Below are positions 1 to 64,000 of a stretch of 64,000 bases of DNA, one piece after another. The position numbers were made by a program, and so were the translations under genes. A model generated the notes under the pieces. It had not been told where the DNA came from, made no database searches, and was given only the letters and a program-made list of their open reading frames with translations. The stretch comes from Thiorhodovibrio winogradskyi (GTDB taxonomy: Bacteria > Pseudomonadota > Gammaproteobacteria > Chromatiales > Chromatiaceae): assembly GCF_036208045.1 (NCBI RefSeq), contig NZ_CP121472.1, positions 496,001-560,000 on the forward strand, written 5' to 3'. Each line of letters opens with the position of its first letter. Within the stretch, counting starts at the first letter, position 1.

Positions 1-1
1 A

Positions 2-895
2 CCCGAACGGGACATCCATCGCCTGATGGACTTCTGTGCTGGACTCGATCTCAGCGCGCCCAACGGGCAACCGGTCGAGCGCGTCATCAGTCTGCAATTC
101 CCCGGCTATGCGGTAGCGCACCCACATCACACCCTGTGGCTGATTCATCAGCATCGTTCAGTCTATGAACTCTACGATCCCAACACCGCGACACCCGAGC
201 AGAGCAAGTTGCGCGAGGCAGTCATCGCCTTCGATCAGCGCTATCTTGCTCGTATCCCGGCGCGCTTCACCATCTCCCAGCGCGTCGCCGACCGCCTGCA
301 AGACTACAGCGGCATCAGTGCCCGCGGCCTGCTGCATCCGCCAGCCTATGCCGAAGGTTACTACAATGCCGAGCCGCAACCCTATCTCTTCTGTCCCAGC
401 CGGCTCGAGCAACTCAAGCGCCAGGATTTGCTGATCGAGGCCGCCCGGCATCTGCGCTCGCCCCTGGTCATCCTCATTGCCGGCACCGGTGGGCAGTTGT
501 CCCGCTACCAGCAGTTGATCGACCAATATGGTCTGCATCGGCGTGTGCGCCTGCTCGGCAGCGTCAGCGAGGCGGAAAAAATCGCACTCTACGCCAACGC
601 CCTGGCGGTCTTCTTCGCCCCCTTCGACGAGGACTACGGCTATATCACCCTCGAGGCCATGCTCGCCGCCAAGCCGGTCATCACCTGCACCGACTCCGGT
701 GGCCCGCTGGAATTCGTCCTCCCCGACGAGACCGGCCGCGTGGTGCCTCCCGATCCCCAGGCCATCGCCGCCGCCATCGACCATCTCCACGCCGATCGCC
801 AGGCTGCCATTGCCCTCGGCCGCGCCGGGCGCGCCCGCTACGAGGCCCTGCAATTGAGCTGGCCGCGCACCGTCGAGACACTGCTTGGCGTCTGA
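2..895 (+). CDS. GT4-family glycosyltransferase, 5'-truncated by the window edge
   Basis: The reading frame is open to the first base, so the N-terminus lies outside the window; the first internal ATG is at 26. What remains is mostly the C-terminal Rossmann half of a GT-B fold. It has the donor-binding region around PSRLEQLKRQDLLIEA and the retaining-GT4 acidic motif in PFDEDYGYITLEAM (EX7E pattern). The segment around VAHPHHTLWLIHQHR closely resembles the matching part of the first half of the double glycosyltransferase at 8364, so the two are probably paralogues. It likely transfers a sugar from a nucleotide donor onto a surface polysaccharide at the cytoplasmic membrane. A membrane-protein gene follows 5 bases downstream. 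Acceptor and sugar cannot be told. Confidence 0.88.
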   Translation, partial: PERDIHRLMDFCAGLDLSAPNGQPVERVISLQFPGYAVAHPHHTLWLIHQHRSVYELYDPNTATPEQSKLREAVIAFDQRYLARIPARFTISQRVADRLQDYSGISARGLLHPPAYAEGYYNAEPQPYLFCPSRLEQLKRQDLLIEAARHLRSPLVILIAGTGGQLSRYQQLIDQYGLHRRVRLLGSVSEAEKIALYANALAVFFAPFDEDYGYITLEAMLAAKPVITCTDSGGPLEFVLPDETGRVVPPDPQAIAAAIDHLHADRQAAIALGRAGRARYEALQLSWPRTVETLLGV

Positions 896-900
896 ACCTC

Positions 901-3141
901 ATGCGCGAACAGCTAGGCGAACAGGACAATTGCGCTGGTTCGTGCCCAACCGGGTCGGCCCCTGCTGCGCTGATCCAGGCCACGCCGGGGCTGATCGCCG
1001 CCCTGGTGCTTGGTCTGGTCGCTTTTCTGTTGGTCGTTGGCCCGCGAGCGCTGAACGCGCAAAACCTCGCCTGGCTCGAAGCCGGCGGCAGCGATCCCAT
1101 CACCAGCTTCATCGGGTGGCACTTCTACCGGCATGCACCCTGGAGCTTCCCGCTCGGGCTGAACCCGAACTACGGTCTCGAGCTTGGCAACGCCATCGTC
1201 TATTCCGACTCCATTCCCCTGCTGGCGCTGCCGCTCAAGGCGTTCTCGTCCTGGATGCCCGAAACCTTTCAATACCTGGGCTGGTGGCTGCTCGGCTGCT
1301 TCCTGCTGCAAGCCGTCATGGGCTGGAAGCTTGCTGGCCTGCTCAGTGCCCGGATGGGTGTGCGCTTGCCGGCGGCCGGGCTGTTCGTCTTCGCGCCACC
1401 CATGCTATTGCGCATGCCCATGCACCCGAGCCTCGCCGCGCATGGATTGGTGCTCGCCGCGCTCTATTTTTGCCTGCGCTCCCGGCCCGAACGTCCCGCC
1501 TGGCTCTGGTTGGCGCTGCTGGTCCTTGCCGCCCTGGTCCATGCCTATTTGTTTGCCATCTGCGCCGCGCTCTGGTTGGCCGATCTCTCGGGCGCTCTGC
1601 TTGACGGCCAAATCCGCGCGCGCGCTGCTCTGCGCGAGATGCTTGCCGCGGCACTCTGTGTGCTGCTCGTCGCCTGGCAGGCTGGCTACTTCAGCATCGG
1701 CTCGCAATCCGCGATCGCCGGCGGCTATGGCTTGTACCGGATGAATGGCCTCAGCTTCATTGATCCTTCCGGCTACTCCTGGCTGGTGCCAGATATCCCC
1801 GAGCGTCCAGGCGACTACGAAGGCTTCAACTACCTGGGTCTCGGCGCGCTGGCGCTCTTCCTGGGGAGCCTGTTGGCGCCCTGGCTGCAGGCGCGTGCCG
1901 GCCGCGCGACGGATTCGCGGCCGCCCATGCCACTTGCGTTGCGCTGGCGCCGCCACGCACCTCTCGGTGTCATGCTTGTCGCGCTGTGGTTGTTCGCTCT
2001 CAGCCACCAGGTTGGCGTTGGGCCCTGGCAGTTCGAGCTGCCACTGCCCGATGTCCTGCTTGCCCTGGCTGGCGGTCTGCGCGCCTCGGGGCGCATGGCC
2101 TGGCCATTGTTTTATGTCCTGCTGTTCGCGCTGCTGGCCCTGGCCATCCGCCGTCTGCCCGCGCCCGCGCTGCCAGCATTGCTGAGCGCCGCCCTGCTCG
2201 CGCAGGTGGCCGACACCAGTGCTGGCTGGCTCGGGCCACGCGAGCGCATGGCCGCGCCGGCGCGCGCCGCGCTCTCCACCCCCTTGCAGGATCCTTTCTG
2301 GGCCGCGGCCGCGCGCCACTACCAGATACTGCGTCTGCTGCCACCGATGAACCTCCATCCCGACTGGGCCGATGTCGCCCCGGTGGCGGCCCGCTATCGG
2401 CTGATCACCGATGCCACCTACCTCGCGCGCACGGACCAGCATGCGCAAGCCGCCGCCCAGCGCCATGCCAGCGACCTGTTGAGCACGGGCGCCTTTGCGC
2501 GTGATACTCTCTATGTCCTCGAAGACCACCAGCTTAACGCCGCGCTTTTCAATGCCGATTCTCGCATTGACCTGGTCGCCATCATCGACGGCGTCCCCGT
2601 GGTCGCGCCCGGCTGGCTGGATTGCCCTAGGTGTCCCCAAGATTGGTTACCCGCGGCGCCGCGCTTGCCAGCATTGGCGCTGGCGAGTCCGCTCGCCTTC
2701 GGGCGCGACCAGCCGGGCAAGGCCTATCTCATTTCTGGTTGGTCCAACCCAGAGCCATGGGGTGTCTGGTCCGATGGACCAAGCGCGCGCTTGGTCCTGC
2801 CCTTGCCTCTGTTTAACAATCTGGCCGGCAATGTGAATGGCAATGCCAGGCCGGCCACTCCCACCCGGCTCCGGCTGACGGCCGGGGCCCTGGTGGAGTC
2901 GGCATGGCCCGCGCAGCGCCTCATTGCCAGTGTCAATGGCGAAGAGCTGGCAAGTGTCACGCTCCGGCGGCGCGACCCCGAAGCGATCGACATACCTCTG
3001 CCACCAAGGGTCTTGGCCGGTCATGATTGGCTTGATCTGCGTCTGAACCTTCCCGACGCTGTCGCGCCGGCAAAGCTCGCGCCAGGAGCCACCGATCAGC
3101 GCGCGCTTGGGCTTGCCCTGATCAGCCTGACCTTATTTTGA
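901..3141 (+). CDS. Large polytopic membrane protein, DUF6311-like
   Basis: A 746-residue protein. After a hydrophilic start of about 25 residues it shows roughly ten hydrophobic segments to about residue 440, then a soluble C-terminal domain of about 300 residues that is probably periplasmic. The early motif SDPITSFIGWHFYRHAPWSF and the loop order resemble DUF6311 proteins, which have a GT-C-like layout and sit in polysaccharide loci. A role as a membrane glycosyltransferase using lipid-linked sugars is inference. The start follows the upstream stop by 5 bases, suggesting translational coupling, although no clear Shine-Dalgarno is visible. Its 3' end overlaps the convergent methyltransferase by 9 bases. 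Confidence 0.8.
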   Translation: MREQLGEQDNCAGSCPTGSAPAALIQATPGLIAALVLGLVAFLLVVGPRALNAQNLAWLEAGGSDPITSFIGWHFYRHAPWSFPLGLNPNYGLELGNAIVYSDSIPLLALPLKAFSSWMPETFQYLGWWLLGCFLLQAVMGWKLAGLLSARMGVRLPAAGLFVFAPPMLLRMPMHPSLAAHGLVLAALYFCLRSRPERPAWLWLALLVLAALVHAYLFAICAALWLADLSGALLDGQIRARAALREMLAAALCVLLVAWQAGYFSIGSQSAIAGGYGLYRMNGLSFIDPSGYSWLVPDIPERPGDYEGFNYLGLGALALFLGSLLAPWLQARAGRATDSRPPMPLALRWRRHAPLGVMLVALWLFALSHQVGVGPWQFELPLPDVLLALAGGLRASGRMAWPLFYVLLFALLALAIRRLPAPALPALLSAALLAQVADTSAGWLGPRERMAAPARAALSTPLQDPFWAAAARHYQILRLLPPMNLHPDWADVAPVAARYRLITDATYLARTDQHAQAAAQRHASDLLSTGAFARDTLYVLEDHQLNAALFNADSRIDLVAIIDGVPVVAPGWLDCPRCPQDWLPAAPRLPALALASPLAFGRDQPGKAYLISGWSNPEPWGVWSDGPSARLVLPLPLFNNLAGNVNGNARPATPTRLRLTAGALVESAWPAQRLIASVNGEELASVTLRRRDPEAIDIPLPPRVLAGHDWLDLRLNLPDAVAPAKLAPGATDQRALGLALISLTLF

Positions 3142-4056
3142 TCCTGTCCATGCTTTGATCATGGCCGCGGCCGAGCGACGCAGGAAGCCTTGCGCACGCG
3201 CCAGCCAGGTCCGTCCCGATTCCCGCGCCGCCGCACTCCCGGCCATGCCGGGCTCTTGCGCGCTGCCCTCGGCGCGCGCGCGCGCCACCGGCCAGGCATC
3301 CTGTTCTAGCATCGCGGCCAACGCGTCCGCGCGCTCGCGCGGCATCATCAAAAAATCCCAGTAGTAGGCGTCGACCGTCTCAAGCCACTGATCGCGTGTC
3401 TCGAACCGATGGCCAAGCAGGTCGGCCAAGCAATAATTCCAGCGCTCCGCCAGATCGAACAAGTCGCCCGCCTCGTGCCCATAAGCCGTGAACGACGGCG
3501 AGCCGTATTCGACCGAAATCAAGGGTCGATAGCGCTGTATCGTTTGCTCGCCACCGGCCAGCACGTCAAGCTCGGCGCCCTCGACGTCGATCTTAATGAA
3601 GTCCAGCTGCCGAGGCGCTCGCTGGTCGGCGAACAGCGCGTCCAGCGAGGTCACATCCACCTCGATTTTCTCGAGTGTCGCGCCCGCCTCGTCGTTATAG
3701 CGGCGCCGACGCAAGCCGCTTTCCTCGCGCGCGCTGGTGTTGACGATAAATTTGGTGCGCCCCAGTTCACGACTCAGGGCGGCATGAATGATGCGCACCC
3801 CGGGGCGGCCGCCGAAAGACAGCATTAAATGCGCGCATTCCTGCGGTAGTGGCTCGACAATGAGCAAATCCCTTGCCCCCAGGATATCCAGCAATACCCG
3901 CGCATGGCGCCCGGCGTGCCCGCCCACGTCCACCGCGCTCGAGCCCCGCGGCAAAACCCGGCAATAAGCCCGTTCCAGCGTCTGTTCCCAGTCCCAGTGC
4001 AGGACATCCGCGGCCTCGGCCCGCAAGCGTACAAGATACTCCGCCGCCGTCTCCAT
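3133..4056 (-). CDS. FkbM-family SAM-dependent methyltransferase
   Basis: A 307-residue protein with the FkbM fold. The glycine-rich SAM loop is in SAVDVGGHAGRHARVLLD, an acidic strand end is in LLIVEPLP, and the family signature is LDFIKIDVEGAELDVLAGG. FkbM enzymes O-methylate sugars or polyketides; here a methylated glycan residue is the likely product. The C-terminal ~70 residues go beyond the core and end in a basic amphipathic stretch. It is the first minus-strand gene of the cluster and is convergent with the DUF6311-like gene, sharing 9 bases at the stops. The substrate is unknown. Confidence 0.88.
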   Translation of the reverse strand: METAAEYLVRLRAEAADVLHWDWEQTLERAYCRVLPRGSSAVDVGGHAGRHARVLLDILGARDLLIVEPLPQECAHLMLSFGGRPGVRIIHAALSRELGRTKFIVNTSAREESGLRRRRYNDEAGATLEKIEVDVTSLDALFADQRAPRQLDFIKIDVEGAELDVLAGGEQTIQRYRPLISVEYGSPSFTAYGHEAGDLFDLAERWNYCLADLLGHRFETRDQWLETVDAYYWDFLMMPRERADALAAMLEQDAWPVARARAEGSAQEPGMAGSAAARESGRTWLARAQGFLRRSAAAMIKAWTGSK

Positions 4057-4320
4057 CGCGCTCTCCCAAAAAATAGTCAGTCAGGAGCGCGCACCTTAGC
4101 AGAATCAGCCGCCATTCCGCATGGTCGCCGAGGGCCTTCAGCGGTTCCAAAGGGCGCGTTGCGGCACTCAATGTATGGCCCGGTGGTCAGTAGCCGCGCC
4201 ATCCCGGCGCGTTATGAAGCGGCTGGAAGCCGCTGCCACACCAGAGGAGCCCCCAAATTTCGACTTGCTGTCGTCAATGGCGCCAAGGGTGCCAAGGGTG
4301 CCAAGGGGTATACTGGGCCA

Positions 4321-5037
4321 ATGGACTTGAAAGAAAGCAACCTCCTCGGCGACGGCATTGCCCGGCACTGGTACTACCGCGCCAAGGCGGCGGCCGTGCA
4401 GCGCCTGTTGCGCGGGCGCGCGCCTGCCGCCATCCTCGATGTTGGCGCGGGTTCGGGATTTTTTTCCCGCCACCTGTTAACACATACCAGCGCAAACCTT
4501 GCATGGTGTGTCGATACCGGGTATGACAGTGACAGTCAGGAGGAACACCAGGGAAAGACATTGTACTTCCAGCGCGAGCTCAGCCCGGTGCCAGCGGATC
4601 TCATTTTGCTGATGGATGTGCTCGAGCATGTCGATGACGATGCCGCGCTGCTGCGCGCGGCCCTGGCTGCCAGCACCGCGACCGACGCGCGGATTCTGAT
4701 CTCGGTTCCCGCCTTCCAGTGGCTGTGGAGTGGCCATGACGATTTTCTCGGTCACCAACGCCGTTACCGGCTGCGGCAACTGACCAATCTGGTCACCAGC
4801 GCCGGCCTGGTGATCGAGCAGGCTTGCTACTACTACGGCCTGCTCTTCCCGCTTGCCGTGGCCACTCGCTTGCCCGCGCGTATCCAGTCGCGGCAACCGC
4901 GTTCGCAGTTGCGTGCCCAGGGTCCATTGACCAACCGGCTGCTGCTTGCCTGCTGCCATGCCGAGTTGCCGCTGCTCGCCCATAACCGCCTCGCGGGCCT
5001 CAGTGCGTTTTGCCTGGCCCGCGCCGGGCGCGGCTAG
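4321..5037 (+). CDS. Class I SAM-dependent methyltransferase
   Basis: A 238-residue methyltransferase with motif I in ILDVGAGSGFFSRHL and the post-II motif LILLMDVLEHVDDDAALL. The motif SVPAFQWLWSGHDDFLGHQR is typical of methyltransferases beside GtrB-type glycosyltransferases. The frame is open further upstream to 3904, but that stretch overlaps the FkbM gene antisense, so I chose the ATG at 4321, where homology-like sequence begins. Just upstream are three tandem 9-base repeats (4282-4308) and a TATACT hexamer at 4309-4314. It is followed closely by the GT2 gene, probably in one transcript with it and GtrA. The target may be a lipid-linked sugar. Confidence 0.85.
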   Translation: MDLKESNLLGDGIARHWYYRAKAAAVQRLLRGRAPAAILDVGAGSGFFSRHLLTHTSANLAWCVDTGYDSDSQEEHQGKTLYFQRELSPVPADLILLMDVLEHVDDDAALLRAALAASTATDARILISVPAFQWLWSGHDDFLGHQRRYRLRQLTNLVTSAGLVIEQACYYYGLLFPLAVATRLPARIQSRQPRSQLRAQGPLTNRLLLACCHAELPLLAHNRLAGLSAFCLARAGRG

Positions 5038-5067
5038 GGCGCCCGCCACCTATTGCGCCGACCCCAC

Positions 5068-6021
5068 ATGCCTCCCGATCTCACCATTCTCGTTCCGGTC
5101 CTGAATGAAGCCGACTCCATCCGGCCCTTTCTCGCCGGACTCGATGCCGCCTTGGAGCAGGAGACCAGCGCGGGCCTGCGCTTGGAGATTCTATTCATCA
5201 ACGATGGCTCCAGGGATACAACACTGGAGCGTCTTTTGGAAATCCAGCAAGTGGACACGCGCCTGCGGATCATCGACCTCAGCCGCAACTTCGGCAAAGA
5301 GGCCGCCCTGGCCGCGGGTCTGCAACGGGCAGGCGGGCGGGCCGTGGTTCCCATGGATGTCGATTTGCAGGATCCGCCGGGGCTGATTCCGGACATGCTG
5401 TCCCAGTGGCGCGCTGGTGCCGAAATGGTCCTCGCCCGTCGCCGTGATCGCAGCACCGACTCCTGGTCCAAGCGCCTGAGCGCGCGCTGGTTCTACCGCC
5501 TGCACAATGCCATCTCCGAGATCGAAATACCCGATAACGTGGGCGATTTCCGCCTGCTCGACCGACGCGTGGTCGACGCCATCAATGAACTGCCGGAATC
5601 CTGCCGCTTCACCAAAGGGCTGTTCGCCTGGGTCGGCTTTCGCACCGTGGTGATCGACTATGTCAGGGCGCCGCGTGCTGTCGGAACGAGCAAATTCAGC
5701 GGTTGGCGACTATGGAACTTTGCTTTGGAGGGCATTACCAGCTTCAGTACCGTGCCCTTGCGTATCTGGACCTACCTGGGGTTTGCCGTCGCGGCTGGCG
5801 CCTTCCTGTATGGATTCTTGATTACGCTGCTGGTGCTGCTGCGGGGCGTCGATGTGCCTGGCTATGCCTCCCTTATCGTCCTCATGGCTATTCTGGGTGG
5901 GTTGCAACTGGCTGGAATTGGCATTCTGGGCGAATATCTGGGCCGCGCCTATCTCGAAACCAAGCACCGTCCGGTCTGCATCGTGCGCGAGGTACATGAG
6001 CCGCGTGATTCCCATGTCTAA
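5068..6021 (+). CDS. GT2-family polyprenyl-phosphate glycosyltransferase (GtrB/ArnC type)
   Basis: A 317-residue protein. The N-terminal GT2 domain carries ILVPVLNEADSI and the metal-binding region VVPMDVDLQDPPGLIP (DxD-like). Two C-terminal membrane helices, about residues 232-300, end in LGEYLGRAYLETKHRP, the hallmark of GtrB/ArnC/DPM1-like enzymes. These charge undecaprenyl phosphate with a hexose at the inner face of the membrane. The ATG at 5068 is preferred over an in-frame TTG at 5053. The next gene encodes GtrA, the usual flippase partner, and overlaps its 3' end. The sugar identity is unknown. Confidence 0.9.
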   Translation: MPPDLTILVPVLNEADSIRPFLAGLDAALEQETSAGLRLEILFINDGSRDTTLERLLEIQQVDTRLRIIDLSRNFGKEAALAAGLQRAGGRAVVPMDVDLQDPPGLIPDMLSQWRAGAEMVLARRRDRSTDSWSKRLSARWFYRLHNAISEIEIPDNVGDFRLLDRRVVDAINELPESCRFTKGLFAWVGFRTVVIDYVRAPRAVGTSKFSGWRLWNFALEGITSFSTVPLRIWTYLGFAVAAGAFLYGFLITLLVLLRGVDVPGYASLIVLMAILGGLQLAGIGILGEYLGRAYLETKHRPVCIVREVHEPRDSHV

Positions 6022-6421
6022 CACCCAAGGCCAACTGCTGCGGGAACTGGCCACCGCGGTTCGCTTTGGCCTAGTTGGCCTGGTCGCCACCGCCACCCAT
6101 CTGGTCAGCGTCTATCTGTTGGTGTCTAGCCTCCAATTGCCGCCGCAACTTGCCAATCTGTTGGCCTTTGTGCTGGCCTTTGGGGTCTCCCTGGTCGGCC
6201 ACCAGCACTGGACCTTTGCCGCGCGCGCCGATCCGCGTCAGGCCAGAAGACGTTTTTTCCTGGTTGCGGTGGCGGCCTATGCCGCCAACAGCCTGCTGTT
6301 GGGTGTGCTGCTGCGCATGGCCGATGTCGCGCCAGCGCTTAGCGCGGTGCTGGCGGCAAGTTGCGTGCCTTTGTTTAGCTATCTGGCCAGTCGACTGTGG
6401 GCCTTTGTGCCCGCGAGATGA
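5996..6421 (+). CDS. GtrA-family membrane protein (lipid-linked sugar flippase)
   Basis: A protein of about 141 residues with four hydrophobic segments. It includes VRFGLVGLVATATHLVSVY near the start and the family-typical FVLAFGVSLVGHQHWTF in the middle. GtrA proteins are thought to flip undecaprenyl-phosphate-glucose to the periplasm for glycan modification. The gene overlaps the GtrB-type gene, so the pair is probably co-translated. Two starts are possible: ATG 5996 with a nearby GAGG, or ATG 6014, which gives an 8-base overlap. I chose the longer with moderate confidence. Confidence 0.86.
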   Translation: MSRVIPMSNTQGQLLRELATAVRFGLVGLVATATHLVSVYLLVSSLQLPPQLANLLAFVLAFGVSLVGHQHWTFAARADPRQARRRFFLVAVAAYAANSLLLGVLLRMADVAPALSAVLAASCVPLFSYLASRLWAFVPAR

Positions 6422-6432
6422 GTGAGAGCGGG

Positions 6433-7215
6433 TCAGGCCCCGGGTTCTGCCCCGGGTTCATTTTGGGCCTCATTTGGAGCCTGGCGCGCGCGGTATTCTG
6501 GCGAGGCATGGAGCGCGGTCAGAAAATGCTCCGGGGTCAAGCGTCCGCTCTCCAGGGCGTGGCGATAAAACTCCAGTCCCTCGGCATCTGCCGCGCGTCC
6601 GAGCAGGCTTTGGTAGCTGGCGGCGATCAGCGCGCCTGGTTCCCGGATGCGCAGGAGTGCCGTGCATGGGTCGGGTTCGCGTCGCGCGCATTTGCGCGCC
6701 ACGCCATCGAACAGCCAATCGTCCATCACTGTCACGGAGACCAGGTCAAAGCCGGCCGCGGACAGTGCCGCTGTCAGGGTCAAGTGCGTGAAGCTGTTGA
6801 GGTGATAATCGCCAGGGTAGGCTTGGGTACCGAACAAACACTGCAACAAGGCCTCATGCCGCGCCGCGGTTTGATTTTCCTCCAGCTCGAACAGCTTGGC
6901 CAGATCGAGCAGGCTGGGCACGCGAAAATGCAGCAGGCCGTCCATTTCCAGCAGGCGGTTCCATTCCCGCAGCAGCGCCGGGAGGCGGAAGCGCGACAGG
7001 TGCTCCAACACATCCTGGGCCAGTATTTCCGTGTAATAGTCCGCGGGAAGCATGCTTAGATCGCAGACGTCAGCCACCAGGTCGGGAGAGTGCAAGGCTT
7101 GAAAATCGACGTTCAGATAGCCTTCTAGCCGAGTGAAGCCGCAGCCAAGATTAAGCCGCCGTGGAAAGGATGTGTAATCGAATTCCTCGGCTTGTTCACT
7201 GGTGGTTGTCATCAT
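6433..7215 (-). CDS. SAM-dependent methyltransferase fused to a C-terminal DUF4214 module
   Basis: A 260-residue protein in two parts. The methyltransferase part has RRLNLGCGFTRLEGYLNVDF and the motif LAQDVLEHLSRFRLPALL. After about residue 180 a short DUF4214-type domain follows (SYQSLLGRAADAEGLEFY). The same module opens the giant surface protein at 11458, and DUF4214 is recurrent in surface proteins and glycan enzymes. ATG 7215, with a GAGGGG about 9 bases upstream, is a better start than the ATG at 7233, which has no ribosome site. It is convergent with the GtrA gene, 11 bases away. The C-terminal tail is low complexity. Confidence 0.85.
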   Translation of the reverse strand: MMTTTSEQAEEFDYTSFPRRLNLGCGFTRLEGYLNVDFQALHSPDLVADVCDLSMLPADYYTEILAQDVLEHLSRFRLPALLREWNRLLEMDGLLHFRVPSLLDLAKLFELEENQTAARHEALLQCLFGTQAYPGDYHLNSFTHLTLTAALSAAGFDLVSVTVMDDWLFDGVARKCARREPDPCTALLRIREPGALIAASYQSLLGRAADAEGLEFYRHALESGRLTPEHFLTALHASPEYRARQAPNEAQNEPGAEPGA

Positions 7216-7344
7216 CCCTTCATCCCCTCGCATGCGATCACAGGCGCGACCATACCAGAATCCGCGCGGATCCGGTATAGTTCGCGCCTGCCATCGCCGC
7301 CCTGCCAGGGTTAAACGCCGCCTCGCTCAAGCGCCACCGCCGTC

Positions 7345-8367
7345 ATGCAAGCCCTCTCCACCGCCGTCGCTCCCTTGGTCGAGTATCTGCGCCAGCATCC
7401 GCGGGCTGGCGCCGACTTGGTCGAGCAATGCCGCGCGCTGCCGGCGATCGAGCGGGCGCTCCTGGATGCCTTTGGCGTGCGCGTCACCGCACCGGACTTT
7501 ACCCGTCAAGTGCAAACCCGCACCAGCCCCGCCCTCCTTGAGCGACTGCTGCGCCGCATCCTCGACCAATGGGAACAACTGGGGCAGCGCGAGCCGCACT
7601 GGTCGGTCCTGACCCACGCCGAGTACTACCAGGAGCGGCTCGACAGCGCCACCCTGGCCAATTTCTACAACACCGGCCGCATCGAGGCCGGGCGTCTGGC
7701 CCTGTTGCGCGATTGTTTCAACCTCACCCCGCCCGGCTCTGACCTGATCGACTTTGGCTGCGGCGTCGGGCGCATTGCCACCCACCTGCTGGAGCAGGGC
7801 TACCGGGTGCTTGGCGTCGACATCTCGGCGGGTAACCTGAGTGCCGCCCGCCAACATCTCCAGGCGGCGGGGCATAGCTTCACCACCCTGCATCTGCGGG
7901 ACATGGCGGCGCTCGACGCCCTGCCGCGCGCCTCGGTGGTCTTTAGTTATGGCACCTTGCAGCACAATCCGCCGCCCGTGCAGCGCTACCTGCTCGCGCG
8001 CCTGTTGCGGCAACTGCGCCCCGGCGGCATTGCGCTCTTCCAGTTACCCACCTATCAACCAGGATACAGGTTCGAGGTCGCCTCCTACCTTGCCGACCCG
8101 CCGCGAACGCTCATGGAAATGCATTGCCTGCCCATGTCCGCGGTGCTCGCCACCCTGCGCGGCGCCGGCATGGCACTGCTCGACGTGCAACAGGACGACT
8201 GGACCGGTGGCGACTTTCAAAGTCACAGCTTTCTCGCCGTCAAGCCGGACGAGGCCGCCGCATCCGACCCGCCCCGGCCGTTCTCCCAGTCCTTCTCCCA
8301 GTCCTTCTCCCGACCCTCTCCCAATCCTTCTCATAGTGGTTCCAGCGCATCGGCCCCAAGTGCATGA
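7345..8367 (+). CDS. Class I SAM-dependent methyltransferase with repeat-derived Ser/Pro tail
   Basis: A 340-residue protein. An N-terminal helical region of about 100 residues precedes a Rossmann methyltransferase with DLIDFGCGVGRIATHLLEQG (motif I), VLGVDISAGNL and the post-II segment VVFSYGTLQHNPPPVQRYL. The family resembles the UbiG/Methyltransf_25 group. The last ~35 residues are Ser/Pro-rich and come from about four 12-base repeats at 8281-8328, so they are probably not part of the fold. The stop overlaps the next start as ATGA at 8364, indicating translational coupling with the double glycosyltransferase. The substrate is probably a glycan or lipid intermediate. Confidence 0.86.
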   Translation: MQALSTAVAPLVEYLRQHPRAGADLVEQCRALPAIERALLDAFGVRVTAPDFTRQVQTRTSPALLERLLRRILDQWEQLGQREPHWSVLTHAEYYQERLDSATLANFYNTGRIEAGRLALLRDCFNLTPPGSDLIDFGCGVGRIATHLLEQGYRVLGVDISAGNLSAARQHLQAAGHSFTTLHLRDMAALDALPRASVVFSYGTLQHNPPPVQRYLLARLLRQLRPGGIALFQLPTYQPGYRFEVASYLADPPRTLMEMHCLPMSAVLATLRGAGMALLDVQQDDWTGGDFQSHSFLAVKPDEAAASDPPRPFSQSFSQSFSRPSPNPSHSGSSASAPSA

Positions 8368-10781
8368 AAATCGCTCTGATCGCCCCTAGCCCCGTGCCCT
8401 TCGCCATTGGCGGGGCTGAAAACCTCTGGACCGGCTGGCTCGCCGCCCTCAACGCCGAGCCCGGCGTGCAGGCCGATCTCATCAAGCTGCCCTCGCCCGA
8501 GCGCGACTTCTGGGAGATCGCCGCCAGCTACCGCCGCTTTGCCGAACTGGACCTGACCCACTTCGACCGCGTCATCAGCACCAAATACCCGGCCTGGATG
8601 GTCGCTCACCCCGATCACCACCTCTTCCTGCAGCACAAACTGCGCGGTCTCTACGACACCTGGCCCGCGCGCCTCGACACGCGCGTGCACTGCGACCATC
8701 CCAGTGTCACTCGCCTGCTGCGCCTGCTGGCCAGCGCGCGCGGGCGTCGCGCGGCCCTGGCCGACATGTTCGCCGCGCTTGACGATCTTCGCGCCGTCGC
8801 GCCCGCGCTGCCTCCAGCGCTGTTCCATCTCCCCGGCGCGCTCATCCGCACCCTGGTGCATGAACTCGATGCCATCGGTCTGTCCAAGACCGCCATTCGC
8901 CGCTACGCCGCCATCTCCGCCACCGTGGCCGCGCGCGCGGACTACTTCCCGCCCGAGGTCGACCCCAGTCGGGATGTGGCCATTCATCATCATCCCAGTC
9001 TGCCGCGTCCGCTGGCCGAGCCGCATCCGGACATGCCCCCGGGGGCGATCTTCACCGCCAGCCGGCTTGACGCGCCCAAGCGCATCGACTGGATTATCCG
9101 CGCCTATCTCAAGGCCGGGCTCGAGCGGCCGCTCGCCATCGCCGGCGACGGTCCCCAGCGGCAGGCTTTGTTCCAGCTGGCCGGTCAGCATCCCGGCATT
9201 CGCTTGCTCGGGCGCCTGACCGACGCCCAGCTTGCCGCCGCCTACCGCGACTGTGCCTACGTGGTCTTTGTGCCGGACCGCGAGGACTACGGCCTCATCA
9301 CCCTGGAGGCGCTGCAGGCCGGCAAGCCCGTGATCACCCTGAGCGACAGCGGCGGCACCACGGAACTCATCCGCGACGGCCACAACGGCCTGATTGCCGC
9401 GCCCAACGAAAAATCCCTGGCCACCGCCATGAGCCGGCTCGGCGCGGACAGCTCCCTGCGCGAGCGCCTCGCCGCCGCCGCCGCGCCCAGCGTCGCCCAC
9501 ATCTCCTGGCCAGGATTGGCCCGCGCCTTCGTCCATCCCCAGCCGCGCATCCTGGTGGTCAACACCTTCAGCATTCATCCGCCGCGTAATGGCGGTCAAT
9601 TGCGCATGTTCCAGCTCTATCGCCAGCTTGCCGCCGGAGCCGACCGGGGTGCTGGCCGGGGTGCCGACCGGGGTGCTGGCCGGGGCGCCGACCTGCGCCT
9701 GGTTAATCTATGCCACGCCAATGCCCTACCAGGTCAACGCGCGCTCGCTCCCGGCCTGGTCGAGCATGTCATTCCCATGAGCCCCGCCCACGCGCGTGCC
9801 GAGCGCGCCCTGCAAGGCCAGCTTGGTGCATCCTGCGGAGATATCGCCGCCCTGCTGCATCCGGAGCTGACCCCCGCCTGGCTCGCGGCCATCGCCGATG
9901 GCTGCGCCTGGGCCGACTGCGTCATTGCCTGCCATCCCTATGCCTACCCGGCAATACGCCGCCTTTGGGATGGACCCGTGGTCTATGAATCCCTGAATGT
10001 CGAACTCGACCTCAAGCGCGCGATCTACCCCGAGGCCGCCGCTGTCCTCGAACAGATCGAACGCATCGAGGGAGACTGCGCCCGCCAGGCCCCGCTCGTC
10101 ACCTGTTGCAGTGAGCAGGACGCCTCGCGCATGGCCCAGCTTTACGGGCTGGCGACCCCGCCGATTGTCGTGCCCAACGGCGTCGATGCCGGCAGTTATG
10201 CGTCGCCCTCACACCAGGCCAGCCAGGCTCTGCGCCAGCGTCTTGGACTTGGCGACACCCAGGTGGCGCTCTTTGTCGGTAGCCTGCACGGCCCCAACAT
10301 CGCGGCCCTGCGCGCGCTCTATCCCATCGCCAAGGATCTGCCGGACCTGCTCTTCGTCGTCCTTGGTAGCGTGTGCGAGGCTGCCGATCTCGCGCCCCCA
10401 CCCGCCAACCTCTGTCTGATCGGGCGAGTGAGCGACCAGGAACTGCGCGTCTGGCTTGCCGCGGCCAGTGTCGGCATCAACCCCGTGGAGACCGGCTCGG
10501 GCACCAACCTCAAGCTGCTGGAATATGCCGCCGCGGGACTGCCCATTCTCAGCACGGCCTTTGGCGCGCGCGGCGGCATCCTGCAAGCTGGGGAGCACTT
10601 CGTTCAGGCACCCTTGGCGGAGTTTTCCGCCGCCTTGCGGGAACTGCTGTCGCCAACCGCCGCTGTCGAACGCGCCAGACGTGCCGAGCGCGCCCGAGCC
10701 CGCGCTCGCGAGCGGGGAGACTGGCGGCGTATTGCCGCCGACTATGGCCTAGCCCTCTCCGGCGTGATCAACCCAGGCTAG
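8364..10781 (+). CDS. Double GT4 glycosyltransferase, two catalytic modules in one chain
   Basis: An 805-residue protein with two GT-B glycosyltransferase modules. Module 1 (about residues 1-390) starts with IALIAPSPVPFAIGGAE and has the EX7E-type motif in VPDREDYGLITLEALQ. Module 2 (about 393-805) restarts with PRILVVNTFSIHPPRNGGQ and has VETGSGTNLKLLEYAAAG. Near the start of module 2, two copies of a 24-base repeat (9639-9686) encode an ADRGAGRG duplication in what should be a surface loop. The start overlaps the upstream stop (ATGA). Such tandem enzymes usually add two successive sugars to a growing glycan; the linkages are unknown. Module 1 resembles the truncated gene at the window's left edge. 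Confidence 0.9.
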   Translation: MKIALIAPSPVPFAIGGAENLWTGWLAALNAEPGVQADLIKLPSPERDFWEIAASYRRFAELDLTHFDRVISTKYPAWMVAHPDHHLFLQHKLRGLYDTWPARLDTRVHCDHPSVTRLLRLLASARGRRAALADMFAALDDLRAVAPALPPALFHLPGALIRTLVHELDAIGLSKTAIRRYAAISATVAARADYFPPEVDPSRDVAIHHHPSLPRPLAEPHPDMPPGAIFTASRLDAPKRIDWIIRAYLKAGLERPLAIAGDGPQRQALFQLAGQHPGIRLLGRLTDAQLAAAYRDCAYVVFVPDREDYGLITLEALQAGKPVITLSDSGGTTELIRDGHNGLIAAPNEKSLATAMSRLGADSSLRERLAAAAAPSVAHISWPGLARAFVHPQPRILVVNTFSIHPPRNGGQLRMFQLYRQLAAGADRGAGRGADRGAGRGADLRLVNLCHANALPGQRALAPGLVEHVIPMSPAHARAERALQGQLGASCGDIAALLHPELTPAWLAAIADGCAWADCVIACHPYAYPAIRRLWDGPVVYESLNVELDLKRAIYPEAAAVLEQIERIEGDCARQAPLVTCCSEQDASRMAQLYGLATPPIVVPNGVDAGSYASPSHQASQALRQRLGLGDTQVALFVGSLHGPNIAALRALYPIAKDLPDLLFVVLGSVCEAADLAPPPANLCLIGRVSDQELRVWLAAASVGINPVETGSGTNLKLLEYAAAGLPILSTAFGARGGILQAGEHFVQAPLAEFSAALRELLSPTAAVERARRAERARARARERGDWRRIAADYGLALSGVINPG

Positions 10782-10860
10782 GATGTCAAACACGCCTGTT
10801 GCTTTTGAGCGACAAATTTCTGTGTTTGTGACGAAAAGCACAAATATTTCAGAGACGGTG

Positions 10861-10888
10861 TTGACAGCCTTATTAGGTGCGCTATACC
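10861..10888 (+). promoter_or_regulatory. Predicted sigma70 promoter
   Basis: A perfect TTGACA lies at 10861-10866. A 16-base spacer separates it from TATACC at 10883-10888. Transcription would start near 10895, about 560 bases before the giant surface-protein start. No small gene fits directly downstream, so it may give a long 5' leader or a small RNA. Confidence 0.5.
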
Positions 10889-10967
10889 CTAGCGCGGAAC
10901 ATTGGGCGAGAAAGTCGCGCCCCGGCTTTACCGGTCTTAAACCCGTGCCCTCATCACGCCAACCCAG

Positions 10968-11072
10968 CCCAGTCAAACAAACCCAGTCAAACAAGCCCAG
11001 TCAAACAAGCCGAGCCAACCCAGCCAAGTCAAACGAGTCGAGCCAACCCAGCCCAGTCGAACAAGTCGAGCC
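10968..11072. repeat. 14-base tandem repeat, about 7.5 copies
   Basis: Units follow CCCAGTCAAACAAG with drift (CCGAGCCAACCCAG, TCGAGCCAACCCAG). The first three units are nearly identical; later ones alternate between two variants. The repeat lies in untranslated sequence between the double glycosyltransferase and the giant surface-protein gene. Confidence 0.9.
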
Positions 11073-11394
11073 ATCATTTCAGCGCGACCAGCAACCAGAT
11101 TCCCGATACCCGTGTTATCTATCAGCTCGAATTCTTTACGGTTGTGCCTCACCTCGTCCGGTCAGGCCGCTTCATGCTGGATGCATCATGCCGGCAACAT
11201 CAAGGCAGGCCTCAGCCGATCACGCTCCAGTCGATCAGGCTCCGCCCAAACAATCACGCCGCGCCCGGCGGCAGGTTGCGATCCGCGCCTCCCCCGCGAA
11301 TCGCATTTTCTTGCAACCCGACCGCGCGGTCCGCGGCCACCCCCCCTTGACAATCTTAGTTTCCAAGATCATCACCAGCGCAAGCGCACTGGTG

Positions 11395-11450
11395 TATAAT
11401 CGATGGTTAACCCAGTTTAGTTTGTGATTTCCACGCTTAAGCAAAGAGGA
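11395..11450 (+). promoter_or_regulatory. Candidate -10 box and ribosome binding site of the giant gene
   Basis: TATAAT at 11395-11400 has no -35 match at 16-18 bases; a TTGACA at 11347 is 42 bases away. Directly upstream, the imperfect palindrome CCAGCGCAAGCGCACTGG (11375-11392) covers the -35 position and could bind an activator. AAAGAGGA at 11443-11450 sits 7 bases from the ATG and is an excellent Shine-Dalgarno. Confidence 0.45.
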
Positions 11451-11457
11451 TAGCATC

Positions 11458-14400
11458 ATGGCACTTGACACCGTCGTTGCCCAAAACATCTCCTGGATCT
11501 ACATCGGCGCCTTCCTGCGTCCACCCACCCCCTCGTCCAACCCGGCTTTCAACGATCCCACTGGCTTGGAGTTTTGGACCGAACAGTGGTTCAATCCAGC
11601 CAGCATTTACTACCAGGATTACGATGCAATCGCTTCCGCCTTCGTCGCATCGACGGAGTTCGCGCAAAGATACGGTAGCAACCTGACCGACGCCGACTTT
11701 GTCTCCCAGCTTTACCGCAACATGCTTGGCCGCGAGCCCGAGGAAGGAGGTCTGGATTTCTGGACCGAGCAGCTTGCCGCCGGTCGCTCGCGCGGCGAGA
11801 TCCTGACCGACTTCGCCTTCTCGCCAGAAAATCAGGCAAATTTCGCCAATCAGCAGTTCGTCGACAGCGCTGACAGCTTTATCGCGGCCACCAACGCGGG
11901 AGAAACCCCGGATGACTGGCTGGTCGGCAACCCATCGCTCGACCCCGGCAAGGAAGTGCCCAATCAAAACACCTTCACCCTGACCGAGAAGGTGGTCACC
12001 TCCTCAACCTACGCCCTCGACGGGATCGACTTCACCAGCCTGCAGGAAATGCTGGCCTACGCGGCGGAATACCGGAACCTGACCGCCCAAGACCAGCCAG
12101 AAAGCGCCGCGGGCGGCCTCAATATCAACGTTGACGAGGACGTGGCCTGCTGTTTTGATACCGAATTCCTGTGGCAGATTGAACAGCTGGCTGAAGACGT
12201 CGACACAGCCATCGGCGGCAATTCCGATACCGCTGACGACGGCATCATCAACACCGTCAACTTCCTGCCCGCTCACCTGACGACCAGCCGTGCCAACGAA
12301 GCGGTCATGGAAGCTGGTCTGACCGGCGACATGGACAACATCATCATCGCCGGCACCCCCTACCCGCTGCATCAGGCCTACATCAACGGTGGTGGCGGCT
12401 ACAACGTGCTGGAAGTGGACATGAAAGGTCCATTTGCCCAGCCCAAGCAGCTCTACAACATCCAGGAAATCCGCGTCCAGAACCTCACCAACTACTACGA
12501 TGTCGATGGCGACGACTACGACAACCTGCTGATCAATGTATTCGATGGCGCGGTCGACAGTATTTTCGATGTCTCGCGCGCGCGCGATCTCGTGAGGCTC
12601 GTGATCACCGAATCTGGCTCGGACGGCGCGCTGACCCTGCTCGGTGTGCAAAATTATGCCACCGCCCGTTTCGAGGGTAACTTCGAGCAGGACGTCACCC
12701 TCCACTACGGCGCTGGGCAAGGCGACGAACTCCAGCTCGAGATGGCCAATGTCACCTCAACCGGGGTCATTGGTATCGCCCACAACGTGGGTGCCCTGGA
12801 AATCTTCTCCGAGGGCCGTTCCAACGTCCTCGAGAATGTGAACTTCGGCACCTACTTCCAGCAACTGACCGTGACAGGCACGGCCTTGCTGGCGATCGAG
12901 GGAGACCTGAATTTCGCCTGGGGCGAAGCCTACATTGATGCGTCCGAAAACACGGGCGGTCTGCGAGTGAACGTCGCCGACCTGGGTGACGATGGCTTGG
13001 ATACCGTTGTCATCATGGGCTCTCAGGCCAATGACGCCATTGAGCTTGAAGGCGTAAACGATGGTGCGCTGGTCAACATCAACACCAATACTGGTAATGA
13101 TCGCCTGACGATTACCGAGGGTCTCAGCGCCGGTGCTGGCTCCGTACTGACTGGCGAAAACCTGACTGTCACGGTCGAGGCCGATGCCGATCTTCGTCTG
13201 GCGGACATCAGCGGCGTCGCGCGCTTCGTCATTTCCGCCGATGGTGGCTTGCTGCTGACACAGGCGCAGGTCCAAGCGCTGGGAGCGGCAGTTTTCGCCG
13301 CCGATCACAACGACATTCCGGTCCTTTCGATCGAAGTCAGCGAGGCGGGCACCGTCTTGTCCGACCTGATCGATCTGACCGCGCTCGACAGCGACGTCAA
13401 GCTGGCCTTTAACGTTCTGGCGGGTGCCAGCCTCGACCTGACCGCGGAAGAACTCCATACCTATGTCGCGAACAATGGAATCGTGGGCGAGGGTGTGGTC
13501 AATCTGACCGAGGTTGGACTTGGCTTCGATCCTGAGAACGTAGCCGGTATTGTCATCGGCGAGGGCGTCGGTACGATCGATCCTGACTTTGAAGGAACCC
13601 TTAACGTTACCCGAACGGCGGATGGATTCGAGCGTCCAGTCGCCGCGGCAGACACCGACATTCTGCTCATTGACACCACGGATACCGGTGGGGTAACCGT
13701 TAACGCAAACGACCTGCAAGACATAGTCGACGACGAGGACGAATTCTCCACTCTCGCCGAGACCGTTGTGATCAAGGGCAGCGACGACATTACCTTCAAT
13801 GTGCCGGTCGAGATGCTGGCGGACGGATTCAGCCTCGACTTCTCCGAACTGACCGGCGGGCTGAACGATCTCACCATTGATAAGTTCAACAACGTTGCGG
13901 AAGTCATCGGCAACGGTGCTGGTGAGCGCATTGACGTCATGCTCGAAGGCGATGTCGCGGAGGAGGGAGCGGACACCGGTCTGCTCACTTCCGGTGTCGC
14001 GACCTATGTCGTCGTGGATATCGACGACTCCGAGAACGACGATGGCGACGATGACGAGGATACCGTCAGCTTCCACTTGTGCGACAACACCCAAGGTGTC
14101 ACCACGATCGGCTTGCAGGGCAACATGGGTAAGACCCTGACCTTCACCAATGTTCCTTGGGGCGCGGTCAACCCGACCATCCTGTTCGAGGGCGACGGTT
14201 ACGGTAACTGGGACGAACTGCCCAAGGCAGCCGGCAACCCGGATGAGTCAAACGTCGGCACCATTGTTACTGAATACTTCTTTGATGGTGCACCGGCCAG
14301 GGTACTGATGAACAATCAGGGCAACGCTCCAGGCCAGACCAGCACCGGCGAGCCGCGGCCCATCGCGGTTGACAGCATCACGCTGGACAATGCCAAAAGC

Positions 14401-17400
14401 GTCGAGATCACCATAGAGGATGGCAACGGCATCATCTACAACCTGACCGATAATGGCAGCGGCGAGGGCCTCGAGGACGTCACCATCATCAGTGGCGCTG
14501 ACGTGACCCTGCACCTGGATGGGCAGGAACGCGCGAACGACCCCGATGGTGACTGGTTCGATAGCATCGACGCGAGCGCGGTTGATGGAACCATGACCTT
14601 GCATGTGGAAGGTGACGTCGACTTCAGCGGCACCGAATTGACTGGCATTGAGTCCGTGGTTCTGGAAGATGGCGTGACCGTCACCATGACCATCGCCCAG
14701 ATCAACGACATTGGCGTGGCCAATATCATGGTCGAGAATGAAGACGACGAAGCGACCCTGAACATTGGCGAGTACGATGGCTCGGCCTTCGACTTCAGCA
14801 GCCTGGAGATGGATGGCATTGAGGTCGATACTGTCACCTTTGTTGCGGACATGGATATCACGGTGGATGCCACCACAGACTTCACCGGCATTGATGTGCT
14901 GGTTGTGCCAGAAGGCACCAACGTCGTGATCTCCGCCGTGCAATTCAAGCAATTGGTAGAGGGTGGCGCGACCATCGTCACCGAAGGAGTTCCTGGCGAT
15001 GATGACCAAGGCACGGTGACCGTCGATCTCGACGGCGACCTAGAGATTGGCGCGGATGACCTGGCCACCATGCTCAACGGGCTGGATCGTGCCAACCTGA
15101 CCTTTGCCATGGCCGATGGCGAGACCCTCGACGTTAGCTCATTCGCCTTGGCCGATGGTCTGCAGGTGACGGGTGAGGACGGCGCGGCCACCACGCCGTT
15201 GGTGAACTTCAGCTTTGACAGCCCGCTCGATAACGACGCGCGCTTCAATGACACGATCGATGTGGCCGGCTATGGAACCCAGCCTGAAGACGGGCCCGGG
15301 CCTGCTGTTGACCTTCGCATCCAGGATAGTCTGCTGAATAATTTCTGGATCGACGCCGACAATAACGGCATTGAAGGGGCCGACGAAAATAGTCAATCCA
15401 TCGAAGATTTGCTCGAGAACTTGGAGAGTGCGAACATCCTCAACATCTACCGCGATGAGGTGGATGAAGAACTTGATCCGCGTGATCGGGATGTCGTGGT
15501 TGAATCCAACGCGGTTCCTGAAGGTATTGAATTCAGTGCCGAAGGGGCACTGGCGGATTATGTACGTTCGATTGATCTCACCCTGGAAGCCGACGCCGAC
15601 AACTCCGCTAGCATCGACGGAGACCTGTTGGTCAACGACGGTCTTGTTGAAGAGAACTTCACCCTGCTCACGATTCACACGGTTGATACCGATGGAGCGG
15701 CTGCCGATCCTGTGACCATCAACGGTGACATCTACAGCGAAGGCGACGATGGCGCTGGCAACGATGGTGACCTGCTGACAGCAACCATCAACGCGGCGGT
15801 GGATCTCGTGATGAGCGGTAGCCTGATCTTCAGCGCGCTTGAGGCAGGCGGCGAAGCGACGCTCAAAGTCGCAGGCGATGCCGATGTGACCATGAAGTCG
15901 GTCGATGCAGGGTTCAATGTCGCCGCCGTGACTTTCGATACCGCGGGTTACACCGGTACCCTGACCCTGACCGGCGGCTCCGATGCCATTGAGATGGGCG
16001 ATGCGGCTTCACTAGTGTTCTCGGGCAGCGGCGACATCGTGCTCGACACCGATGACGGCGCGGGGAATAACGGAATCGAAGGTGACGACCTCACGAGCAT
16101 CGACGCAAGCGAGCACACCGGCAGCCTGACCCTGAGCGTGATCGAGTCTGTCTCCGAGACTGACTTTACCTTCACAACGGGCACCGGCACTACCACGGCC
16201 ACCCTCAGTGCCATCCTCGAGGCTGATCCGGATGCCGATCCGGCAGAGCCGGGCTGGTCGCTGAATGTTGGTGCCAACACGACCTTAACCCTGAGCGGCA
16301 GCACCTTCAATTCCGGTGCACTGGCCATCGCTGGGGCGGGCACTGTGGTCTTCGACGGCGACGGCAATGAGGTTGACCTGACGGGCTTGGTCGATGTTGA
16401 TGGCAATTCCTTGCTGAATTTCAGCTCCGACACCACCATCGAACTGGCTCCCGATACCCAGCTGTCCTTGACCGCTGAGCAGCTCAACGATTTGAACGAG
16501 GCCGGCGTGACCTTCACCAAGCAGCCCTTCGATGAGGGTGAGGGTGAAACCGAGGCCGTGATTACTGTCACGGGTGTCAACGGAGACCTGACCGCCGCCA
16601 ATGAGGATCTAGACGAGGATCTGGATCTCACCCAGGCAGACGAATTGGTACTCTCAGGTGATGCGACCTTGACGGGTGAGCAAGTCTCTGGCAGGGAGGT
16701 GACGGGTAACTTCAATCTCACTCTGACCGAAGTGACGGCAGATACCGACCTCACTGGTGTTGATGTCGGTGGAGATCTGATCGTCCAAGCAGGCGATGCG
16801 GAAACGGAACTGACCCTTGCCGCGACGGCAATCAGTGGTATCACCATGACAGTTCAAGGGGCCGCGCTTGGCGTCCTGACCGTCTCAGGTGTCGAAGACG
16901 TTGTTATCGCAGAAGGCGAAGCCAACGAAGGAGATATCGATGCGGACTTCTCCAACCTCACGGTCGATCTGTTTGATGACGACGACCCCGCGACGGATGA
17001 AGAGGTTGTGTTTGAGCTGGATTCCACCGGTGACCAGCACCTCAATGGCGCTGACTTTGGTGCGTTACTGGGCCACGGGACGAGATGGTTGGACATCAGC
17101 GGCACTGGCACAGTGACGGAAGAGAACGAAGAGCTAACAACCGGCGGTTCGATTGAGATCGGAGAAAACGCGACCGTATCCGTGACTGCAGAGAGGTTAA
17201 ACGTTGGTGGTGTCGCTGCCGCAGTTGATGCGGGCGAAGGCAGGCTGGAGGTGAACGACCTTGGCGCTGCCGTGGTGACAGTCGATACCGATATCGCGTT
17301 CGAAAACGTGAACTACGAGATGACGTTTACCGATCAAGCCGGTACTGAACTTGTAACCATCCAGAACTTCACGGCAGATTCCGCTACGGCGCAAGACATC

Positions 17401-17793
17401 CTGAACTTCTCCGCAGCACTGCCTGAAGGCGCTGATCATGACATGACGAAGTTGGAATCATTGATTAGTACCGTCAATCAGACAGGCTCCAACAGTATCG
17501 TTGTGCTGGCTATCGAGGATGGAGGAGCCCTTCAGACGGTTGATAGCGCAGCTCAGCTAGCTACAGCTCTGACGGATGGCGGCGTTTTTGTCGATGGCGT
17601 CACAGCTAATTTCGGCTTCGATGGTACAAGGATCTTCATGGCCGAGGACGCCGCTGGCAACACTGATGTCTATCTCTGGGAAGACAGCGTTGGTGGTGAT
17701 GGTGTAGTTCAAGATGGAGAATTGTCATCGGTAGCTACAATTGAAGCGGTGGGTGTGGCAAGCTTTGTTGACGGAAACTTTGCGATCGCTTAA
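11458..17793 (+). CDS. Giant acidic DUF4214 surface protein (S-layer/adhesin-like)
   Basis: A 2111-residue protein, very rich in Asp, Gly, Thr, Val and Leu and almost free of Cys (a CC pair near residue 231 and one near 874). No N-terminal signal peptide is seen. A DUF4214 domain covers about residues 60-140 (QLYRNMLGREPEEGGLDFW). The rest is a long array of degenerate beta-rich repeats whose recurring ends read like VVISAVQFKQL or LSLTAEQLNDL, as in bacterial S-layer and bluetail-type proteins. The C-terminus (DVYLWEDSVGGDGV) resembles the end domain of type I-secreted surface proteins. Export by a type I system to form a surface layer or adhesin is inference. It has a strong ribosome site and a terminator 100 bases downstream, so it is monocistronic. 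The glycan genes upstream may modify it. Confidence 0.82.
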   Translation: MALDTVVAQNISWIYIGAFLRPPTPSSNPAFNDPTGLEFWTEQWFNPASIYYQDYDAIASAFVASTEFAQRYGSNLTDADFVSQLYRNMLGREPEEGGLDFWTEQLAAGRSRGEILTDFAFSPENQANFANQQFVDSADSFIAATNAGETPDDWLVGNPSLDPGKEVPNQNTFTLTEKVVTSSTYALDGIDFTSLQEMLAYAAEYRNLTAQDQPESAAGGLNINVDEDVACCFDTEFLWQIEQLAEDVDTAIGGNSDTADDGIINTVNFLPAHLTTSRANEAVMEAGLTGDMDNIIIAGTPYPLHQAYINGGGGYNVLEVDMKGPFAQPKQLYNIQEIRVQNLTNYYDVDGDDYDNLLINVFDGAVDSIFDVSRARDLVRLVITESGSDGALTLLGVQNYATARFEGNFEQDVTLHYGAGQGDELQLEMANVTSTGVIGIAHNVGALEIFSEGRSNVLENVNFGTYFQQLTVTGTALLAIEGDLNFAWGEAYIDASENTGGLRVNVADLGDDGLDTVVIMGSQANDAIELEGVNDGALVNINTNTGNDRLTITEGLSAGAGSVLTGENLTVTVEADADLRLADISGVARFVISADGGLLLTQAQVQALGAAVFAADHNDIPVLSIEVSEAGTVLSDLIDLTALDSDVKLAFNVLAGASLDLTAEELHTYVANNGIVGEGVVNLTEVGLGFDPENVAGIVIGEGVGTIDPDFEGTLNVTRTADGFERPVAAADTDILLIDTTDTGGVTVNANDLQDIVDDEDEFSTLAETVVIKGSDDITFNVPVEMLADGFSLDFSELTGGLNDLTIDKFNNVAEVIGNGAGERIDVMLEGDVAEEGADTGLLTSGVATYVVVDIDDSENDDGDDDEDTVSFHLCDNTQGVTTIGLQGNMGKTLTFTNVPWGAVNPTILFEGDGYGNWDELPKAAGNPDESNVGTIVTEYFFDGAPARVLMNNQGNAPGQTSTGEPRPIAVDSITLDNAKSVEITIEDGNGIIYNLTDNGSGEGLEDVTIISGADVTLHLDGQERANDPDGDWFDSIDASAVDGTMTLHVEGDVDFSGTELTGIESVVLEDGVTVTMTIAQINDIGVANIMVENEDDEATLNIGEYDGSAFDFSSLEMDGIEVDTVTFVADMDITVDATTDFTGIDVLVVPEGTNVVISAVQFKQLVEGGATIVTEGVPGDDDQGTVTVDLDGDLEIGADDLATMLNGLDRANLTFAMADGETLDVSSFALADGLQVTGEDGAATTPLVNFSFDSPLDNDARFNDTIDVAGYGTQPEDGPGPAVDLRIQDSLLNNFWIDADNNGIEGADENSQSIEDLLENLESANILNIYRDEVDEELDPRDRDVVVESNAVPEGIEFSAEGALADYVRSIDLTLEADADNSASIDGDLLVNDGLVEENFTLLTIHTVDTDGAAADPVTINGDIYSEGDDGAGNDGDLLTATINAAVDLVMSGSLIFSALEAGGEATLKVAGDADVTMKSVDAGFNVAAVTFDTAGYTGTLTLTGGSDAIEMGDAASLVFSGSGDIVLDTDDGAGNNGIEGDDLTSIDASEHTGSLTLSVIESVSETDFTFTTGTGTTTATLSAILEADPDADPAEPGWSLNVGANTTLTLSGSTFNSGALAIAGAGTVVFDGDGNEVDLTGLVDVDGNSLLNFSSDTTIELAPDTQLSLTAEQLNDLNEAGVTFTKQPFDEGEGETEAVITVTGVNGDLTAANEDLDEDLDLTQADELVLSGDATLTGEQVSGREVTGNFNLTLTEVTADTDLTGVDVGGDLIVQAGDAETELTLAATAISGITMTVQGAALGVLTVSGVEDVVIAEGEANEGDIDADFSNLTVDLFDDDDPATDEEVVFELDSTGDQHLNGADFGALLGHGTRWLDISGTGTVTEENEELTTGGSIEIGENATVSVTAERLNVGGVAAAVDAGEGRLEVNDLGAAVVTVDTDIAFENVNYEMTFTDQAGTELVTIQNFTADSATAQDILNFSAALPEGADHDMTKLESLISTVNQTGSNSIVVLAIEDGGALQTVDSAAQLATALTDGGVFVDGVTANFGFDGTRIFMAEDAAGNTDVYLWEDSVGGDGVVQDGELSSVATIEAVGVASFVDGNFAIA

Positions 17794-17892
17794 TCCAACT
17801 GCTTTGAGCAAGGGAAATGGGTAAAGTGATCGTTGTAAAACGGTGAAGACCGGGTAAGCACCCCGGCTGGTCACGATACCCATTGGCAAAAC

Positions 17893-17926
17893 AACCCCGC
17901 TCCCGAATCCTCGGGGCGGGGTTTTT
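17893..17926 (+). terminator. Rho-independent terminator of the giant surface-protein gene
   Basis: AACCCCGC at 17893-17900 pairs with GCGGGGTT at 17916-17923, with further G-C pairing inside, followed by TTTTT. It lies 100 bases past the stop. The same hairpin recurs in each Rpn-gene leader in this window. Confidence 0.85.
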
Positions 17927-17944
17927 CATTTGGGAATTGCAGGG

Positions 17945-18300
17945 ACGGGAATTGCAGGGACAGTATACTTAATTCTCCTCAATGATCTCGCTGGCTACCG
18001 GAATTCCGGGGACATAGGATTTAAAGTGGACTTAAAGGGGCCATGTCCGAATACATTTTCGAGCTACTCACCGGGCGCGGCACATGCCAAGCCCGGCACC
18101 CCTTGACCTGAAGGGCACGGATGCCCGCACCCTTTTCCAACCCCGCTCCCGTTCATTCGGGGCGGGGTTTTTCGTGTTTGGAGTTGGCGTGGCGCGCCGT
18201 TCGCGGCGAAAGCCGCTCCCACTCTCACCCACGCCACCAAATCGGCTAAACTCCCCTCATGACAGCTGACACCCAAATGCCCGATAACGGCGCGCGCTGG
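17945..18300 (+). repeat. Orphan copy of the Rpn-gene leader element
   Basis: This stretch matches the sequence at about 25558-25910 upstream of the second Rpn-like gene, including a GGGACAGTATACTTAATTC end, the ATAGGATTTAAAGTGG segment and the GGGCGCGGCACATGCC block with its terminator hairpin (18139-18172). Instead of running into the expected ATG it breaks at about 18300 into another GAATTGCAGGGACAG end. The coding part is absent, probably lost by recombination or element insertion. Confidence 0.8.
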
Positions 18301-18620
18301 AATTGCAGGGACAGTATACTTAATTCTCTTCAATGTTCTCGCTGGCTACGAATCAATATGGTCATACGAATTAATAGCAAGGTAGGATGGGTTGAGCGCG
18401 AGCGAAACCCATCACACCCCAAGCCTGAGCACAACTCAAACGCCCCTGTGGAAACACCGGGGCGTTTTTTTTTCGTGCTGATTTGGTGCCATCGGGCGGG
18501 AATGATGGGTTTCGCTTCGCTCTACCCATCCTACGGTGACGGGGTCAATCGTCTTCGTCGGGGGGGGAGCGTGAATGGTCCGATGGTGTCGGCACACCAA
18601 TTGGGGGGATAAATGCCTTG
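18301..18620. repeat. RAYT-associated composite repeat, copy 1
   Basis: Starts with the GAATTGCAGGGACAG end and contains an inverted pair of REP palindromes: a left arm beginning GTAGGATGGGTTGAGCG (18382) and its near reverse complement ending CTACCCATCCTAC (18534). Between them is a terminator-like hairpin (AACGCCCC / GGGGCGTT plus T run). The right end (about 18538-18620) duplicates the 3' end of the RAYT gene at 19188, coding for its last ~25 residues without the rest. It looks like a non-autonomous REPIN-type unit. Confidence 0.82.
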
Positions 18621-18935
18621 GGAATTGCAGGGACAGTATACTTAATTCTCTTCAATGTTCTCGCTGGCTACGAATCAATATGGTCATACGAATTAATAGC
18701 AAGGTAGCAAGGTAAGATGGGTTGAGCGCGAGCGAAACCCATCACACCCCAAGCCTGAGCACAACTCAAACGCCCATGTGGAAACACCGGGGCGTTTTTT
18801 TTTGCGTGCTGATTTGGTGCCATCGGGCGGGAATGATGGGTTTCGCTTCGCTCTACCCATCCTACGGTGACGGGGTCAATCGTCTTCGTCGGGGGGGAGC
18901 GTGAATGGTTCGATGGTGTCGGCACACCAATTGGG
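18621..18935. repeat. RAYT-associated composite repeat, copy 2
   Basis: A near-identical tandem copy of the preceding unit, with REP arms at about 18712 and 18865, the hairpin between them and the RAYT 3' fragment. It differs by small changes: GTAAGATGG for GTAGGATGG in the left arm, and a C-to-A change in the hairpin stem that breaks one pair. Its right end stops a few bases earlier than in copy 1 and joins directly to the next GAATTGCAGGGACAG. Confidence 0.82.
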
Positions 18936-19187
18936 AATTGCAGGGACAGTATACTTAATTCTCTTCAATGTTCTCGCTGGCTACGAATCAATATGGTCAT
19001 ACGAATTAATAGCAAGGTAGCAAGGTAGGATGGGTTGAGCGCGAGCGAAACCCATCACACCCCAAGCCTGAGCACAACTCAAACGCCCCTGTGGAAACAC
19101 TGGGGCGTTTTTTTTTCGTGCTGATTTGGTGCCATCGGGCGGGAATGATGGGTTTCGCTTCGCTCTACCCATCCTACGGTGACGGGG
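18936..19187. repeat. RAYT-associated composite repeat, copy 3, joined to the full RAYT gene
   Basis: The third tandem copy, with REP arms at 19025 and 19177. Unlike copies 1 and 2 it continues into the complete RAYT gene, whose stop lies at 19188-19190. This indicates that the two upstream copies derive from this arrangement by duplication of the 3'-flanking REP pair. Confidence 0.82.
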
Positions 19188-19727
19188 TCAATCGTCTTCG
19201 TCGGGGGGGAGCGTGAATGGTCCGATGGTGTCGGCACACCAATTGGGGGGATAAATGCCTTGGCGCACGGCGCGATGGAATGACGAATGCGGCCACTTGC
19301 CCGGTTGCTTGACGTATCCGTGCCGCACCGGGTTGAAATGGATGTAATGGAATCGGTTGTTGAATCCCCGTTGGTCGCGGACGCTATGTTCCCAAAACCG
19401 CCGCTGCCAAATCCCGCGCTCGCCCTTGGCTTGACGGCTGGCCGACAACCGTTCGCCCGGGGGGATTGTGCGCGAAAACGCCGCCTTGATTAGCCGCCAA
19501 CGGGTACTGTAATCCCAATCCCCCGGCGGCAACGTCCACAACGCATGCAAATGATTGGGCATGATCACAATGGCGTCGATGGCGAACGGATGCGCCGTCA
19601 TCACCGCGCGAAACACCGCGCGTAACGCGCCGACCTGTTCCACCAGCAACCGACTTTCCGGATCGCGCAACTTCACCGTGAAAAAATACGTCCCGCCCGC
19701 CACCCGCATCCGCCGATAATTCGTCAT
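19188..19727 (-). CDS. REP-associated tyrosine transposase (RAYT, Y1_Tnp family)
   Basis: A 179-residue single-strand transposase of the HUH superfamily. The metal-binding histidine motif is in IVIMPNHLHALWTL and the catalytic tyrosine in NNRFHYIHFNPVRHGYV, as expected for TnpA_REP. The start ATG at 19727 has a strong GGAGGGAGA site; the frame is open 18 codons further upstream without one. RAYTs nick single-stranded REP hairpins and are thought to spread REP/REPIN sequences. The matching REP pairs next door at 18382-19177 are the likely substrate. The frame is intact, so the gene may be active. Confidence 0.92.
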   Translation of the reverse strand: MTNYRRMRVAGGTYFFTVKLRDPESRLLVEQVGALRAVFRAVMTAHPFAIDAIVIMPNHLHALWTLPPGDWDYSTRWRLIKAAFSRTIPPGERLSASRQAKGERGIWQRRFWEHSVRDQRGFNNRFHYIHFNPVRHGYVKQPGKWPHSSFHRAVRQGIYPPNWCADTIGPFTLPPDEDD

Positions 19728-19784
19728 GGCATCTCCCTCCCATCCGTTATTTCCCGACAACATGCCCAGCTCCCGTAGCAAGGG

Positions 19785-20127
19785 AGGAATTGCAGGGAAT
19801 TGCAGGGACAGTATACTTAATTCTCTTCAATGTTCTCGCTGGCTACGAATCAATATGATCATAAGAATTAATAGCGAATTAATAGCAAGGTAGGATGGGT
19901 TTGGGCTTAAAGGAGCCAGGTTCGAATTCATTTTTAAGCCACCCACCGGGCGCGGCACATGCCAAGCCCGTCACCCCTGACCTGAAGGGCACGGATGCCC
20001 ACACCTTTTTCAAACCCCGCTCCCGTTCATTCGGGAATTGCAGGGACAGTATACTTAATTCTCTAAAATGATCTCGCTGGCTACGAATCAATAAGGTCAT
20101 ACGAATTAATACGAATTAATAGGGCCA
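19785..20127. repeat. Degenerate repeat block before the intron
   Basis: Contains two GGGACAGTATACTTAATTC ends (19804 and 20041), one preceded by a partly doubled GGAATTGCAGG. Between them (about 19899-20036) is a truncated Rpn-gene leader that breaks inside its terminator loop exactly at a GGGAATTGCAGGG junction. A single REP start (GTAGGATGGGTTT) at 19891 is fused to leader sequence. No gene is seen. Confidence 0.75.
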
Positions 20128-22170
20128 GTGCGGCCTGGCAAGGCCGCGTGTTCTAGCGGGTTAGAGTCCCGCCTGGGTCATCGTGAGCCGCGAGCCCAGT
20201 ATCAAGTCTTGCGGCGCGAAGGGTAACTGACGCGACGATGCGTAGGCGTGAAAACAGGCGAGGTGCAAAGGTAACGGGTGAAGCCGACCCTGAAGGTGTA
20301 GAGCCCCGAAAATTACGTTGGAGAGTGCCGACGGGTTTGGCCCCCCGGCAGGCAACAATGCATGTCGCGTCACTGGTCAGTGGCATGGATACTCCCCGGG
20401 GTCCGAGGCCGTGTCGAGCCTTATATTGAGAGCACGTGGTAACCAGGGAGATCCGTGCATCGGTCCGCTGGAGGCGGGCACCGGCGAACAAGTGTAAAAA
20501 GCGAGGACGCCGGCGGTGGTGCACGGAAGTCGGAGCCACTCGTAAGAGCGATGACGCCCGGTAATGCGGGTCGAGCATAAGGGGTGGCGGTCTGAGATAA
20601 CGTGACAGTGACACACGTCCCTACGCTGAGAGGACTAAGAGCGTGACAACCAAACTGAAACGTTTCACACTGAAGGCGCGCGAGGAACTGCGCACGCGGT
20701 TCACCTCCCTGATGGGGTTGTTGTTTGATCCCGAGGGGTTGCTTGATGAGCTTCGGACGCCAAGACGGACGCCCCGATTGGGCACAGGGCGCCCGGAGTT
20801 GATGGGGTAAGAAAGGAGGACTATGCCAAGGGCCTATTGGCTCGCTTGGAGGACTTGTCGGCACGGATACGCCGACTGGGCTATCGGCCGCAACCGGTGC
20901 GGCGAACCTACATCCCGAAAGGGGACGGACGCATGCGTCCGCTGGGTGTTCCGAGTTTTGAGGACCGTCTGGTGCAGGATCGCCTCAGCCAAATCTTGCA
21001 GGCCATCTGGGAGCCGGAGTTTCTGGACTGCTCCTATGGCTTTCGCCCTGGGCGCAGTGCGCATGATGCGCTACGTCGGGTCGCGGAGGTCATCACCAAC
21101 GAACGGACGTTGCGGGGTGGTTGAAGCTGACATCAAAGGCTTCTTCGACCACGTCTCCCATGCCCACCTGCTGCGCTTTCTAGAACATCGCATCGGCGAT
21201 CCGAACCTTCCACGGATCATCGAGCGGTTTCTGAAAGCCGGCATCATGGAAGATGGCGTATTTGCAGCCAGCGTCGAAGGGACGCCGCAAGGCGGATTGG
21301 TCTCGCCCGTACTGAGTAATATCTACCTGCACTACGTGCTCGACCTTTGGTTCGAGAAGCGTTTTGCAAAGCAGTGCGCGGGCAAGGCCTACCTGATTCG
21401 CTACGCCGATGACTATGTGGCCTGCTTCACGCACGAGGTCGACGCCCGCGCCTTTCTCACCGAAATGCAAAAGCGCTTGGCCGAGTTCGATCTGGAGATC
21501 GAGCCGAGCAAGACGGCGCTGCTGCAATTTGGCAGTGCCCTGTTGACATCAAGAGGGCTTGGACGCTCGCGGGTGCAATACCAAGGACCACGCACCTTCA
21601 GCTTCCTCGACTTCACCCATTATGTGGGTCGGAGTCGGACGGGGCGCTTCGTTGTTGGTCGCAAAACCGACGGCAAGCGCCTGCGCAAGAAGCTCAAGGC
21701 CCTCAACGACCGCCTGCGGGAGATGCGTACTGAGGGAGGGAACGCCATGGTGGCGTTTCTTGCGAGGCATCTGCAAGGACACATTCAGTACTATGGTGTC
21801 AGCGGTAACAGTCGCGGGCTGTCGAGCTACATCTACTTTGCCCAACGGCTGCTGTTTACGTGGCTAAACAGGCGAAGCCAGAAGCGCTCGCTTAACTGGA
21901 AGCAATTCTCGGCCTACATACGCCGCCTCCTGCCCAAGGCAGAAATTCGCCACAACCTTTACCCCGTCCCTTGGTGGATGACTCAGACTGGGAGCCGGAT
22001 GGTGTAACACTCCAAGTCCGGTTCTGCGAGGAGCCGGGTAACAAAGCTGCGCATGGTCATAATATTGTGGCACCGCCGGGAAACCAGGCGGAAACAGAGA
22101 AAACAAACCTTGACCTAAACGCGGACAAGTTCCCGGCTTACTCTCCGGCTCAAATTACTATTGGAACCAC
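20128..22170 (+). mobile_element. Group II intron (5' end clear, 3' end approximate)
   Basis: The 5' end at GTGCGGCC (20128) is followed by about 500 bases of structured, GC-rich sequence expected of domains I-III, then the reverse-transcriptase/maturase coding region. Domain V is recognisable at about 21992-22026 (GAGCCGGATGG paired with AGTCCGGTTC) and overlaps the RT stop codon. A possible domain VI hairpin follows (CCGCC / GGCGG, 22073-22091), but I cannot fix the 3' splice site. The intron sits inside the repeat block after a truncated leader. The encoded protein is frameshifted, so mobility would need protein in trans. Confidence 0.85.
20643..22007 (+). pseudogene. Group II intron reverse transcriptase/maturase, frameshifted
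   Basis: The protein is spread over two frames. The N-terminus (GTG at 20643, VTTKLKRFTLKAREEL) is in frame with the C-terminus. The middle (about 20745-21112), with APGVDGVRKEDYAKG, YRPQPVRRTYIPKGDG and FLDCSYGFRPGRSAHDA, is in another frame. At GGGG 21114-21117 one extra G separates NERTLR from VVEADIKGFFD. The catalytic YADD motif (LIRYADDYVACF) and the maturase region are intact in the last part, to the stop at 22007. No C-terminal HNH endonuclease is seen. The N-terminal junction near 20745 also looks scrambled (about 20745-20795). Either the gene is dead, or the G run reflects a sequencing error; the second lesion makes error alone unlikely. Confidence 0.85.
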
Positions 22171-23016
22171 CTAGGCAAGGACGTCCACCTCATCACTGGT
22201 AATGCGAGATCGCAGGCTTCCAGTACTCTGCGTTCACGTCTCAAGCCAATAGTGGTCAGGCTCGAATTAATTGATAGCTCTACCTCTGACCTCTACAAGA
22301 TGCAACCCATCAAACCCCGCTTTTAAAAGAACTCGTGCTCTTTTATACCGGCCGATGAATGATCCAAGCCACTCCCACTCGGGTAACAATGCTTGTCCAG
22401 TGACTGTATTTGCTGGATCCAGGATTTTCACTCTCCAGCACCCCAGATCCGCGCTCTCTTGCGGAGGATTCTCTTAGGTCTCGGTTGCTCATCACAGGAC
22501 AGCCGCGATGCAATTCCGCGTTTTTTCACGTATTAACACCTCAATTATCTTAAAGTGAACAGGTCGCTCCACTTTACGCAAAGCCGCGGAAATATGGGAA
22601 AGCAATATGAGGTCACAGGAATTGTGTCCTTGGGAGAAATAGGTGCTTATGCAATAGGATAGTTCATGGTTGAGCCATTACTCACGTGGGGCAGGGTGGC
22701 GGACCAAGGGGAAGCTGGTAGGCAGGAGGGAACAGAGGATGAGCTGTGTTGCCGACACCGAAATCATGGTATTCTTAATGCTGCATGGGTGCTCGCAGGG
22801 TCATGGCGGTGGCTTTTTCCCAGGTAGGACTAAGCCGGTTGCGGGGCCCTCCTGGCGCTGATTCGCAGCCTTGGCATTCAGCGTTTAAGTGTCCGGTCCG
22901 AGCAGACGTCATAGCTTTACGATAGCTAGCTTATCCTGTGATGGCCATGGCAGAGGTTCGCATCTTCACATCCCTGTAGGCCTTAGGGTCGGGTTGCATC
23001 TTATAGGAGCGTTATT
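22171..23016. other. About 850-base region without a supported gene
   Basis: Open frames of 60-70 codons exist but show no recognisable family, signal or ribosome site. One inverted repeat (TAAAGTG / CACTTTA, about 22552-22577) is visible. The last bases hold TAGGAGCG, the ribosome site for the gene at 23017. The region is less GC-rich than the flanks and may be decayed DNA left around the intron. Confidence 0.55.
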
Positions 23017-24333
23017 ATGGCTTTTTTTGGTTCCACCCCAACGACTGGTAGTGCCTTCGGCGGCTCTGGCCGTGGCGGCGGCAGCGGTTTCTTCGGTGGT
23101 GCGTCCTCAACTGGCAGCGCCATCACGACAATGAAAGAGCAAGGCACGAACCTGCTCGGCGGGGCGGGCAATGGTGAGCGGGGATCGGTCTCCGCGCAGG
23201 GCGGTTCGAGTTCTGCCGATGATGCCTTAAGTGGCTATCACTTTGTGAGTGTATCGCCGAACACAGATTATAGTATCAGCGCGAACCGCTTGGAGTTCGA
23301 TCTCGATCCAAGAATGTGGGTGTTCGCGGAGTTCAATTCCTTTGGCGATTTCCAAGCTAGCGGGACGCTTGGTGTGGCAGATAACTTGACAGGAGCTACT
23401 ATCAATTTCCTTGCTTCTGGTGATGATGAAATTAATCATCCTGGCCCATTCGGTGACCCATGGGTCATGGTAACCTCTCCGGATTCTGGCCGTTTAACGG
23501 TGGTTGTGACCAATTTCCTTAGCGGTGCGGACGATGGCGGCGATGGCCGTTTTGACTACCAGTTGGTTTTTTCCCCAGATGACGTCAACTATAAATTTGT
23601 TAGAAACTCGCTGGAAAAAAGCGCTGGCAGCAGCTTCTTTGGTGATTTGGCCGCAACCGGGGATGGACTCACTGGAAATGACGCCGAGCCCGGCTCCCCA
23701 GTGAACGGAAGTTCCCCAGCAGCAGGAGATCCCTGGCCTTGGCTTGTTCAAATTGGGGAAACTCTGGTGCTTCTGGATTTTGAGGACTTGCTAGAGATTG
23801 AAGAAAACACGGACGCCATTCCAGACGGTTATGGTGGCCTGAATTGGGGGGAGCTCAGCTGGGTAATCAACCCTACTATCGACGCTGACGACGGCCGCAA
23901 GTACGACGACAGCGGGTATATGGAACTGATAAAATTTGTTGAATCTGGCACTGCTTCTGCGTACAACCGCTTCGAAGAGCCGATGCTCCTCTCGGCGCCT
24001 GACAACGAGACCTTTGGTCTCTCGTCAGGTTTTTTCGCCGCTGCCTGGAACAATGGTCTAGACTTGCTAGTACAAGCGTTTCGCGATGGAGTCGAGGTTG
24101 GCAACGCCAACCTAGTGCTCAATCCACAGGATCCACAAGAGATCGATTTTGCTCAATTCGAGGGTGAAGAATTCACGAATCTGGATCAAGTCCTCATGAC
24201 GAGTTCAGGGGGCACTGATGCGGGTCTTGGCGCAACTAACTCTCAGTTTACAATGGACAACTTGGTCATAATAACCGGCATGGGTGACTTCGGAGAGCTT
24301 GGTCCGGCGATGGGAGCTCCTTTCTTCGGCTGA
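23017..24333 (+). CDS. Acidic extracellular-type protein with PEP-CTERM-like beta-sandwich module
   Basis: A 438-residue protein. Residues 1-70 are a Gly/Ser-rich, low-complexity region with FFG motifs (MAFFGSTPTTGSAFGG, GFFGG), and the protein also ends in APFFG. A middle domain (about 75-190) resembles pre-peptidase-type beta-sandwiches. The C-terminal part (about 255-420) carries the pattern LDFEDLLE, IPDGYGGLNWGEL, AYNRFEEP, FFAAAWNNGLDLLVQAF and FTMDNLVI, shared with many PEP-CTERM proteins, but there is no PEP-CTERM anchor and no signal peptide. It has no Cys. A TAGGAGCG site precedes the ATG. Function is unknown; non-classical or type I export is inference. Confidence 0.7.
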   Translation: MAFFGSTPTTGSAFGGSGRGGGSGFFGGASSTGSAITTMKEQGTNLLGGAGNGERGSVSAQGGSSSADDALSGYHFVSVSPNTDYSISANRLEFDLDPRMWVFAEFNSFGDFQASGTLGVADNLTGATINFLASGDDEINHPGPFGDPWVMVTSPDSGRLTVVVTNFLSGADDGGDGRFDYQLVFSPDDVNYKFVRNSLEKSAGSSFFGDLAATGDGLTGNDAEPGSPVNGSSPAAGDPWPWLVQIGETLVLLDFEDLLEIEENTDAIPDGYGGLNWGELSWVINPTIDADDGRKYDDSGYMELIKFVESGTASAYNRFEEPMLLSAPDNETFGLSSGFFAAAWNNGLDLLVQAFRDGVEVGNANLVLNPQDPQEIDFAQFEGEEFTNLDQVLMTSSGGTDAGLGATNSQFTMDNLVIITGMGDFGELGPAMGAPFFG

Positions 24334-24417
24334 TCTAGCCTGTCCCATGAGTTGTCTTGGCTGGTGGCCGGTGAAAGTAAAGGGGTAAAGTTTGAGTAAA
24401 TTTTTGAGCCAATCACC

Positions 24418-24655
24418 GGGCGCGGCACATGCCAAGCCCGGCACCCCTTGACCTGAAGGGCACGGATGCCCGCACCCTTTTCCAACCCCGCTCCCGTTCA
24501 TTCGGGGCGGGGTTTTTCGTGTTTGGAGTTGGCGTGGCGCGCCGTTCGCGGCGACAGCCGCTCCGACTCTCACCCACACCACCAAATCGGCTAAACTTCC
24601 CCCATGGCAGCCGACACCCAATGCCCGATACCGGCGCGTGCTGCCAGGGGCAACC
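24418..24655 (+). repeat. Rpn-gene leader, copy before gene 1
   Basis: A 238-base leader starting GGGCGCGGCACATGCC and ending at the ATG of the first Rpn-like gene. It contains a small GGGCACGGATGCCC hairpin and a terminator-type hairpin with T run (24484-24517). The same leader precedes all copies of the gene family. A terminator between promoter and gene suggests attenuation or protection from read-through. Confidence 0.85.
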
Positions 24656-25558
24656 ATGAGCCACGATCAGAACTTCAAAAATCTCATCCTCGACTACCCA
24701 CGCCAGGCCATTGAATTTGCCGCTGCCAGCGAGGCCGCAAAATTGGATGACAGCGTGCGCATTCTGCCGCTGCGTGAGGAGCAGCTGAAGGAACGCTTGG
24801 GTGATCGCTTTCGCGAGTTGGATGTGCCGCTGCTGCTGGAATGGCCCGATGGACGCCGCCAGGCGCTGCTGTTTGTCTTCGAGGAAGAAACCGAGCCGAA
24901 GCGCTTCTCGATGCATCGCCTGGCACACTATTGCCTGGACTTGGCCGAGCTCTACCACACCGAGCGCGTGGTGCCGGTGGCGATCTTCCTTCACCCTGGC
25001 ACCTTCGATGAAACACTCACCCTGGGCAGTGACACGCGCGATTATCTTCAGTTCAGCTATCTCGCATGGCCGTTATTCAGACTCCAGGCAAGAGCCTATT
25101 TCGACAGCCCTAACCTGGTCGCACGGCTGAACCTGCCCAACATGCGCTATGCGCCCGAGGAGAAGGTCGAAGTCTACGCCCAAGCGGTGCGCGGACTGCG
25201 CACCCTTGAACCCGACCGCGAGCGTCAGATCAAATACCTCGACTTTGTCGACATCTATGCCAAGCTCAATGACAATGAACGCCAGCGCTACCAACAACAC
25301 TATGCCGAGGAGACAGAAACCATGAGCGCCTTTGCTGATCGCTTTATTGACCAGGGAGTGCAGCAGGGAGTGCAGCAGGGTGAAGCCACCATCTTGATGG
25401 CTCAGCTGCAAGAAAAATTCGGTGCAGATTCACTCGACGCCCATCGCGAGCGCATCTCTGGCGCCGACCCTAAAGAACTGCTGCAATGGTCGAAACGCAT
25501 CCTCAGCGCCGAGACCCCAGAGACCATCTTCGACTTAAAGGGGCACGGTTCGAATTGA
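24656..25558 (+). CDS. Rpn-like PD-(D/E)XK family protein, copy 1
   Basis: A 300-residue protein. The core matches the Rpn/putative-transposase nuclease pattern: N-terminal NFKNLILDYPRQAIEF, an Asp in RELDVPLLLEWPDGRR and an acidic strand LLFVFEEETEP, then HRLAHYCLDLAELY. A C-terminal helical segment (about 245-295) resembles DUF4351. Rpn proteins promote recombination and cleave DNA in vitro. The ATG 24656 is shared by all copies. Two tandem VQQG units occur in the linker (one in the other copies). The last residues (DLKGHGSN) are read-through into an intergenic repeat. It may act as a nuclease linked to mobility or phage defence; this is inference. Confidence 0.8.
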   Translation: MSHDQNFKNLILDYPRQAIEFAAASEAAKLDDSVRILPLREEQLKERLGDRFRELDVPLLLEWPDGRRQALLFVFEEETEPKRFSMHRLAHYCLDLAELYHTERVVPVAIFLHPGTFDETLTLGSDTRDYLQFSYLAWPLFRLQARAYFDSPNLVARLNLPNMRYAPEEKVEVYAQAVRGLRTLEPDRERQIKYLDFVDIYAKLNDNERQRYQQHYAEETETMSAFADRFIDQGVQQGVQQGEATILMAQLQEKFGADSLDAHRERISGADPKELLQWSKRILSAETPETIFDLKGHGSN

Positions 25559-25920
25559 ATTGCTGGGACAGTATACTTAATTCTCCTCAATGATCTCGCT
25601 GGCTACCGGAATTCCGGGGACATAGGATTTAAAGTGGACTTAAAGGGGCCATGTCCGAATACATTTTCGAGCTACGCACCGGGCGCGGCACATGCCAAGC
25701 CCGGCACCCCTTGACCTGAAGGGCACGGATGCCCACACCTTTTTCAAACCCCGCTCCCGGCCATTCGGGGCGGGGTTGTTGGTGTTTGGGGGTATGCGTG
25801 GCGCGCCGTTCGCGGCGAAAGCCGCTCCCACTCTCACCCACGCCACCAAATCGGCTAAACTTCCCCCACGACAGCCGACATCAAAATGCCCGATACCGGC
25901 GCGTGCTGCCAGGGGCAACC
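25558..25920 (+). repeat. Intergenic element plus Rpn-gene leader, copy before gene 2
   Basis: Begins with TTGCTGGGACAGTATAC, the same end as the elements at 17.9-20.1 kb, then the ATAGGATTTAAAGTGG segment, then the standard leader (25681-25920) with its hairpin at 25747-25779. The T run of the terminator is interrupted here (GTTGTTGG), so it should terminate less well than copy 1. It matches the orphan leader at 17945-18300. Confidence 0.82.
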
Positions 25921-26790
25921 ATGAGCCACGATCAGAACTTCAAAAATCTCATCCTCGACTACCCACGCCAGGCCATTGAATTTGCCGCTGCCAGCGAAGC
26001 GGCTAGGTTGGATGACAGCGTGCGCATTCTGCCGCTGCGCGAGGAGCAGCTGAAGGAACGCTTGGGTGATCGTTTTCGCGAGTTGGATGTGCCGCTGCTG
26101 CTGGAATGGCCCGATGGACGCCGCCAGGCGCTGCTTTTTGTCTTCGAGGAAGAAACCGAGCCGAAGCGCTTCTCGATGCATCGCCTGGCACACTATTGTC
26201 TGGACTTGGCCGAGCTCTACCACACCGAGCGCGTGGTGCCGGTGGTGATCTTCCTTCACTCCGGCACCTTCGATGAAACACTCACTCTGGGCAGTGACAC
26301 GCGCGATTATCTTCAGTTCAGCTATCTCGCATGGCCGTTATTCAGACTCCAGGCAAGAGCCTATTTCGACAGCCCTAACCTGGTCGCACGGCTGAACCTG
26401 CCCAACATGCGCTATGCGCCCGAGGAGAAGGTCGAAGTCTACGCCCAAGCGGTGCGCGGACTGCGCACCCTGGAACCCGACCGCGAGCGTCAGATCAAAT
26501 ACCTCGACTTTGTCGACATCTATGCCAAGCTCAATGACAATGAACGCCAGCGCTACCAACAACACTATGCCGAGGAGACAGAAACCATGAGCGCCTTTGC
26601 TGATCGCTTTATTGACCAGGGAGTGCAGCAGGGTGAAGCCAGAACATTGCTGCGCCAGCTTGATCAAAAATTTGGCCCCGCGGCCGTGCAAGCCCATCGC
26701 GAGCGCATCGAGCAGGCGGAGCTTGAGCAGCTCGACACTTGGTTGGGTCGTATCCTCAGCGCCGACAGCCCCGAGACCATCTTCCACTGA
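25921..26790 (+). CDS. Rpn-like PD-(D/E)XK family protein, copy 2 (variant C-terminus)
   Basis: A 289-residue protein, nearly identical to copies 1 and 3 up to DQGVQQGEA (about residue 240), with scattered changes (EAARLDD for EAAKLDD). After that point it is different: ARTLLRQLDQKFGP and a tail ending in SPETIFH before its own stop. The C-terminal part is still of the same helical DUF4351-like kind, so the gene is a mosaic of a conserved nuclease-like core and an exchangeable tail. The ATG at 25921 follows the conserved leader. Its stop is not fused to repeat sequence, so this may be the ancestral 3' end. Confidence 0.8.
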   Translation: MSHDQNFKNLILDYPRQAIEFAAASEAARLDDSVRILPLREEQLKERLGDRFRELDVPLLLEWPDGRRQALLFVFEEETEPKRFSMHRLAHYCLDLAELYHTERVVPVVIFLHSGTFDETLTLGSDTRDYLQFSYLAWPLFRLQARAYFDSPNLVARLNLPNMRYAPEEKVEVYAQAVRGLRTLEPDRERQIKYLDFVDIYAKLNDNERQRYQQHYAEETETMSAFADRFIDQGVQQGEARTLLRQLDQKFGPAAVQAHRERIEQAELEQLDTWLGRILSADSPETIFH

Positions 26791-26851
26791 GTGTAAGACT
26801 TAAAGAAGACTTAAAGGGGCCTGGTTCGAATTCATTTTCAAGCCACCCACC

Positions 26852-27088
26852 GGGCGTGGCACATGCCAAGCCCGTCACCCTGACCTGAAGGGCACGGATG
26901 CCCACACCTTTTTCCAACCCCGCTCCCGGCCATTCGGGGCGGGGTTGTTGGTGTTTGGGGGTATGCGTGGCGCGCCATTCGCGGCGAAAGCCGCTGCCAC
27001 TCTCACCCACGCCACCAAATCGGCGAAACTCCGCCCAAGACAGCCGACACCCAATGCCCGATACCGGCGCGTGCTGCCAGGGGCAACC
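26852..27088 (+). repeat. Rpn-gene leader, copy before gene 3
   Basis: Same leader as before genes 1 and 2, starting GGGCGTGGCACATGCC, with the AACCCCGC / GCGGGGTT hairpin at 26916-26946 and an interrupted T run as in copy 2. It is preceded by CTTAAAGGGGCCTGGTTCG, a short motif that also follows genes 1 and 3. Confidence 0.82.
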
Positions 27089-27979
27089 ATGAGCCACGAT
27101 CAGAACTTCAAAAATCTCATCCTCGACTACCCACGCCAGGCCATTGAATTTGCCGCTGCCAGCGAGGCCGCAAAATTGGATGACAGCGTGCGCATTCTGC
27201 CGCTGCGTGAGGAGCAGCTGAAGGAACGCTTGGGTGATCGCTTTCGCGAGTTGGATGTGCCGCTGCTGCTGGAATGGCCCGATGGACGCCGCCAGGCGCT
27301 GCTGTTTGTCTTCGAGGAAGAAACCGAGCCCAAGCGCTTCTCGATCCATCGCCTGGCACACTATTGCCTGGACTTGGCCGAGCTCTACCACACCGAGCGC
27401 GTGGTGCCGGTGGTGATCTTCCTTCACCCCGGCACCTTCGATGAAACACTCACTCTGGGCAGTGACACGCGCGATTATCTTCAGTTCAGCTATCTTGCCT
27501 GGCCGTTATTCAGACTCCAGGCAAGAGCCTATTTCGACAGCCCCAACCTGGTCGCACGGCTGAACCTGCCCAATATGCGCTATGCGCCCGAGGAGAAGGT
27601 CGAAGTCTACGCCCAAGCGGTGCGCGGACTGCGCACCCTGGAACCCGACCACGAGCGTCAGATCAAATACCTCGACTTTGTCGACATCTATGCCAAGCTC
27701 AATGACAATGAACGCCAGCGCTACCAACAACACTATGCCGAGGAGACAGAAACCATGAGCGCCTTTGCTGATCGCTTTATTGACCAGGGAGTGCAGCAGG
27801 GTGAAGCCACCATCTTGATGGCTCAGCTGCAAGAAAAATTCGGTGCAGATTCACTCGACGCCCATCGCGAGCGCATCTCTGGCGCCGACCCTAAAGAACT
27901 GCTGCAATGGTCGAAACGCATCCTCAGCGCCGAGACCCCAGAGACCATCTTCGACTTAAAGGGGCCTGGTTCGAATTAA
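27089..27979 (+). CDS. Rpn-like PD-(D/E)XK family protein, copy 3
   Basis: A 296-residue protein. The core and C-terminus are those of copy 1 (ATILMAQLQEKFGA), but with a single VQQG unit like copy 2. The last residues (DLKGPGSN) again run into the CTTAAAGGGGCCTGG repeat, so copies 1 and 3 share a 3' junction that copy 2 lacks. Differences from copy 1 in the core are few (for example SIHRLAH for SMHRLAH), which means recent duplication or ongoing gene conversion. The putative catalytic Asp and acidic residues are retained, so all three copies could be functional. Confidence 0.8.
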   Translation: MSHDQNFKNLILDYPRQAIEFAAASEAAKLDDSVRILPLREEQLKERLGDRFRELDVPLLLEWPDGRRQALLFVFEEETEPKRFSIHRLAHYCLDLAELYHTERVVPVVIFLHPGTFDETLTLGSDTRDYLQFSYLAWPLFRLQARAYFDSPNLVARLNLPNMRYAPEEKVEVYAQAVRGLRTLEPDHERQIKYLDFVDIYAKLNDNERQRYQQHYAEETETMSAFADRFIDQGVQQGEATILMAQLQEKFGADSLDAHRERISGADPKELLQWSKRILSAETPETIFDLKGPGSN

Positions 27980-28049
27980 TTTTCGACTTAAAGCGACTTA
28001 AAGCGACTTAAAGGGGTCAGTGCTAAAATTAATTTTCGAGCCATTTGGC

Positions 28050-28286
28050 GGGCGCGGCACATGCCAAGCCCGGCGCCCCTGACCTGAATGGCACGGATGC
28101 CCACACCCTTTTCCAACCCCGCTCCCGTTCATTTGGGGCGGGGTTTTTCGTGTTTGGGGTATGCGTGGCGCGCCATTCGCGGCGAAAGCCGCTCCCACTC
28201 TCACCACGCTACCAAATCGGCGAAACTCCCCCCACGACAGCCGACACCCAAATGCCCGATACCGGCGCGCGCTGCCAGGGGCAACC
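28050..28286 (+). repeat. Rpn-gene leader, copy before the broken gene 4
   Basis: Fourth array copy of the leader, with an intact T-run terminator hairpin (28115-28148). It is preceded by three CGACTTAAAG units (about 27984-28015). It leads into a truncated coding remnant. Confidence 0.82.
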
Positions 28287-28403
28287 ATGAGCCACGATTA
28301 GAACATCAATAACTTCATCCTCGATTATCCCCGCCAGTCCATTAAGTTTGCCGCTGCCAGCGAAGCCGCTCGGTTGGATGACAGCGTGCGCATTCTGCCG
28401 CTT
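28287..28403 (+). pseudogene. Truncated fourth Rpn-like gene
   Basis: Starts like the intact copies (ATGAGCCACGAT) but the fifth codon is TAG, where the others have CAG. Homology then continues in frame through VRILPL to about 28403, where unrelated sequence begins abruptly. Both the stop and the truncation inactivate it. Confidence 0.88.
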
Positions 28404-28780
28404 CTTTCTTCTCTTCCTGGTTTTGCCTGGCGCAATAATGGTATGGCAAGAGGCCCATGTGGAGCCGAGCGTCGCGGTCTTCCATGAATAGCGGAAGCGC
28501 GCCAGCTATCCGCGCTATCCCCTGATGTTGGTGCGCGCGGCCTGGCCCCCGTGCTCAAAGCGAACGACAGGGACGCCGAAGCCGCTTGACCGACGGATGC
28601 GGCGCTGCTCGCGGGCGGCGCGGAGCTGACGCGCAAGGTGCGGCTAAGCTAAGAACGCGGCGGGAAAGTCGTCCGCGCGCTTGTAGCCGCTTGGCCTGAC
28701 GCGATGCGTCCAGTGGTGGAGCAGGGTTCACCCGAGATCGACACCCCCGAGATCGATATCAGAGAACAATGGAGATAGGC
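28404..28780. other. Unassigned 377-base stretch
   Basis: GC-rich sequence with stops in all frames at short intervals and no recognisable family. It abuts the broken Rpn copy and probably holds decayed coding remnants. Just before the next ORF is a doubled CCCGAGATCGA motif (28731-28757). Confidence 0.5.
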
Positions 28781-29071
28781 ATGCGACTAATGCCCGTCCT
28801 GATGCCCGTCCTGATAACGGGTTACCTAGTCCTGCCAAGTCTATCGGGCCTGCTGGCCGGGGCGGCGCTTGCTGATCCCCTGACCCCTACCGCATCCGAT
28901 GCGGCCACGAGGATGAAAAGCATCCAAGGTCCGCCGGGCGAGCTGACCGAGCAAGGGCACAAGCTCATCCAAGCAAGCGCCCGCTTTAGGCTAAAGCGGA
29001 TTCTTGTCGGCGACATGAGTTGTTCATCGTGCGCGAACCCTTCCGGCTGCTTCTCGCAAGAAAACCTGTAG
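28781..29071 (+). CDS. Small putative exported protein
   Basis: A 96-residue ORF. The ATG at 28781 has a GGAG site at 28772-28775. Residues 1-31 form a good signal peptide (hydrophobic core VLMPVLITGYLVLPSL, then LLAGAALADP as a cleavage region). The mature part is short and ends in a Cys-containing stretch SCSSCANPSGCFSQENL. No family is recognised. It could be a truncated or decayed gene beside the mobile region, because the start features look genuine but the C-terminus looks unstructured. Confidence 0.45.
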   Translation: MRLMPVLMPVLITGYLVLPSLSGLLAGAALADPLTPTASDAATRMKSIQGPPGELTEQGHKLIQASARFRLKRILVGDMSCSSCANPSGCFSQENL

Positions 29072-29099
29072 CGAAAAGATTTCCGCGAGGGAAGGGGGC

Positions 29100-29996
29100 T
29101 CAGATCTTGCGCCCAATAAAGCGATAGTAGGGTACCGCCAGCCCAGGCAGATAGGGCACGGGCGCGCGCGACTCGGTGACTTGGTGGTCGGAAAAGTGCT
29201 CGCGCAGCGCGGCGAGGTGGGCGGGGTCGGGATGCACGCCGTCGTGCGCGAACCAGCGTGGCCAGAAGGCGCGGGTCAGGGTGTTGTGGCGGATTTGATC
29301 GGCCGGCGGGCGGGCGGCTGAAACATAAAAGTCCACCACGCCAAAGACTCCACCGGGTTTCAGCATGGTGATGGCATTGGCCAGCGCCGCGCGCCAGTCC
29401 GGGATCATGGTCAGGGAATAAGCGCAATAGACGGCATCTGCCGGTTGTTCGGGCTGCCAGCGCGTCGCGTCGGCCTCGATGAGCTGGATCTGCTTGCGCC
29501 CGGCGAATTTCTCCCGCGCTTGGGCGAGCAGCGCCGGGCAGAGGTCGACCAGGGTGACTTGCCCAAAGTCAGCAAGCCGCGAACCGAAAAACTCTAGATT
29601 GCGTCCGGTGCCGCCGCCGAGCTCGATCAGGTGGGCGCCAGGCAGGGCATTTCCGAGAGCGGTTTGAATGTCCCCGATCAGCGCTTCGCGCCCATGCAGC
29701 AGGCGGTCACGAAAGGCATCGTAGTGTCCGGCCTGGGGGCCATAAAAAGCCTCCAATCGCGCGCGCTGATCGCCGTCCTTGGGCTGGCCGCGCAGCAAAT
29801 GCAAGAGGATGCGCAGATCCGCGCCCAGACCTCGGCGCGGCGCTGGGCTTTTGGGTTCTGGTGACTCCAAACTAGGCAATTCCAATGCTCCAAAAAAAAC
29901 CGGGGCTCCAAAAAGACCGGGGCTCCAAAAAGACCGGGGCTCCAAAAAGACCGGGGCTCCAAAAAAATCAGGTCGTGGGCAATCAGGCCCGGACAT
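29100..29996 (-). CDS. btaB: BtaB-type methyltransferase (betaine lipid DGTS synthesis)
   Basis: A SAM-dependent methyltransferase with motif I in HLIELGGGTGRNLEFFG, then VTLVDLCPALL and VYCAYSLTMIPDWRAAL. It lies directly after btaA, and in known systems BtaB N-trimethylates diacylglyceryl-homoserine to give the betaine lipid DGTS. The ATG at 29996 overlaps the btaA stop by 14 bases, but residues ~10-27 are encoded by a 17-base tandem repeat (29900-29967), and BtaB proteins are usually about 210-240 residues. A later TTG/GTG start near LRILLHLLRGQPKDG is therefore possible. The repeat unit is not a multiple of three, so copy-number change would alter the frame. Confidence 0.83.
   Translation of the reverse strand: MSGPDCPRPDFFGAPVFLEPRSFWSPGLFGAPVFFGALELPSLESPEPKSPAPRRGLGADLRILLHLLRGQPKDGDQRARLEAFYGPQAGHYDAFRDRLLHGREALIGDIQTALGNALPGAHLIELGGGTGRNLEFFGSRLADFGQVTLVDLCPALLAQAREKFAGRKQIQLIEADATRWQPEQPADAVYCAYSLTMIPDWRAALANAITMLKPGGVFGVVDFYVSAARPPADQIRHNTLTRAFWPRWFAHDGVHPDPAHLAALREHFSDHQVTESRAPVPYLPGLAVPYYRFIGRKI
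29900..29967. repeat. Four 17-base tandem repeats at the btaA-btaB junction
   Basis: Four units of CCGGGGCTCCAAAAAGA, perfect in the first three and with an A in the last. The block lies in the N-terminal extension of btaB, 15 bases after the btaA stop on the coding strand. Confidence 0.95.
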
Positions 29997-31185
29997 CGGC
30001 GATGTGAAATCCGGCGTAGGTATGCACCCGATCATGGGCCTGAAGCTCCGCCGCCAGTTCGGGATGGAATTGCAGGCGCTCGGGCAGATGCTTGCGCTCG
30101 GGCCCTATCTCAAGGGATTCCAGATACTTGGGCGCGGCGTGGGCGCTGCGGAAAATGATGCGGGCGTCCTGGCGGGCGCGAGCCAGAATCCACTCCCATT
30201 CATCGGCCAAGGCTTCGGGCTCGTAGGAACTCATCCAGTCCATGTGATCGAGCAGCACGAATTTGGAAATGGGTGTCTGGTGATGCTTGAGAAAATCCGC
30301 GACGGTCGAGGTATGCAATGCAATGCAGTCGGCCGCGCCAGCCTTGAGCCGCGCGAAGTTGTCCGCTTTCAGATATTCGGGACAACAGTGCTCGGTGTAG
30401 CGGCCACGAATATAGACCGACCAAAAATAATTGGTCCAGACTGGCAGTTGGCGGAACACATAGCCAATGGCCTCGCGCACAAAGCCGGCCACGCCGCTGT
30501 CGTGTTGCTGCTGCACCTCCTTGCGCTGCGGATGGGGCACGCCCAGCATGCTCATGGTGAACTGGCGCGACAGGGTCCAGTTCAGGCCCTTGGTCCAGAT
30601 CAGCGGATCGACCCGGGTGTCGTAGATGTGGCGCTGTTCTTCCAGCGAGCGGGTGGCGAAAAGGTCCTCGATGCTGGTCGCCAGGCGCGGGCGAATCTTT
30701 AAATACGCATGGAAGGCGCGCGCGACCGTGCCAGAGAGGCCGTGAAAATAAAAACTCCCGCGCGGATGGCCAAACCAGCGGATGCGTTTGTCCCAGAAGA
30801 CGCGGGCAAAGTCGCTGAGCCTGGCGCGCAGTTCACGCTCATAGAGGGTCTGCATGCGCGGGTGATAGCCATGGCCGAAGGCGGCGAAAAAGTCCTCGAA
30901 CTCCAGCGCTCGGATGGCGGCGAGTTTTAGCTCCAGCAGCGCGTTCTGGCGCGGGTTGGCATCGACGGCATGAATGCGCTCCGGGCCGACCAGGGCATAG
31001 TCCAGCACATTGCAGCCGGCGCTGGTGATGACCAGCATGTGATCCCTGGCATTGATGGCCAGCGCCTGACGGTCGATGGCCGGGTCCTCCCAGCAGGTGT
31101 TGTAGACCAGTGCGCGGGAGTAAATGGCGTCGAAGACCTTTTGGTCGACGCGATCACCAAGAGTCGCGGGGGTTTTTGGGGGCAT
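29983..31185 (-). CDS. btaA: BtaA: SAM:diacylglycerol 3-amino-3-carboxypropyltransferase
   Basis: A 400-residue protein of the DUF3419/BtaA family. It has VYNTCWEDPAIDRQAL near the start, the SAM-binding segment VITSAGCNVLDYAL with AVDANPRQNALLELK, and the late motif FVLLDHMDWMSS. BtaA moves the aminocarboxypropyl group of SAM onto diacylglycerol, the first step to the phosphorus-free betaine lipid DGTS. The pair with btaB allows phospholipid replacement, in known cases under phosphate limitation; I saw no convincing Pho box upstream. ATG 31185 is chosen over an upstream in-frame start at 31239, because conserved sequence begins near residue 10. Confidence 0.9.
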   Translation of the reverse strand: MPPKTPATLGDRVDQKVFDAIYSRALVYNTCWEDPAIDRQALAINARDHMLVITSAGCNVLDYALVGPERIHAVDANPRQNALLELKLAAIRALEFEDFFAAFGHGYHPRMQTLYERELRARLSDFARVFWDKRIRWFGHPRGSFYFHGLSGTVARAFHAYLKIRPRLATSIEDLFATRSLEEQRHIYDTRVDPLIWTKGLNWTLSRQFTMSMLGVPHPQRKEVQQQHDSGVAGFVREAIGYVFRQLPVWTNYFWSVYIRGRYTEHCCPEYLKADNFARLKAGAADCIALHTSTVADFLKHHQTPISKFVLLDHMDWMSSYEPEALADEWEWILARARQDARIIFRSAHAAPKYLESLEIGPERKHLPERLQFHPELAAELQAHDRVHTYAGFHIADVRA

Positions 31186-31436
31186 TGGAATACTCTGGGC
31201 CGCAAGGCGGCGGCAAGTGGCGGCTTGGAGCGGGAGCAAACCGATATAGCCTACAGGGTTTTGATGACGGTTTCATGGCAATTGCGAATTTTTAATCGGG
31301 GCTAGTCGCGGTCACTAAAAATGTCGCGATTTCGGTGACTTAAAGGTGCTTTCAGGTTTTGTCGGCGGCTACGGATTCTGGCATTATCTGTCTCATGTCC
31401 CTCACCAAAATCAGACCCCATGTCCGCGGAGCCGCC

Positions 31437-33233
31437 ATGCGTGATTCAAGCCTGAAAGTTTCTCCAACGCTGTTACTCGCGCTCAGTCTGTCGACCCTGA
31501 GTCTGCCATCATTGGTCGCCGCCAAACAGGCCAATACCTGCGCATCCGCTGCCGATCCCGCTGTCGACCAGGTCGTGGTGCGCTTTACTTACGGCTCCGA
31601 GAAAGCCGCCTGGATCTATGAGGCGACCGAGGCCTTCAATGCCGAGGGCTTCGAGACCGCCTCGGGCCAGCGCATCTGTGTCAATGCCATTCCCAAGGGT
31701 TCGGGTGACAGTGTCAATGAAATCAAAGACGGCACCGCCGGCCCGGAGGAAGTCCATGCCACCAGTCCGGCGTCCGATCTCTATGTGAATCTGGTCAACT
31801 TCGAGACCAGCGAGGCTGGTGATGGCGAGCTGCTGGCGAGCGAGGGCTTTCTGGTGTCCTCCCCAGTGGTCATCGCCGCCTGGGAGCCGGTGGTCGAGCG
31901 ACTTGGTGGGGCTGATGCCGTCGGTTGGAAAAGCCTGTTCGAGCTGGCCGGGGCGGATGACATTCGCTACGGCCAGACCAGTCCGGAGCGCTCCAACAGC
32001 GGGCTCTCGGCACTGATCGCCCAGTTCTTCGCCGGGGCCGAGGTGGTCGGGGGGCAGCCGGTCGCGCGCCTGTCGATGAGCGCCGTCGATGATCCCAAGG
32101 TGCGCGAGTTTGTCGAGAAAGTACACGAGCATGTTATCCACTACGGTGCATCGACCGGCTTCTATGCCACGAAAATGACCCAGGGCGGCCCCCAGTATGC
32201 CGATGCCGCCGTGCTCTACGAGAGCGACGTGATCCAGGCCAACAACGCGATTCGCAAGGACAATCTGGGCTATCCGCGACTGCTCGCGGTCTATCCGAGC
32301 GAGGGTTCATTTGTTAGCAATCATCCCTTCGCCATCGTCAAGCGCGACTGGGTGGATGCCGAGGAGCAGGAAGGCGCCAAGCGCTATTTCGAGTACCTGA
32401 TGTCGCCGCCGGTGCAGGCTCAGGCGCTGCAATACGGTTTCCGCCCCGGCGTGGCGCTGGATATCGATCAGGGTATCTATGGCAAGGTCTGGAATGCCGA
32501 GAATGGCGTGCAGCCTTTCGATACCGTGCATCGTTTTCTCGCCGCGCCCAGTGGCGCCGTGGTCAAGGCCGCGCGCGATGCCTTTCGCGGTATCAAGAAC
32601 GACGCCATTGCCTATCTGATCATCGACCGCTCCGGCAGCATGGACGCGAAAGTCCTTGATGCCGAGCGTGGGGAGATGCGCACGCGCATGGAGATGGCGG
32701 TGGAGAGCGCCGATCTGCTCGCCAGTCGCATGCAGGATAAGGATCAGCTCGCGCTGCTGTTCTATGACTACGCCGTGGACTATTCGGATCTGACGCCCAA
32801 GGGCCAGCCGCTGACCATGGATGCCGCCGGCAAGCAGAAGCTGGCCGAGGCACTGCAACGCGCACGGCCCAAAGGCGGCACCGCGATGCGCGGCGCCATT
32901 GCCGAGGCCTGGGAGGATATCTGCGCCGACCACAAAGCCAATCCGGACAAGGCGGCCATCCGTATCATCGTGGTGTTGACGGATGGCAAGGACAATGCGT
33001 CAAAAATCTCGACCGAGGCGTTGATCGAGAAGATTGGCTACAACCAGGCGGACGGCCAGGGCGGCTACCACGGCGACCCCCAATGCCGCATTCCGGTGTT
33101 TGGCGTGGCCTTTGGCGAGGGGGCCGATGACCGCGACCTGAGCGCCATCACCGAGGCCGCTGGTGGCGAGACCCGGCGCGGCGACTCGGGTGAGATTCGC
33201 GCCATTTTCGAGCGCTTTAGCGATTTGCTGTGA
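31437..33233 (+). CDS. Periplasmic solute-binding protein fused to a VWA domain
   Basis: A 598-residue exported protein. A signal peptide occupies about residues 1-30 (LLLALSLSTLSLPSLVAAK). A periplasmic binding-protein fold covers about 40-380, with PASDLYVNLVNFE, TSPERSNSGLSALIAQFF and SFVSNHPFAIVKRDW. A von Willebrand A domain covers about 400-595, with an intact MIDAS (YLIIDRSGSMD, GGTAMRG, VVLTDGKDN). The ATG at 31437 has GGAG six bases upstream. No ABC permease genes are nearby, so transport is unlikely; a metal-dependent adhesion or assembly role on the periplasmic side is inference. It heads a same-strand run of envelope genes, and a second binding protein follows after the TA pair. 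Confidence 0.85.
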   Translation: MRDSSLKVSPTLLLALSLSTLSLPSLVAAKQANTCASAADPAVDQVVVRFTYGSEKAAWIYEATEAFNAEGFETASGQRICVNAIPKGSGDSVNEIKDGTAGPEEVHATSPASDLYVNLVNFETSEAGDGELLASEGFLVSSPVVIAAWEPVVERLGGADAVGWKSLFELAGADDIRYGQTSPERSNSGLSALIAQFFAGAEVVGGQPVARLSMSAVDDPKVREFVEKVHEHVIHYGASTGFYATKMTQGGPQYADAAVLYESDVIQANNAIRKDNLGYPRLLAVYPSEGSFVSNHPFAIVKRDWVDAEEQEGAKRYFEYLMSPPVQAQALQYGFRPGVALDIDQGIYGKVWNAENGVQPFDTVHRFLAAPSGAVVKAARDAFRGIKNDAIAYLIIDRSGSMDAKVLDAERGEMRTRMEMAVESADLLASRMQDKDQLALLFYDYAVDYSDLTPKGQPLTMDAAGKQKLAEALQRARPKGGTAMRGAIAEAWEDICADHKANPDKAAIRIIVVLTDGKDNASKISTEALIEKIGYNQADGQGGYHGDPQCRIPVFGVAFGEGADDRDLSAITEAAGGETRRGDSGEIRAIFERFSDLL

Positions 33234-33286
33234 GTGCCCGGAGTGTGCGTTGCCTGCCTTAATGTGGATTTGTGAAAGGTCAATTC

Positions 33287-33493
33287 ATGACAGCGATCGC
33301 CATCAAACAGGAAGCAATAGATGCCATACAAGGGCTTCCTGAAGAAGCCAATACGGAAGACATCATGTATCGGCTCTATGTTCTGGAAAGCATCCGACAA
33401 GGTCGTAAAGACGCTGAAAGGGGTGCCACCAAGACGCAGCAGGATGTTCTCGAGGAGATTCGTGGATGGTCAGCTGGACCGATCACGCGGTAA
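33287..33493 (+). CDS. Type II antitoxin (partner of ParE/RelE-like toxin)
   Basis: A 68-residue acidic/helical protein (IDAIQGLPEEANTEDIMYRL) of the kind found upstream of ParE/RelE toxins. Its 3' end overlaps the toxin gene by 28 bases, a typical TA arrangement that couples translation. ATG 33287 has GAAAGG seven bases upstream; an in-frame start at 33272 is less likely. No clear DNA-binding domain can be named. Confidence 0.8.
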   Translation: MTAIAIKQEAIDAIQGLPEEANTEDIMYRLYVLESIRQGRKDAERGATKTQQDVLEEIRGWSAGPITR

Positions 33494-33759
33494 GACAGGT
33501 TCGGCAAATTCATGACTGGATTGCGCAGGATTCACCCATTTATGCCAGGCGGGTTGCCGAGGGTCTGGTGAAGCGAACAACCGGTCTCGACGAACTCCCG
33601 CGCAAGGGAAAAATGGTGCCGGAATTGAATGACGACAGCGTGCGGGAAATCCCTCAGTATTCATATCGCGTCATTTACAACATCAAATCGCCGGATGTAG
33701 AAATTCTTGCAGTGATACACAAGCGACGAGATGCTCAGCCGCATGATATTTACAGCTGA
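33466..33759 (+). CDS. ParE/RelE-family toxin
   Basis: A 97-residue protein with the ParE/RelE fold signature: WTDHAVRQVRQIHDWIAQDS at the start, central LPRKGKMVPELND, then REIPQYSYRVIYNI and VIHKRRD at the end. Such toxins inhibit gyrase (ParE) or cleave mRNA (RelE); the sequence alone does not decide. A GAGGAG site lies inside the antitoxin gene. The pair sits between two related solute-binding protein genes, so it may be a later insertion into that locus. Confidence 0.88.
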   Translation: MVSWTDHAVRQVRQIHDWIAQDSPIYARRVAEGLVKRTTGLDELPRKGKMVPELNDDSVREIPQYSYRVIYNIKSPDVEILAVIHKRRDAQPHDIYS

Positions 33760-33792
33760 CTCCATGACTGAAAGATTGTATTGTTCCCTGTA

Positions 33793-33852
33793 TAAGCGAT
33801 TTTGGCATAAGCGATTTTGGCATAAGCGATCTTGGTATCAGCGATCTTGCAA
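33793..33852. repeat. Four 15-base tandem repeats
   Basis: Units TAAGCGATTTTGGCA (two perfect copies) and two diverged copies. They lie between the toxin stop and the next gene. No gene is supported here; the unit length would keep frame if translated. Confidence 0.92.
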
Positions 33853-33922
33853 GTCCGGCCGAAAGACCCGCGATTCATGCAGCTTGTTATACGCCAACTT
33901 CAGTAGTAGATAGGTTCACGAA

Positions 33923-35395
33923 ATGAATGACAAATCCATGCGCCATCGCTACCCGGTGCTGGCGACTCTACTGACGCTCGTGTTGGGTCTGTCGTCCCTG
34001 TCATCCGGCTCTCTGGCGGCTGATAAACTCTTCGACTTCGGCGAGTTGAATGTCGATCTGTCCAAGGTGCAGGCCAAGCCCGAGTCGGCGCCGGTGCCGG
34101 CCAAGCAAAGTCCCAGCCAGCAGCTTGAGAGCACGCCGCAAAGCCCGGCACCCAAGGTGTTGCCGAAGGACGATGAAGCCTCAATCGACACCATCGTCGC
34201 CGAGGAGCAGCTCAAGGTCGCGCCGGTCAAGGTCGCGCCGAGCACCGCAGGCAGGCAGCAAGTCCAATACCCGGTGCCCGAGAGCCGCGATGTCATTGAG
34301 GTGAAAATCGCCGCCGGTTCCGAGAAACGCGGCTGGTTCGAGGAAGCCGCGCAGCGTTTCATGGCCGATCCGGATCGCAACAGCATCAATGGTAAGCCTA
34401 TCCGCCTCACCATCGACAAAATCGGCTCCATCAAATCCGGCACTCTGATTCGCGATGGCAAGTCCATGCACGACGGGCGCAACGAGTATCAGGTCTGGGC
34501 TCCGGCCTCGAGCATCTTCCGTGGCGTGGTGGAGGAGGCCTTCAGCGGCGGTCAGTTGTTTGAGACCGATGAATCCGTCGCGCGCAGCCCCATGGTGTTT
34601 GTCACCTGGGCGCCGGTGCAGCTTGCTGTCGATGACAAAATCCAGAAGTCGATGAGCTTCGATACTGTCACCGAGATCTTCCGCCGCGAACTCAATGGCG
34701 ATTTCATCGATCCCAATGGCCGCCTGTATCAGTTTGGTTTTACCCGTCCATCCAGCTCCAATTCGGGCGCGGTGGCGCTGGTCACCATGGCATTTGAGTT
34801 CTTCGCCAAGGATCGCGGACGCTATAAACTGCGCATGGAAGACTTGGAAAACCCCAGCTTCCAAGCCTATCTGGCCTTCATGAAGTTCATGTCCGATCAG
34901 AGCAAGACCAGCACCGGAAAACTGGCCGAGCCGCTGATGCAGGCCGGCTATGGCGGCCAGCCTCTCTCGACGGTTTACATCTATGAAAACCTGGCGGTCA
35001 AACTGGCCTTTATCCGCGATGCCAATGATCCAGACGGCGCCAAGCCCATCATCCGTTATCCAAAATACAATCTGGTCACCGATCATCCCTACTATGTGCT
35101 GCGTCACGGCAACTCGCGCGAGCAGGTCGAGGCGGCCAGGCGCTTCAAGGACTATCTGCTCACCCGCGACATGCAATTGCTCGCATTGCAAAAAGAAGGC
35201 TTCCGTCCCGTCAGTACCGAAATCACCAACGAGGAAATGAACCAGGTCTTTGGTGATTTTGTTGAGGAAAACGGCCTGATTCCAGACCTGATCAAAGCCT
35301 CCCAGGTGCTGATCCCGCGGCAGAATGGCGCTGTGATCAAAGCGCTGATCGAAACCTATGACGAGCTGGGCGATCCTAGCGGGCCGCGCCTCTAA
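33923..35395 (+). CDS. Periplasmic solute-binding-like protein with Pro/Ala-rich linker
   Basis: A 490-residue exported protein. The signal peptide is about residues 1-33 (LATLLTLVLGLSSLSSGSLA). A Pro/Ala/Lys-rich linker of about 80 residues follows, then a binding-protein domain from about 125 (VIEVKIAAGSEKRGWFEEAA). That domain shares its layout with the VWA fusion at 31437: the early VKIAAGSEKRGWFEEA matches VRFTYGSEKAAWIYEA there, and SNSGAVALVTMAFEFF matches SNSGLSALIAQFF. The two are therefore paralogous domains, here without VWA. It has no Cys. It probably acts with the VWA protein in the periplasm. The ligand is unknown. Confidence 0.82.
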   Translation: MNDKSMRHRYPVLATLLTLVLGLSSLSSGSLAADKLFDFGELNVDLSKVQAKPESAPVPAKQSPSQQLESTPQSPAPKVLPKDDEASIDTIVAEEQLKVAPVKVAPSTAGRQQVQYPVPESRDVIEVKIAAGSEKRGWFEEAAQRFMADPDRNSINGKPIRLTIDKIGSIKSGTLIRDGKSMHDGRNEYQVWAPASSIFRGVVEEAFSGGQLFETDESVARSPMVFVTWAPVQLAVDDKIQKSMSFDTVTEIFRRELNGDFIDPNGRLYQFGFTRPSSSNSGAVALVTMAFEFFAKDRGRYKLRMEDLENPSFQAYLAFMKFMSDQSKTSTGKLAEPLMQAGYGGQPLSTVYIYENLAVKLAFIRDANDPDGAKPIIRYPKYNLVTDHPYYVLRHGNSREQVEAARRFKDYLLTRDMQLLALQKEGFRPVSTEITNEEMNQVFGDFVEENGLIPDLIKASQVLIPRQNGAVIKALIETYDELGDPSGPRL

Positions 35396-35486
35396 TGCGC
35401 ATGGTCCCGACTCACCCCTCGCGAGACGACGGGAAGATAACAGGGCTGTTTCACGCACAGATGCCATCAATCAACGGAGAACCTGA

Positions 35487-36188
35487 ATGACACGACCCGC
35501 TCAAACCCAACCCGGTCTCGCCATGGCCTTGGCCTTGTCACTGTCCTTCGGTCTCGGCTTGGCGGTGCCCGCGCAGGCCAGCAGCATCGGTGATTTCTTA
35601 AAAAAATTCAGCGCCTTTGACTTCGGTGGCAGTGACTTTAATCCGGCCGACATGCAGGGCAACAAAAAGAACTGGGCCGACCGCGAGCGTTGGGTCAGCG
35701 AGGCCCTGGCCGGCGCTTACCAGATGCTTGGGCGTGCCGATACCGAGGTTGATCTGTTTGAGTTCCAGAACTACTTCAATGTGCTCGACGTGCAGTGGAC
35801 GCCCGAGTATCTGACAGATCCGAAGAACATCGGCAACCTCAATGCCTATGCCACCTTCACCGAGTATCTGTCGCGCTATCTGCGGGTGAAGCAAGAGCTG
35901 ATCGAGGCCATTGCCGATCTGAATCGCAATCTGGCCATTCTCAACCGCGTCGATCCGCGCCAGTTGACCGGCCCCTTCCAGCTCGATTCGACCGGACTGA
36001 CCAAGACCTATACCGAGCGCGCGGCAAGCGGCGTGGATTCAACCGCGCATGAACTGGCCCTGGCGACTTCCGCTGGCGCGGTCGAAAAATACACCGCCGA
36101 ACTCGGGCGTGCCATCGACTACGGTTTGGAACTCGAAGGCTATTTCCGCGATGCGGCGAACATGGAGGCCAAGCCGGGGGCGGAGTGA
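35487..36188 (+). CDS. Exported helical protein of unknown function
   Basis: A 233-residue protein with a clear signal peptide (AMALALSLSFGLGLAVPAQA) and a mature part that is largely helical and without Cys (ASSIGDFLKKFSAFDFGG, then LRVKQELIEAIADLNRNLAI). No family is recognised. A GGAGA site precedes the ATG by seven bases. It lies 91 bases after the second binding-protein gene and 34 bases before the DsbD-like gene, so it probably belongs to the same transcript and may be a third component of the VWA/binding-protein system. Confidence 0.75.
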   Translation: MTRPAQTQPGLAMALALSLSFGLGLAVPAQASSIGDFLKKFSAFDFGGSDFNPADMQGNKKNWADRERWVSEALAGAYQMLGRADTEVDLFEFQNYFNVLDVQWTPEYLTDPKNIGNLNAYATFTEYLSRYLRVKQELIEAIADLNRNLAILNRVDPRQLTGPFQLDSTGLTKTYTERAASGVDSTAHELALATSAGAVEKYTAELGRAIDYGLELEGYFRDAANMEAKPGAE

Positions 36189-36222
36189 AATCGCCAGCAG
36201 GCGTGGCCTGCGGGCAGGGGGC

Positions 36223-38529
36223 ATGTCATTGCTGAAGTCCAATCCGCCTGATTGTTGTCGGGTCGGCCAGTGGTCGGGCCCCGTGCCATTTCTGAACCGG
36301 TTGCTGAACCAGTTGCTGATCTGGTTGCTGATCTGGTTGCTGATTCTGTTCGCGCCGGCGGTGGCTTTGGCGCGGGCACCGGCGGACGGGCTGGCGCCCA
36401 CGCCGTCTGGAGCCGCGCTGTCTGGGGCTGAAGTGGTCACCCCGCACTTGACCGCCCGGCTGCTGCCGGAGCAATCCCGGGTGGTACCGGGCGATCAGAT
36501 CGATCTGCTGCTGGTGTTCGATCTGCAACCCGGATGGCACACCTACTGGCGCAACCCAGGGGATTCCGGCGAGCCGCCGCGCCTGAGCTGGACCTTGCCC
36601 GAGGGCGTCACCGCCGGTCCCATCCAGTGGCCCTATCCCAGCCGCATTCCGGTCGGGCCGCTGGCGAACTACGGCTATTTCGACCAGGCGCTGCATCTGG
36701 TCTCGTTGAGCGTTGACCCGGACTGGCCAGCCGGGCGCGATATCCCGGTTGAGCTTGATGTTCGCTGGCTGGTGTGCGAGGAGCACTGTATCCCTGAGTC
36801 CGGTCAGTTCGCGCTGAATCTGGCAACGGCGGCAGTCGCCTCCGAAGCCTCGGCCATGCCTGGCGATCCCATGACCGCTGTGCTCTTCGAGCAGGCTCGC
36901 GCCGCTCTGCCCAAAGTCTTGCCCGCCGATGCACTGATGGATCCTAGCGGAGATCCGCTGTTGTTGCGCCTATCGCGGGAGGGACTGCCCGCCGGGATTC
37001 AGGAGCTTGAATTTTTCGCCGATGCCTGGGGCCTGATTGAACATGCCGCCGAGCAGCCATGGCGCTTGCGAGGGGACTGGCTGGAGCTGGAACTTACCCC
37101 GGGTGCCACGCCCGCGAGTGTCGCCCCCTCGGGCGTGCTGGTGGCGACCACGGCCGAGGGAGTGCGCGCCTGGGAGTTCTCCGCCAGCGTGCAACCACTC
37201 CTCCCGCTGGCCGATGCCGATGCGCCCGCGCTGGGTCTGCCGCTGGCACTGGCGTTCGCGCTGCTCGGCGGCCTGGTGCTGAATCTCATGCCCTGCGTCT
37301 TTCCAGTGCTGGCCATCAAACTGCTTGGGTTGGCCGAACAGCGCGACCTCGGCCGGGCCGCGCGCGCCTGGCATGCCTTGCTCTACAGCGCTGGCGTGCT
37401 GGTGTTTTTCACGCTGCTCGGTGTCGCGTTGCTGGTGCTGCGCGCTGCCGGCGCGGCAGCGGGCTGGGGCTTTCAGTTGCAATCACCCGTGTTCGTCGCT
37501 CTGATGGCCGGACTCTTTTTGGTGCTCGGGCTCGGGTTGTTCGGCGCCTTCACCCTTGGCACCAGCCTGATGGGACTCGGCGGCGGCGGGCGTCTGCTGG
37601 CGGAGAATGCGCCCGGCCAGGTGCGCCTGGACCGTGCCGCGCTGGCCGCCTTTGGCACTGGCGCCCTGGCGGCCCTGGTCGCCGCGCCCTGTACCGCGCC
37701 TTTTATGGGCGCCGCGCTCGGCTATGCCCTGACCCAGCCCTGGTTCGCCGCGCTGGCGGTGATCCTGACGCTCGGTCTCGGCATGGCGCTGCCCTTTGCG
37801 CTGCTCAGTGTGTTCCCCGCCTGGGCTCGGAGCCTGCCGCGACCTGGCGTGTGGATGGAGCGGCTGAAGCAGCTGCTGGCCTTTCCGCTTTTTGCCACCA
37901 CCGCCTGGCTGCTGTGGGTGCTGGCCCAACAGTCGGGTCCAAGCGGTCTCGCGCTGGTGCTGACCGCTCTGCTGGCGCTGGTCTTTGGTCTCTGGCTGCT
38001 CGAGACAGCGCGTCAGGACGGACATGGTTGGCGGCGTGGATGGTCACTCGGTCTGCGTCTGCTGGCGCTCGCCAGCGTGTTGGCAGCCCTTGGGCTGATC
38101 ATTCAACTGAGCCCCCTTGCCAACCCGGCGGCGCCGGCCGCGGGGACGGGGCAGGCTGCGGAATCAAGCCATCAACTGTCCGCCGCGCCTTATTCCGCCG
38201 CTGCCCTTGAGTCCGCGCTGGATCAGGGCCGGCCGGTGTTCGTCAACATGACCGCTGCCTGGTGCATCACCTGTCTGGTCAACGAGCGGGTCGCGCTCGG
38301 CACCGCCCAGGTCGCGCGCGCCTTTGCCGAGCGGGAGGTCCTCTATCTAAAAGGCGACTGGACCAACCATGATCCAGCCATCTCGGCCTACCTGAACGCC
38401 TTTGGTCGCGACGGCGTGCCGCTCTATGTTTATTATGCACCGGGCGCCAAACCCGAGGTGCTGCCGCAGTTGTTAACCCCTGGGTTGGTCGTGGATGCGC
38501 TAACAACAACCTCAGCGACTGGGCTCTGA
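36223..38529 (+). CDS. DsbD/ScsB-type membrane thiol:disulfide reductase
   Basis: A 768-residue protein in three parts. After an N-terminal hydrophobic signal (about 25-50) comes a periplasmic DsbD-alpha-like domain with the cysteine pair LVCEEHCIPESG. Next is an eight-helix DsbD membrane domain with LNLMPCVFPVLAIKLLG and AAPCTAPFMGAALGYAL. The C-terminal thioredoxin-like domain has the active site TAAWCITCLVNE. It carries electrons from cytoplasmic thioredoxin to periplasmic proteins. The signal's core is encoded by five 12-base repeats (36289-36348). The start at 36223 is chosen because the frame upstream overlaps the previous gene. A thioredoxin-like protein follows, a likely partner. Confidence 0.9.
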   Translation: MSLLKSNPPDCCRVGQWSGPVPFLNRLLNQLLIWLLIWLLILFAPAVALARAPADGLAPTPSGAALSGAEVVTPHLTARLLPEQSRVVPGDQIDLLLVFDLQPGWHTYWRNPGDSGEPPRLSWTLPEGVTAGPIQWPYPSRIPVGPLANYGYFDQALHLVSLSVDPDWPAGRDIPVELDVRWLVCEEHCIPESGQFALNLATAAVASEASAMPGDPMTAVLFEQARAALPKVLPADALMDPSGDPLLLRLSREGLPAGIQELEFFADAWGLIEHAAEQPWRLRGDWLELELTPGATPASVAPSGVLVATTAEGVRAWEFSASVQPLLPLADADAPALGLPLALAFALLGGLVLNLMPCVFPVLAIKLLGLAEQRDLGRAARAWHALLYSAGVLVFFTLLGVALLVLRAAGAAAGWGFQLQSPVFVALMAGLFLVLGLGLFGAFTLGTSLMGLGGGGRLLAENAPGQVRLDRAALAAFGTGALAALVAAPCTAPFMGAALGYALTQPWFAALAVILTLGLGMALPFALLSVFPAWARSLPRPGVWMERLKQLLAFPLFATTAWLLWVLAQQSGPSGLALVLTALLALVFGLWLLETARQDGHGWRRGWSLGLRLLALASVLAALGLIIQLSPLANPAAPAAGTGQAAESSHQLSAAPYSAAALESALDQGRPVFVNMTAAWCITCLVNERVALGTAQVARAFAEREVLYLKGDWTNHDPAISAYLNAFGRDGVPLYVYYAPGAKPEVLPQLLTPGLVVDALTTTSATGL
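36289..36348. repeat. Five 12-base tandem repeats coding for a signal-peptide core
   Basis: Units of TTGCTGATCTGG type, reading FLNR-LLNQ-LLIW-LLIW-LLIL. Because units are in frame, copy-number change would lengthen or shorten the hydrophobic segment of the DsbD-like protein. Confidence 0.92.
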
Positions 38530-38548
38530 GCCCTGAAAGCCAGAGCCC
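38521..38548. other. Hairpin at the end of the DsbD-like gene, followed by 13-base repeats
   Basis: GGGCTCTG (38521-38528) pairs with CAGAGCCC (38541-38548), overlapping the stop codon. No T run follows, so it is more likely an mRNA-stabilising or pausing hairpin than a terminator. Three 13-base repeats (CCAAAGCCGACAA) follow at 38568-38606. Confidence 0.7.
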
Positions 38549-38622
38549 AGAGGACCGGTACTGAATACCAAAGCCGACAACCAAAGCCGACAACCAAAGC
38601 CGGCAACCAAAGGAAGACCCTC

Positions 38623-39243
38623 ATGAAGCCAATCAGCAAACAATCTTCAATCACGGCTAGTCTGGCCCTTATCGCTTTATTGTTCGGGATGAATCTCGCC
38701 GCCGCGCCCGAGGTTGGCGCGCTAGCACCGGATTTCTCAGTGGTGGATACCAAGGGCGAGATTTGGACGCTCGATCATCTCAAGGGACAGCCCGCGATCC
38801 TTGAATGGACCAATCATGATTGCCCCTATGTGCGCAAGCATTATGACGCCGACAACATGCAGCGCCTGCAGCGCAAGGCCGCGGATCAAGAAGTGGTCTG
38901 GTTGTCGGTGATTTCCTCGGCGCCCGGCAAGCAGGGACATGTGACCCCGAAGCAGGCCGATGAGCTGACCGCCTCGCGCGATGCGGCGCCTACAGCCGTG
39001 CTGCTCGACGAGAGCGGTGACATGGGGCGTGCCTATGGCGCTAGCACCACGCCGCACATGTTCATCATCGATGCCGAGGGTAAGCTGATTTACATGGGCG
39101 GCATTGATGACCGCGCAAGCACCGATCTGGCCGATATCGAGGGTGCGACCAATTATGTCGACCTGGTACTGGCCGAGTTGGCGGCAAAGGAGCCGATCTC
39201 GGTGTCCGTGACCCGGCCCTACGGCTGCTCGGTCAAATACTGA
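38623..39243 (+). CDS. Exported thioredoxin-fold (AhpC/TSA-like) protein
   Basis: A 206-residue protein with an N-terminal signal peptide (SLALIALLFGMNLAAA) and a peroxiredoxin/TlpA-like fold: VGALAPDFSVVDTKGE, ILEWTNHDCPYVRKHY with a single active-site Cys, and TTPHMFIIDAEGKLIYMGG. The CPYV site lacks a second cysteine, unlike ordinary CXXC reductases; a distant Cys in PYGCSVKY is the only other one. It follows the DsbD-like reductase by 93 bases (with 13-base repeats in the gap), and AAGGAAG precedes the ATG. It is probably reduced by that partner and defends or repairs envelope thiols; this is inference. Confidence 0.85.
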   Translation: MKPISKQSSITASLALIALLFGMNLAAAPEVGALAPDFSVVDTKGEIWTLDHLKGQPAILEWTNHDCPYVRKHYDADNMQRLQRKAADQEVVWLSVISSAPGKQGHVTPKQADELTASRDAAPTAVLLDESGDMGRAYGASTTPHMFIIDAEGKLIYMGGIDDRASTDLADIEGATNYVDLVLAELAAKEPISVSVTRPYGCSVKY

Positions 39244-39280
39244 TCACGCACAAACAGCATCGAAACCACGGGAGAAACCT

Positions 39281-39718
39281 ATGGACTTGTTTGGATTCGC
39301 CAAAGATGTCGGCCGCCGGGTATTCGGCAAGGAGTCCGAGGCCGATGAGAAAATCCGCGCAATGCTGGAAGCCGACAATCCGGGTATCCAGGATTTGGAT
39401 GTGAAAGTCGAGAATGGGCGGGTCGCCATTTCCGGCACCGCGACCGATGCCGTGGCGATGGAAAAGGCGGTGCTGATGGCCGGCAATGTGCAAGGTATCG
39501 AGGCGGTGGACGCCAGCGCTGTCACGGCGCCAGCCCCGGTGGAGGAGGTCGAGTATTACCTGATCAAATCCGGCGATACCCTGTCGAAAATTGCCAAGAC
39601 CTTCTATGGAGACGCCAACGCCTACCCGAGGATCTTCGAGGCCAACCGCGAGGTGATCAAAGATCCGGATCTGATTTTCGTCGGGCAGAAAATCCGCATT
39701 CCTCGCCAGGTGGCCTGA
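39281..39718 (+). CDS. kbp: BON-LysM protein, Kbp/YgaU type
   Basis: A 145-residue protein with a BON domain (about residues 20-85, DLDVKVENGRVAISGTATD) and a C-terminal LysM domain (about 93-142, YYLIKSGDTLSKIAKTFYGD). It matches the length and layout of E. coli Kbp (YgaU), a cytoplasmic potassium-binding protein. There is no signal peptide, so despite LysM it need not bind peptidoglycan. It is the last gene of the plus-strand run and is followed by a strong hairpin. Confidence 0.9.
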   Translation: MDLFGFAKDVGRRVFGKESEADEKIRAMLEADNPGIQDLDVKVENGRVAISGTATDAVAMEKAVLMAGNVQGIEAVDASAVTAPAPVEEVEYYLIKSGDTLSKIAKTFYGDANAYPRIFEANREVIKDPDLIFVGQKIRIPRQVA

Positions 39719-39723
39719 GTCAA

Positions 39724-39758
39724 GCTGGAGCCGGCGTTTTGCCGCCGCCGGCTCCAGC
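39724..39758. terminator. Strong hairpin between convergent kbp and pap genes
   Basis: A 13-base perfect stem (GCTGGAGCCGGCG with its complement) and a 9-base loop, six bases after the kbp stop. It has no T run, but its position between convergent genes fits a bidirectional transcription stop. Confidence 0.65.
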
Positions 39759-39789
39759 CTCTGATCAAGTCTCGGCCTATCCGGGGGTC

Positions 39790-41358
39790 TCAGTCGCCCG
39801 ATTCGGTCTCGGCAAGGCGCTCGGGATGATCACCACAGCGCTTCACGGTGCGCATGGAGGTCAGAACATCCTCCGCCAGAGCCGCGCGCAGTCGCTCGCA
39901 AATGGTGGATAACACCTTGATGCGGGCAAAGGGCTTGTCATCGCCCTCCACCAAAGTCCAGGGTGCGTACTCGGTGCTGGTGCGCGCGACCATCTCATTG
40001 ACGGCCGCCTTGTACTGAGGCGCCTTCTCCCGATTACGCCAATCCTCGTCGGTAATCTTGTACTGCTTGTAGGGGGTTTTCTCGCGGTCGTGGAAGCGTG
40101 CGAGTTGCTCCTCGTCGCTGACCTGTAGCCAGAACTTCAGCAAAATGGCGCCCTGTTCAACCAGTTGCTCTTCAAAGTCGTTGATTTCGCTATAGGCGCG
40201 GCGCCATTCGGCCTCGCTGGCAAAGCCCTCGACCCGCTCGACCAGAACCCGACCGTACCAGGAGCGATCATAAATAATCATATAGCCCGCGCGTGGGATA
40301 TGGCGCCAGAAGCGCCACAGATAATGATGGGCTTTCTCCTCGTCCGTCGGCGCCGCCACCGGAATGGCGCGATAGAGCCTGGCATCCACCGCGCTGGTAA
40401 TGCGCCGAATGGCACCGCCTTTGCCGCCGGCATCCATCCCCTCGAACACCAGCACAGTGGTCCGTTGCTTTTTGTAGGCCGTCCAGGTTAGCTCGTTGAT
40501 TTCCGCCTGCAGGCGTTTGAGTTCCGACTTGTAAAGGTCGCGCTCGAGCTTCTGCGTCAGATCGAGCTGATCGAGCAAGGTGATTTGTGCTGGCGCGCTG
40601 TCGGGCAGGTCGAGCGGGTCGGCGGTGGGCGGCGGTTCCATCGGTAACGGCTGGGCAATGCGTGCGCGAATGGCTTGCAACAGCGTCTTGCCCACCGTTA
40701 GATCGCGATAACGGTTGTCGGTCGCCTCAATCAGATACCAGGGCGCGATGCCGCGGTCGGTCTGGCGGATGACGCGCTCGGCGACATGCTCAAACAGTTG
40801 ATATTGCTCGGAGAATTTGGACTTTTCCGGCAGCATCTTCCAGCGGCTGCGATCATCGCGCGAGAGTTCCTTGAGCCGCCGTTTCTGATCCTTTTCGCTC
40901 AGATGGAACCAGAATTTCACCACCAGCGCGCCGTCTTGCGTCAGCATGCGCTCAAAGTCAACAATGCGCGAAAGCTCGGCATCCAAGGCGGCATCGTCGC
41001 ACAAGCCACGAAAACGATGCTCAATGGGCGCCAGATACCAGCCGCCAAACAGCACCGCCAACTCCCCACGCGGCGGCAGACTGCGCCAAAAGCGCCAGTA
41101 ACGCGGGCGCTCGCGCTCCTCGTCGCTCAGGTCCCAGTAAGCAAAGGTTTGCAGCCCGCGGCTGTCGAGCCACTCGTTCAGCCGATTGACCACCTCACCC
41201 TTGCCGGCGGCCTCCACCCCAGCCACGATCACAACCACCGGAATATGGGTTTCGCGCAGTTGGCGTTGCACCTCCAGCAACTGGGTGCGCAACTCATCGC
41301 GCTGCTCCTTGAATTCCTCTTTACTGACCGAGCGACCGACTTTCGTGGCCTCGAACAT
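39790..41358 (-). CDS. pap: Polyphosphate:AMP phosphotransferase (two PPK2 domains)
   Basis: A 522-residue protein with two tandem PPK2 domains. Domain 1 has the Walker A in VIVAGVEAAGKGEVVNRL; domain 2 has VFEGMDAGGKGGAIRRI and the lid/Walker B region YDRSWYGRVLVERVEGF. Two-domain class II PPK2 enzymes phosphorylate AMP to ADP using polyphosphate. Domain 2 looks catalytically complete. I start at ATG 41358 (MFEATKVGRS); the frame is open to 41451, but that part is the other arm of a 25-base perfect inverted repeat. One arm lies in codons 4-11 and the other ~70 bases upstream, which would trap the start codon in a loop. It is convergent with kbp. Confidence 0.92.
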   Translation of the reverse strand: MFEATKVGRSVSKEEFKEQRDELRTQLLEVQRQLRETHIPVVVIVAGVEAAGKGEVVNRLNEWLDSRGLQTFAYWDLSDEERERPRYWRFWRSLPPRGELAVLFGGWYLAPIEHRFRGLCDDAALDAELSRIVDFERMLTQDGALVVKFWFHLSEKDQKRRLKELSRDDRSRWKMLPEKSKFSEQYQLFEHVAERVIRQTDRGIAPWYLIEATDNRYRDLTVGKTLLQAIRARIAQPLPMEPPPTADPLDLPDSAPAQITLLDQLDLTQKLERDLYKSELKRLQAEINELTWTAYKKQRTTVLVFEGMDAGGKGGAIRRITSAVDARLYRAIPVAAPTDEEKAHHYLWRFWRHIPRAGYMIIYDRSWYGRVLVERVEGFASEAEWRRAYSEINDFEEQLVEQGAILLKFWLQVSDEEQLARFHDREKTPYKQYKITDEDWRNREKAPQYKAAVNEMVARTSTEYAPWTLVEGDDKPFARIKVLSTICERLRAALAEDVLTSMRTVKRCGDHPERLAETESGD

Positions 41359-41450
41359 GATATTTCGTCCCCGTGCAAGACATAATCCGACAGCATATTC
41401 GATGCAGAGCGAGAGGTCACGCCGAGCCACGAAAGTCGGTCGCTCGGTCA
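41325..41450. repeat. 25-base perfect inverted repeat spanning the pap translation start
   Basis: Arms at 41325-41349 (inside pap) and 41426-41450 (upstream leader) are exact reverse complements. The 76-base loop contains the pap start codon and ribosome site. Neither arm extends beyond 25 bases. Confidence 0.95.
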
Positions 41451-41540
41451 ATGGCTGCCTTCCAAAGTGCCCGTTTCCGGCGTCGAGGACTTGTCAGTCC
41501 AGAAGTGCGAACCAAAATAATTTACAGGCATATGGTGATA

Positions 41541-41554
41541 TACTAATATTAGTA
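41541..41554. promoter_or_regulatory. 14-base perfect palindrome, possible operator
   Basis: TACTAATATTAGTA is perfectly palindromic and lies in an AT-rich stretch between divergent pap and the small membrane-peptide gene, 115 bases before the latter's start. It could be a repressor site or overlap a -10 region. No family can be named. Confidence 0.45.
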
Positions 41555-41668
41555 ATAGGTTAAGTTGTTGTGTGGCTCCTTGCAGTTTTCAAAGCCCTTC
41601 GACTAGCCGCTGGATGCAGTTTTTGTCCAGGTGCTTGTGTAAACCCTAGCCAGTTTCCGGAGTCTGTC

Positions 41669-41773
41669 ATGAAAGCTATCGCAGTGATTCGTCAGTTGAC
41701 CTTTGGTGAGATCGTCTCAATCGCGGTTGTCGCCATGGTGCCAGTACTGTTGCTTTACGCGCTTCTCGCCTGA
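41669..41773 (+). CDS. 34-residue single-helix membrane peptide
   Basis: The ATG at 41669 has GGAG at 41659-41662, a six-base spacing that is better than any longer start in the frame. The peptide begins MKAIAVIRQLTFGEIVS and then has one hydrophobic helix (IAVVAMVPVLLLYALLA) to its end: positive inside, N-in. It resembles small accessory subunits of membrane complexes in size and build, but no family is recognised. A strong hairpin follows 18 bases after the stop, so it is a discrete short transcript. The longer frame from 41570 is unlikely. Confidence 0.65.
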   Translation: MKAIAVIRQLTFGEIVSIAVVAMVPVLLLYALLA

Positions 41774-41791
41774 TTGCGCGATTTCCCTTGC

Positions 41792-41819
41792 CCGGGTTGC
41801 CAGTGTTCTGGCATCCCGG
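41792..41819 (+). terminator. Hairpin after the small membrane-peptide gene
   Basis: CCGGGTTGCCAG (41792-41803) and CTGGCATCCCGG (41808-41819) pair over 11 of 12 positions with a TGTT loop. There is no T run, so termination may be Rho-assisted. Confidence 0.6.
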
Positions 41820-42410
41820 CGAATCAAAGGTGGCTGATTTGGCTCACCGCGCTTTGATGGTCTCACCCTAGGTGACGTTTTTTTCTCCTCTCCTTCCTCT
41901 GTCCCCTTCCTCTGTCCCCTTCCTCATTTTTCCTTATCCCTAGCCAATTTCTTCGGGTAACCGTCCGCCCAAGGACCGACGCTCGCGGATCTTCTTCTTG
42001 GCCTTCTCCTGAAGGCGTTGCTCCCCTTTGCTCGGCCGTGAGCCGTGCTGGTTTTTCGAGTTGCAACAGGAACAGGATCGCGGCAAGCCAAAGAACTCTT
42101 TGTCGCGACTGCAGTAGCGCCTGCCCATCTGATTGTATATCGCTATAAGCTAATATAATCAATGGCTTGTTGACTATCCGGGTTTTTTGGACTAGAAGCA
42201 ATAAGCAGGCGAGTCTGGATCATCCCGGGCACCTATGCGTGAAAGTGGCGGAGGCATATCCGATGCGATGCGGACGGCCGTCCGAGTTCGCGGGTTATAC
42301 CTAGGATCGAAGATTACGCTAGTTGTCATGGCCCGCCGCCGCTCGGTTTTCCATGGGGGAGCAAACAAGAAGACGCCTCGCACCAATTAACAGAAGAGGA
42401 GGATGGGGTA
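41820..42410. other. Intergenic stretch with 13-base repeat and one doubtful minus-strand ORF
   Basis: TTCCTCTGTCCCC is repeated at 41894-41919. A 62-codon minus-strand ORF (42128-41940) encodes a basic Cys-containing peptide (CSRDKEFFGLPRSCSCC, then KKKIRERRSLGGRLPEE) that could be a small nucleic-acid-binding protein; I do not recognise it. A second overlapping frame (42201-41863) is less likely. A possible GAGGAGG ribosome site lies at the right edge for the gene at 42411. Confidence 0.4.
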
Positions 42411-42884
42411 ATGAATACGCTCGATAGCTATCGGGACAGCCATGCGGAGCTGCGGGAGATGATCGATGAGCTGCAGTCGCTGATGAGCCCGGAGAAGCTG
42501 ACAGTCAGTCCCAATGCCAAGGTCGCTTATCAGATGCTTTGTGATCTGGGTCAGCGAGTGAAACGTCATCTCGCCGAGGAGGACAAGGAACTCTATCCAA
42601 GTCTGCTGATTCACGAAGATCCGCTGACCAAGTCCATCGCTTGGGGCTCCATCCTTGGCGAAAAGCCGCTGCGCAAGAGCTTTGAGGACTACTACAAACG
42701 CTGGCTGAGGAACTGTGAGTTCAATTTCACGGACGACTTTCTGGGCGAAACCTATCAGCTCCTGGAGATGATTTATCAGCGGCTTGATCATGAGGAACAT
42801 GTTTTGTTCCCGAAAGCGGTTGAAATTGGCGCCTTGGAAGGTGGACGCGTTCGGACCCGGTCCGCCAGAATCGCAGCGCGCTGA
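42411..42884 (+). CDS. Hemerythrin-like (HHE cation-binding) protein
   Basis: A 157-residue four-helix protein with iron-binding His/Glu signatures: YRDSHAELREMIDELQ, RVKRHLAEEDKELYPSLL and RLDHEEHVLFP. This is the HHE arrangement of bacterial hemerythrin-like proteins, which bind oxygen, NO or iron. There is no signal peptide or membrane helix, so it is cytoplasmic. It has a GAGGAGG site upstream. It stands alone between unrelated genes; a role in oxygen sensing or scavenging near the oxygen-sensitive hydrogenase operon is only a suggestion. Confidence 0.85.
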   Translation: MNTLDSYRDSHAELREMIDELQSLMSPEKLTVSPNAKVAYQMLCDLGQRVKRHLAEEDKELYPSLLIHEDPLTKSIAWGSILGEKPLRKSFEDYYKRWLRNCEFNFTDDFLGETYQLLEMIYQRLDHEEHVLFPKAVEIGALEGGRVRTRSARIAAR

Positions 42885-43011
42885 CAGGGACTGTTTTTAT
42901 TCTCGCCTGGTCCTGAACGGATCCACAACCTATTCCTGTTGGCGCGGATGGCTCGTGCGCCAACGGGTTGCCGGCTGCCAAGCGGCTGGGTTGGGTTCAG
43001 CTGGGTTGGGT

Positions 43012-43320
43012 TTACTGGTGCTGTTTTTGACAAGCATGCCAAATATCGTCGATAAGTTTACGCAGGCTCTTTAAGTGTTTCCTGCCATTGTCACCATGTT
43101 CCATTGCCTTGTCCGCATCATTGTCTGGAGCCTTTGATAAGGCCGCATAGCGGTCTTCAAAGACCTTGGCTTGCTGGTGCGCGGTAACGCTGTTGCAAGG
43201 TGCGTGCTGGGTGAGTTGGCGTTGGTGCAAAGCCTCGATTAGTTCCAGATCACGCTTGGCGAAGTAGATATCCTCTTCCGCCATTTCTTTTAAACGCAGT
43301 TTCTCGACGAACGTATTCAT
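43012..43320 (-). CDS. Small conserved-looking cytoplasmic protein
   Basis: A 102-residue protein beginning MNTFVEKLRLKEMAEEDIYF and continuing KRDLELIEALHQRQL. It is helical, charged and without membrane segments. The ATG at 43320 has GGAG seven bases upstream, better than the longer frame to 43398. The family is not recognised. It is convergent with the hemerythrin-like gene, with G-rich GGGTTGGGTT repeats between them (about 42987-43016). Confidence 0.7.
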   Translation of the reverse strand: MNTFVEKLRLKEMAEEDIYFAKRDLELIEALHQRQLTQHAPCNSVTAHQQAKVFEDRYAALSKAPDNDADKAMEHGDNGRKHLKSLRKLIDDIWHACQKQHQ

Positions 43321-43521
43321 TGCTTTCTCCATTTGCGGCCATGTATGGACGCTGTTGCCAGTGAATTGGAACTTGACAACCTGGGCAATGGCCGCCAAGC
43401 TAGCTTTGCGCCTCTGAAAATTCTAGTTTTAACAAAGTATTATAGAATAGTTAAATTAGCATTTTCTGGATAAGGGGGCGCCAATCGAGGAGTCAACCAC
43501 CAAGATAAACCGGAGGATTCA

Positions 43522-43968
43522 ATGAATATCGGCGATGACGAGGATAAGGCCTCGCGGAGGCTGAAAGTTGGTGTTCGCATCTCTGGTTCCGACCAACCAA
43601 TAATCCAAAAAGTGCTTGATGTTGGCCTTGCAAGCGGGATCATGATGATGGATACCTGTATAGGTTGCGGGCAGACAGTTCAGCTGACTTTTGATGAGGC
43701 GCCTGGTGAGGTCATCTGTGTGGACTGTGTTGTCGAGCCCCATGGAGTGGGGCGTTACAGACTGCGGTATTGCGCACCAAAAGAGCAAATTCGCGAGCGG
43801 CTTAGAAGAATCATTTGGCCGGATTGGGATGGCGCGAACTTGCTTGACGGTGCCCTACTGATGGCCGAGCGCTATGAGGTTGCCTCGCTCTCCGATCTCT
43901 TGCGCCTGACCAGCCTTCTGAGTGTGATGCAACCAAGTGTTAATCTTCGTCGGCACGCAATAGCCTGA
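43522..43968 (+). CDS. PilZ-like protein with two CXXC-type pairs (tentative)
   Basis: A 148-residue protein. The start KASRRLKVGVRISG followed by KVLDVGLASGIMMM resembles the RXXXR...(D/N)XSXXG layout of PilZ c-di-GMP receptors, but the second motif is imperfect. Two cysteine pairs (CIGCGQ and CVDCVV) might bind zinc. The C-terminal ~50 residues are helical. It has GGAGG five bases before the ATG. A diguanylate cyclase is encoded 7 kb away, but no link is shown. It could instead be an unrelated small beta-barrel protein. Confidence 0.5.
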   Translation: MNIGDDEDKASRRLKVGVRISGSDQPIIQKVLDVGLASGIMMMDTCIGCGQTVQLTFDEAPGEVICVDCVVEPHGVGRYRLRYCAPKEQIRERLRRIIWPDWDGANLLDGALLMAERYEVASLSDLLRLTSLLSVMQPSVNLRRHAIA

Positions 43969-44475
43969 TTCCCTGTGTGGCCATGAAGTGTTGAAAATTG
44001 CCGATGGAAGCGAGTTGGAGCCATGGACCGGCTACTCTCTCATAGGAGAGTTTGATCAAGCCCTGTTCGGCTGGTTCCATTTGCCTGACCGGCGAGTACT
44101 GTAAAGGAAAGTTACAATTTCGTATTCATAATTTGCTTAAATACTAATCTATTTCGAGGATGACGGCAAATATTGTTGTTCCCCTTGGATTGGATCTTCA
44201 TGGAGGGATCATTGCATATAATAATCTGCTTATCTAACCATATTTATATTCACTTTTTTAATGATGAAGGAGGCGGGTTTTCAGGGTCATTTTGGTGATG
44301 TTTTGATCGGCATCATTTGAATGATAATGGCACGTTGCGATATTCCATGATGATGGCTAGCTTCTTTGTAAGCTTCTTGCTCGGGTGCGTCTGATTCGAT
44401 TGACAGTCGGTCCTTAATCATTTGGCCGGGCGATTCGCGCCCATGGCTAATCTCAACTCGCTACAGGAGGTGCCC
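43969..44475. promoter_or_regulatory. AT-rich upstream region of the hyn operon
   Basis: About 500 bases without a gene and clearly richer in A+T than the surroundings. It contains a TATAAT at 44217-44222 without a good -35, an FNR-type box at 44303-44316 with a fitting -10, and the AGGAGG ribosome site of hynS at 44465-44470. It probably integrates regulation of hydrogenase expression. Confidence 0.6.
44303..44344 (+). promoter_or_regulatory. FNR-type box and class II promoter for hynS
   Basis: TTGATCGGCATCAT (44303-44316) matches the FNR consensus TTGATNNNNATCAA at nine of ten defined positions. If it is centred at -41.5, transcription starts near 44351, and the -10 position holds GATATT (44339-44344), four of six matches. 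An FNR homologue (FnrT) is reported to activate the Thiocapsa roseopersicina hyn genes, so anaerobic activation is expected. Confidence 0.6.
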
Positions 44476-45612
44476 ATGACAAGTCTAACCAGCCCTAATC
44501 TGCCCAGACTAAATCTGCCCAGACTAAATTCGTCCACGTCAAATTCGCCCAATCTGGGAGCAATGCTCGACAGTCAGGGTTACAGCCGGCGGGATTTCCT
44601 CAAGTTTTGCACCGCGGCTGCTTCGGTCATGGCCTTGCCCGCGAGTATCGCGCCGACCATGGCCGAGGCTCTTGCCGGAGCCAAGCGACCCTCGGTGATT
44701 TGGTTGTCTTTTCAAGAATGTACCGGCTGTACCGAGGCCTTGACGCGGTCGGCGGCGCCCAGTATCGAATCGCTGATCTTCAACTTTATCTCGCTCGATT
44801 ATCACCATACTTTACAGGCCGCTTCCGGCGACGCGGCGGAACATGCGCGCGAGCAGGCGGAGGAGGCCAATGCCGGGCAGTATCTGGTATTGGTGGACGG
44901 CTCGGTACCGACCAAGGCCTACTGTTCGACCATTGCCGGCATCAGCAATATCGAGATGCTCAAGACCTCGGCGGCGGGCGCGGCGGCCATTATCAATGTC
45001 GGTACCTGCTCGGCTTATGGCGGACTGCCGATGGCGAAGCCCAATCCAACCGGCGCCGTGCCTGTGGGCGAGATCATCACCGACAAGCCCATTGTGAATG
45101 TTCCCGGTTGTCCCCCCATGCCGCTGGCCATCACCGGCGTGATCGCCCACTACCTGACGCTTGGCCAGTTGCCGCCCACGGATCATCTTGGCCGTCCGCT
45201 GGCCTTCTTTGGCGAGAATATTCACGACCGCTGCTATCGCCGGCCTTTCTATGATCGCGGCCAGTTCGCCGAGTCCTTCGACGATGAGGGCGCGCGCAAG
45301 GGCTGGTGTCTGTACAAACTCGGCTGCAAGGCGCCGGTCACTTACAACGCTTGCGCGCATCTGAAGTGGAACCAGGGTACCAGTTTCCCGATTCAGTCCG
45401 GGCATGGTTGCCTGGGTTGTTCCGAGCCGCGCTTCTGGGATGCCGGCGGCTTTTATGAGTCAGTCGCGCGCGGGCGTTTCGAGACCGGCTCCAAGCTTGG
45501 CCTGGCCGCGGCTGGAGGCGCGGCGGCGGGCGCTGCAGCCGCGGTGCTGGCGCAACGCAAGAAGAAACAACTCGCGGCCGAGCACGCCGAACACAGTAAA
45601 AATGAAGATTAG
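44476..45612 (+). CDS. hynS: [NiFe] hydrogenase small subunit HynS (Isp type)
   Basis: A 378-residue protein. The Tat signal has the twin arginine in GYSRRDFLKFC (RR at 38-39), preceded by an unusual ~30-residue N-terminal extension built from 15-base repeats. Iron-sulfur ligands include the proximal-cluster CTGC (82-85) and the late CLGCSEPRFWD. A C-terminal hydrophobic Ala/Gly segment (GLAAAGGAAAGAAAAVL) anchors it in the membrane. It pairs with HynL to oxidise or evolve H2 on the periplasmic side and passes electrons to Isp1/Isp2. The ATG at 44476 with AGGAGG five bases upstream is preferred over 44422. Confidence 0.95.
   Translation: MTSLTSPNLPRLNLPRLNSSTSNSPNLGAMLDSQGYSRRDFLKFCTAAASVMALPASIAPTMAEALAGAKRPSVIWLSFQECTGCTEALTRSAAPSIESLIFNFISLDYHHTLQAASGDAAEHAREQAEEANAGQYLVLVDGSVPTKAYCSTIAGISNIEMLKTSAAGAAAIINVGTCSAYGGLPMAKPNPTGAVPVGEIITDKPIVNVPGCPPMPLAITGVIAHYLTLGQLPPTDHLGRPLAFFGENIHDRCYRRPFYDRGQFAESFDDEGARKGWCLYKLGCKAPVTYNACAHLKWNQGTSFPIQSGHGCLGCSEPRFWDAGGFYESVARGRFETGSKLGLAAAGGAAAGAAAAVLAQRKKKQLAAEHAEHSKNED
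44485..44544. repeat. 15-base tandem repeats in the hynS N-terminal extension
   Basis: Two perfect CTGCCCAGACTAAAT units (44500-44529), one diverged unit after and a partial unit before. They encode the Leu/Pro/Asn/Ser stretch ahead of the Tat motif. Confidence 0.88.
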
Positions 45613-45757
45613 ACGGAGGCGCCAGTATCTTTGACCGGATTCGGCCTTCGTCGCCTTGATTGCCGAAGTCTTGTGCGAAAACCATAACAATAAAGATCCC
45701 TATTCCACCAAACAACGCCTGATGGCGGATAAGTCCCTTTAAGGGAGGATGGTTCCG

Positions 45758-46408
45758 ATGAGTCTCCTAGAGTTTGCTCGCGGTCCAGCAATCCACTGGT
45801 CGCTGATTATTTTGGTTGTCGGCATTCTTTGGCGGCTGCTGGGTGTCCTGGCGTTGACACGAGGCGCGGATCTTTCCCGTCCGCGCGACGCCTTTGGCAA
45901 TTTCAAGGGTTACCGCACGGTCTTTAGCCGCTCCTGGCCGTCGGATGAGTTCACCACCGCGACCATGTTTCAAACCAGTGTGGCTTATGTGTTTCATCTC
46001 TCCACGCTGATTGTGGTCTTTGGCGTGACCCCGCATATTGAGTTCATCACCGGCCTGACCGGACTGGCCTGGCCTGGATTGCCGAATGCTGTCGGGGTTG
46101 GCTTTGGCGTGGCGGCCCTTGGGTCGTTGCTGGCGCTGATTCTGCGCCGGCTCAGTAAGCCCGCCGTTTATTGCTCGAATGTGGGCGATTACATCACCTG
46201 GGTGCTGGTGGCCCTGCCGCTCATCACTGGCCTTCTCGCTTTTGGTCATCTAGGTGGACGTTACGAGACACTCCTGGCGCTTCATATTCTCAGCGTCTGT
46301 GCGCTCTTTGTCTGGTTCCCGTTCAGTAAATTGATGCATGCCTTCTGGTTCGTGTTCTCCAGGGCGCAAAGCGGCATCGTCTACGCGCACAAGGGGGTAC
46401 GGATATGA
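45758..46408 (+). CDS. isp1: Isp1, cytochrome b-type membrane subunit of the hydrogenase
   Basis: A 216-residue integral membrane protein with about five helices, resembling NarI/DsrM-type cytochrome b. Candidate haem-ligand histidines lie in VAYVFHLSTLIVV, TPHIEFI, LLALHILSV and SKLMHAFWF. In Isp-type hydrogenases it links the periplasmic HynSL dimer to cytoplasmic Isp2. ATG 45758, nine bases after GGGAGG, is chosen over the ATG at 45749, which touches the ribosome site. The 145-base gap after hynS has no gene. The stop overlaps isp2 as ATGA. Confidence 0.92.
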   Translation: MSLLEFARGPAIHWSLIILVVGILWRLLGVLALTRGADLSRPRDAFGNFKGYRTVFSRSWPSDEFTTATMFQTSVAYVFHLSTLIVVFGVTPHIEFITGLTGLAWPGLPNAVGVGFGVAALGSLLALILRRLSKPAVYCSNVGDYITWVLVALPLITGLLAFGHLGGRYETLLALHILSVCALFVWFPFSKLMHAFWFVFSRAQSGIVYAHKGVRI

Positions 46409-47838
46409 CAGCCACCACGACATCGACACAGGCCCCCCTGTTCCCGACTTTTGAGCAGGTCTTTCAGGGCCTCGCGGGACAAATTGGCCAATTGCGCGAG
46501 ATGGCGCCCAAGCCGACATTACCGGATACCGAGCGCGTGCGCCGCGCCATCAATGTCTTGATCGAGGAGACCAACGCCGATGAGGCCGTGTGGCTGGAGA
46601 GCTGCATCCATTGCGGTCAGTGCACCAATGCCTGCCACTATTTTCAGGCCACCGGCGAGGCCAAGTACGCGCCCATGCGCAAAATGGAGCTGTATCGGCG
46701 CATTTATCAGCGCGAGATCGGTCCCTTCCGATCCTGGTACAAGCTGACCACGCCGGAGATCAATCTTGCCGATCTTGAACAAGTCCAGGAGCTGGCCTAT
46801 GACTCCTGCTCCGAGTGCGGACGTTGCACCATGGTCTGCCCCATGGGTATAGACACTGCCTCCCTGGTGCATCACCTGCGCAGTGCCCTGGTTGCCGCCG
46901 AGCTGGTGCCGCCCGAGCTTGCGACCCTGCATCATGAACAAAAGTACAGGCGCACGGTGTTCGGTGCCTCGGGTGAGAAATTCATCGAGCTGGTTCAGCG
47001 CATTCGCGATCACTATGAGATGGATGTGCCTCTGGACAAGCCCCAGGCCGATGTGCTGGTGCTCAGCTCGGCGGTGGACCTGGTTGGCAATGGTAATGGT
47101 CTGCTCGCCACCGCCAAGGTCATGAACCATCTCGGTGTCGACTGGACCCTGTGCTCGGATGCTTTCGAGAGTGCCAATTTCGGTCTGCTCTCGGGTGACA
47201 TGGCGCTGTGGGAAAAACTCTCGGCGCCCATCGTCGCGGCGGCCATCCGGCTCGGCGCCAAGACCCTGGTCATCGCCGAGTGCGGTCATGCCTACCCGGC
47301 TTTGCGTTGGAACCCCATGGTCAAGGGCGGCGACCTGCCGTTCGAGATGATGTACATCTCCGAGTTTCTCGGTCGCCAGGCGCAGCAGGGCAAGCTCAAA
47401 CTGCGCCCGCTCAAGGGGCGCGTGACCTATCACGACCCTTGCAAGACCGGCCGTCGCGGCGGCGCCTTCGAGGAACCGCGCGCGGTACTGCGCGCCATGC
47501 AGGCCGATGTGGTGGAAATGCCGGCCAACAAGGAGTTCAACTGGTGCTGCGGCGGCGGGGCGGGGATCTTTCTGCTCGGGGACGCGACCCGGCTGCGCGA
47601 TGAATCCTTCCGCATCAAGCTTCAGCAAGTGGAGCAGACCGGCGCCGAGGCGGTGGTGGTTAGTTGCGCGAGTTGCCGGCTGAACTTCGAGGCTGGACGG
47701 GTCAAGAACCGCTGGAACAAGCGTGTGGAGAGTTTGGTCGAGCTGGTCGCCCAGCAGCTTGATGAAGGCGAGAGCCCCAGGCAAAGTGGGGAATCGCGTG
47801 AACGGACCACGGGTGTTGAGGAGGAGGCGACCGCATGA
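46405..47838 (+). CDS. isp2: Isp2, HdrD/DsrK-like iron-sulfur subunit
   Basis: A 477-residue cytoplasmic protein. Two [4Fe-4S] motifs (C67-X2-C-X2-C-X3-C77 in SCIHCGQCTNACH, and C135-X2-C-X2-C-X3-C145 in SCSECGRCTMVCP) precede two CCG-type domains. The second, better preserved one has HDPCKTGRRGG and FNWCCGGGAGIF, then VVVSCASCRLNF, typical of heterodisulfide reductase subunits. Together with Isp1 it probably exchanges electrons with a cytoplasmic thiol/disulfide or sulfur carrier, as suggested for sulfur bacteria. It overlaps isp1 and hynL by four bases each, so the three are tightly coupled. Confidence 0.93.
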   Translation: MTATTTSTQAPLFPTFEQVFQGLAGQIGQLREMAPKPTLPDTERVRRAINVLIEETNADEAVWLESCIHCGQCTNACHYFQATGEAKYAPMRKMELYRRIYQREIGPFRSWYKLTTPEINLADLEQVQELAYDSCSECGRCTMVCPMGIDTASLVHHLRSALVAAELVPPELATLHHEQKYRRTVFGASGEKFIELVQRIRDHYEMDVPLDKPQADVLVLSSAVDLVGNGNGLLATAKVMNHLGVDWTLCSDAFESANFGLLSGDMALWEKLSAPIVAAAIRLGAKTLVIAECGHAYPALRWNPMVKGGDLPFEMMYISEFLGRQAQQGKLKLRPLKGRVTYHDPCKTGRRGGAFEEPRAVLRAMQADVVEMPANKEFNWCCGGGAGIFLLGDATRLRDESFRIKLQQVEQTGAEAVVVSCASCRLNFEAGRVKNRWNKRVESLVELVAQQLDEGESPRQSGESRERTTGVEEEATA

Positions 47839-49571
47839 ACCAAAGAATCGTCGTCGACCCCGTCACCCGCATTGAGGGCCACTTGCGCATCGAGGCGCGG
47901 GTGGAGGACGGGCGGATCGCCAGCGCCTACTCATCCGGCACCATGGTGCGCGGCATCGAGACCATTTGCCAGGGACGCGATCCGCGTGATCTCTGGGCTT
48001 TTGTGCAGCGTATTTGCGGAGTTTGCACCCTGGTGCATGGCCTGGCCAGTGTGCGCGCGGTCGAGAATGCGCTCGACTACAAGATTCCGCCCAATGCGGA
48101 GTTAATCCGCAACCTCATGGTGGGTGCGCAATATGTGCATGATCATGTTATGCACTTCTACCACCTGCACGCCCTGGACTGGGTGGATGTGGTCTCGGCG
48201 CTGCAGGCCGATCCCAAGGCCACCTCCGAGCTGGCGCAATCCCTGAGCAGCTATCCGCGTTCATCCCCGGGCTATTTCGCCGATGTGCAAAAAAAACTCA
48301 AGACCTTCGTCGACGGTGGCCAACTCGGCATCTTTGCCAATGGATACTGGGGCCATCCGGCCTACAAGCTGCCGCCAGAGGCAAATCTCATGGCCGTCGC
48401 GCACTATCTGGACGCGCTCGAGTGGCAGCGGGAGGTTGCCGAGCTACACGCGGTCTTTGGTGGTAAGAATCCCCATCCCAACATGGTGGTCGGCGGCATG
48501 CCCTGTGCCATCAGCCTGGACTCCGGCGGTCAGGCGGGCACCTCGGTGGATGTGTCCGGACTGGAGCGGGTCAGAAACATCATCGGCAAAATGCAGAGTT
48601 TCGTCGATCAGGTCTACATCCCGGACACCCTGGCCATCGCGGGCTTCTATAAGGACTGGTTCGGCCCCGGTCATGGCGAGGGCATCGGCAATTTCATGTG
48701 CTATGGCGACTTTCCCGCCAAGGGCTATGGCGACCCCAGCTCCTATCTGGTGCCGGGCGGGGTGATCATGAATCGCGATTTGTCGCACATCGAGCCGGTC
48801 GATCTGGATGCCGATGACCAGATTCAGGAATTCGTCGCGCGTTCCTGGTATGCCTATGGTGACGGCAAGGATGCTGGCCTGCACCCCTACGCGGGGGAGA
48901 CGGACTTTGCCTTCTCGGGGCCAGAGCCACCCTACCAGCAACTCGATGTTGCCAATCAGTACTCCTGGCTCAAATCACCGCGCTGGCGCGGCCAGCCAGT
49001 GGAGGTGGGGCCACTGGCACGCGTGCTGATGCTCTACACCACGGGCCACGAGCAAACCCGGGAACTGGTGGATCGCACGCTGGCGCGCTTGGAGTTGCCG
49101 GTGGACGCGCTCTATTCGACCATGGGCCGCACCGCCGCGCGCACCCTGGAGACCAAGGTCATCGGCGACGCCATGAGCGGCTGGTTCGATCAGCTCCTGA
49201 CCAACATCCGTGCTGGGGATCACAAGACCTTCAACGACAGCCTGTGGGACCCGTCCACCTGGCCAGCCAAGGCCCGGGGCGTCGGCCATATGGAAGCCCC
49301 GCGCGGTGCCTTGGGTCATTGGATTGTGATCGAGAACGGCAAGACGGCCAATTATCAGGCCGTGGTGCCCAGTACCTGGAATGCCGGCCCGCGTGACAGC
49401 GCCGACCAACCCGGCCCCTATGAAGCTGCCCTCAAGGGGCATGCCGTGCATGACGCCCATCAGCCGATCGAAATCCTACGCACCGTGCATAGCTTCGACC
49501 CGTGTATCGCTTGCGCCGTGCACTTGTTTGATCCCAAGGCGGAAGAGGTGACGCGCATTCGGGTGTGTTAG
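47835..49571 (+). CDS. hynL: [NiFe] hydrogenase large subunit HynL
   Basis: A 578-residue catalytic subunit. The Ni-Fe site cysteines are in RICGVC (C61, C64) and DPCIACAVH (C557, C560). The protein must be cut after H563, removing a 15-residue C-terminal peptide (LFDPKAEEVTRIRVC) by a HynD-type protease that is not encoded in this window, nor are hyp maturation genes. It starts within the isp2 stop (ATGA). It reaches the periplasm together with HynS through the twin-arginine signal of the latter. Confidence 0.96.
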   Translation: MNQRIVVDPVTRIEGHLRIEARVEDGRIASAYSSGTMVRGIETICQGRDPRDLWAFVQRICGVCTLVHGLASVRAVENALDYKIPPNAELIRNLMVGAQYVHDHVMHFYHLHALDWVDVVSALQADPKATSELAQSLSSYPRSSPGYFADVQKKLKTFVDGGQLGIFANGYWGHPAYKLPPEANLMAVAHYLDALEWQREVAELHAVFGGKNPHPNMVVGGMPCAISLDSGGQAGTSVDVSGLERVRNIIGKMQSFVDQVYIPDTLAIAGFYKDWFGPGHGEGIGNFMCYGDFPAKGYGDPSSYLVPGGVIMNRDLSHIEPVDLDADDQIQEFVARSWYAYGDGKDAGLHPYAGETDFAFSGPEPPYQQLDVANQYSWLKSPRWRGQPVEVGPLARVLMLYTTGHEQTRELVDRTLARLELPVDALYSTMGRTAARTLETKVIGDAMSGWFDQLLTNIRAGDHKTFNDSLWDPSTWPAKARGVGHMEAPRGALGHWIVIENGKTANYQAVVPSTWNAGPRDSADQPGPYEAALKGHAVHDAHQPIEILRTVHSFDPCIACAVHLFDPKAEEVTRIRVC

Positions 49572-49599
49572 TTGGTTGACAATAAGATCGGGTAGGCCG

Positions 49600-49752
49600 C
49601 TAGCCTGATTGGGCTGGTGTTTGGCTGGTGTTTGGGCTGGATCGGTTGCGCGAATGACCAACCGATTGCGTCCGTTCCGCTTGGCCTCGTAAAGCGCGCT
49701 GTCGACGCGGGCGAGCAGGGAATCGGAATCGTCACCCGGTTGCATCAGGGTG
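49600..49752 (-). pseudogene. Fragment of a GGDEF gene 3' end
   Basis: Encodes MQPGDDSDSLLARVDSALYE and KRNGRNRLVIR, closely matching the last ~45 residues of the diguanylate cyclase at 50807-52675. Similarity ends sharply at about 49752, and no start or catalytic motif is present. It is a duplicated, non-functional tail placed 28 bases after hynL. Confidence 0.85.
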
Positions 49753-49827
49753 GTAAAGAAAATGGGGCCAAGGTCGATTTAATTCTCAACAATCTCCAGA
49801 TGCACTGGACTCTGGCGTATTGTGAGA

Positions 49828-50355
49828 CTAGGTCGCTTTGGCGGGAAATGCGGCCTTAACGGCTTTGTCGTGCTGCTTGAATTTCGCAATCCAAACGTCG
49901 GATAGCAAATGATTGAACAGGCCCAGTATTCCATCCGCGCTAACGCGATTCGGGCTCGTGAGGTCGATTGAAGCGCCATGCATTGGTGGAAACGGGCTGT
50001 TCTCTTTGCTGTCGTTCATCCATTTTGCATAGAAGCTTTTCGATTCCCAGCCGTAATTGATTGTTGATACATGTTGTCCGTTGTGGAGCACATGGATCAT
50101 GGTCTTGCGGCAATCGCAGTTGGGGTCTGAGCAATACATATCGATGAACGCGTATTCCCCATCGGGTAATTGCGGGCTTTGCTCGATTCGCACGGAGCGG
50201 ACTTGATGGCGTTCGCCGATAATTTCGCCCGCGGGTATGAATTCCATGATTCTTTTTGCTACCTCTTGTTTAATGGGGAGACTTGCCTGGGACTGGACAG
50301 CTGCTCCTTGATGCTTGATTTTTCTAGGAAATGGCTCCGCTTGGCGCGAAATCAC
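49828..50355 (-). CDS. Hypothetical protein with YCSDPNCDCRK motif
   Basis: A protein of up to 175 residues. The centre has YCSDPNCDCRKTMIHV followed by STINYGWESKSFY, a cysteine motif seen in uncharacterised bacterial proteins, possibly metal-binding. The C-terminus is helical and Lys-rich (KFKQHDKAVKAAFPAK). No signal or membrane segment is seen. The listed start is a GTG at 50355; an ATG at 50247 would remove 36 residues and is also possible. It stands between the GGDEF fragment and the CoA-binding gene. Confidence 0.65.
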   Translation of the reverse strand: MISRQAEPFPRKIKHQGAAVQSQASLPIKQEVAKRIMEFIPAGEIIGERHQVRSVRIEQSPQLPDGEYAFIDMYCSDPNCDCRKTMIHVLHNGQHVSTINYGWESKSFYAKWMNDSKENSPFPPMHGASIDLTSPNRVSADGILGLFNHLLSDVWIAKFKQHDKAVKAAFPAKAT

Positions 50356-50397
50356 CTGTGCTGGGCCATTGCCAAGCCAGTTCGGGTCGCTCAGTGG

Positions 50398-50796
50398 TCA
50401 GGCGGGCGGCGCGGAATCGAAGCGGCCCTCGCGCAGCATTTCCAGAGTGCAGTCTTCCAGCCAGTCGATGCCGGCGTTGGTCAGGATACGCTGGAGTCGC
50501 GGGGATTCGGTGCCTGGGTTGAAGATGACCCGCTGTGGTCGGATGGCGATGATTGTGTCGGCGGCGGCAAGCGCGCGAGCGGGGTTCACATAAAGCGTTA
50601 AGCTGGAGGCATTCCGGGGTGCCTGGTCAAGCGCGGCGATGACCGGGATGTCCTCGATTGAGCTGAGTCGCGGGTGCACGGGGATGACTGCATAGCCGTT
50701 TTGGCGCAGCATCACGAGCGCCTGGTGGGCGAAGCGCTCCGGCTTTTCGGATGCGCCAAGAAGAATGACCTCGGGTTGTTGGGGGCTGTGCTTCAT
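50398..50796 (-). CDS. CoA-binding-domain protein (YccU type)
   Basis: A 132-residue Rossmann protein with VILLGASEKPERFAHQAL at the N-terminus, GYAVIPVHPRLSSI and the late VIFNPGTESPRLQRIL. This matches the small stand-alone CoA_binding family (YccU-like), related to succinyl-CoA synthetase alpha N-domains. The ligand is probably CoA or another nucleotide cofactor; a physiological role is not known. It lies 10 bases downstream of the diguanylate cyclase gene on the same strand and is likely cotranscribed with it. Confidence 0.87.
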   Translation of the reverse strand: MKHSPQQPEVILLGASEKPERFAHQALVMLRQNGYAVIPVHPRLSSIEDIPVIAALDQAPRNASSLTLYVNPARALAAADTIIAIRPQRVIFNPGTESPRLQRILTNAGIDWLEDCTLEMLREGRFDSAPPA

Positions 50797-50806
50797 GTTG
50801 GTCTGC

Positions 50807-52675
50807 CTAGCCTGGTTGGTCTGGTGCCTGGGCTGGTGATTGGGGTGGCTCGATTTCGCGGATGACCACTCGGTTGCGCCCGGTCCGCTTGGCCTGGTAA
50901 AGCGCGCTGTCGACGCGGGCGAGCAGGGAGTCGGAATCGTCGCCTGGTTGCATCAGGGTCGCGCCAATGCTGACGGTGACGGTGATCGCTTTGTTGCCGA
51001 AAGTGACAGGCGTGGCTTCGATCCGTTGGCGAATGCGAGTGGCGGTCTGTAAGGCACCCTCTAGGTCTGCCTCCAACAGGAGTGCGGCGAATTCCTCGCC
51101 GCCCAGGCGCGCGAGCAGATCGCCCTGGCGCAGGCAGCCGCTGGCCTGCTCGGCAAAGCCGCGCAGCACGGCATCCCCGGCGGCATGGCCATGGTTGTCA
51201 TTGATCTCCTTGAAGTGGTCGAGGTCAAAGCTCAGCAGCGCAAAGCCTGCGCCATGACGCTCATAGCGAGCAATGGCATCGCTCAAACGGTCAAGAAACA
51301 GCCGGCGGTTGGCGACCTCGGTCAGACCGTCAAAGAAGGCGTAGCGTTGCAGCAGATCGCGCTGGCGGTAGCGCTCGTCGATGTCCATGTCGATGCCGCG
51401 AAAGCCGATGATTTGTCCCTGATCGTCGTGGAGGGGGATGCCGCTGGAGGTCACCCACAAGGCCCGCCCGTGATTGTCGAGCAGTTGATTCTCAAAGCCC
51501 GCGATCGAGCGTCCCTCGCGGATAAAGGTCAGACCGAGCCGGCGCATGCGTTCCTGGTTGGCCGCGGGCATGATGTCCCAGAAGGGGCGGCCGATGAGCT
51601 GCTCTGGCCGGTAACCCAGCACGGTTTCAACCGACTCCGACACGTCGGTATAGGAGCCATCAAGGTCGACATCCCAGGCAATACTGCGGCTTTGGCGCGC
51701 CAGCTCGGCATAGCGCTGCTCGGATTTCTCGGCGCGATCGCGGGCTTGCCGGAGCGCTGTGTTGATTTGTTCCAGGGCTTTGGCCTGGCGGCGCATCACC
51801 GCCTGGCGCCAGATGAAGAAGCCCGCGATCAGACCGAACGCCAGCACAATCGCCAGGGCGGCTTTCAACCAGCGCAGGTCCGCGGGTGCCTCTATCCAGG
51901 CGGCGAGCCAGCGGTTCTCGATCTCGCGATGGTCTTCCTCCGTCAGGGAATCGACCATGGTCTCGAAAAATGGCAGCCAGTCGGGACGATCATTGCGCAC
52001 GGCGATGGCCAGTTCCCAATTCTCGGTAAAACGCCCGGCGATTTTCAGCTCGTGCAGCTTGGCCGCGCGGATGGCGGTGGCGACAGTGGCTAGGGAATCG
52101 AGCATGCCATAGGCCTCGCCGCGGCGAACCTTTTCCAGCCCCTCGGCGACATTGCTGACTTCGATGAAGCCAATGCTCGGATAACGTGTCCGGACCAGCT
52201 CGGTGTAGGCATAGCCAGAGACCGCGGCCAGAGTCTTGTCGGCAACCGCCTCCAGACTGTCGACCGCCGGAATTTCGCTGCGTGTGACCAGCACAAAGGG
52301 ATAGCTGACATAAGGCGTGGTAAATAGCCAGTGCTGAGTGCGCTCCGGTGTTTTCATCGCTAGGGTCAACAGATCGCATTCCCGCGCCTTGGCCTTGTCG
52401 AGCGACTCCTGCCAGGACTTGGTCACCACCAGCTCGGTCGCGAGTCCGGCGCGTTCGCTCATGCGCTGCCAGTAGTCAGCGGACATGCCGCGAAAGCGGT
52501 CTTGGTCATCGAGATACTCGAAGGGGGCCCAGTCCGGATCGATGCACAGACGCACGGGCCTTTCGGCATCGGGGGCCGGGTTGGCGCTCAGGGTCGCGAC
52601 GGCGAAGAGCAAGGTGGCGGCGAAGCGGCTTGCGCGCGTGGCAGTCCGGGAGTGTGAGGCTGGAGCTGGCTTCAT
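50807..52675 (-). CDS. Membrane sensor diguanylate cyclase (SBP_bac_3-PAS-GGDEF)
   Basis: A 622-residue protein. A signal peptide (about 1-33) leads into a periplasmic amino-acid-binding-type sensor (about 38-265, RLCIDPDWAPFEYLDDQDRF). A membrane helix (LAIVLAFGLIAGFFIW) and coiled segment follow, then a PAS domain (about 325-445, TDVSESVETVLGYRPEQLIG) and a GGDEF domain with active site RLGGEEFAAL. The inhibitory I-site RQGD lies five residues before it. It should make c-di-GMP in response to a periplasmic ligand. Its 3' end was duplicated to 49600-49752. Confidence 0.92.
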   Translation of the reverse strand: MKPAPASHSRTATRASRFAATLLFAVATLSANPAPDAERPVRLCIDPDWAPFEYLDDQDRFRGMSADYWQRMSERAGLATELVVTKSWQESLDKAKARECDLLTLAMKTPERTQHWLFTTPYVSYPFVLVTRSEIPAVDSLEAVADKTLAAVSGYAYTELVRTRYPSIGFIEVSNVAEGLEKVRRGEAYGMLDSLATVATAIRAAKLHELKIAGRFTENWELAIAVRNDRPDWLPFFETMVDSLTEEDHREIENRWLAAWIEAPADLRWLKAALAIVLAFGLIAGFFIWRQAVMRRQAKALEQINTALRQARDRAEKSEQRYAELARQSRSIAWDVDLDGSYTDVSESVETVLGYRPEQLIGRPFWDIMPAANQERMRRLGLTFIREGRSIAGFENQLLDNHGRALWVTSSGIPLHDDQGQIIGFRGIDMDIDERYRQRDLLQRYAFFDGLTEVANRRLFLDRLSDAIARYERHGAGFALLSFDLDHFKEINDNHGHAAGDAVLRGFAEQASGCLRQGDLLARLGGEEFAALLLEADLEGALQTATRIRQRIEATPVTFGNKAITVTVSIGATLMQPGDDSDSLLARVDSALYQAKRTGRNRVVIREIEPPQSPAQAPDQPG

Positions 52676-52806
52676 CGGATACTTAATAGGTGCTCATCTG
52701 GAGCGCGTGCGGGTCGTGGGTATGATCCGGCCAGAAAGCGTACCAGAATCGTCGGGTTTTTGGGCCTGCTCGCCTCATCTGCGCTGTGCGGCCGGGGAGT
52801 GAAGGG

Positions 52807-53955
52807 CTAGGCCGCCTGGGTGTTTGATGCCTGCCCGGCGGTCAGTGTGACCGCCTGCCCGAGCTGCTCCATGGGCGTGTGGAAATGCGGCGAGAAACGA
52901 ATGCCGCCCCCGCGCGCGGCGCACAGCAGGTTGTTCGCCATCAGGGCGCGCCATAGCCCCTGGTGATCCGCGACGCCCGGAACGCGAAAAGTCAGGATGC
53001 CGGCGCGTTGCTCGGGCGCGCGCGGGGACAGCAGTTCGAAGCCCTGGGCATCGATTAGCTCGATCAGATGGTCGATGCGCTCTTGGATGCCTTGTTCGAT
53101 GCGCTCCAGTCCGATGTCTTCGAGCAGTGACAGGCTGGCCTCGAAGGCGTGAATGCCGAGCATATTGGGGCTGCCGCATTCAAAGCGGCGCGCGGAGCTG
53201 GCCGCTTGCCAGTCGTCGCGGTCGAAGTCGCCCATCTGCTCCACCATGTGCCAGCCGAACTGCCGCAGCCTGAGCCTGGGGCGCAATTCCGGGCGGCAGT
53301 AAAAGAGCGCGATGCCCTCGGGGCCGAGCATCCATTTATGCGCGTCGGCGACAACGAAGTCGGCCGGCGTGCGCTCGAGGTCGAAGGGCAGGGCGCCCAG
53401 ACCCTGAATGGCGTCGACGCACAGCAGGATGCCGCGTTCGCGACAGGCGCGACCGAGGTGCTCGAGGTTTAGCCGTCGGCCACGCGCATATTGCACCCAA
53501 CTCAATGCCAAAAGCCGTGTGCTGTTGTCACAGAGCGCGAGCAGGTCATCCTCGGGCGCCTGGGAGCCGGCGAGCTTGAGCGCGCGCCATTCCACCCCTC
53601 GGTCGGCCAGGGACTGCCAGACGATGCGGTTGGAGGGGAATTCCTCGGCGATGCCGACAACAGAGTCCCCCGGCTGCCAGTCGATTCCATAAGCGATGAC
53701 CGACAGGGCTTCCGAAGTGCTTTTGGCCAGGGCGATGTCATCGGCTGACGGCGCCTTGATCAGCCGCGCCAGGCGCTCGCGCAGGCGCTGCTCGGTGGCT
53801 TGCCACTGTGGATAGTGGCTAGAGCCCAGGGTGGCGTTTTCCTCGGCAAAGCGACGCACGGCCTCAGTGGTGCGCCTGGGCCAGGGGCCGACGGCGGCGT
53901 GGTTGAGGTGCAGCAGGCCAGGGGAGAGGTTGAATTCCGCCAGTGATTCGTTCAT
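52807..53955 (-). CDS. PLP-dependent class V aminotransferase-fold enzyme
   Basis: A 382-residue protein with the fold of cysteine desulfurases/kynureninases: LLHLNHAAVGPWPRRT at the start, ILLCVDAIQGLGALPFDL, and the PLP lysine in VVADAHKWMLGPEGIAL. There is no active-site Cys loop typical of IscS. The late region RAARGGG-like (LLCAARGGGIRFSPHFH) fits isopenicillin-epimerase-like members. The substrate cannot be told. ATG 53955 is chosen over a TTG at 53967. It is divergent from the giant membrane-protein gene at 54156. Confidence 0.87.
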   Translation of the reverse strand: MNESLAEFNLSPGLLHLNHAAVGPWPRRTTEAVRRFAEENATLGSSHYPQWQATEQRLRERLARLIKAPSADDIALAKSTSEALSVIAYGIDWQPGDSVVGIAEEFPSNRIVWQSLADRGVEWRALKLAGSQAPEDDLLALCDNSTRLLALSWVQYARGRRLNLEHLGRACRERGILLCVDAIQGLGALPFDLERTPADFVVADAHKWMLGPEGIALFYCRPELRPRLRLRQFGWHMVEQMGDFDRDDWQAASSARRFECGSPNMLGIHAFEASLSLLEDIGLERIEQGIQERIDHLIELIDAQGFELLSPRAPEQRAGILTFRVPGVADHQGLWRALMANNLLCAARGGGIRFSPHFHTPMEQLGQAVTLTAGQASNTQAA

Positions 53956-54155
53956 CGCGAGCCTCAAGGGGGCTGTTTGGGAAATGTTGGTCTATTATGC
54001 CGGCCTTCGCGGTCGGATGGCTGATCGGCCTGCCCCCGGGTGGCAAGCGCGGGGGATTCGGGCGGTATTGGCCGTTGAAGCTGGGTGCTGCCCAGTATAG
54101 TCTCGCACTTTGTCCCTGGTCGTGGACCTGGCAACGAATCAAAGAGGGCGCTCGC

Positions 54156-57100
54156 ATGAGCAAGCATGATGGTCGCCGTGAGTGGAGTACCTGGCCGAGG
54201 CTGCTGCTGCTTGGGTGGTTGGTGTCGACGCTGCAAGTGGTTCCAGCGCTTGCGGCCGAGCAGCAGGATGGCCTTGCCATCCCCCCGGCACTCACCCCTT
54301 GGGCGCCCTGGGTGCTGCGCGATGCCGAGTGGCGTGACTGTCCCCTGGCGCCGGCATCTTCCGCTAAATCGGCGCTAGGAAGCCAGGGGCGACTGTGTCT
54401 CTGGCCGGGTACTTTGCGGCTGGAGGCGGATGCCGAGGGTGGGCGTTTCACCCAGGATTGGCGGCTCTATGCCCCCGGTTGGGTGCCACTGCCAGGCGAT
54501 GAGCAAGCCTGGCCGCAGCAAGTGCGGGTCAATGGTGAGCCGCGTCCGGTGCTGGCGCGCGAGGGACGCCCCGCTGTGTTTCTGCCGCCCGGTGACTATG
54601 CGCTCGCCGGGACTTTCCTCTGGTCGCGGTTGCCCGACGGGCTGCAGTTGCCGGAGGTTCGCGCGCAGGTGCGGCTGCGCTCTGGGCTGGTGGACACCGC
54701 CGCGCCGCGCATCGATGCCGCCGGGCGGCTGTGGCTGGGCGCGGCGCCTGATGTCGCCAAGGATGTGGTGACCGATGCCACGCCCGACGAGGGGAGTGGA
54801 CCGGCGGACAGCGCCGCCACGCGCGCCGACACCCTGGCGCTGGATGTGACCCGCCTGCTGGCCGATGGCGTGCCGGTGCGCCTGACCACCCGGCTGGATT
54901 TGGAGGTATCGGGCCGACCGCGCGAGTTGCGGCTGGACGGCGTCGTGCTGCCAGGTGCCTTGCCGCTGCGCGTCGACAGCCCGCTGCCGGCGCATCTTGA
55001 CCGGCGCGGACGGCTGCAATTGCAGCTGCGACCGGGGCGTTGGGTGGTGCAGGTCGAGGCGAGGTATCCGGGACAACCGACGCGGTTCGACTTGCCTGTT
55101 GCCGAGGCGCCCTGGCCTGAACGCGAAGTCTGGGCGTTTCGCGCAGATTCGCCGCTGCGTCAGGTCGAGGTCGGCGGTGTGCCGGCGGTGGATGCGCGCC
55201 AGACGCGCCTGCCCGCCGACTGGCAGAGCCTACCCGCTTATGGCTTGGAGGCTGGAGATGCGCTGGTCCTGCAACCCCTGCCAGCGGTGCGCGCCGGGCG
55301 CGAGCGGCTGCGCCTGCGGCGCGATCTGTGGCTGGATTTCAGTGGTCGCGGCTACAGTGTGCGCGACCGCATCGAGGGTGAACTGGCCGGCCTGAGTCGT
55401 TTGGATGCCCGGGCGCCGCTGCGCTTGGGGCAAGTGCGCGTGGATGACGCGCCGCGTCTGATCACCCGGCTGCCGGGCACGGACGAGGCCGCGGGACCGG
55501 AGAAGCTTGAGGGAGACTCCGATGGCCACGCCGAAACAGACGATCGAGCAAGCCCGGAAGCAACCAGCCAGGCGCCCACTGGCATCGAAGTGCGCGGCGA
55601 GCGCCTGTCCCTGGTGGCCGATGGTCGGCTGGAGGCGTTGCGCACGCGCTTGCCCGCATCCGGTTGGACGGTGCCTTTCGAGCGCATTCAGACCAGTCTT
55701 TATCTGCCCCCGGGTTGGGATCTGCTCGCGGTCACTGGCGTCGATAATCTGCCCCAGACCTGGCTGGCGCGTTGGTCGCTGCTGGACTTGTTTTTGGTGC
55801 TCATTGCCGCGCTCGCCTGCGCTCGCCTGTGGGGCTGGCGCTGGGGACTGCTGGCGCTGGTCACCCTGACACTGATCTGGCAGGAAGCGGAGGCGCCGCG
55901 CGCGGTCTGGCTGCATCTGCTGGGCGCCGCCGCGCTGCTGCGGGTCTTGCCCTTGGATGCGGAGCAGCAGGCCCCGCGGCGTGCACGCGCCTTGGTGCAA
56001 TGGTACTTCCGCGCCTCTCTGCTGGTGCTGGTCCTGATCGCGCTGCCCTTTTTGCTGCAGCAGATGCGCGACGGGCTTTATCCGCAATTGAGCATTGAGC
56101 CGGGCAGCCGGCTGGGCGCGGGCGCGGTTGTGGCGAATCAGGTCATGGACGAAAGGGCGGAGCTGGCGCCCGCTCAATCGGCGCTCCCCCTGCCAGAGGC
56201 CGAGGGTTATCTCAGTCGCTATGCGGATTCGTCCGCAAAGGCCAAATCCGCCGCGCCGGCATGGAACGCGCCACCCCCTGGCGCGGTCTTGCAAACCGGC
56301 GCCGGCGTGCCGGACTGGACCTGGAACGCCTTCCGGCTGGAATGCAAGGGTCCGGTGGCGCCCGATCATCAAATTCGTCTATGGCTGCGCCCGCCGCTGG
56401 TCGGGCTGCTGCTGGCCTGTCTGCAGTTGCTGCTATTGCCCCTGCTGGCACTGCGCCTGGCTGGTGGCTGGCCGGCGGTGGTCGATGCCGGACGGACTTG
56501 GCGTCAAGGGCTGCATCCGGGCCAGCCATCCCCGGGCCAATCATCCCCGAGTCGGTCCTCGCGGCAGCACGGATCCGCTTTGGGCGTTGTGGGCTTGATC
56601 GCCGTGCTTGGCCTCTCCGCCTGGCTGTTGCCCTCTCCAGTGCGGGCGGTGAGCGCGCCCGAGCCCGCGCCGGCCAAGGCGACGCAGCCAGCCCAATCGC
56701 AAGCCACCCCTCTCCCTGCGGTGCCCGCGTCCATTCCGCTGGCCGAGATGTCGCAAGCCGCCGTGAGCTTTCCGCCCCAGAACCTGCTCGACGCCCTGCG
56801 CGAGCATCTGCTCGCGGCGCCTGAGTGCTGGCCGGACTGCATGAGCCTGACTCGCCTGCATGTGCGGCTCAGCGACGGCCAATTGCGCCTGCGCCTGGAG
56901 GTCGCGGCTGGCGCCGCCGGGGCGCTGCCGCTGCCTGGCGGTGAGTCCACCTGGTCACCGCGGCAGCTGATGCTCGATGGTGTCGAGCTGCGGCAGGCGC
57001 GCCGCACCAAGGAGGGTCACCTGCTGGTGCCGGTGCCCGAGGGCGATCATCAACTGGACTTGTCCGGGCCGCTTCCCGCCACCGGGCGCATCGAACTGCC

Positions 57101-58820
57101 GCTGCCGCTGGCCCCGCGCCTGGTTACCACCGAGCTTGACCCGAATTGGCGACTCGAGGGTCGGCGTGCCAACGGTCAGGTCGGCTCGCAACTGCGGCTG
57201 GTGTCTGTGCCGGACACCAGCGCTGGTGTGGATGCTGACACGGATGCTGGCGCGGAAGTTGGCGCCGAGCCTGGCGTTAACGCGGGTGCGGATGCTGGAG
57301 TGAAACCGGACTTGGCCACCGAGGCTCCCGCGCCCTCGGCCTCTAGCGCACCCGCGCTGACCCCGCTGCTGCGCCTTGAACGCAGCCTGCATTTGGGACT
57401 CACCTGGGAACTGCGCTCGCGCGTGCAACGCCTGTCGCCGGCCGAGACCTCAATCAGCCTGTGGCTGCCCCTGTTGCCAGGGGAGGCCGTGACTAGCGCC
57501 GAGGCGCAGGTGGTGGATGATCGCTTGCTGCTATCCCTGGCACCCGGTCAGCGCCAGATGGAATGGGCGTCCCGACTGGCGCCCGCGGACATCCTGGCAT
57601 TGCAGGCCAGCGGTGACCCGCGACTGGTCGAGACCTGGTGTCTGGGTGTCAGCCCTTTCTGGCATCTGGAGACCACCGGCATCGCTCCGGTTGGCCGCTG
57701 CGACCTGGGCGGCACGGCGGCGGGCGCGGCGGCTCCCGCCAGACTGTGGCGGCCCTGGCCCGGCGAGATACTGGCGCTGAATCTGGTCCGACCACTGGCA
57801 GTGGCTGGCCCGACACTGACGCTGGATCAGACGCGCTATCGGCTCGAGCCCGGACGGCGCGCGAGCGAAGCGCGGCTGAATCTAACAGTCCGCAGCAGCC
57901 AGGGCGGGCAGCACCAGATTCTGTTGCCAGACGGCGCCGAGCGGCTGGACGTGCGCATCAATGGCCAGGCACGCGGGCTGGCGCTCAAGGATCGACAGCT
58001 CGACTTGCCGCTGGTCCCCGGGGTGCAGCAGGTGGAGCTTGGATGGCATCAGCCGACCGGGCTCGCTCTGGGCTATCGCCCAGCATCGGTGGATCTGGGC
58101 CTTGGCAGTGTCAATGCCATCACCGAAGTTTCGCTCGGCGCCGACCGCTGGGTGCTCTGGACCCAGGGCGCCGGTGTCGGGCCGGCGGTGCTCTTCTGGA
58201 GCGTGCTCGCCGTACTGGCGCTGCTTGCCTGGGGGCTGGCGCGCTGGCGCCTCACACCCCTGCGCTGGCACGACTGGCTGCTGCTCGGTATCGGCCTCAG
58301 TCAGGCGGACATCTGGGTCAGCCTGCTGGTGGCCGGCTGGCTGCTGGCGCTTGGTTGGCGGCAGCGACTAGAACCCCAGCGACTGGAGACCATGCCAGCC
58401 TGGCGTTTCGATTTGGCGCAGATCGCCCTGGTCGGCTGGACCCTGCTGGCGTTACTGGGACTCCTGGCCGCCATCCAGCAGGGACTGCTCGGGTCACCGC
58501 GCATGCAGATTGCCGGCAATGGCTCCAACGCCGAGTTGCTGCGCTGGTACCTGGACCGTAGCGGCCCGGAACTGGGCGAGGTGCTGGTGGTCTCGGTGCC
58601 CATGCTGGCCTACCGGCTGCTGATGCTGGCCTGGGCACTGTGGCTGGCGCTGCGTTTGCTCGCCTGGCTGCGCTGGGGCTGGCAGGCGGTGTCCCAGCCG
58701 TTGCTGTGGCGGACGCTACCGCCGATCGGCGCGAGCGGCAAAACCCGGGCGCCAACCAAGTCCGAGCGCCATGGCGACAACCGTGTTGGGGCGGATGAGT
58801 CTCTCAGCTTGGATATTTGA
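54156..58820 (+). CDS. Very large membrane protein with two periplasmic domains
   Basis: A 1554-residue protein. A signal peptide (RLLLLGWLVSTLQVVPALA) starts at ATG 54156, which has AGAGGG seven bases upstream; the longer frame to 53943 has neither. A beta-rich periplasmic domain (about 35-530) is followed by a membrane cluster (about 545-640), a second region with helices near 745-775 and 815-835, another long beta-rich domain (about 850-1340), and a terminal set of helices (about 1350-1530). The two halves look like a repeated periplasm-then-membrane plan. There is a Pro/Ala- and Asp/Ala-rich linker near 1030. I do not recognise the family. An envelope structural or assembly role is a guess. 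Confidence 0.75.
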   Translation: MSKHDGRREWSTWPRLLLLGWLVSTLQVVPALAAEQQDGLAIPPALTPWAPWVLRDAEWRDCPLAPASSAKSALGSQGRLCLWPGTLRLEADAEGGRFTQDWRLYAPGWVPLPGDEQAWPQQVRVNGEPRPVLAREGRPAVFLPPGDYALAGTFLWSRLPDGLQLPEVRAQVRLRSGLVDTAAPRIDAAGRLWLGAAPDVAKDVVTDATPDEGSGPADSAATRADTLALDVTRLLADGVPVRLTTRLDLEVSGRPRELRLDGVVLPGALPLRVDSPLPAHLDRRGRLQLQLRPGRWVVQVEARYPGQPTRFDLPVAEAPWPEREVWAFRADSPLRQVEVGGVPAVDARQTRLPADWQSLPAYGLEAGDALVLQPLPAVRAGRERLRLRRDLWLDFSGRGYSVRDRIEGELAGLSRLDARAPLRLGQVRVDDAPRLITRLPGTDEAAGPEKLEGDSDGHAETDDRASPEATSQAPTGIEVRGERLSLVADGRLEALRTRLPASGWTVPFERIQTSLYLPPGWDLLAVTGVDNLPQTWLARWSLLDLFLVLIAALACARLWGWRWGLLALVTLTLIWQEAEAPRAVWLHLLGAAALLRVLPLDAEQQAPRRARALVQWYFRASLLVLVLIALPFLLQQMRDGLYPQLSIEPGSRLGAGAVVANQVMDERAELAPAQSALPLPEAEGYLSRYADSSAKAKSAAPAWNAPPPGAVLQTGAGVPDWTWNAFRLECKGPVAPDHQIRLWLRPPLVGLLLACLQLLLLPLLALRLAGGWPAVVDAGRTWRQGLHPGQPSPGQSSPSRSSRQHGSALGVVGLIAVLGLSAWLLPSPVRAVSAPEPAPAKATQPAQSQATPLPAVPASIPLAEMSQAAVSFPPQNLLDALREHLLAAPECWPDCMSLTRLHVRLSDGQLRLRLEVAAGAAGALPLPGGESTWSPRQLMLDGVELRQARRTKEGHLLVPVPEGDHQLDLSGPLPATGRIELPLPLAPRLVTTELDPNWRLEGRRANGQVGSQLRLVSVPDTSAGVDADTDAGAEVGAEPGVNAGADAGVKPDLATEAPAPSASSAPALTPLLRLERSLHLGLTWELRSRVQRLSPAETSISLWLPLLPGEAVTSAEAQVVDDRLLLSLAPGQRQMEWASRLAPADILALQASGDPRLVETWCLGVSPFWHLETTGIAPVGRCDLGGTAAGAAAPARLWRPWPGEILALNLVRPLAVAGPTLTLDQTRYRLEPGRRASEARLNLTVRSSQGGQHQILLPDGAERLDVRINGQARGLALKDRQLDLPLVPGVQQVELGWHQPTGLALGYRPASVDLGLGSVNAITEVSLGADRWVLWTQGAGVGPAVLFWSVLAVLALLAWGLARWRLTPLRWHDWLLLGIGLSQADIWVSLLVAGWLLALGWRQRLEPQRLETMPAWRFDLAQIALVGWTLLALLGLLAAIQQGLLGSPRMQIAGNGSNAELLRWYLDRSGPELGEVLVVSVPMLAYRLLMLAWALWLALRLLAWLRWGWQAVSQPLLWRTLPPIGASGKTRAPTKSERHGDNRVGADESLSLDI

Positions 58821-58986
58821 GCAGAGTCCGCATTGGAATCAGCAATTCACAATTTCGTTTTCCAGCGCCCGGTTGTTGGCCCGGTGATACACCAGATGAA
58901 AGACCCAAATTTGGCATTGCCGCACTGGAATTGACCCGGTGGCGCAGCGCCAAGGCAGAGAGATTTCGACGAGCATAACGAGGTTG

Positions 58987-59697
58987 ATGATGACTGATAC
59001 TCCCCGTCCCGCCGTGGTGCTGCTGAGCGGCGGGCTGGACTCGGCCACGCTGCTGGCCATTGCCAAGGATCAGGGCTTCGCGCCCCATGCGCTGTCCTTT
59101 CGCTACGGGCAGCGGCATCTGATTGAGCTCCAGGCGGCGGCCCGGGTGGCCGAGGCGCTTGGAGCAGCGGAGCACCGCATTGTGGCGGTCGACCTGGCCA
59201 ACTTTGGCGGTTCGGCGCTGACGGCAGACATGGAGGTACCCAAGCATCGCGATGTCGGCGAGATTGGCGCCGGCATTCCAACCACCTATGTGCCGGCGCG
59301 CAACACTGTGTTTCTATCCATGGCGCTGGCCTGGGCCGAAGTGCTGGGCGCGTCCGATCTTTTCATCGGCGTCAACGCGCTGGACTATTCGGGCTATCCC
59401 GACTGCCGACCTGAATTCATCGTCGCGTTCGAGCGCATGGCCAACCTGGCCACCCGTGCTGGTGTCGAGGGACGCGAGCGCCTGCGACTGCACACCCCGC
59501 TGATTGAACTGACCAAGGCCCAGATCATTCGCAGCGGTCTGGCGCTTGGGGTGGACTATGGGCTGACCTTCAGTTGTTACGACCCAACCGCCAACGGCCA
59601 GCCCTGCGGTGGCTGCGATGCCTGCTTGCTGCGGGCCAAGGGATTTGCCGAGGCGGGGGTGGATGACCCTGTAGCAGCGAAGGTATTCGTCCACTAG
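58987..59697 (+). CDS. queC: QueC, 7-cyano-7-deazaguanine synthase
   Basis: A 236-residue ATP-dependent enzyme that converts 7-carboxy-7-deazaguanine to preQ0, the queuosine precursor. The PP-loop is in [17 protein letters not shown], and the C-terminal zinc cysteines are in [20 protein letters not shown]. Length and order fit the family. ATG 58987 with GAGG just upstream is used; the frame is open to 58939. It begins the queC-queD-queE run. I see no preQ1 riboswitch in the 165 bases upstream. Confidence 0.95.
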
Positions 59698-59841
59698 AGG
59701 CGAGTTTCTGCTCAACGCTCCTCCAGCTGGCCCGTTGCGCGCTCGCAAGGCGAAACCGGCTGCGCTATGCGATCCTGTGCGCTTCGCCTCGCCTCGCCTG
59801 CCGTTACGTCGCAGGCACTGACTGTCAGCCGGGCCGCCACC

Positions 59842-60993
59842 ATGGATACATTGCTTTTCACCGCCGCCGAGACCTTTCATGCCGCGCGTCGACTCGCCAG
59901 CCTGCCGACGGGGCATCGCGCGACCGGGGTGCACGGGCATGGTTTTGGCGTCAAGGTCCATGCCGATCTGACCGCTCGCCGCGATGCGCGGGCGGGAACC
60001 GAAACGCGTGCCCTGGGCGATGCGCTGCGACAGGCCAGCGCGGCGCTGGATTATCAGGATCTGAACCTGCTGATCGCGGAGCCCGGCGATCTGGGTATCG
60101 CCACCTGGCTGGGCGAGCGCCTGGCCGAGTCCCTGCGCCCGGGCCGACTTGGTGCCCTGGGTTTGAGCAGCACTGCCTGGCAGGGGGTGACCAGTATTGC
60201 GGGAATGCGGCCACGCGGCTGGCGGCGCTATCGCTTCGAGGCCGCGCATCGGCTGCCGAATGTGCCTGAAGGACATCCCTGTGGGCGCATGCATGGGCAT
60301 GGCTTCGAGGTGCTGCTGCATGCCGATCTCGCGCCGGATGATGTCACGGCTCTGTCTTGTTACGACCGCCTTGATGTGGCCTGGGCGCCACTGGCGGGCC
60401 AATTGCACCATGGCTGCCTGAATGCGCTGCCGGGGCTAGAGAATCCAACCAGCGAGCTGCTGTGCCTGTGGCTGTGGCAGCGCCTTGCGCCAGAACTGGC
60501 CGGGCTGCGTCAGGTGGTGGTGCGCGAAACGCGCACGGCGGGTTGCTGTTACGACGGGCAGGGCTTTCGCATCTGGAAGGACCTGTTGTTCGAGAGCGCG
60601 CTGCGTTTTGCCGAGCTGCCCGAGGCGGACCCATGGCATGGTCTGCACGGCCACAGTTATGGACTGCGTTTGATGCTCGGCGCGCCGCTGGATGAGGTGC
60701 TGGGTTGGACGGTCGATTTCGGCGATGTCAAAGCCCTCTTTAAACCCGTGTATGCGCGGCTTGACCACCATGATCTGAGCGCCTTGCCGGGGCTGGAGCA
60801 CCCCGGAGTGGGCGAGCTGTTGCGCTGGATTGCCGGGCAGGTCGCAGGTGTGTTGCCTCAGCTTGATGGTCTGGAGCTGAACCCGACTCCGGGCCGCGGT
60901 GCTGTGTTGACTTTGTCCATGCCAGATTCCGCTCGTCTTGAGTCCAACCCGAGTGCCAGCCTGGACCTCGGTTTGGCGCTGCCATCGCTGTGA
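59842..60993 (+). CDS. queD: Triple-domain QueD/PTPS-fold 6-carboxytetrahydropterin synthase
   Basis: A 383-residue protein with three tandem PTPS/QueD folds, about three times the usual length. Domain 1 (1-115), domain 2 (about 128-245) and domain 3 (about 247-360) each keep an HGH (31-33, 151-153, 269-271). Only domain 2 has the full zinc set (H136 plus HGH), catalytic Cys147 and the pterin-anchoring Glu229; domain 1 has Arg16/Ala27 and domain 3 Leu254/Trp265 instead. The catalytic Asp-His pair is present only in domain 3 (D308-H309), while domain 2 has HH and domain 1 DY. In PTPS this triad is shared between subunits, so one composite active site is plausible. It lies between queC and queE. 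The start ATG is at 59842; no strong ribosome site is seen. Confidence 0.9.
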   Translation: MDTLLFTAAETFHAARRLASLPTGHRATGVHGHGFGVKVHADLTARRDARAGTETRALGDALRQASAALDYQDLNLLIAEPGDLGIATWLGERLAESLRPGRLGALGLSSTAWQGVTSIAGMRPRGWRRYRFEAAHRLPNVPEGHPCGRMHGHGFEVLLHADLAPDDVTALSCYDRLDVAWAPLAGQLHHGCLNALPGLENPTSELLCLWLWQRLAPELAGLRQVVVRETRTAGCCYDGQGFRIWKDLLFESALRFAELPEADPWHGLHGHSYGLRLMLGAPLDEVLGWTVDFGDVKALFKPVYARLDHHDLSALPGLEHPGVGELLRWIAGQVAGVLPQLDGLELNPTPGRGAVLTLSMPDSARLESNPSASLDLGLALPSL

Positions 60994-61051
60994 TTCAGCA
61001 CTGTGATTCAGCGCTGCGGTCAAGCAATCTGTCTAGTGATGTGTCTAGCCC

Positions 61052-61702
61052 ATGGCATATAGCATTCACGAAATGTTCCATAGCCTGCAAGGCGAGGGCG
61101 CACGCAGTGGGCGCTCGGCGCTTTTCTGTCGCTTCGCCGGCTGCAATCTCTGGTCCGGGCGCGAGCAGGATCGCGCGCTAGCCATTTGTCGCTTCTGCGA
61201 TACCGAATTTCGTGGCACTCATGGCCGCGGTGGGGGTGTCTTTGCCTCGGCTGCTGCCCTGGCTGATCATCTGCACAGCATTTGGCAGTCGGAAACAGGC
61301 GGGGATGGACGGCCTTACATTGTCTGCACCGGCGGGGAACCGCTGCTGCAACTCGACGGGCCCCTGATGGATGCCCTGCATGCCCGCGGCAGCGAAATCG
61401 CGGTCGAGACCAATGGAACCATCGAACCGCCAGCCGGGATTGATTGGCTGTGCGTTAGCCCGAAAGCAGGAGCGCCCTTGGTGGTGACGCGCGGCGATGA
61501 GCTCAAGCTAGTATTTCCGCAGCCTGGACTGACGCCCGAGGTATTGGATGCGTTCGCGCGGCTTGAATTTCATGAGTTTTTCTTGCAACCCTGCGATGGA
61601 CCTGAACGCGCGGCCAACATCACGGCAGCCTTGACCTACTGCAAGGCTCACCCGCGCTGGCGGCTGAGCCTGCAGTTGCACAAGCTGCTGGGGATTCGTT
61701 AA
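61052..61702 (+). CDS. queE: QueE, 7-carboxy-7-deazaguanine synthase
   Basis: A 216-residue radical SAM enzyme that turns 6-carboxytetrahydropterin into 7-carboxy-7-deazaguanine. The start IHEMFHSLQGEGARSGR is diagnostic. The cluster cysteines follow the QueE spacing CX14CX2C (FAGCNLW, then ICRFCDTEF). YIVCTGGEPLLQ and AVETNGTIEPP are the following conserved strands, and LSLQLHKLLGIR is the usual C-terminus. It completes the queC-queD-queE set; spacing from queD is 58 bases. Confidence 0.95.
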   Translation: MAYSIHEMFHSLQGEGARSGRSALFCRFAGCNLWSGREQDRALAICRFCDTEFRGTHGRGGGVFASAAALADHLHSIWQSETGGDGRPYIVCTGGEPLLQLDGPLMDALHARGSEIAVETNGTIEPPAGIDWLCVSPKAGAPLVVTRGDELKLVFPQPGLTPEVLDAFARLEFHEFFLQPCDGPERAANITAALTYCKAHPRWRLSLQLHKLLGIR

Positions 61703-61980
61703 AGCGCGGGATCCCAGTATTCCCGAACGAGGAGCTCCCGATGCTTCACTTTCAACAGCCTGCACAGAGCCGAGGACCGGAGGGGGAGGCATTGGTAGGG
61801 TCGAGTTCCAGGCAGCGGTCGAAGATGCTGGTGACTTGATCGGTCGCTCAATCCGATGCGCACATGCCGGTTTGGCTTTGGCGTCAGGCGGGCTTGGGGT
61901 CTGCCGGGAGTCCAGGAACCTGTGGTATAGTCGCGGGCTGATTTTTACTGACTGGCGCGCCGCGCCGGGGAGCGATGAAC
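61703..61980 (+). promoter_or_regulatory. yajC upstream region with extended -10 promoter
   Basis: No gene is seen in these ~280 bases. TGGTATAGT (61923-61931) is an extended -10 element, predicting a start near 61938. No -35 is needed or evident. GGGGAG at 61967-61972 is the yajC ribosome site, eight bases from ATG 61981. Confidence 0.5.
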
Positions 61981-62313
61981 ATGAGCTTTTTTATTTCCGA
62001 TGCCATGGCCCAGGTCGAGGGCGGGGCAGGTCCGGCTGATCCCTTTCTTGGGCTGCTGTTTCCCATTGGTCTGATCATCATTCTCTACTTTCTGATGATC
62101 CGTCCTCAGATTAAACGCCAAAAGGAGCACAAGGCGCTGGTCGATGGGCTGAGCAAGGGAGATGAAGTGGTTACCATGGGCGGTGTTGCTGGCCGTATTG
62201 TTGATATCGGGGACAACTTTGCCCAGTTGGAGGTGGCTGATGGTGTCACCATCAAAATTCGCCGCCCCTCGGTCGAGGCCGTGCTGCCGAAAGGTTCGTT
62301 AAAAGAACTCTAG
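61981..62313 (+). CDS. yajC: YajC, Sec translocase accessory subunit
   Basis: A 110-residue protein with one membrane helix (LLFPIGLIIILYFLMIRPQ) followed by a basic cytoplasmic segment and the conserved KGDEVVTMGGVAGRIVDIG, ending in LPKGSLKEL. YajC joins SecDF at the translocon. ATG 61981 fits the ribosome site better than 61975, two residues longer. As usual it is followed by secD, here after 138 bases. The queA-tgt genes that often precede it are not present; queE is upstream instead. Confidence 0.95.
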   Translation: MSFFISDAMAQVEGGAGPADPFLGLLFPIGLIIILYFLMIRPQIKRQKEHKALVDGLSKGDEVVTMGGVAGRIVDIGDNFAQLEVADGVTIKIRRPSVEAVLPKGSLKEL

Positions 62314-62451
62314 CGATAAAGCACTCTCGCCAAAAGCAAGTCCTGCCGAAGCGTCAGCAAGCGAGCCCGGCTGCGCAAGTGGCGGTGGCTGGCCTGTCCT
62401 GTTTCGCCTCCTTTTCGACAAATGACCGACTGAATCTGCGCTGAGTCTGCG

Positions 62452-64000
62452 ATGAATCATTATCCACTGTGGAAAAACCTGCTGATTCTGGGCGTGGTCC
62501 TGGTCGGGGTGGTGCTTGCGCTGCCCAATTTGTTCTCCCAGGATCCCTCGATTGAAATCACCGCCGAGCGGGGCGCCGAGATCAATGATGGCAGCATCGC
62601 CGAGATTCGCGCGGTGTTTGAAAATGCCGATGTCACGGTCAAGGATATCGAGTCCTTGGAGGGAGATCGCCTGCTCGCGCGTTTTCGCACATCGGGTGAG
62701 CAGTTGCGCGCGCTGGAGGTGATGCAGGCGACTCTGGCGGACCGCTACCGCAGTGCCCTGACGCTTTCGCCCGATCTGCCAGGATGGTTGGATGCCATGG
62801 GCTTGCAGCCAATGTTCCTGGGCCTGGATCTGCGCGGTGGCATCCATGTGCTGATTGATGTGGATATGGACGCTGCCGTGGCCCAAGCGCTGGAGCGCTA
62901 TACCGGCGATATTCGCTCGGAGTTGCGCAAGGCGAAGATTCGCTATCTGACGGTGTTGCGCGAGGGCGAGCGGGTGGAGGTGCGCTTCAAGGATGAGGCC
63001 ACCCGCGATGAAGCAGCCCAAAGGATCCGGCGCGAATTTTCCAATCTCGCGGTTGAAACTTCCACGCGCGATGGGGATTTTTATCTGACTGGCAGTTTGC
63101 CACCGGCGCAGCGCGAGGAGGTGAAGCGCTTCGCGCTGCAGCAGAACATTACAACCCTGCGCAATCGCGTCAATGCCCTGGGTGTTGCCGAACCCATTAT
63201 TCAACGCCAGGGCGAACGGCGTATTGTGGTCCAGCTGCCCGGGGCACAGGATCCCGGTCGGTTAAAGGATTTGTTGGGCGCCACCGCGACCCTGGAGTAC
63301 CGCCTGGTTGACACGGAAAATAGCGTGCAGGATGCACTCGAGGGTCGGGTGCCAGTGGGGGCGGCTCTTTATCGTGAACGCAACGGTCAACCCATACTGC
63401 TCAAGCGTCGGGTGATTGTGACCGGCGATCAAATCACCGACGCCTCGGCCGGATTTGATCAGCAGTCGGGCTCGCCGGCGGTCTTTGTCAGCCTGGATGG
63501 ACCCGGCGCGCGGCGCATGCGCAATGTCACCACCGAGAACGTCGGCAAACCCATGGCAGTGGTCTTTATCGACAGTCGCGCCGTCACCCGCATGGTCGAT
63601 GGCGAGCCGGTGAAGGCGCGCGAGCGCACCGAAGAGGTCATTAGTGTCGCCAATATTCTGGAGCCTTTCGGGCGTCGCTTTCAGACCACCGGGCTCGACA
63701 GCAGCGACGAGGCGGCTAATCTGGCCTTGTTGCTGCGTGCTGGCGCCCTGGCCGCGCCAATCGAAATCATCGAGGAGCGCACCGTGGGCCCGAGTCTGGG
63801 ACAGGACAACATCGATCAGGGTTTCCTGTCGGTGGTGATTGGCCTGATGGCGGTGGTGATTTTCATGGCGGTCTATTATCGCCTCTTTGGTCTGGTGGCG
63901 GATCTGGTGCTGGTGATCAATCTGGTGATGATCGTCGCGGTGCTGTCGCTGTTGCAGGCGACGCTAACCTTGCCGGGCATTGCCGGCATTGTGCTGACCG
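62452..64000 (+). CDS. secD: SecD, Sec translocase subunit, 3'-truncated by the window
   Basis: The frame is open from ATG 62452 to the last base (516 codons), so the C-terminus is missing. It has the first membrane helix (LLILGVVLVGVVLALPNLF), the signature FLGLDLRGGIHVLIDVD, the P1 periplasmic domain with LRNRVNALGVAEPIIQRQG, and the start of the membrane part (GPSLGQDNIDQGFLSVVIG). SecD with SecF uses the proton motive force to finish export. It follows yajC in the standard order; secF would be expected beyond the window. Confidence 0.96.
   Translation, partial: MNHYPLWKNLLILGVVLVGVVLALPNLFSQDPSIEITAERGAEINDGSIAEIRAVFENADVTVKDIESLEGDRLLARFRTSGEQLRALEVMQATLADRYRSALTLSPDLPGWLDAMGLQPMFLGLDLRGGIHVLIDVDMDAAVAQALERYTGDIRSELRKAKIRYLTVLREGERVEVRFKDEATRDEAAQRIRREFSNLAVETSTRDGDFYLTGSLPPAQREEVKRFALQQNITTLRNRVNALGVAEPIIQRQGERRIVVQLPGAQDPGRLKDLLGATATLEYRLVDTENSVQDALEGRVPVGAALYRERNGQPILLKRRVIVTGDQITDASAGFDQQSGSPAVFVSLDGPGARRMRNVTTENVGKPMAVVFIDSRAVTRMVDGEPVKARERTEEVISVANILEPFGRRFQTTGLDSSDEAANLALLLRAGALAAPIEIIEERTVGPSLGQDNIDQGFLSVVIGLMAVVIFMAVYYRLFGLVADLVLVINLVMIVAVLSLLQATLTLPGIAGIVLT

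Follow-up and report, generated by a model that had tools for sequence, protein, structure and literature searches.

Known PTPS and QueD architectures

In canonical QueD and PTPS enzymes, three identical T-fold subunits make up a ring, and two such rings are stacked as a dimer. The site residues of the rat and human PTPS are Cys42, Asp88, His89 and Glu107. In the 1999 work of Ploom, the PTPS site is said to be made of the Cys and Glu of one chain and the Asp-His of the next, and the 2012 work of Phillips is reportedly the main study of COG0720. The signature motifs of PTPS-II and PTPS-III (folate/biopterin) differ from the CxxxHGH motif. Tandem T-folds within one chain are found in urate oxidase and GTP cyclohydrolase IB.

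The available part of PMC7546909 describes PTPS as a dimer of trimers whose sites each lie between adjacent monomers, and its reference list includes the paper of Burgisser (1995), the title of which refers to an intersubunit catalytic triad. Within the queuosine pathway, the bimodular QueF of the Vibrio cholerae and E. coli type is presented in the accessible text of PMC5372742 as a tandem of T-folds with separated catalytic elements and an interdomain site. A three-domain QueD was not found described in the open-licence PMC literature, which does not imply its absence from print beyond that scope. Here we describe a gene that, judging from its sequence and with a probability of roughly 0.8, encodes a trimodular QueD with a single composite domain 2/domain 3 site per chain.

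Gene and domain layout

All positions refer to the window, i.e., the whole stretch of 64,000 nucleotides that was analysed. The gene and its domains are arranged as follows:

59842..60993, + strand: trimodular queD gene, 383 aa, three PTPS/QueD T-fold domains (open frame; PF01242; TIGR03367; AF2 model)
59842..60204, + strand: domain 1 (about aa 1-121), degenerate (alignments; own tree group; strands and helices in the model)
60205..60564, + strand: domain 2 (about aa 122-241), metal/Cys/Glu half-site (alignments; VIA-align to 4ntk_A)
60565..60918, + strand: domain 3 (about aa 242-359), with the Asp-His half-site and a degenerate metal/Cys site of its own (alignments; VIA-align to 4ntm_B)

The translation contains no internal stop. 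The preliminary description of this DNA had read the frame as three fused PTPS/QueD folds, and this was borne out by the AF2 model and by three stretches matching the Pfam PTPS family (PF01242; whole-protein E 6.7e-41), the sole Pfam match up to E 1, with the QueF domain PF14489 being absent. The QueD model TIGR03367 scored 110.7 bits summed over the three stretches and thus passed its curated cut-off of 89.25, and the broader TIGR00039 stayed below its own (80.7 vs 125.5). Both the Pfam and the QueD models matched best to domain 2. Two relatives reached TIGR03367 scores of 128.8 (L027) and 154.7 (L068). Chance or artefact as the source of the triple QueD was ruled out by the E value of 6.7e-41 together with 170 aligned homologues. 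An alternative in-frame ATG is located at 59767, 25 codons upstream; the start at 59842 was preferred because nearly all full-length homologue alignments begin at residues 1-6. The canonical QueD has a single T-fold domain per chain and identical subunits, whereas the window protein carries three domains in one frame.

Distribution of the catalytic residues

The catalytic places of the window protein, with their conservation among non-redundant homologues, are the following:

60247..60249, + strand: H136, first metal ligand (His of AAHRL), 136 of 136
60280..60282, + strand: C147, catalytic Cys of CxxxHGH, 136 of 136
60292..60300, + strand: H151-G-H153, metal ligands, 136 of 136
60406..60411, + strand: H189-H190, where the Asp-His of domain 2 has drifted; DH still intact in just 31 of 136
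60454..60456, + strand: E205 of PTSE, 136 of 136
60526..60528, + strand: E229 of the C-terminal ETxTAG-type motif, 136 of 136
60706..60717, + strand: W289..D292, helix-1 motif GWxxD ahead of the Asp-His, W and D in 136 of 136 (domain 3)
60763..60768, + strand: D308-H309, the Asp-His of the triad, present in all 135 readable rows

Only domain 2 possesses the complete metal set H136/H151/H153 together with C147 and E229, as had been proposed, and E205, likewise confined to this domain in the window protein, adds to the half-site; we take E205 to match the pterin-anchoring Glu107 of rat PTPS. The CGRMHGH motif of domain 2 is of the QueD kind, and the metal His, the CxxxHGH Cys and the two Glu of a QueD site are found in this one domain. 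The Asp-His pair is also present but sits in domain 3, where L254 occupies the place of the first metal His and W265 that of the Cys. The domain 3 helix preceding D308-H309 is canonical (GWTVDFGDVKALFKP), and its W289, D292, K297 and F300 are canonical solely in this domain. In domain 1, the first-metal-His and Cys places are taken by R16 and A27, the Asp-His place by D70-Y71 and the second Glu place by S110. The HGH is retained in both domain 1 (31-33) and domain 3 (269-271). A separate glutamate, E84, is kept in 96 of the 136 relatives and is replaced by Leu in the window protein.

The scan of named genomes yielded 304 relatives, and the best 80 of them were retrieved; their record titles include Chromatiaceae genera, Thiothrix, Competibacter, Burkholderiales, Methylococcaceae, Magnetococcales and other MAGs. 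The first alignment comprised 92 rows, with exact repeats removed beforehand, and was later extended with further members, many of them divergent, to 170. Redundancy filtering left 136 rows with less than 90% identity to each other (an earlier set was reduced from 114 to 93), whereby the mean pairwise identity was 0.53 and the minimum 0.31. Two loci are outside the residue counts: L227, interrupted by an assembly gap, and L238, represented only by a domain-1-like fragment.

Throughout the 136-row alignment, the H/C/H/H set of domain 2 and its E205 and E229 are invariant. The one row missing from the domain 3 Asp-His count (L089) reads X-H, with an unread residue at 308. In the domain 3 helix, K297 is as invariant as W289 and D292, and F300 is present in 135 of 136 rows; at the places corresponding to W289 in domains 1 and 2, the five most frequent residues do not include W. 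The metal/Cys loop is 16 residues long in all 136 copies of domain 2, in 108 of domain 1 and in 109 of domain 3, and many relatives have arginine-rich loops in domains 1 and 3. At the Asp-His place of domain 2, HH is the commonest pair (41 rows), and that of domain 1 mostly reads DY (112 rows), with DH in a single row.

The split of the catalytic residues between domains 2 and 3 is confirmed. The homologues had been expected to tell complementary from random loss, and they show the two half-sites in domains 2 and 3 each invariant with the other copies drifting, although the losses are not strictly complementary in the 31 rows where domain 2 retains an Asp-His as well. Hence, the statement that domain 3 alone keeps this pair is correct for the window protein but not for these relatives. 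Likewise, the claim that domain 1 keeps neither half agrees with R16, A27 and D70-Y71 but overlooks its retained HGH and the Asp-Tyr of most relatives.

In each of the 14 single-domain QueDs compared, the Cys, HGH, GWxxDF and Asp-His are found all together, so the triple has split what was formerly the content of one domain. Since Arg stands at the first metal His in 4 of these 14, the loss of this His alone does not prove that the domain 1 site is dead. Single-domain QueDs with AARRL, CARRL or ASRRL and otherwise canonical motifs were seen at L231, L233, L236 and L237, and domain 1 of most triples is similar in this respect.

Predicted structures

The AF2 model of the window protein, based on 59 of 75 possible alignment rows, had a mean pLDDT of 91.7 and a pTM of 0.90, and the AlphaFold model of a second family member (48 rows) reached 94.6 and 0.91, respectively. 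Both single-chain models are confident over residues 1-360. Single domains superimposed on E. coli QueD within 1.0-1.4 Å; VIA-align gave an rmsd of 1.4 over 119 residues for domain 2 (model range 121-240) against 4ntk_A and 1.1 over 120 for domain 3 (240-359) against 4ntm_B. The domain pairs 1-2 and 2-3 aligned with urate oxidase and GTP cyclohydrolase IB among the folds listed by VIA-align, albeit loosely, with rmsd of 4-6 Å, or 4-5 Å for urate oxidase, identity of 4-12% and Foldseek TM-scores mostly of 0.2-0.4. The domains are joined by linkers of no more than four or five residues from strand to strand (119 to 125; 237 to 242).

The two half-sites might also meet not within one polypeptide but between two, with domain 2 of one chain facing domain 3 of another by swapping or stacking. 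Residue conservation is blind to this difference, and, as far as the available part of PMC7546909 goes, PTPS sites lie between three adjacent monomers, so that a second chain may well contribute. Nevertheless, we regard the inter-chain site as quite unlikely in view of the confident single-chain models, the very short linkers and the alignment of consecutive domain pairs with tandem T-folds joined in cis. The models and linkers support the earlier reading of the protein as a single-chain pseudo-trimer, in which C147 and D308/H309 would meet within the same chain.

Loop loss in domain 3 and pairing of the domains

In 22 of the 136 rows, domain 3 lacks several residues of its own metal/Cys loop, and its HGH has lost the first His. 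Despite this loss, the domain 3 Asp-His is kept in all 22, so the pair must serve another domain. The domain 1 Asp is retained in 13 of these 22 rows compared to 102 of 114 elsewhere (Fisher p 0.001, a statistic that ignores kinship), which would fit a domain 1 pair facing the retired site of domain 3. In the arrangement we propose, each Asp-His would serve the preceding domain, i.e., domain 1 would be served by 2, domain 2 by 3 and domain 3 by 1. Invariant residues would then pair with invariant ones at the domain 2/3 interface and drifting with drifting ones at the domain 1/2 interface; with the opposite handedness, invariant residues would face drifting ones. Covariation between the domain 1 Cys place and the domain 2 Asp-His gave nothing over 92 rows (p 0.47). 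Mutual information in the 92 rows (effective number 37) placed positions 235, 250, 272, 304 and 350 in the top cluster, which was dropped as a clue to the partner of domain 2 and read as a lineage signal.

In a three-membered ring, domain 2 would have domain 1 as its other neighbour, and the Asp-Tyr of domain 1 could in principle complete the domain 2 site, leaving the domain 3 Asp-His a structural role. This Asp-Tyr (D70-Y71 in the window protein) is indeed well kept, with Asp in 115 and Tyr in 129 of 136 rows, and a purely dead interface would leave such conservation unexplained. However, the Asp is lost in 21 rows and the Tyr in 7, against the invariant catalytic residues of domain 2, and in the 22 rows with a shortened domain 3 loop it is the domain 3 pair that stays complete and the domain 1 Asp that is depleted. 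We therefore consider domain 1 a very improbable partner. Hardly credible, too, is a domain 2 working by itself or as a homotrimer contributed by three chains, domains 1 and 3 being ornamental: domain 2 is the best match to the Pfam and QueD models and has its own Asp-His in 31 copies, but 105 of 136, including that of the window, are without an intact pair, and an ornamental domain 3 would not hold an invariant Asp-His and helix motif. The composite domain 2/domain 3 site is the preferred reading.

Genomic context and other PTPS copies

The triple queD lies between two genes of the same pathway, all three on one strand:

58939..59697, + strand: queC, neighbour (PF06508 1e-72; TIGR00364 200.2 bits, over cut-off)
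61052..61702, + strand: queE of the Cx14CxxC type, neighbour (TIGR04508 331.8 bits, over cut-off)

Among the best 80 of 304 named loci, queC and/or queE were present on the same strand within flanks of up to 4 kb in 79, and the order queC-triple-queE was found in 57; where at least 3.5 kb had been fetched on both sides, queC and/or queE occurred in 52 of 53 loci. The window genome, a single contig of 5.48 Mb, also encodes tgt and a 143-aa QueF frame (QueF at C1:4734892). The genome context is that of a QueD, with queC and queE beside the gene and further queuosine pathway genes in the genome.

One further PTPS gene is present in this genome at C1:2119300 (L001, FGPAQRLHGATY). It was rejected as a second canonical QueD owing to its missing Cys and HGH, which leaves the triple as the only QueD candidate found in the genome. 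Its product (L001:1477-1911, - strand) is a PTPS-like protein of 144 aa with RLHGATY and LDYRNLDE, flanked by glycosyltransferase-like and dehydrogenase-like frames (named by eye); similar proteins were seen at least once in the same genus and at least seven times in other genomes of the same family.

Full-length triples were found in 15 of 274 genomes of the class, 14 of 299 of the phylum and 61 of 399 of one order; in two of these last 61 carriers, the triple is interrupted by an assembly gap or distributed over contigs. One genome (G743) has two full-length triple QueDs (L199, L176). In the class search at E 1e-5, none of the 15 carriers had a second match, and 129 of the 259 other genomes had a match. 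Neither the 14 phylum carriers (E 1e-30) nor the 61 order carriers (E 1e-20) gave a second single-domain QueD match, at thresholds which would miss weaker-scoring QueD kinds. The class, phylum and order searches gave strong single-domain QueDs in 33, 38 and 17 other genomes, respectively, so about six chance overlaps with triples would be expected. This pattern supports, but does not prove, a replacement of the single-domain QueD by the triple, given the relatedness of the genomes and the three carriers that the searches have in common.

A PTPS relative of other function (a member of the folate/biopterin branch or a binding protein), placed in a que operon by chance, is scarcely plausible: the QueD role is a sequence-based prediction and COG0720 paralogues are, according to the accessible part of PMC5041015, often misannotated, but the CxxxHGH, the Asp-His and both Glu are as in single-domain QueDs, the queC and/or queE neighbours recur in nearly all of the fetched loci, and neither a second single-domain QueD match in the carriers, at the thresholds used, nor one with the motifs in the own genome was detected.

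Same-genus and same-family genomes with a triple-length PTPS frame have at least 18 extra PTPS copies. Among the 18 that were read, eight are of the HGAT kind and eight have LHGHNF with Asp-Glu replacing Asp-His; L138 has HGG, and L140, from genome G029, has C-x4-HGH, FDH and a Glu. By its motifs, L140 could be a QueD-like rival beside the triple in G029, and L138 is perhaps a further QueD-like PTPS beside a triple. PTPS frames 410-432 aa long that carry the domain at the C-terminus, with HGG in place of HGH, were seen at L163:11810-13105 (- strand), L117, L118, L138 and L154; their N-terminal part has LTLQEYAIRHHLPLDL in several and gave no Pfam match in L163, the one tested. Of 42 records of the plasmid collection, none spanned 80% of the query at a single site. 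At L238:4116-4466 (genome G713), a solitary fragment of 119 aa resembles domain 1; domains 2 and 3 are missing, and the 5.2 kb read around it gave no queC or queE match. This fragment is possibly a remnant.

Origin and proposed mechanism

A tree was built from 22 triples cut into their domains plus 12 single domains (120 columns). Domains 1, 2 and 3 each formed one group (supports of 100/100, 100/99 and 85/85), and the single domains formed another (93/84). One triplication followed by descent would be the simplest account; the finer branching order is limited by the 120 columns and the long domain 1 branches. The triple of the window genome and its nearest relative (G001), above all domain 1, stands on a long branch.

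In the mechanism we propose, an ancestral queD would have been triplicated in frame, most simply once. The domain 2/domain 3 interface would have been retained as the working site, with metal, Cys147, Glu205 and Glu229 contributed by domain 2 and Asp308-His309 with its helix by domain 3, and the other two interfaces would have decayed. The three domains presumably close into a ring, and two chains would stack as a pseudo-hexamer with two sites instead of six. The predicted activity is that of QueD (6-carboxytetrahydropterin synthase) in the queuosine pathway of tRNA modification, which would turn dihydroneopterin triphosphate into 6-carboxytetrahydropterin. A more far-reaching version, in which the homotrimer has become an obligatory single-chain pseudo-trimer with one site per ring and its two retired interfaces reused, e.g., for docking QueE or QueC, whose genes are near-constant neighbours, with direct hand-over of the product, seems to us unlikely; the kept domain 1 HGH and Asp-Tyr and the arginine-rich domain 1 and 3 loops of many relatives leave some room for it.

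If the proposed reading is true, the triple QueD is a naturally occurring, widespread example of a symmetric enzyme ring turned into one chain with a single site. It would allow asking why a ring gives up two of its three sites (two per pseudo-hexamer vs six), and its interfaces could be mutated singly, which is impossible in a homotrimer. Moreover, it would be the second queuosine enzyme, after the bimodular QueF, with a site divided between tandem T-folds. For annotation, there is a warning here: each domain alone seems incomplete or dead, and the whole chain is probably active.

Comparison with known systems

The E. coli QueD (3qn0, 3qna, 4ntk, 4ntm, 4ntn) and the triple share the T-fold, the metal His set, the CxxxHGH, the Asp-His, the PTSE and ETxTAG-type Glu and the que gene context; the half-sites are divided over domains 2 and 3 in the triple and belong to identical subunits in the canonical enzyme. 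The intersubunit triad of rat and human PTPS (1gtq, 3i2b) is the founding precedent, but there in a homohexamer of biopterin synthesis. Unlike the triple, urate oxidase and GTP cyclohydrolase IB have two domains and catalyse other reactions.

Two-domain PTPS proteins (L157-L162) appear as a separate fusion, diverged and with half-sites divided as in the triple, but with the order of the halves reversed: in all 6 that were read, the Asp-His is in the first half and Cys-x4-HGH in the second. At L157:6657-7511 and L158-L162, the first half has FDHxLL or YDHCLL and the second GNCQRIAHGH. Their genomes belong to the same family as the window genome and have no triple among the matches listed, and no queC or queE match was obtained in the 13-kb stretches around them.

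The bimodular QueF shares with the triple QueD the pathway, the T-fold superfamily and the divided site; it differs in its reaction and in having two domains. According to the accessible text of PMC5372742, it has no central tunnel, in contrast to PTPS, which is built on trimer rings. It is the nearest published parallel of the trimodular QueD. Overall, the trimodular QueD is surprising in its completeness and spread, yet it has a clear precedent in QueF and uricase.
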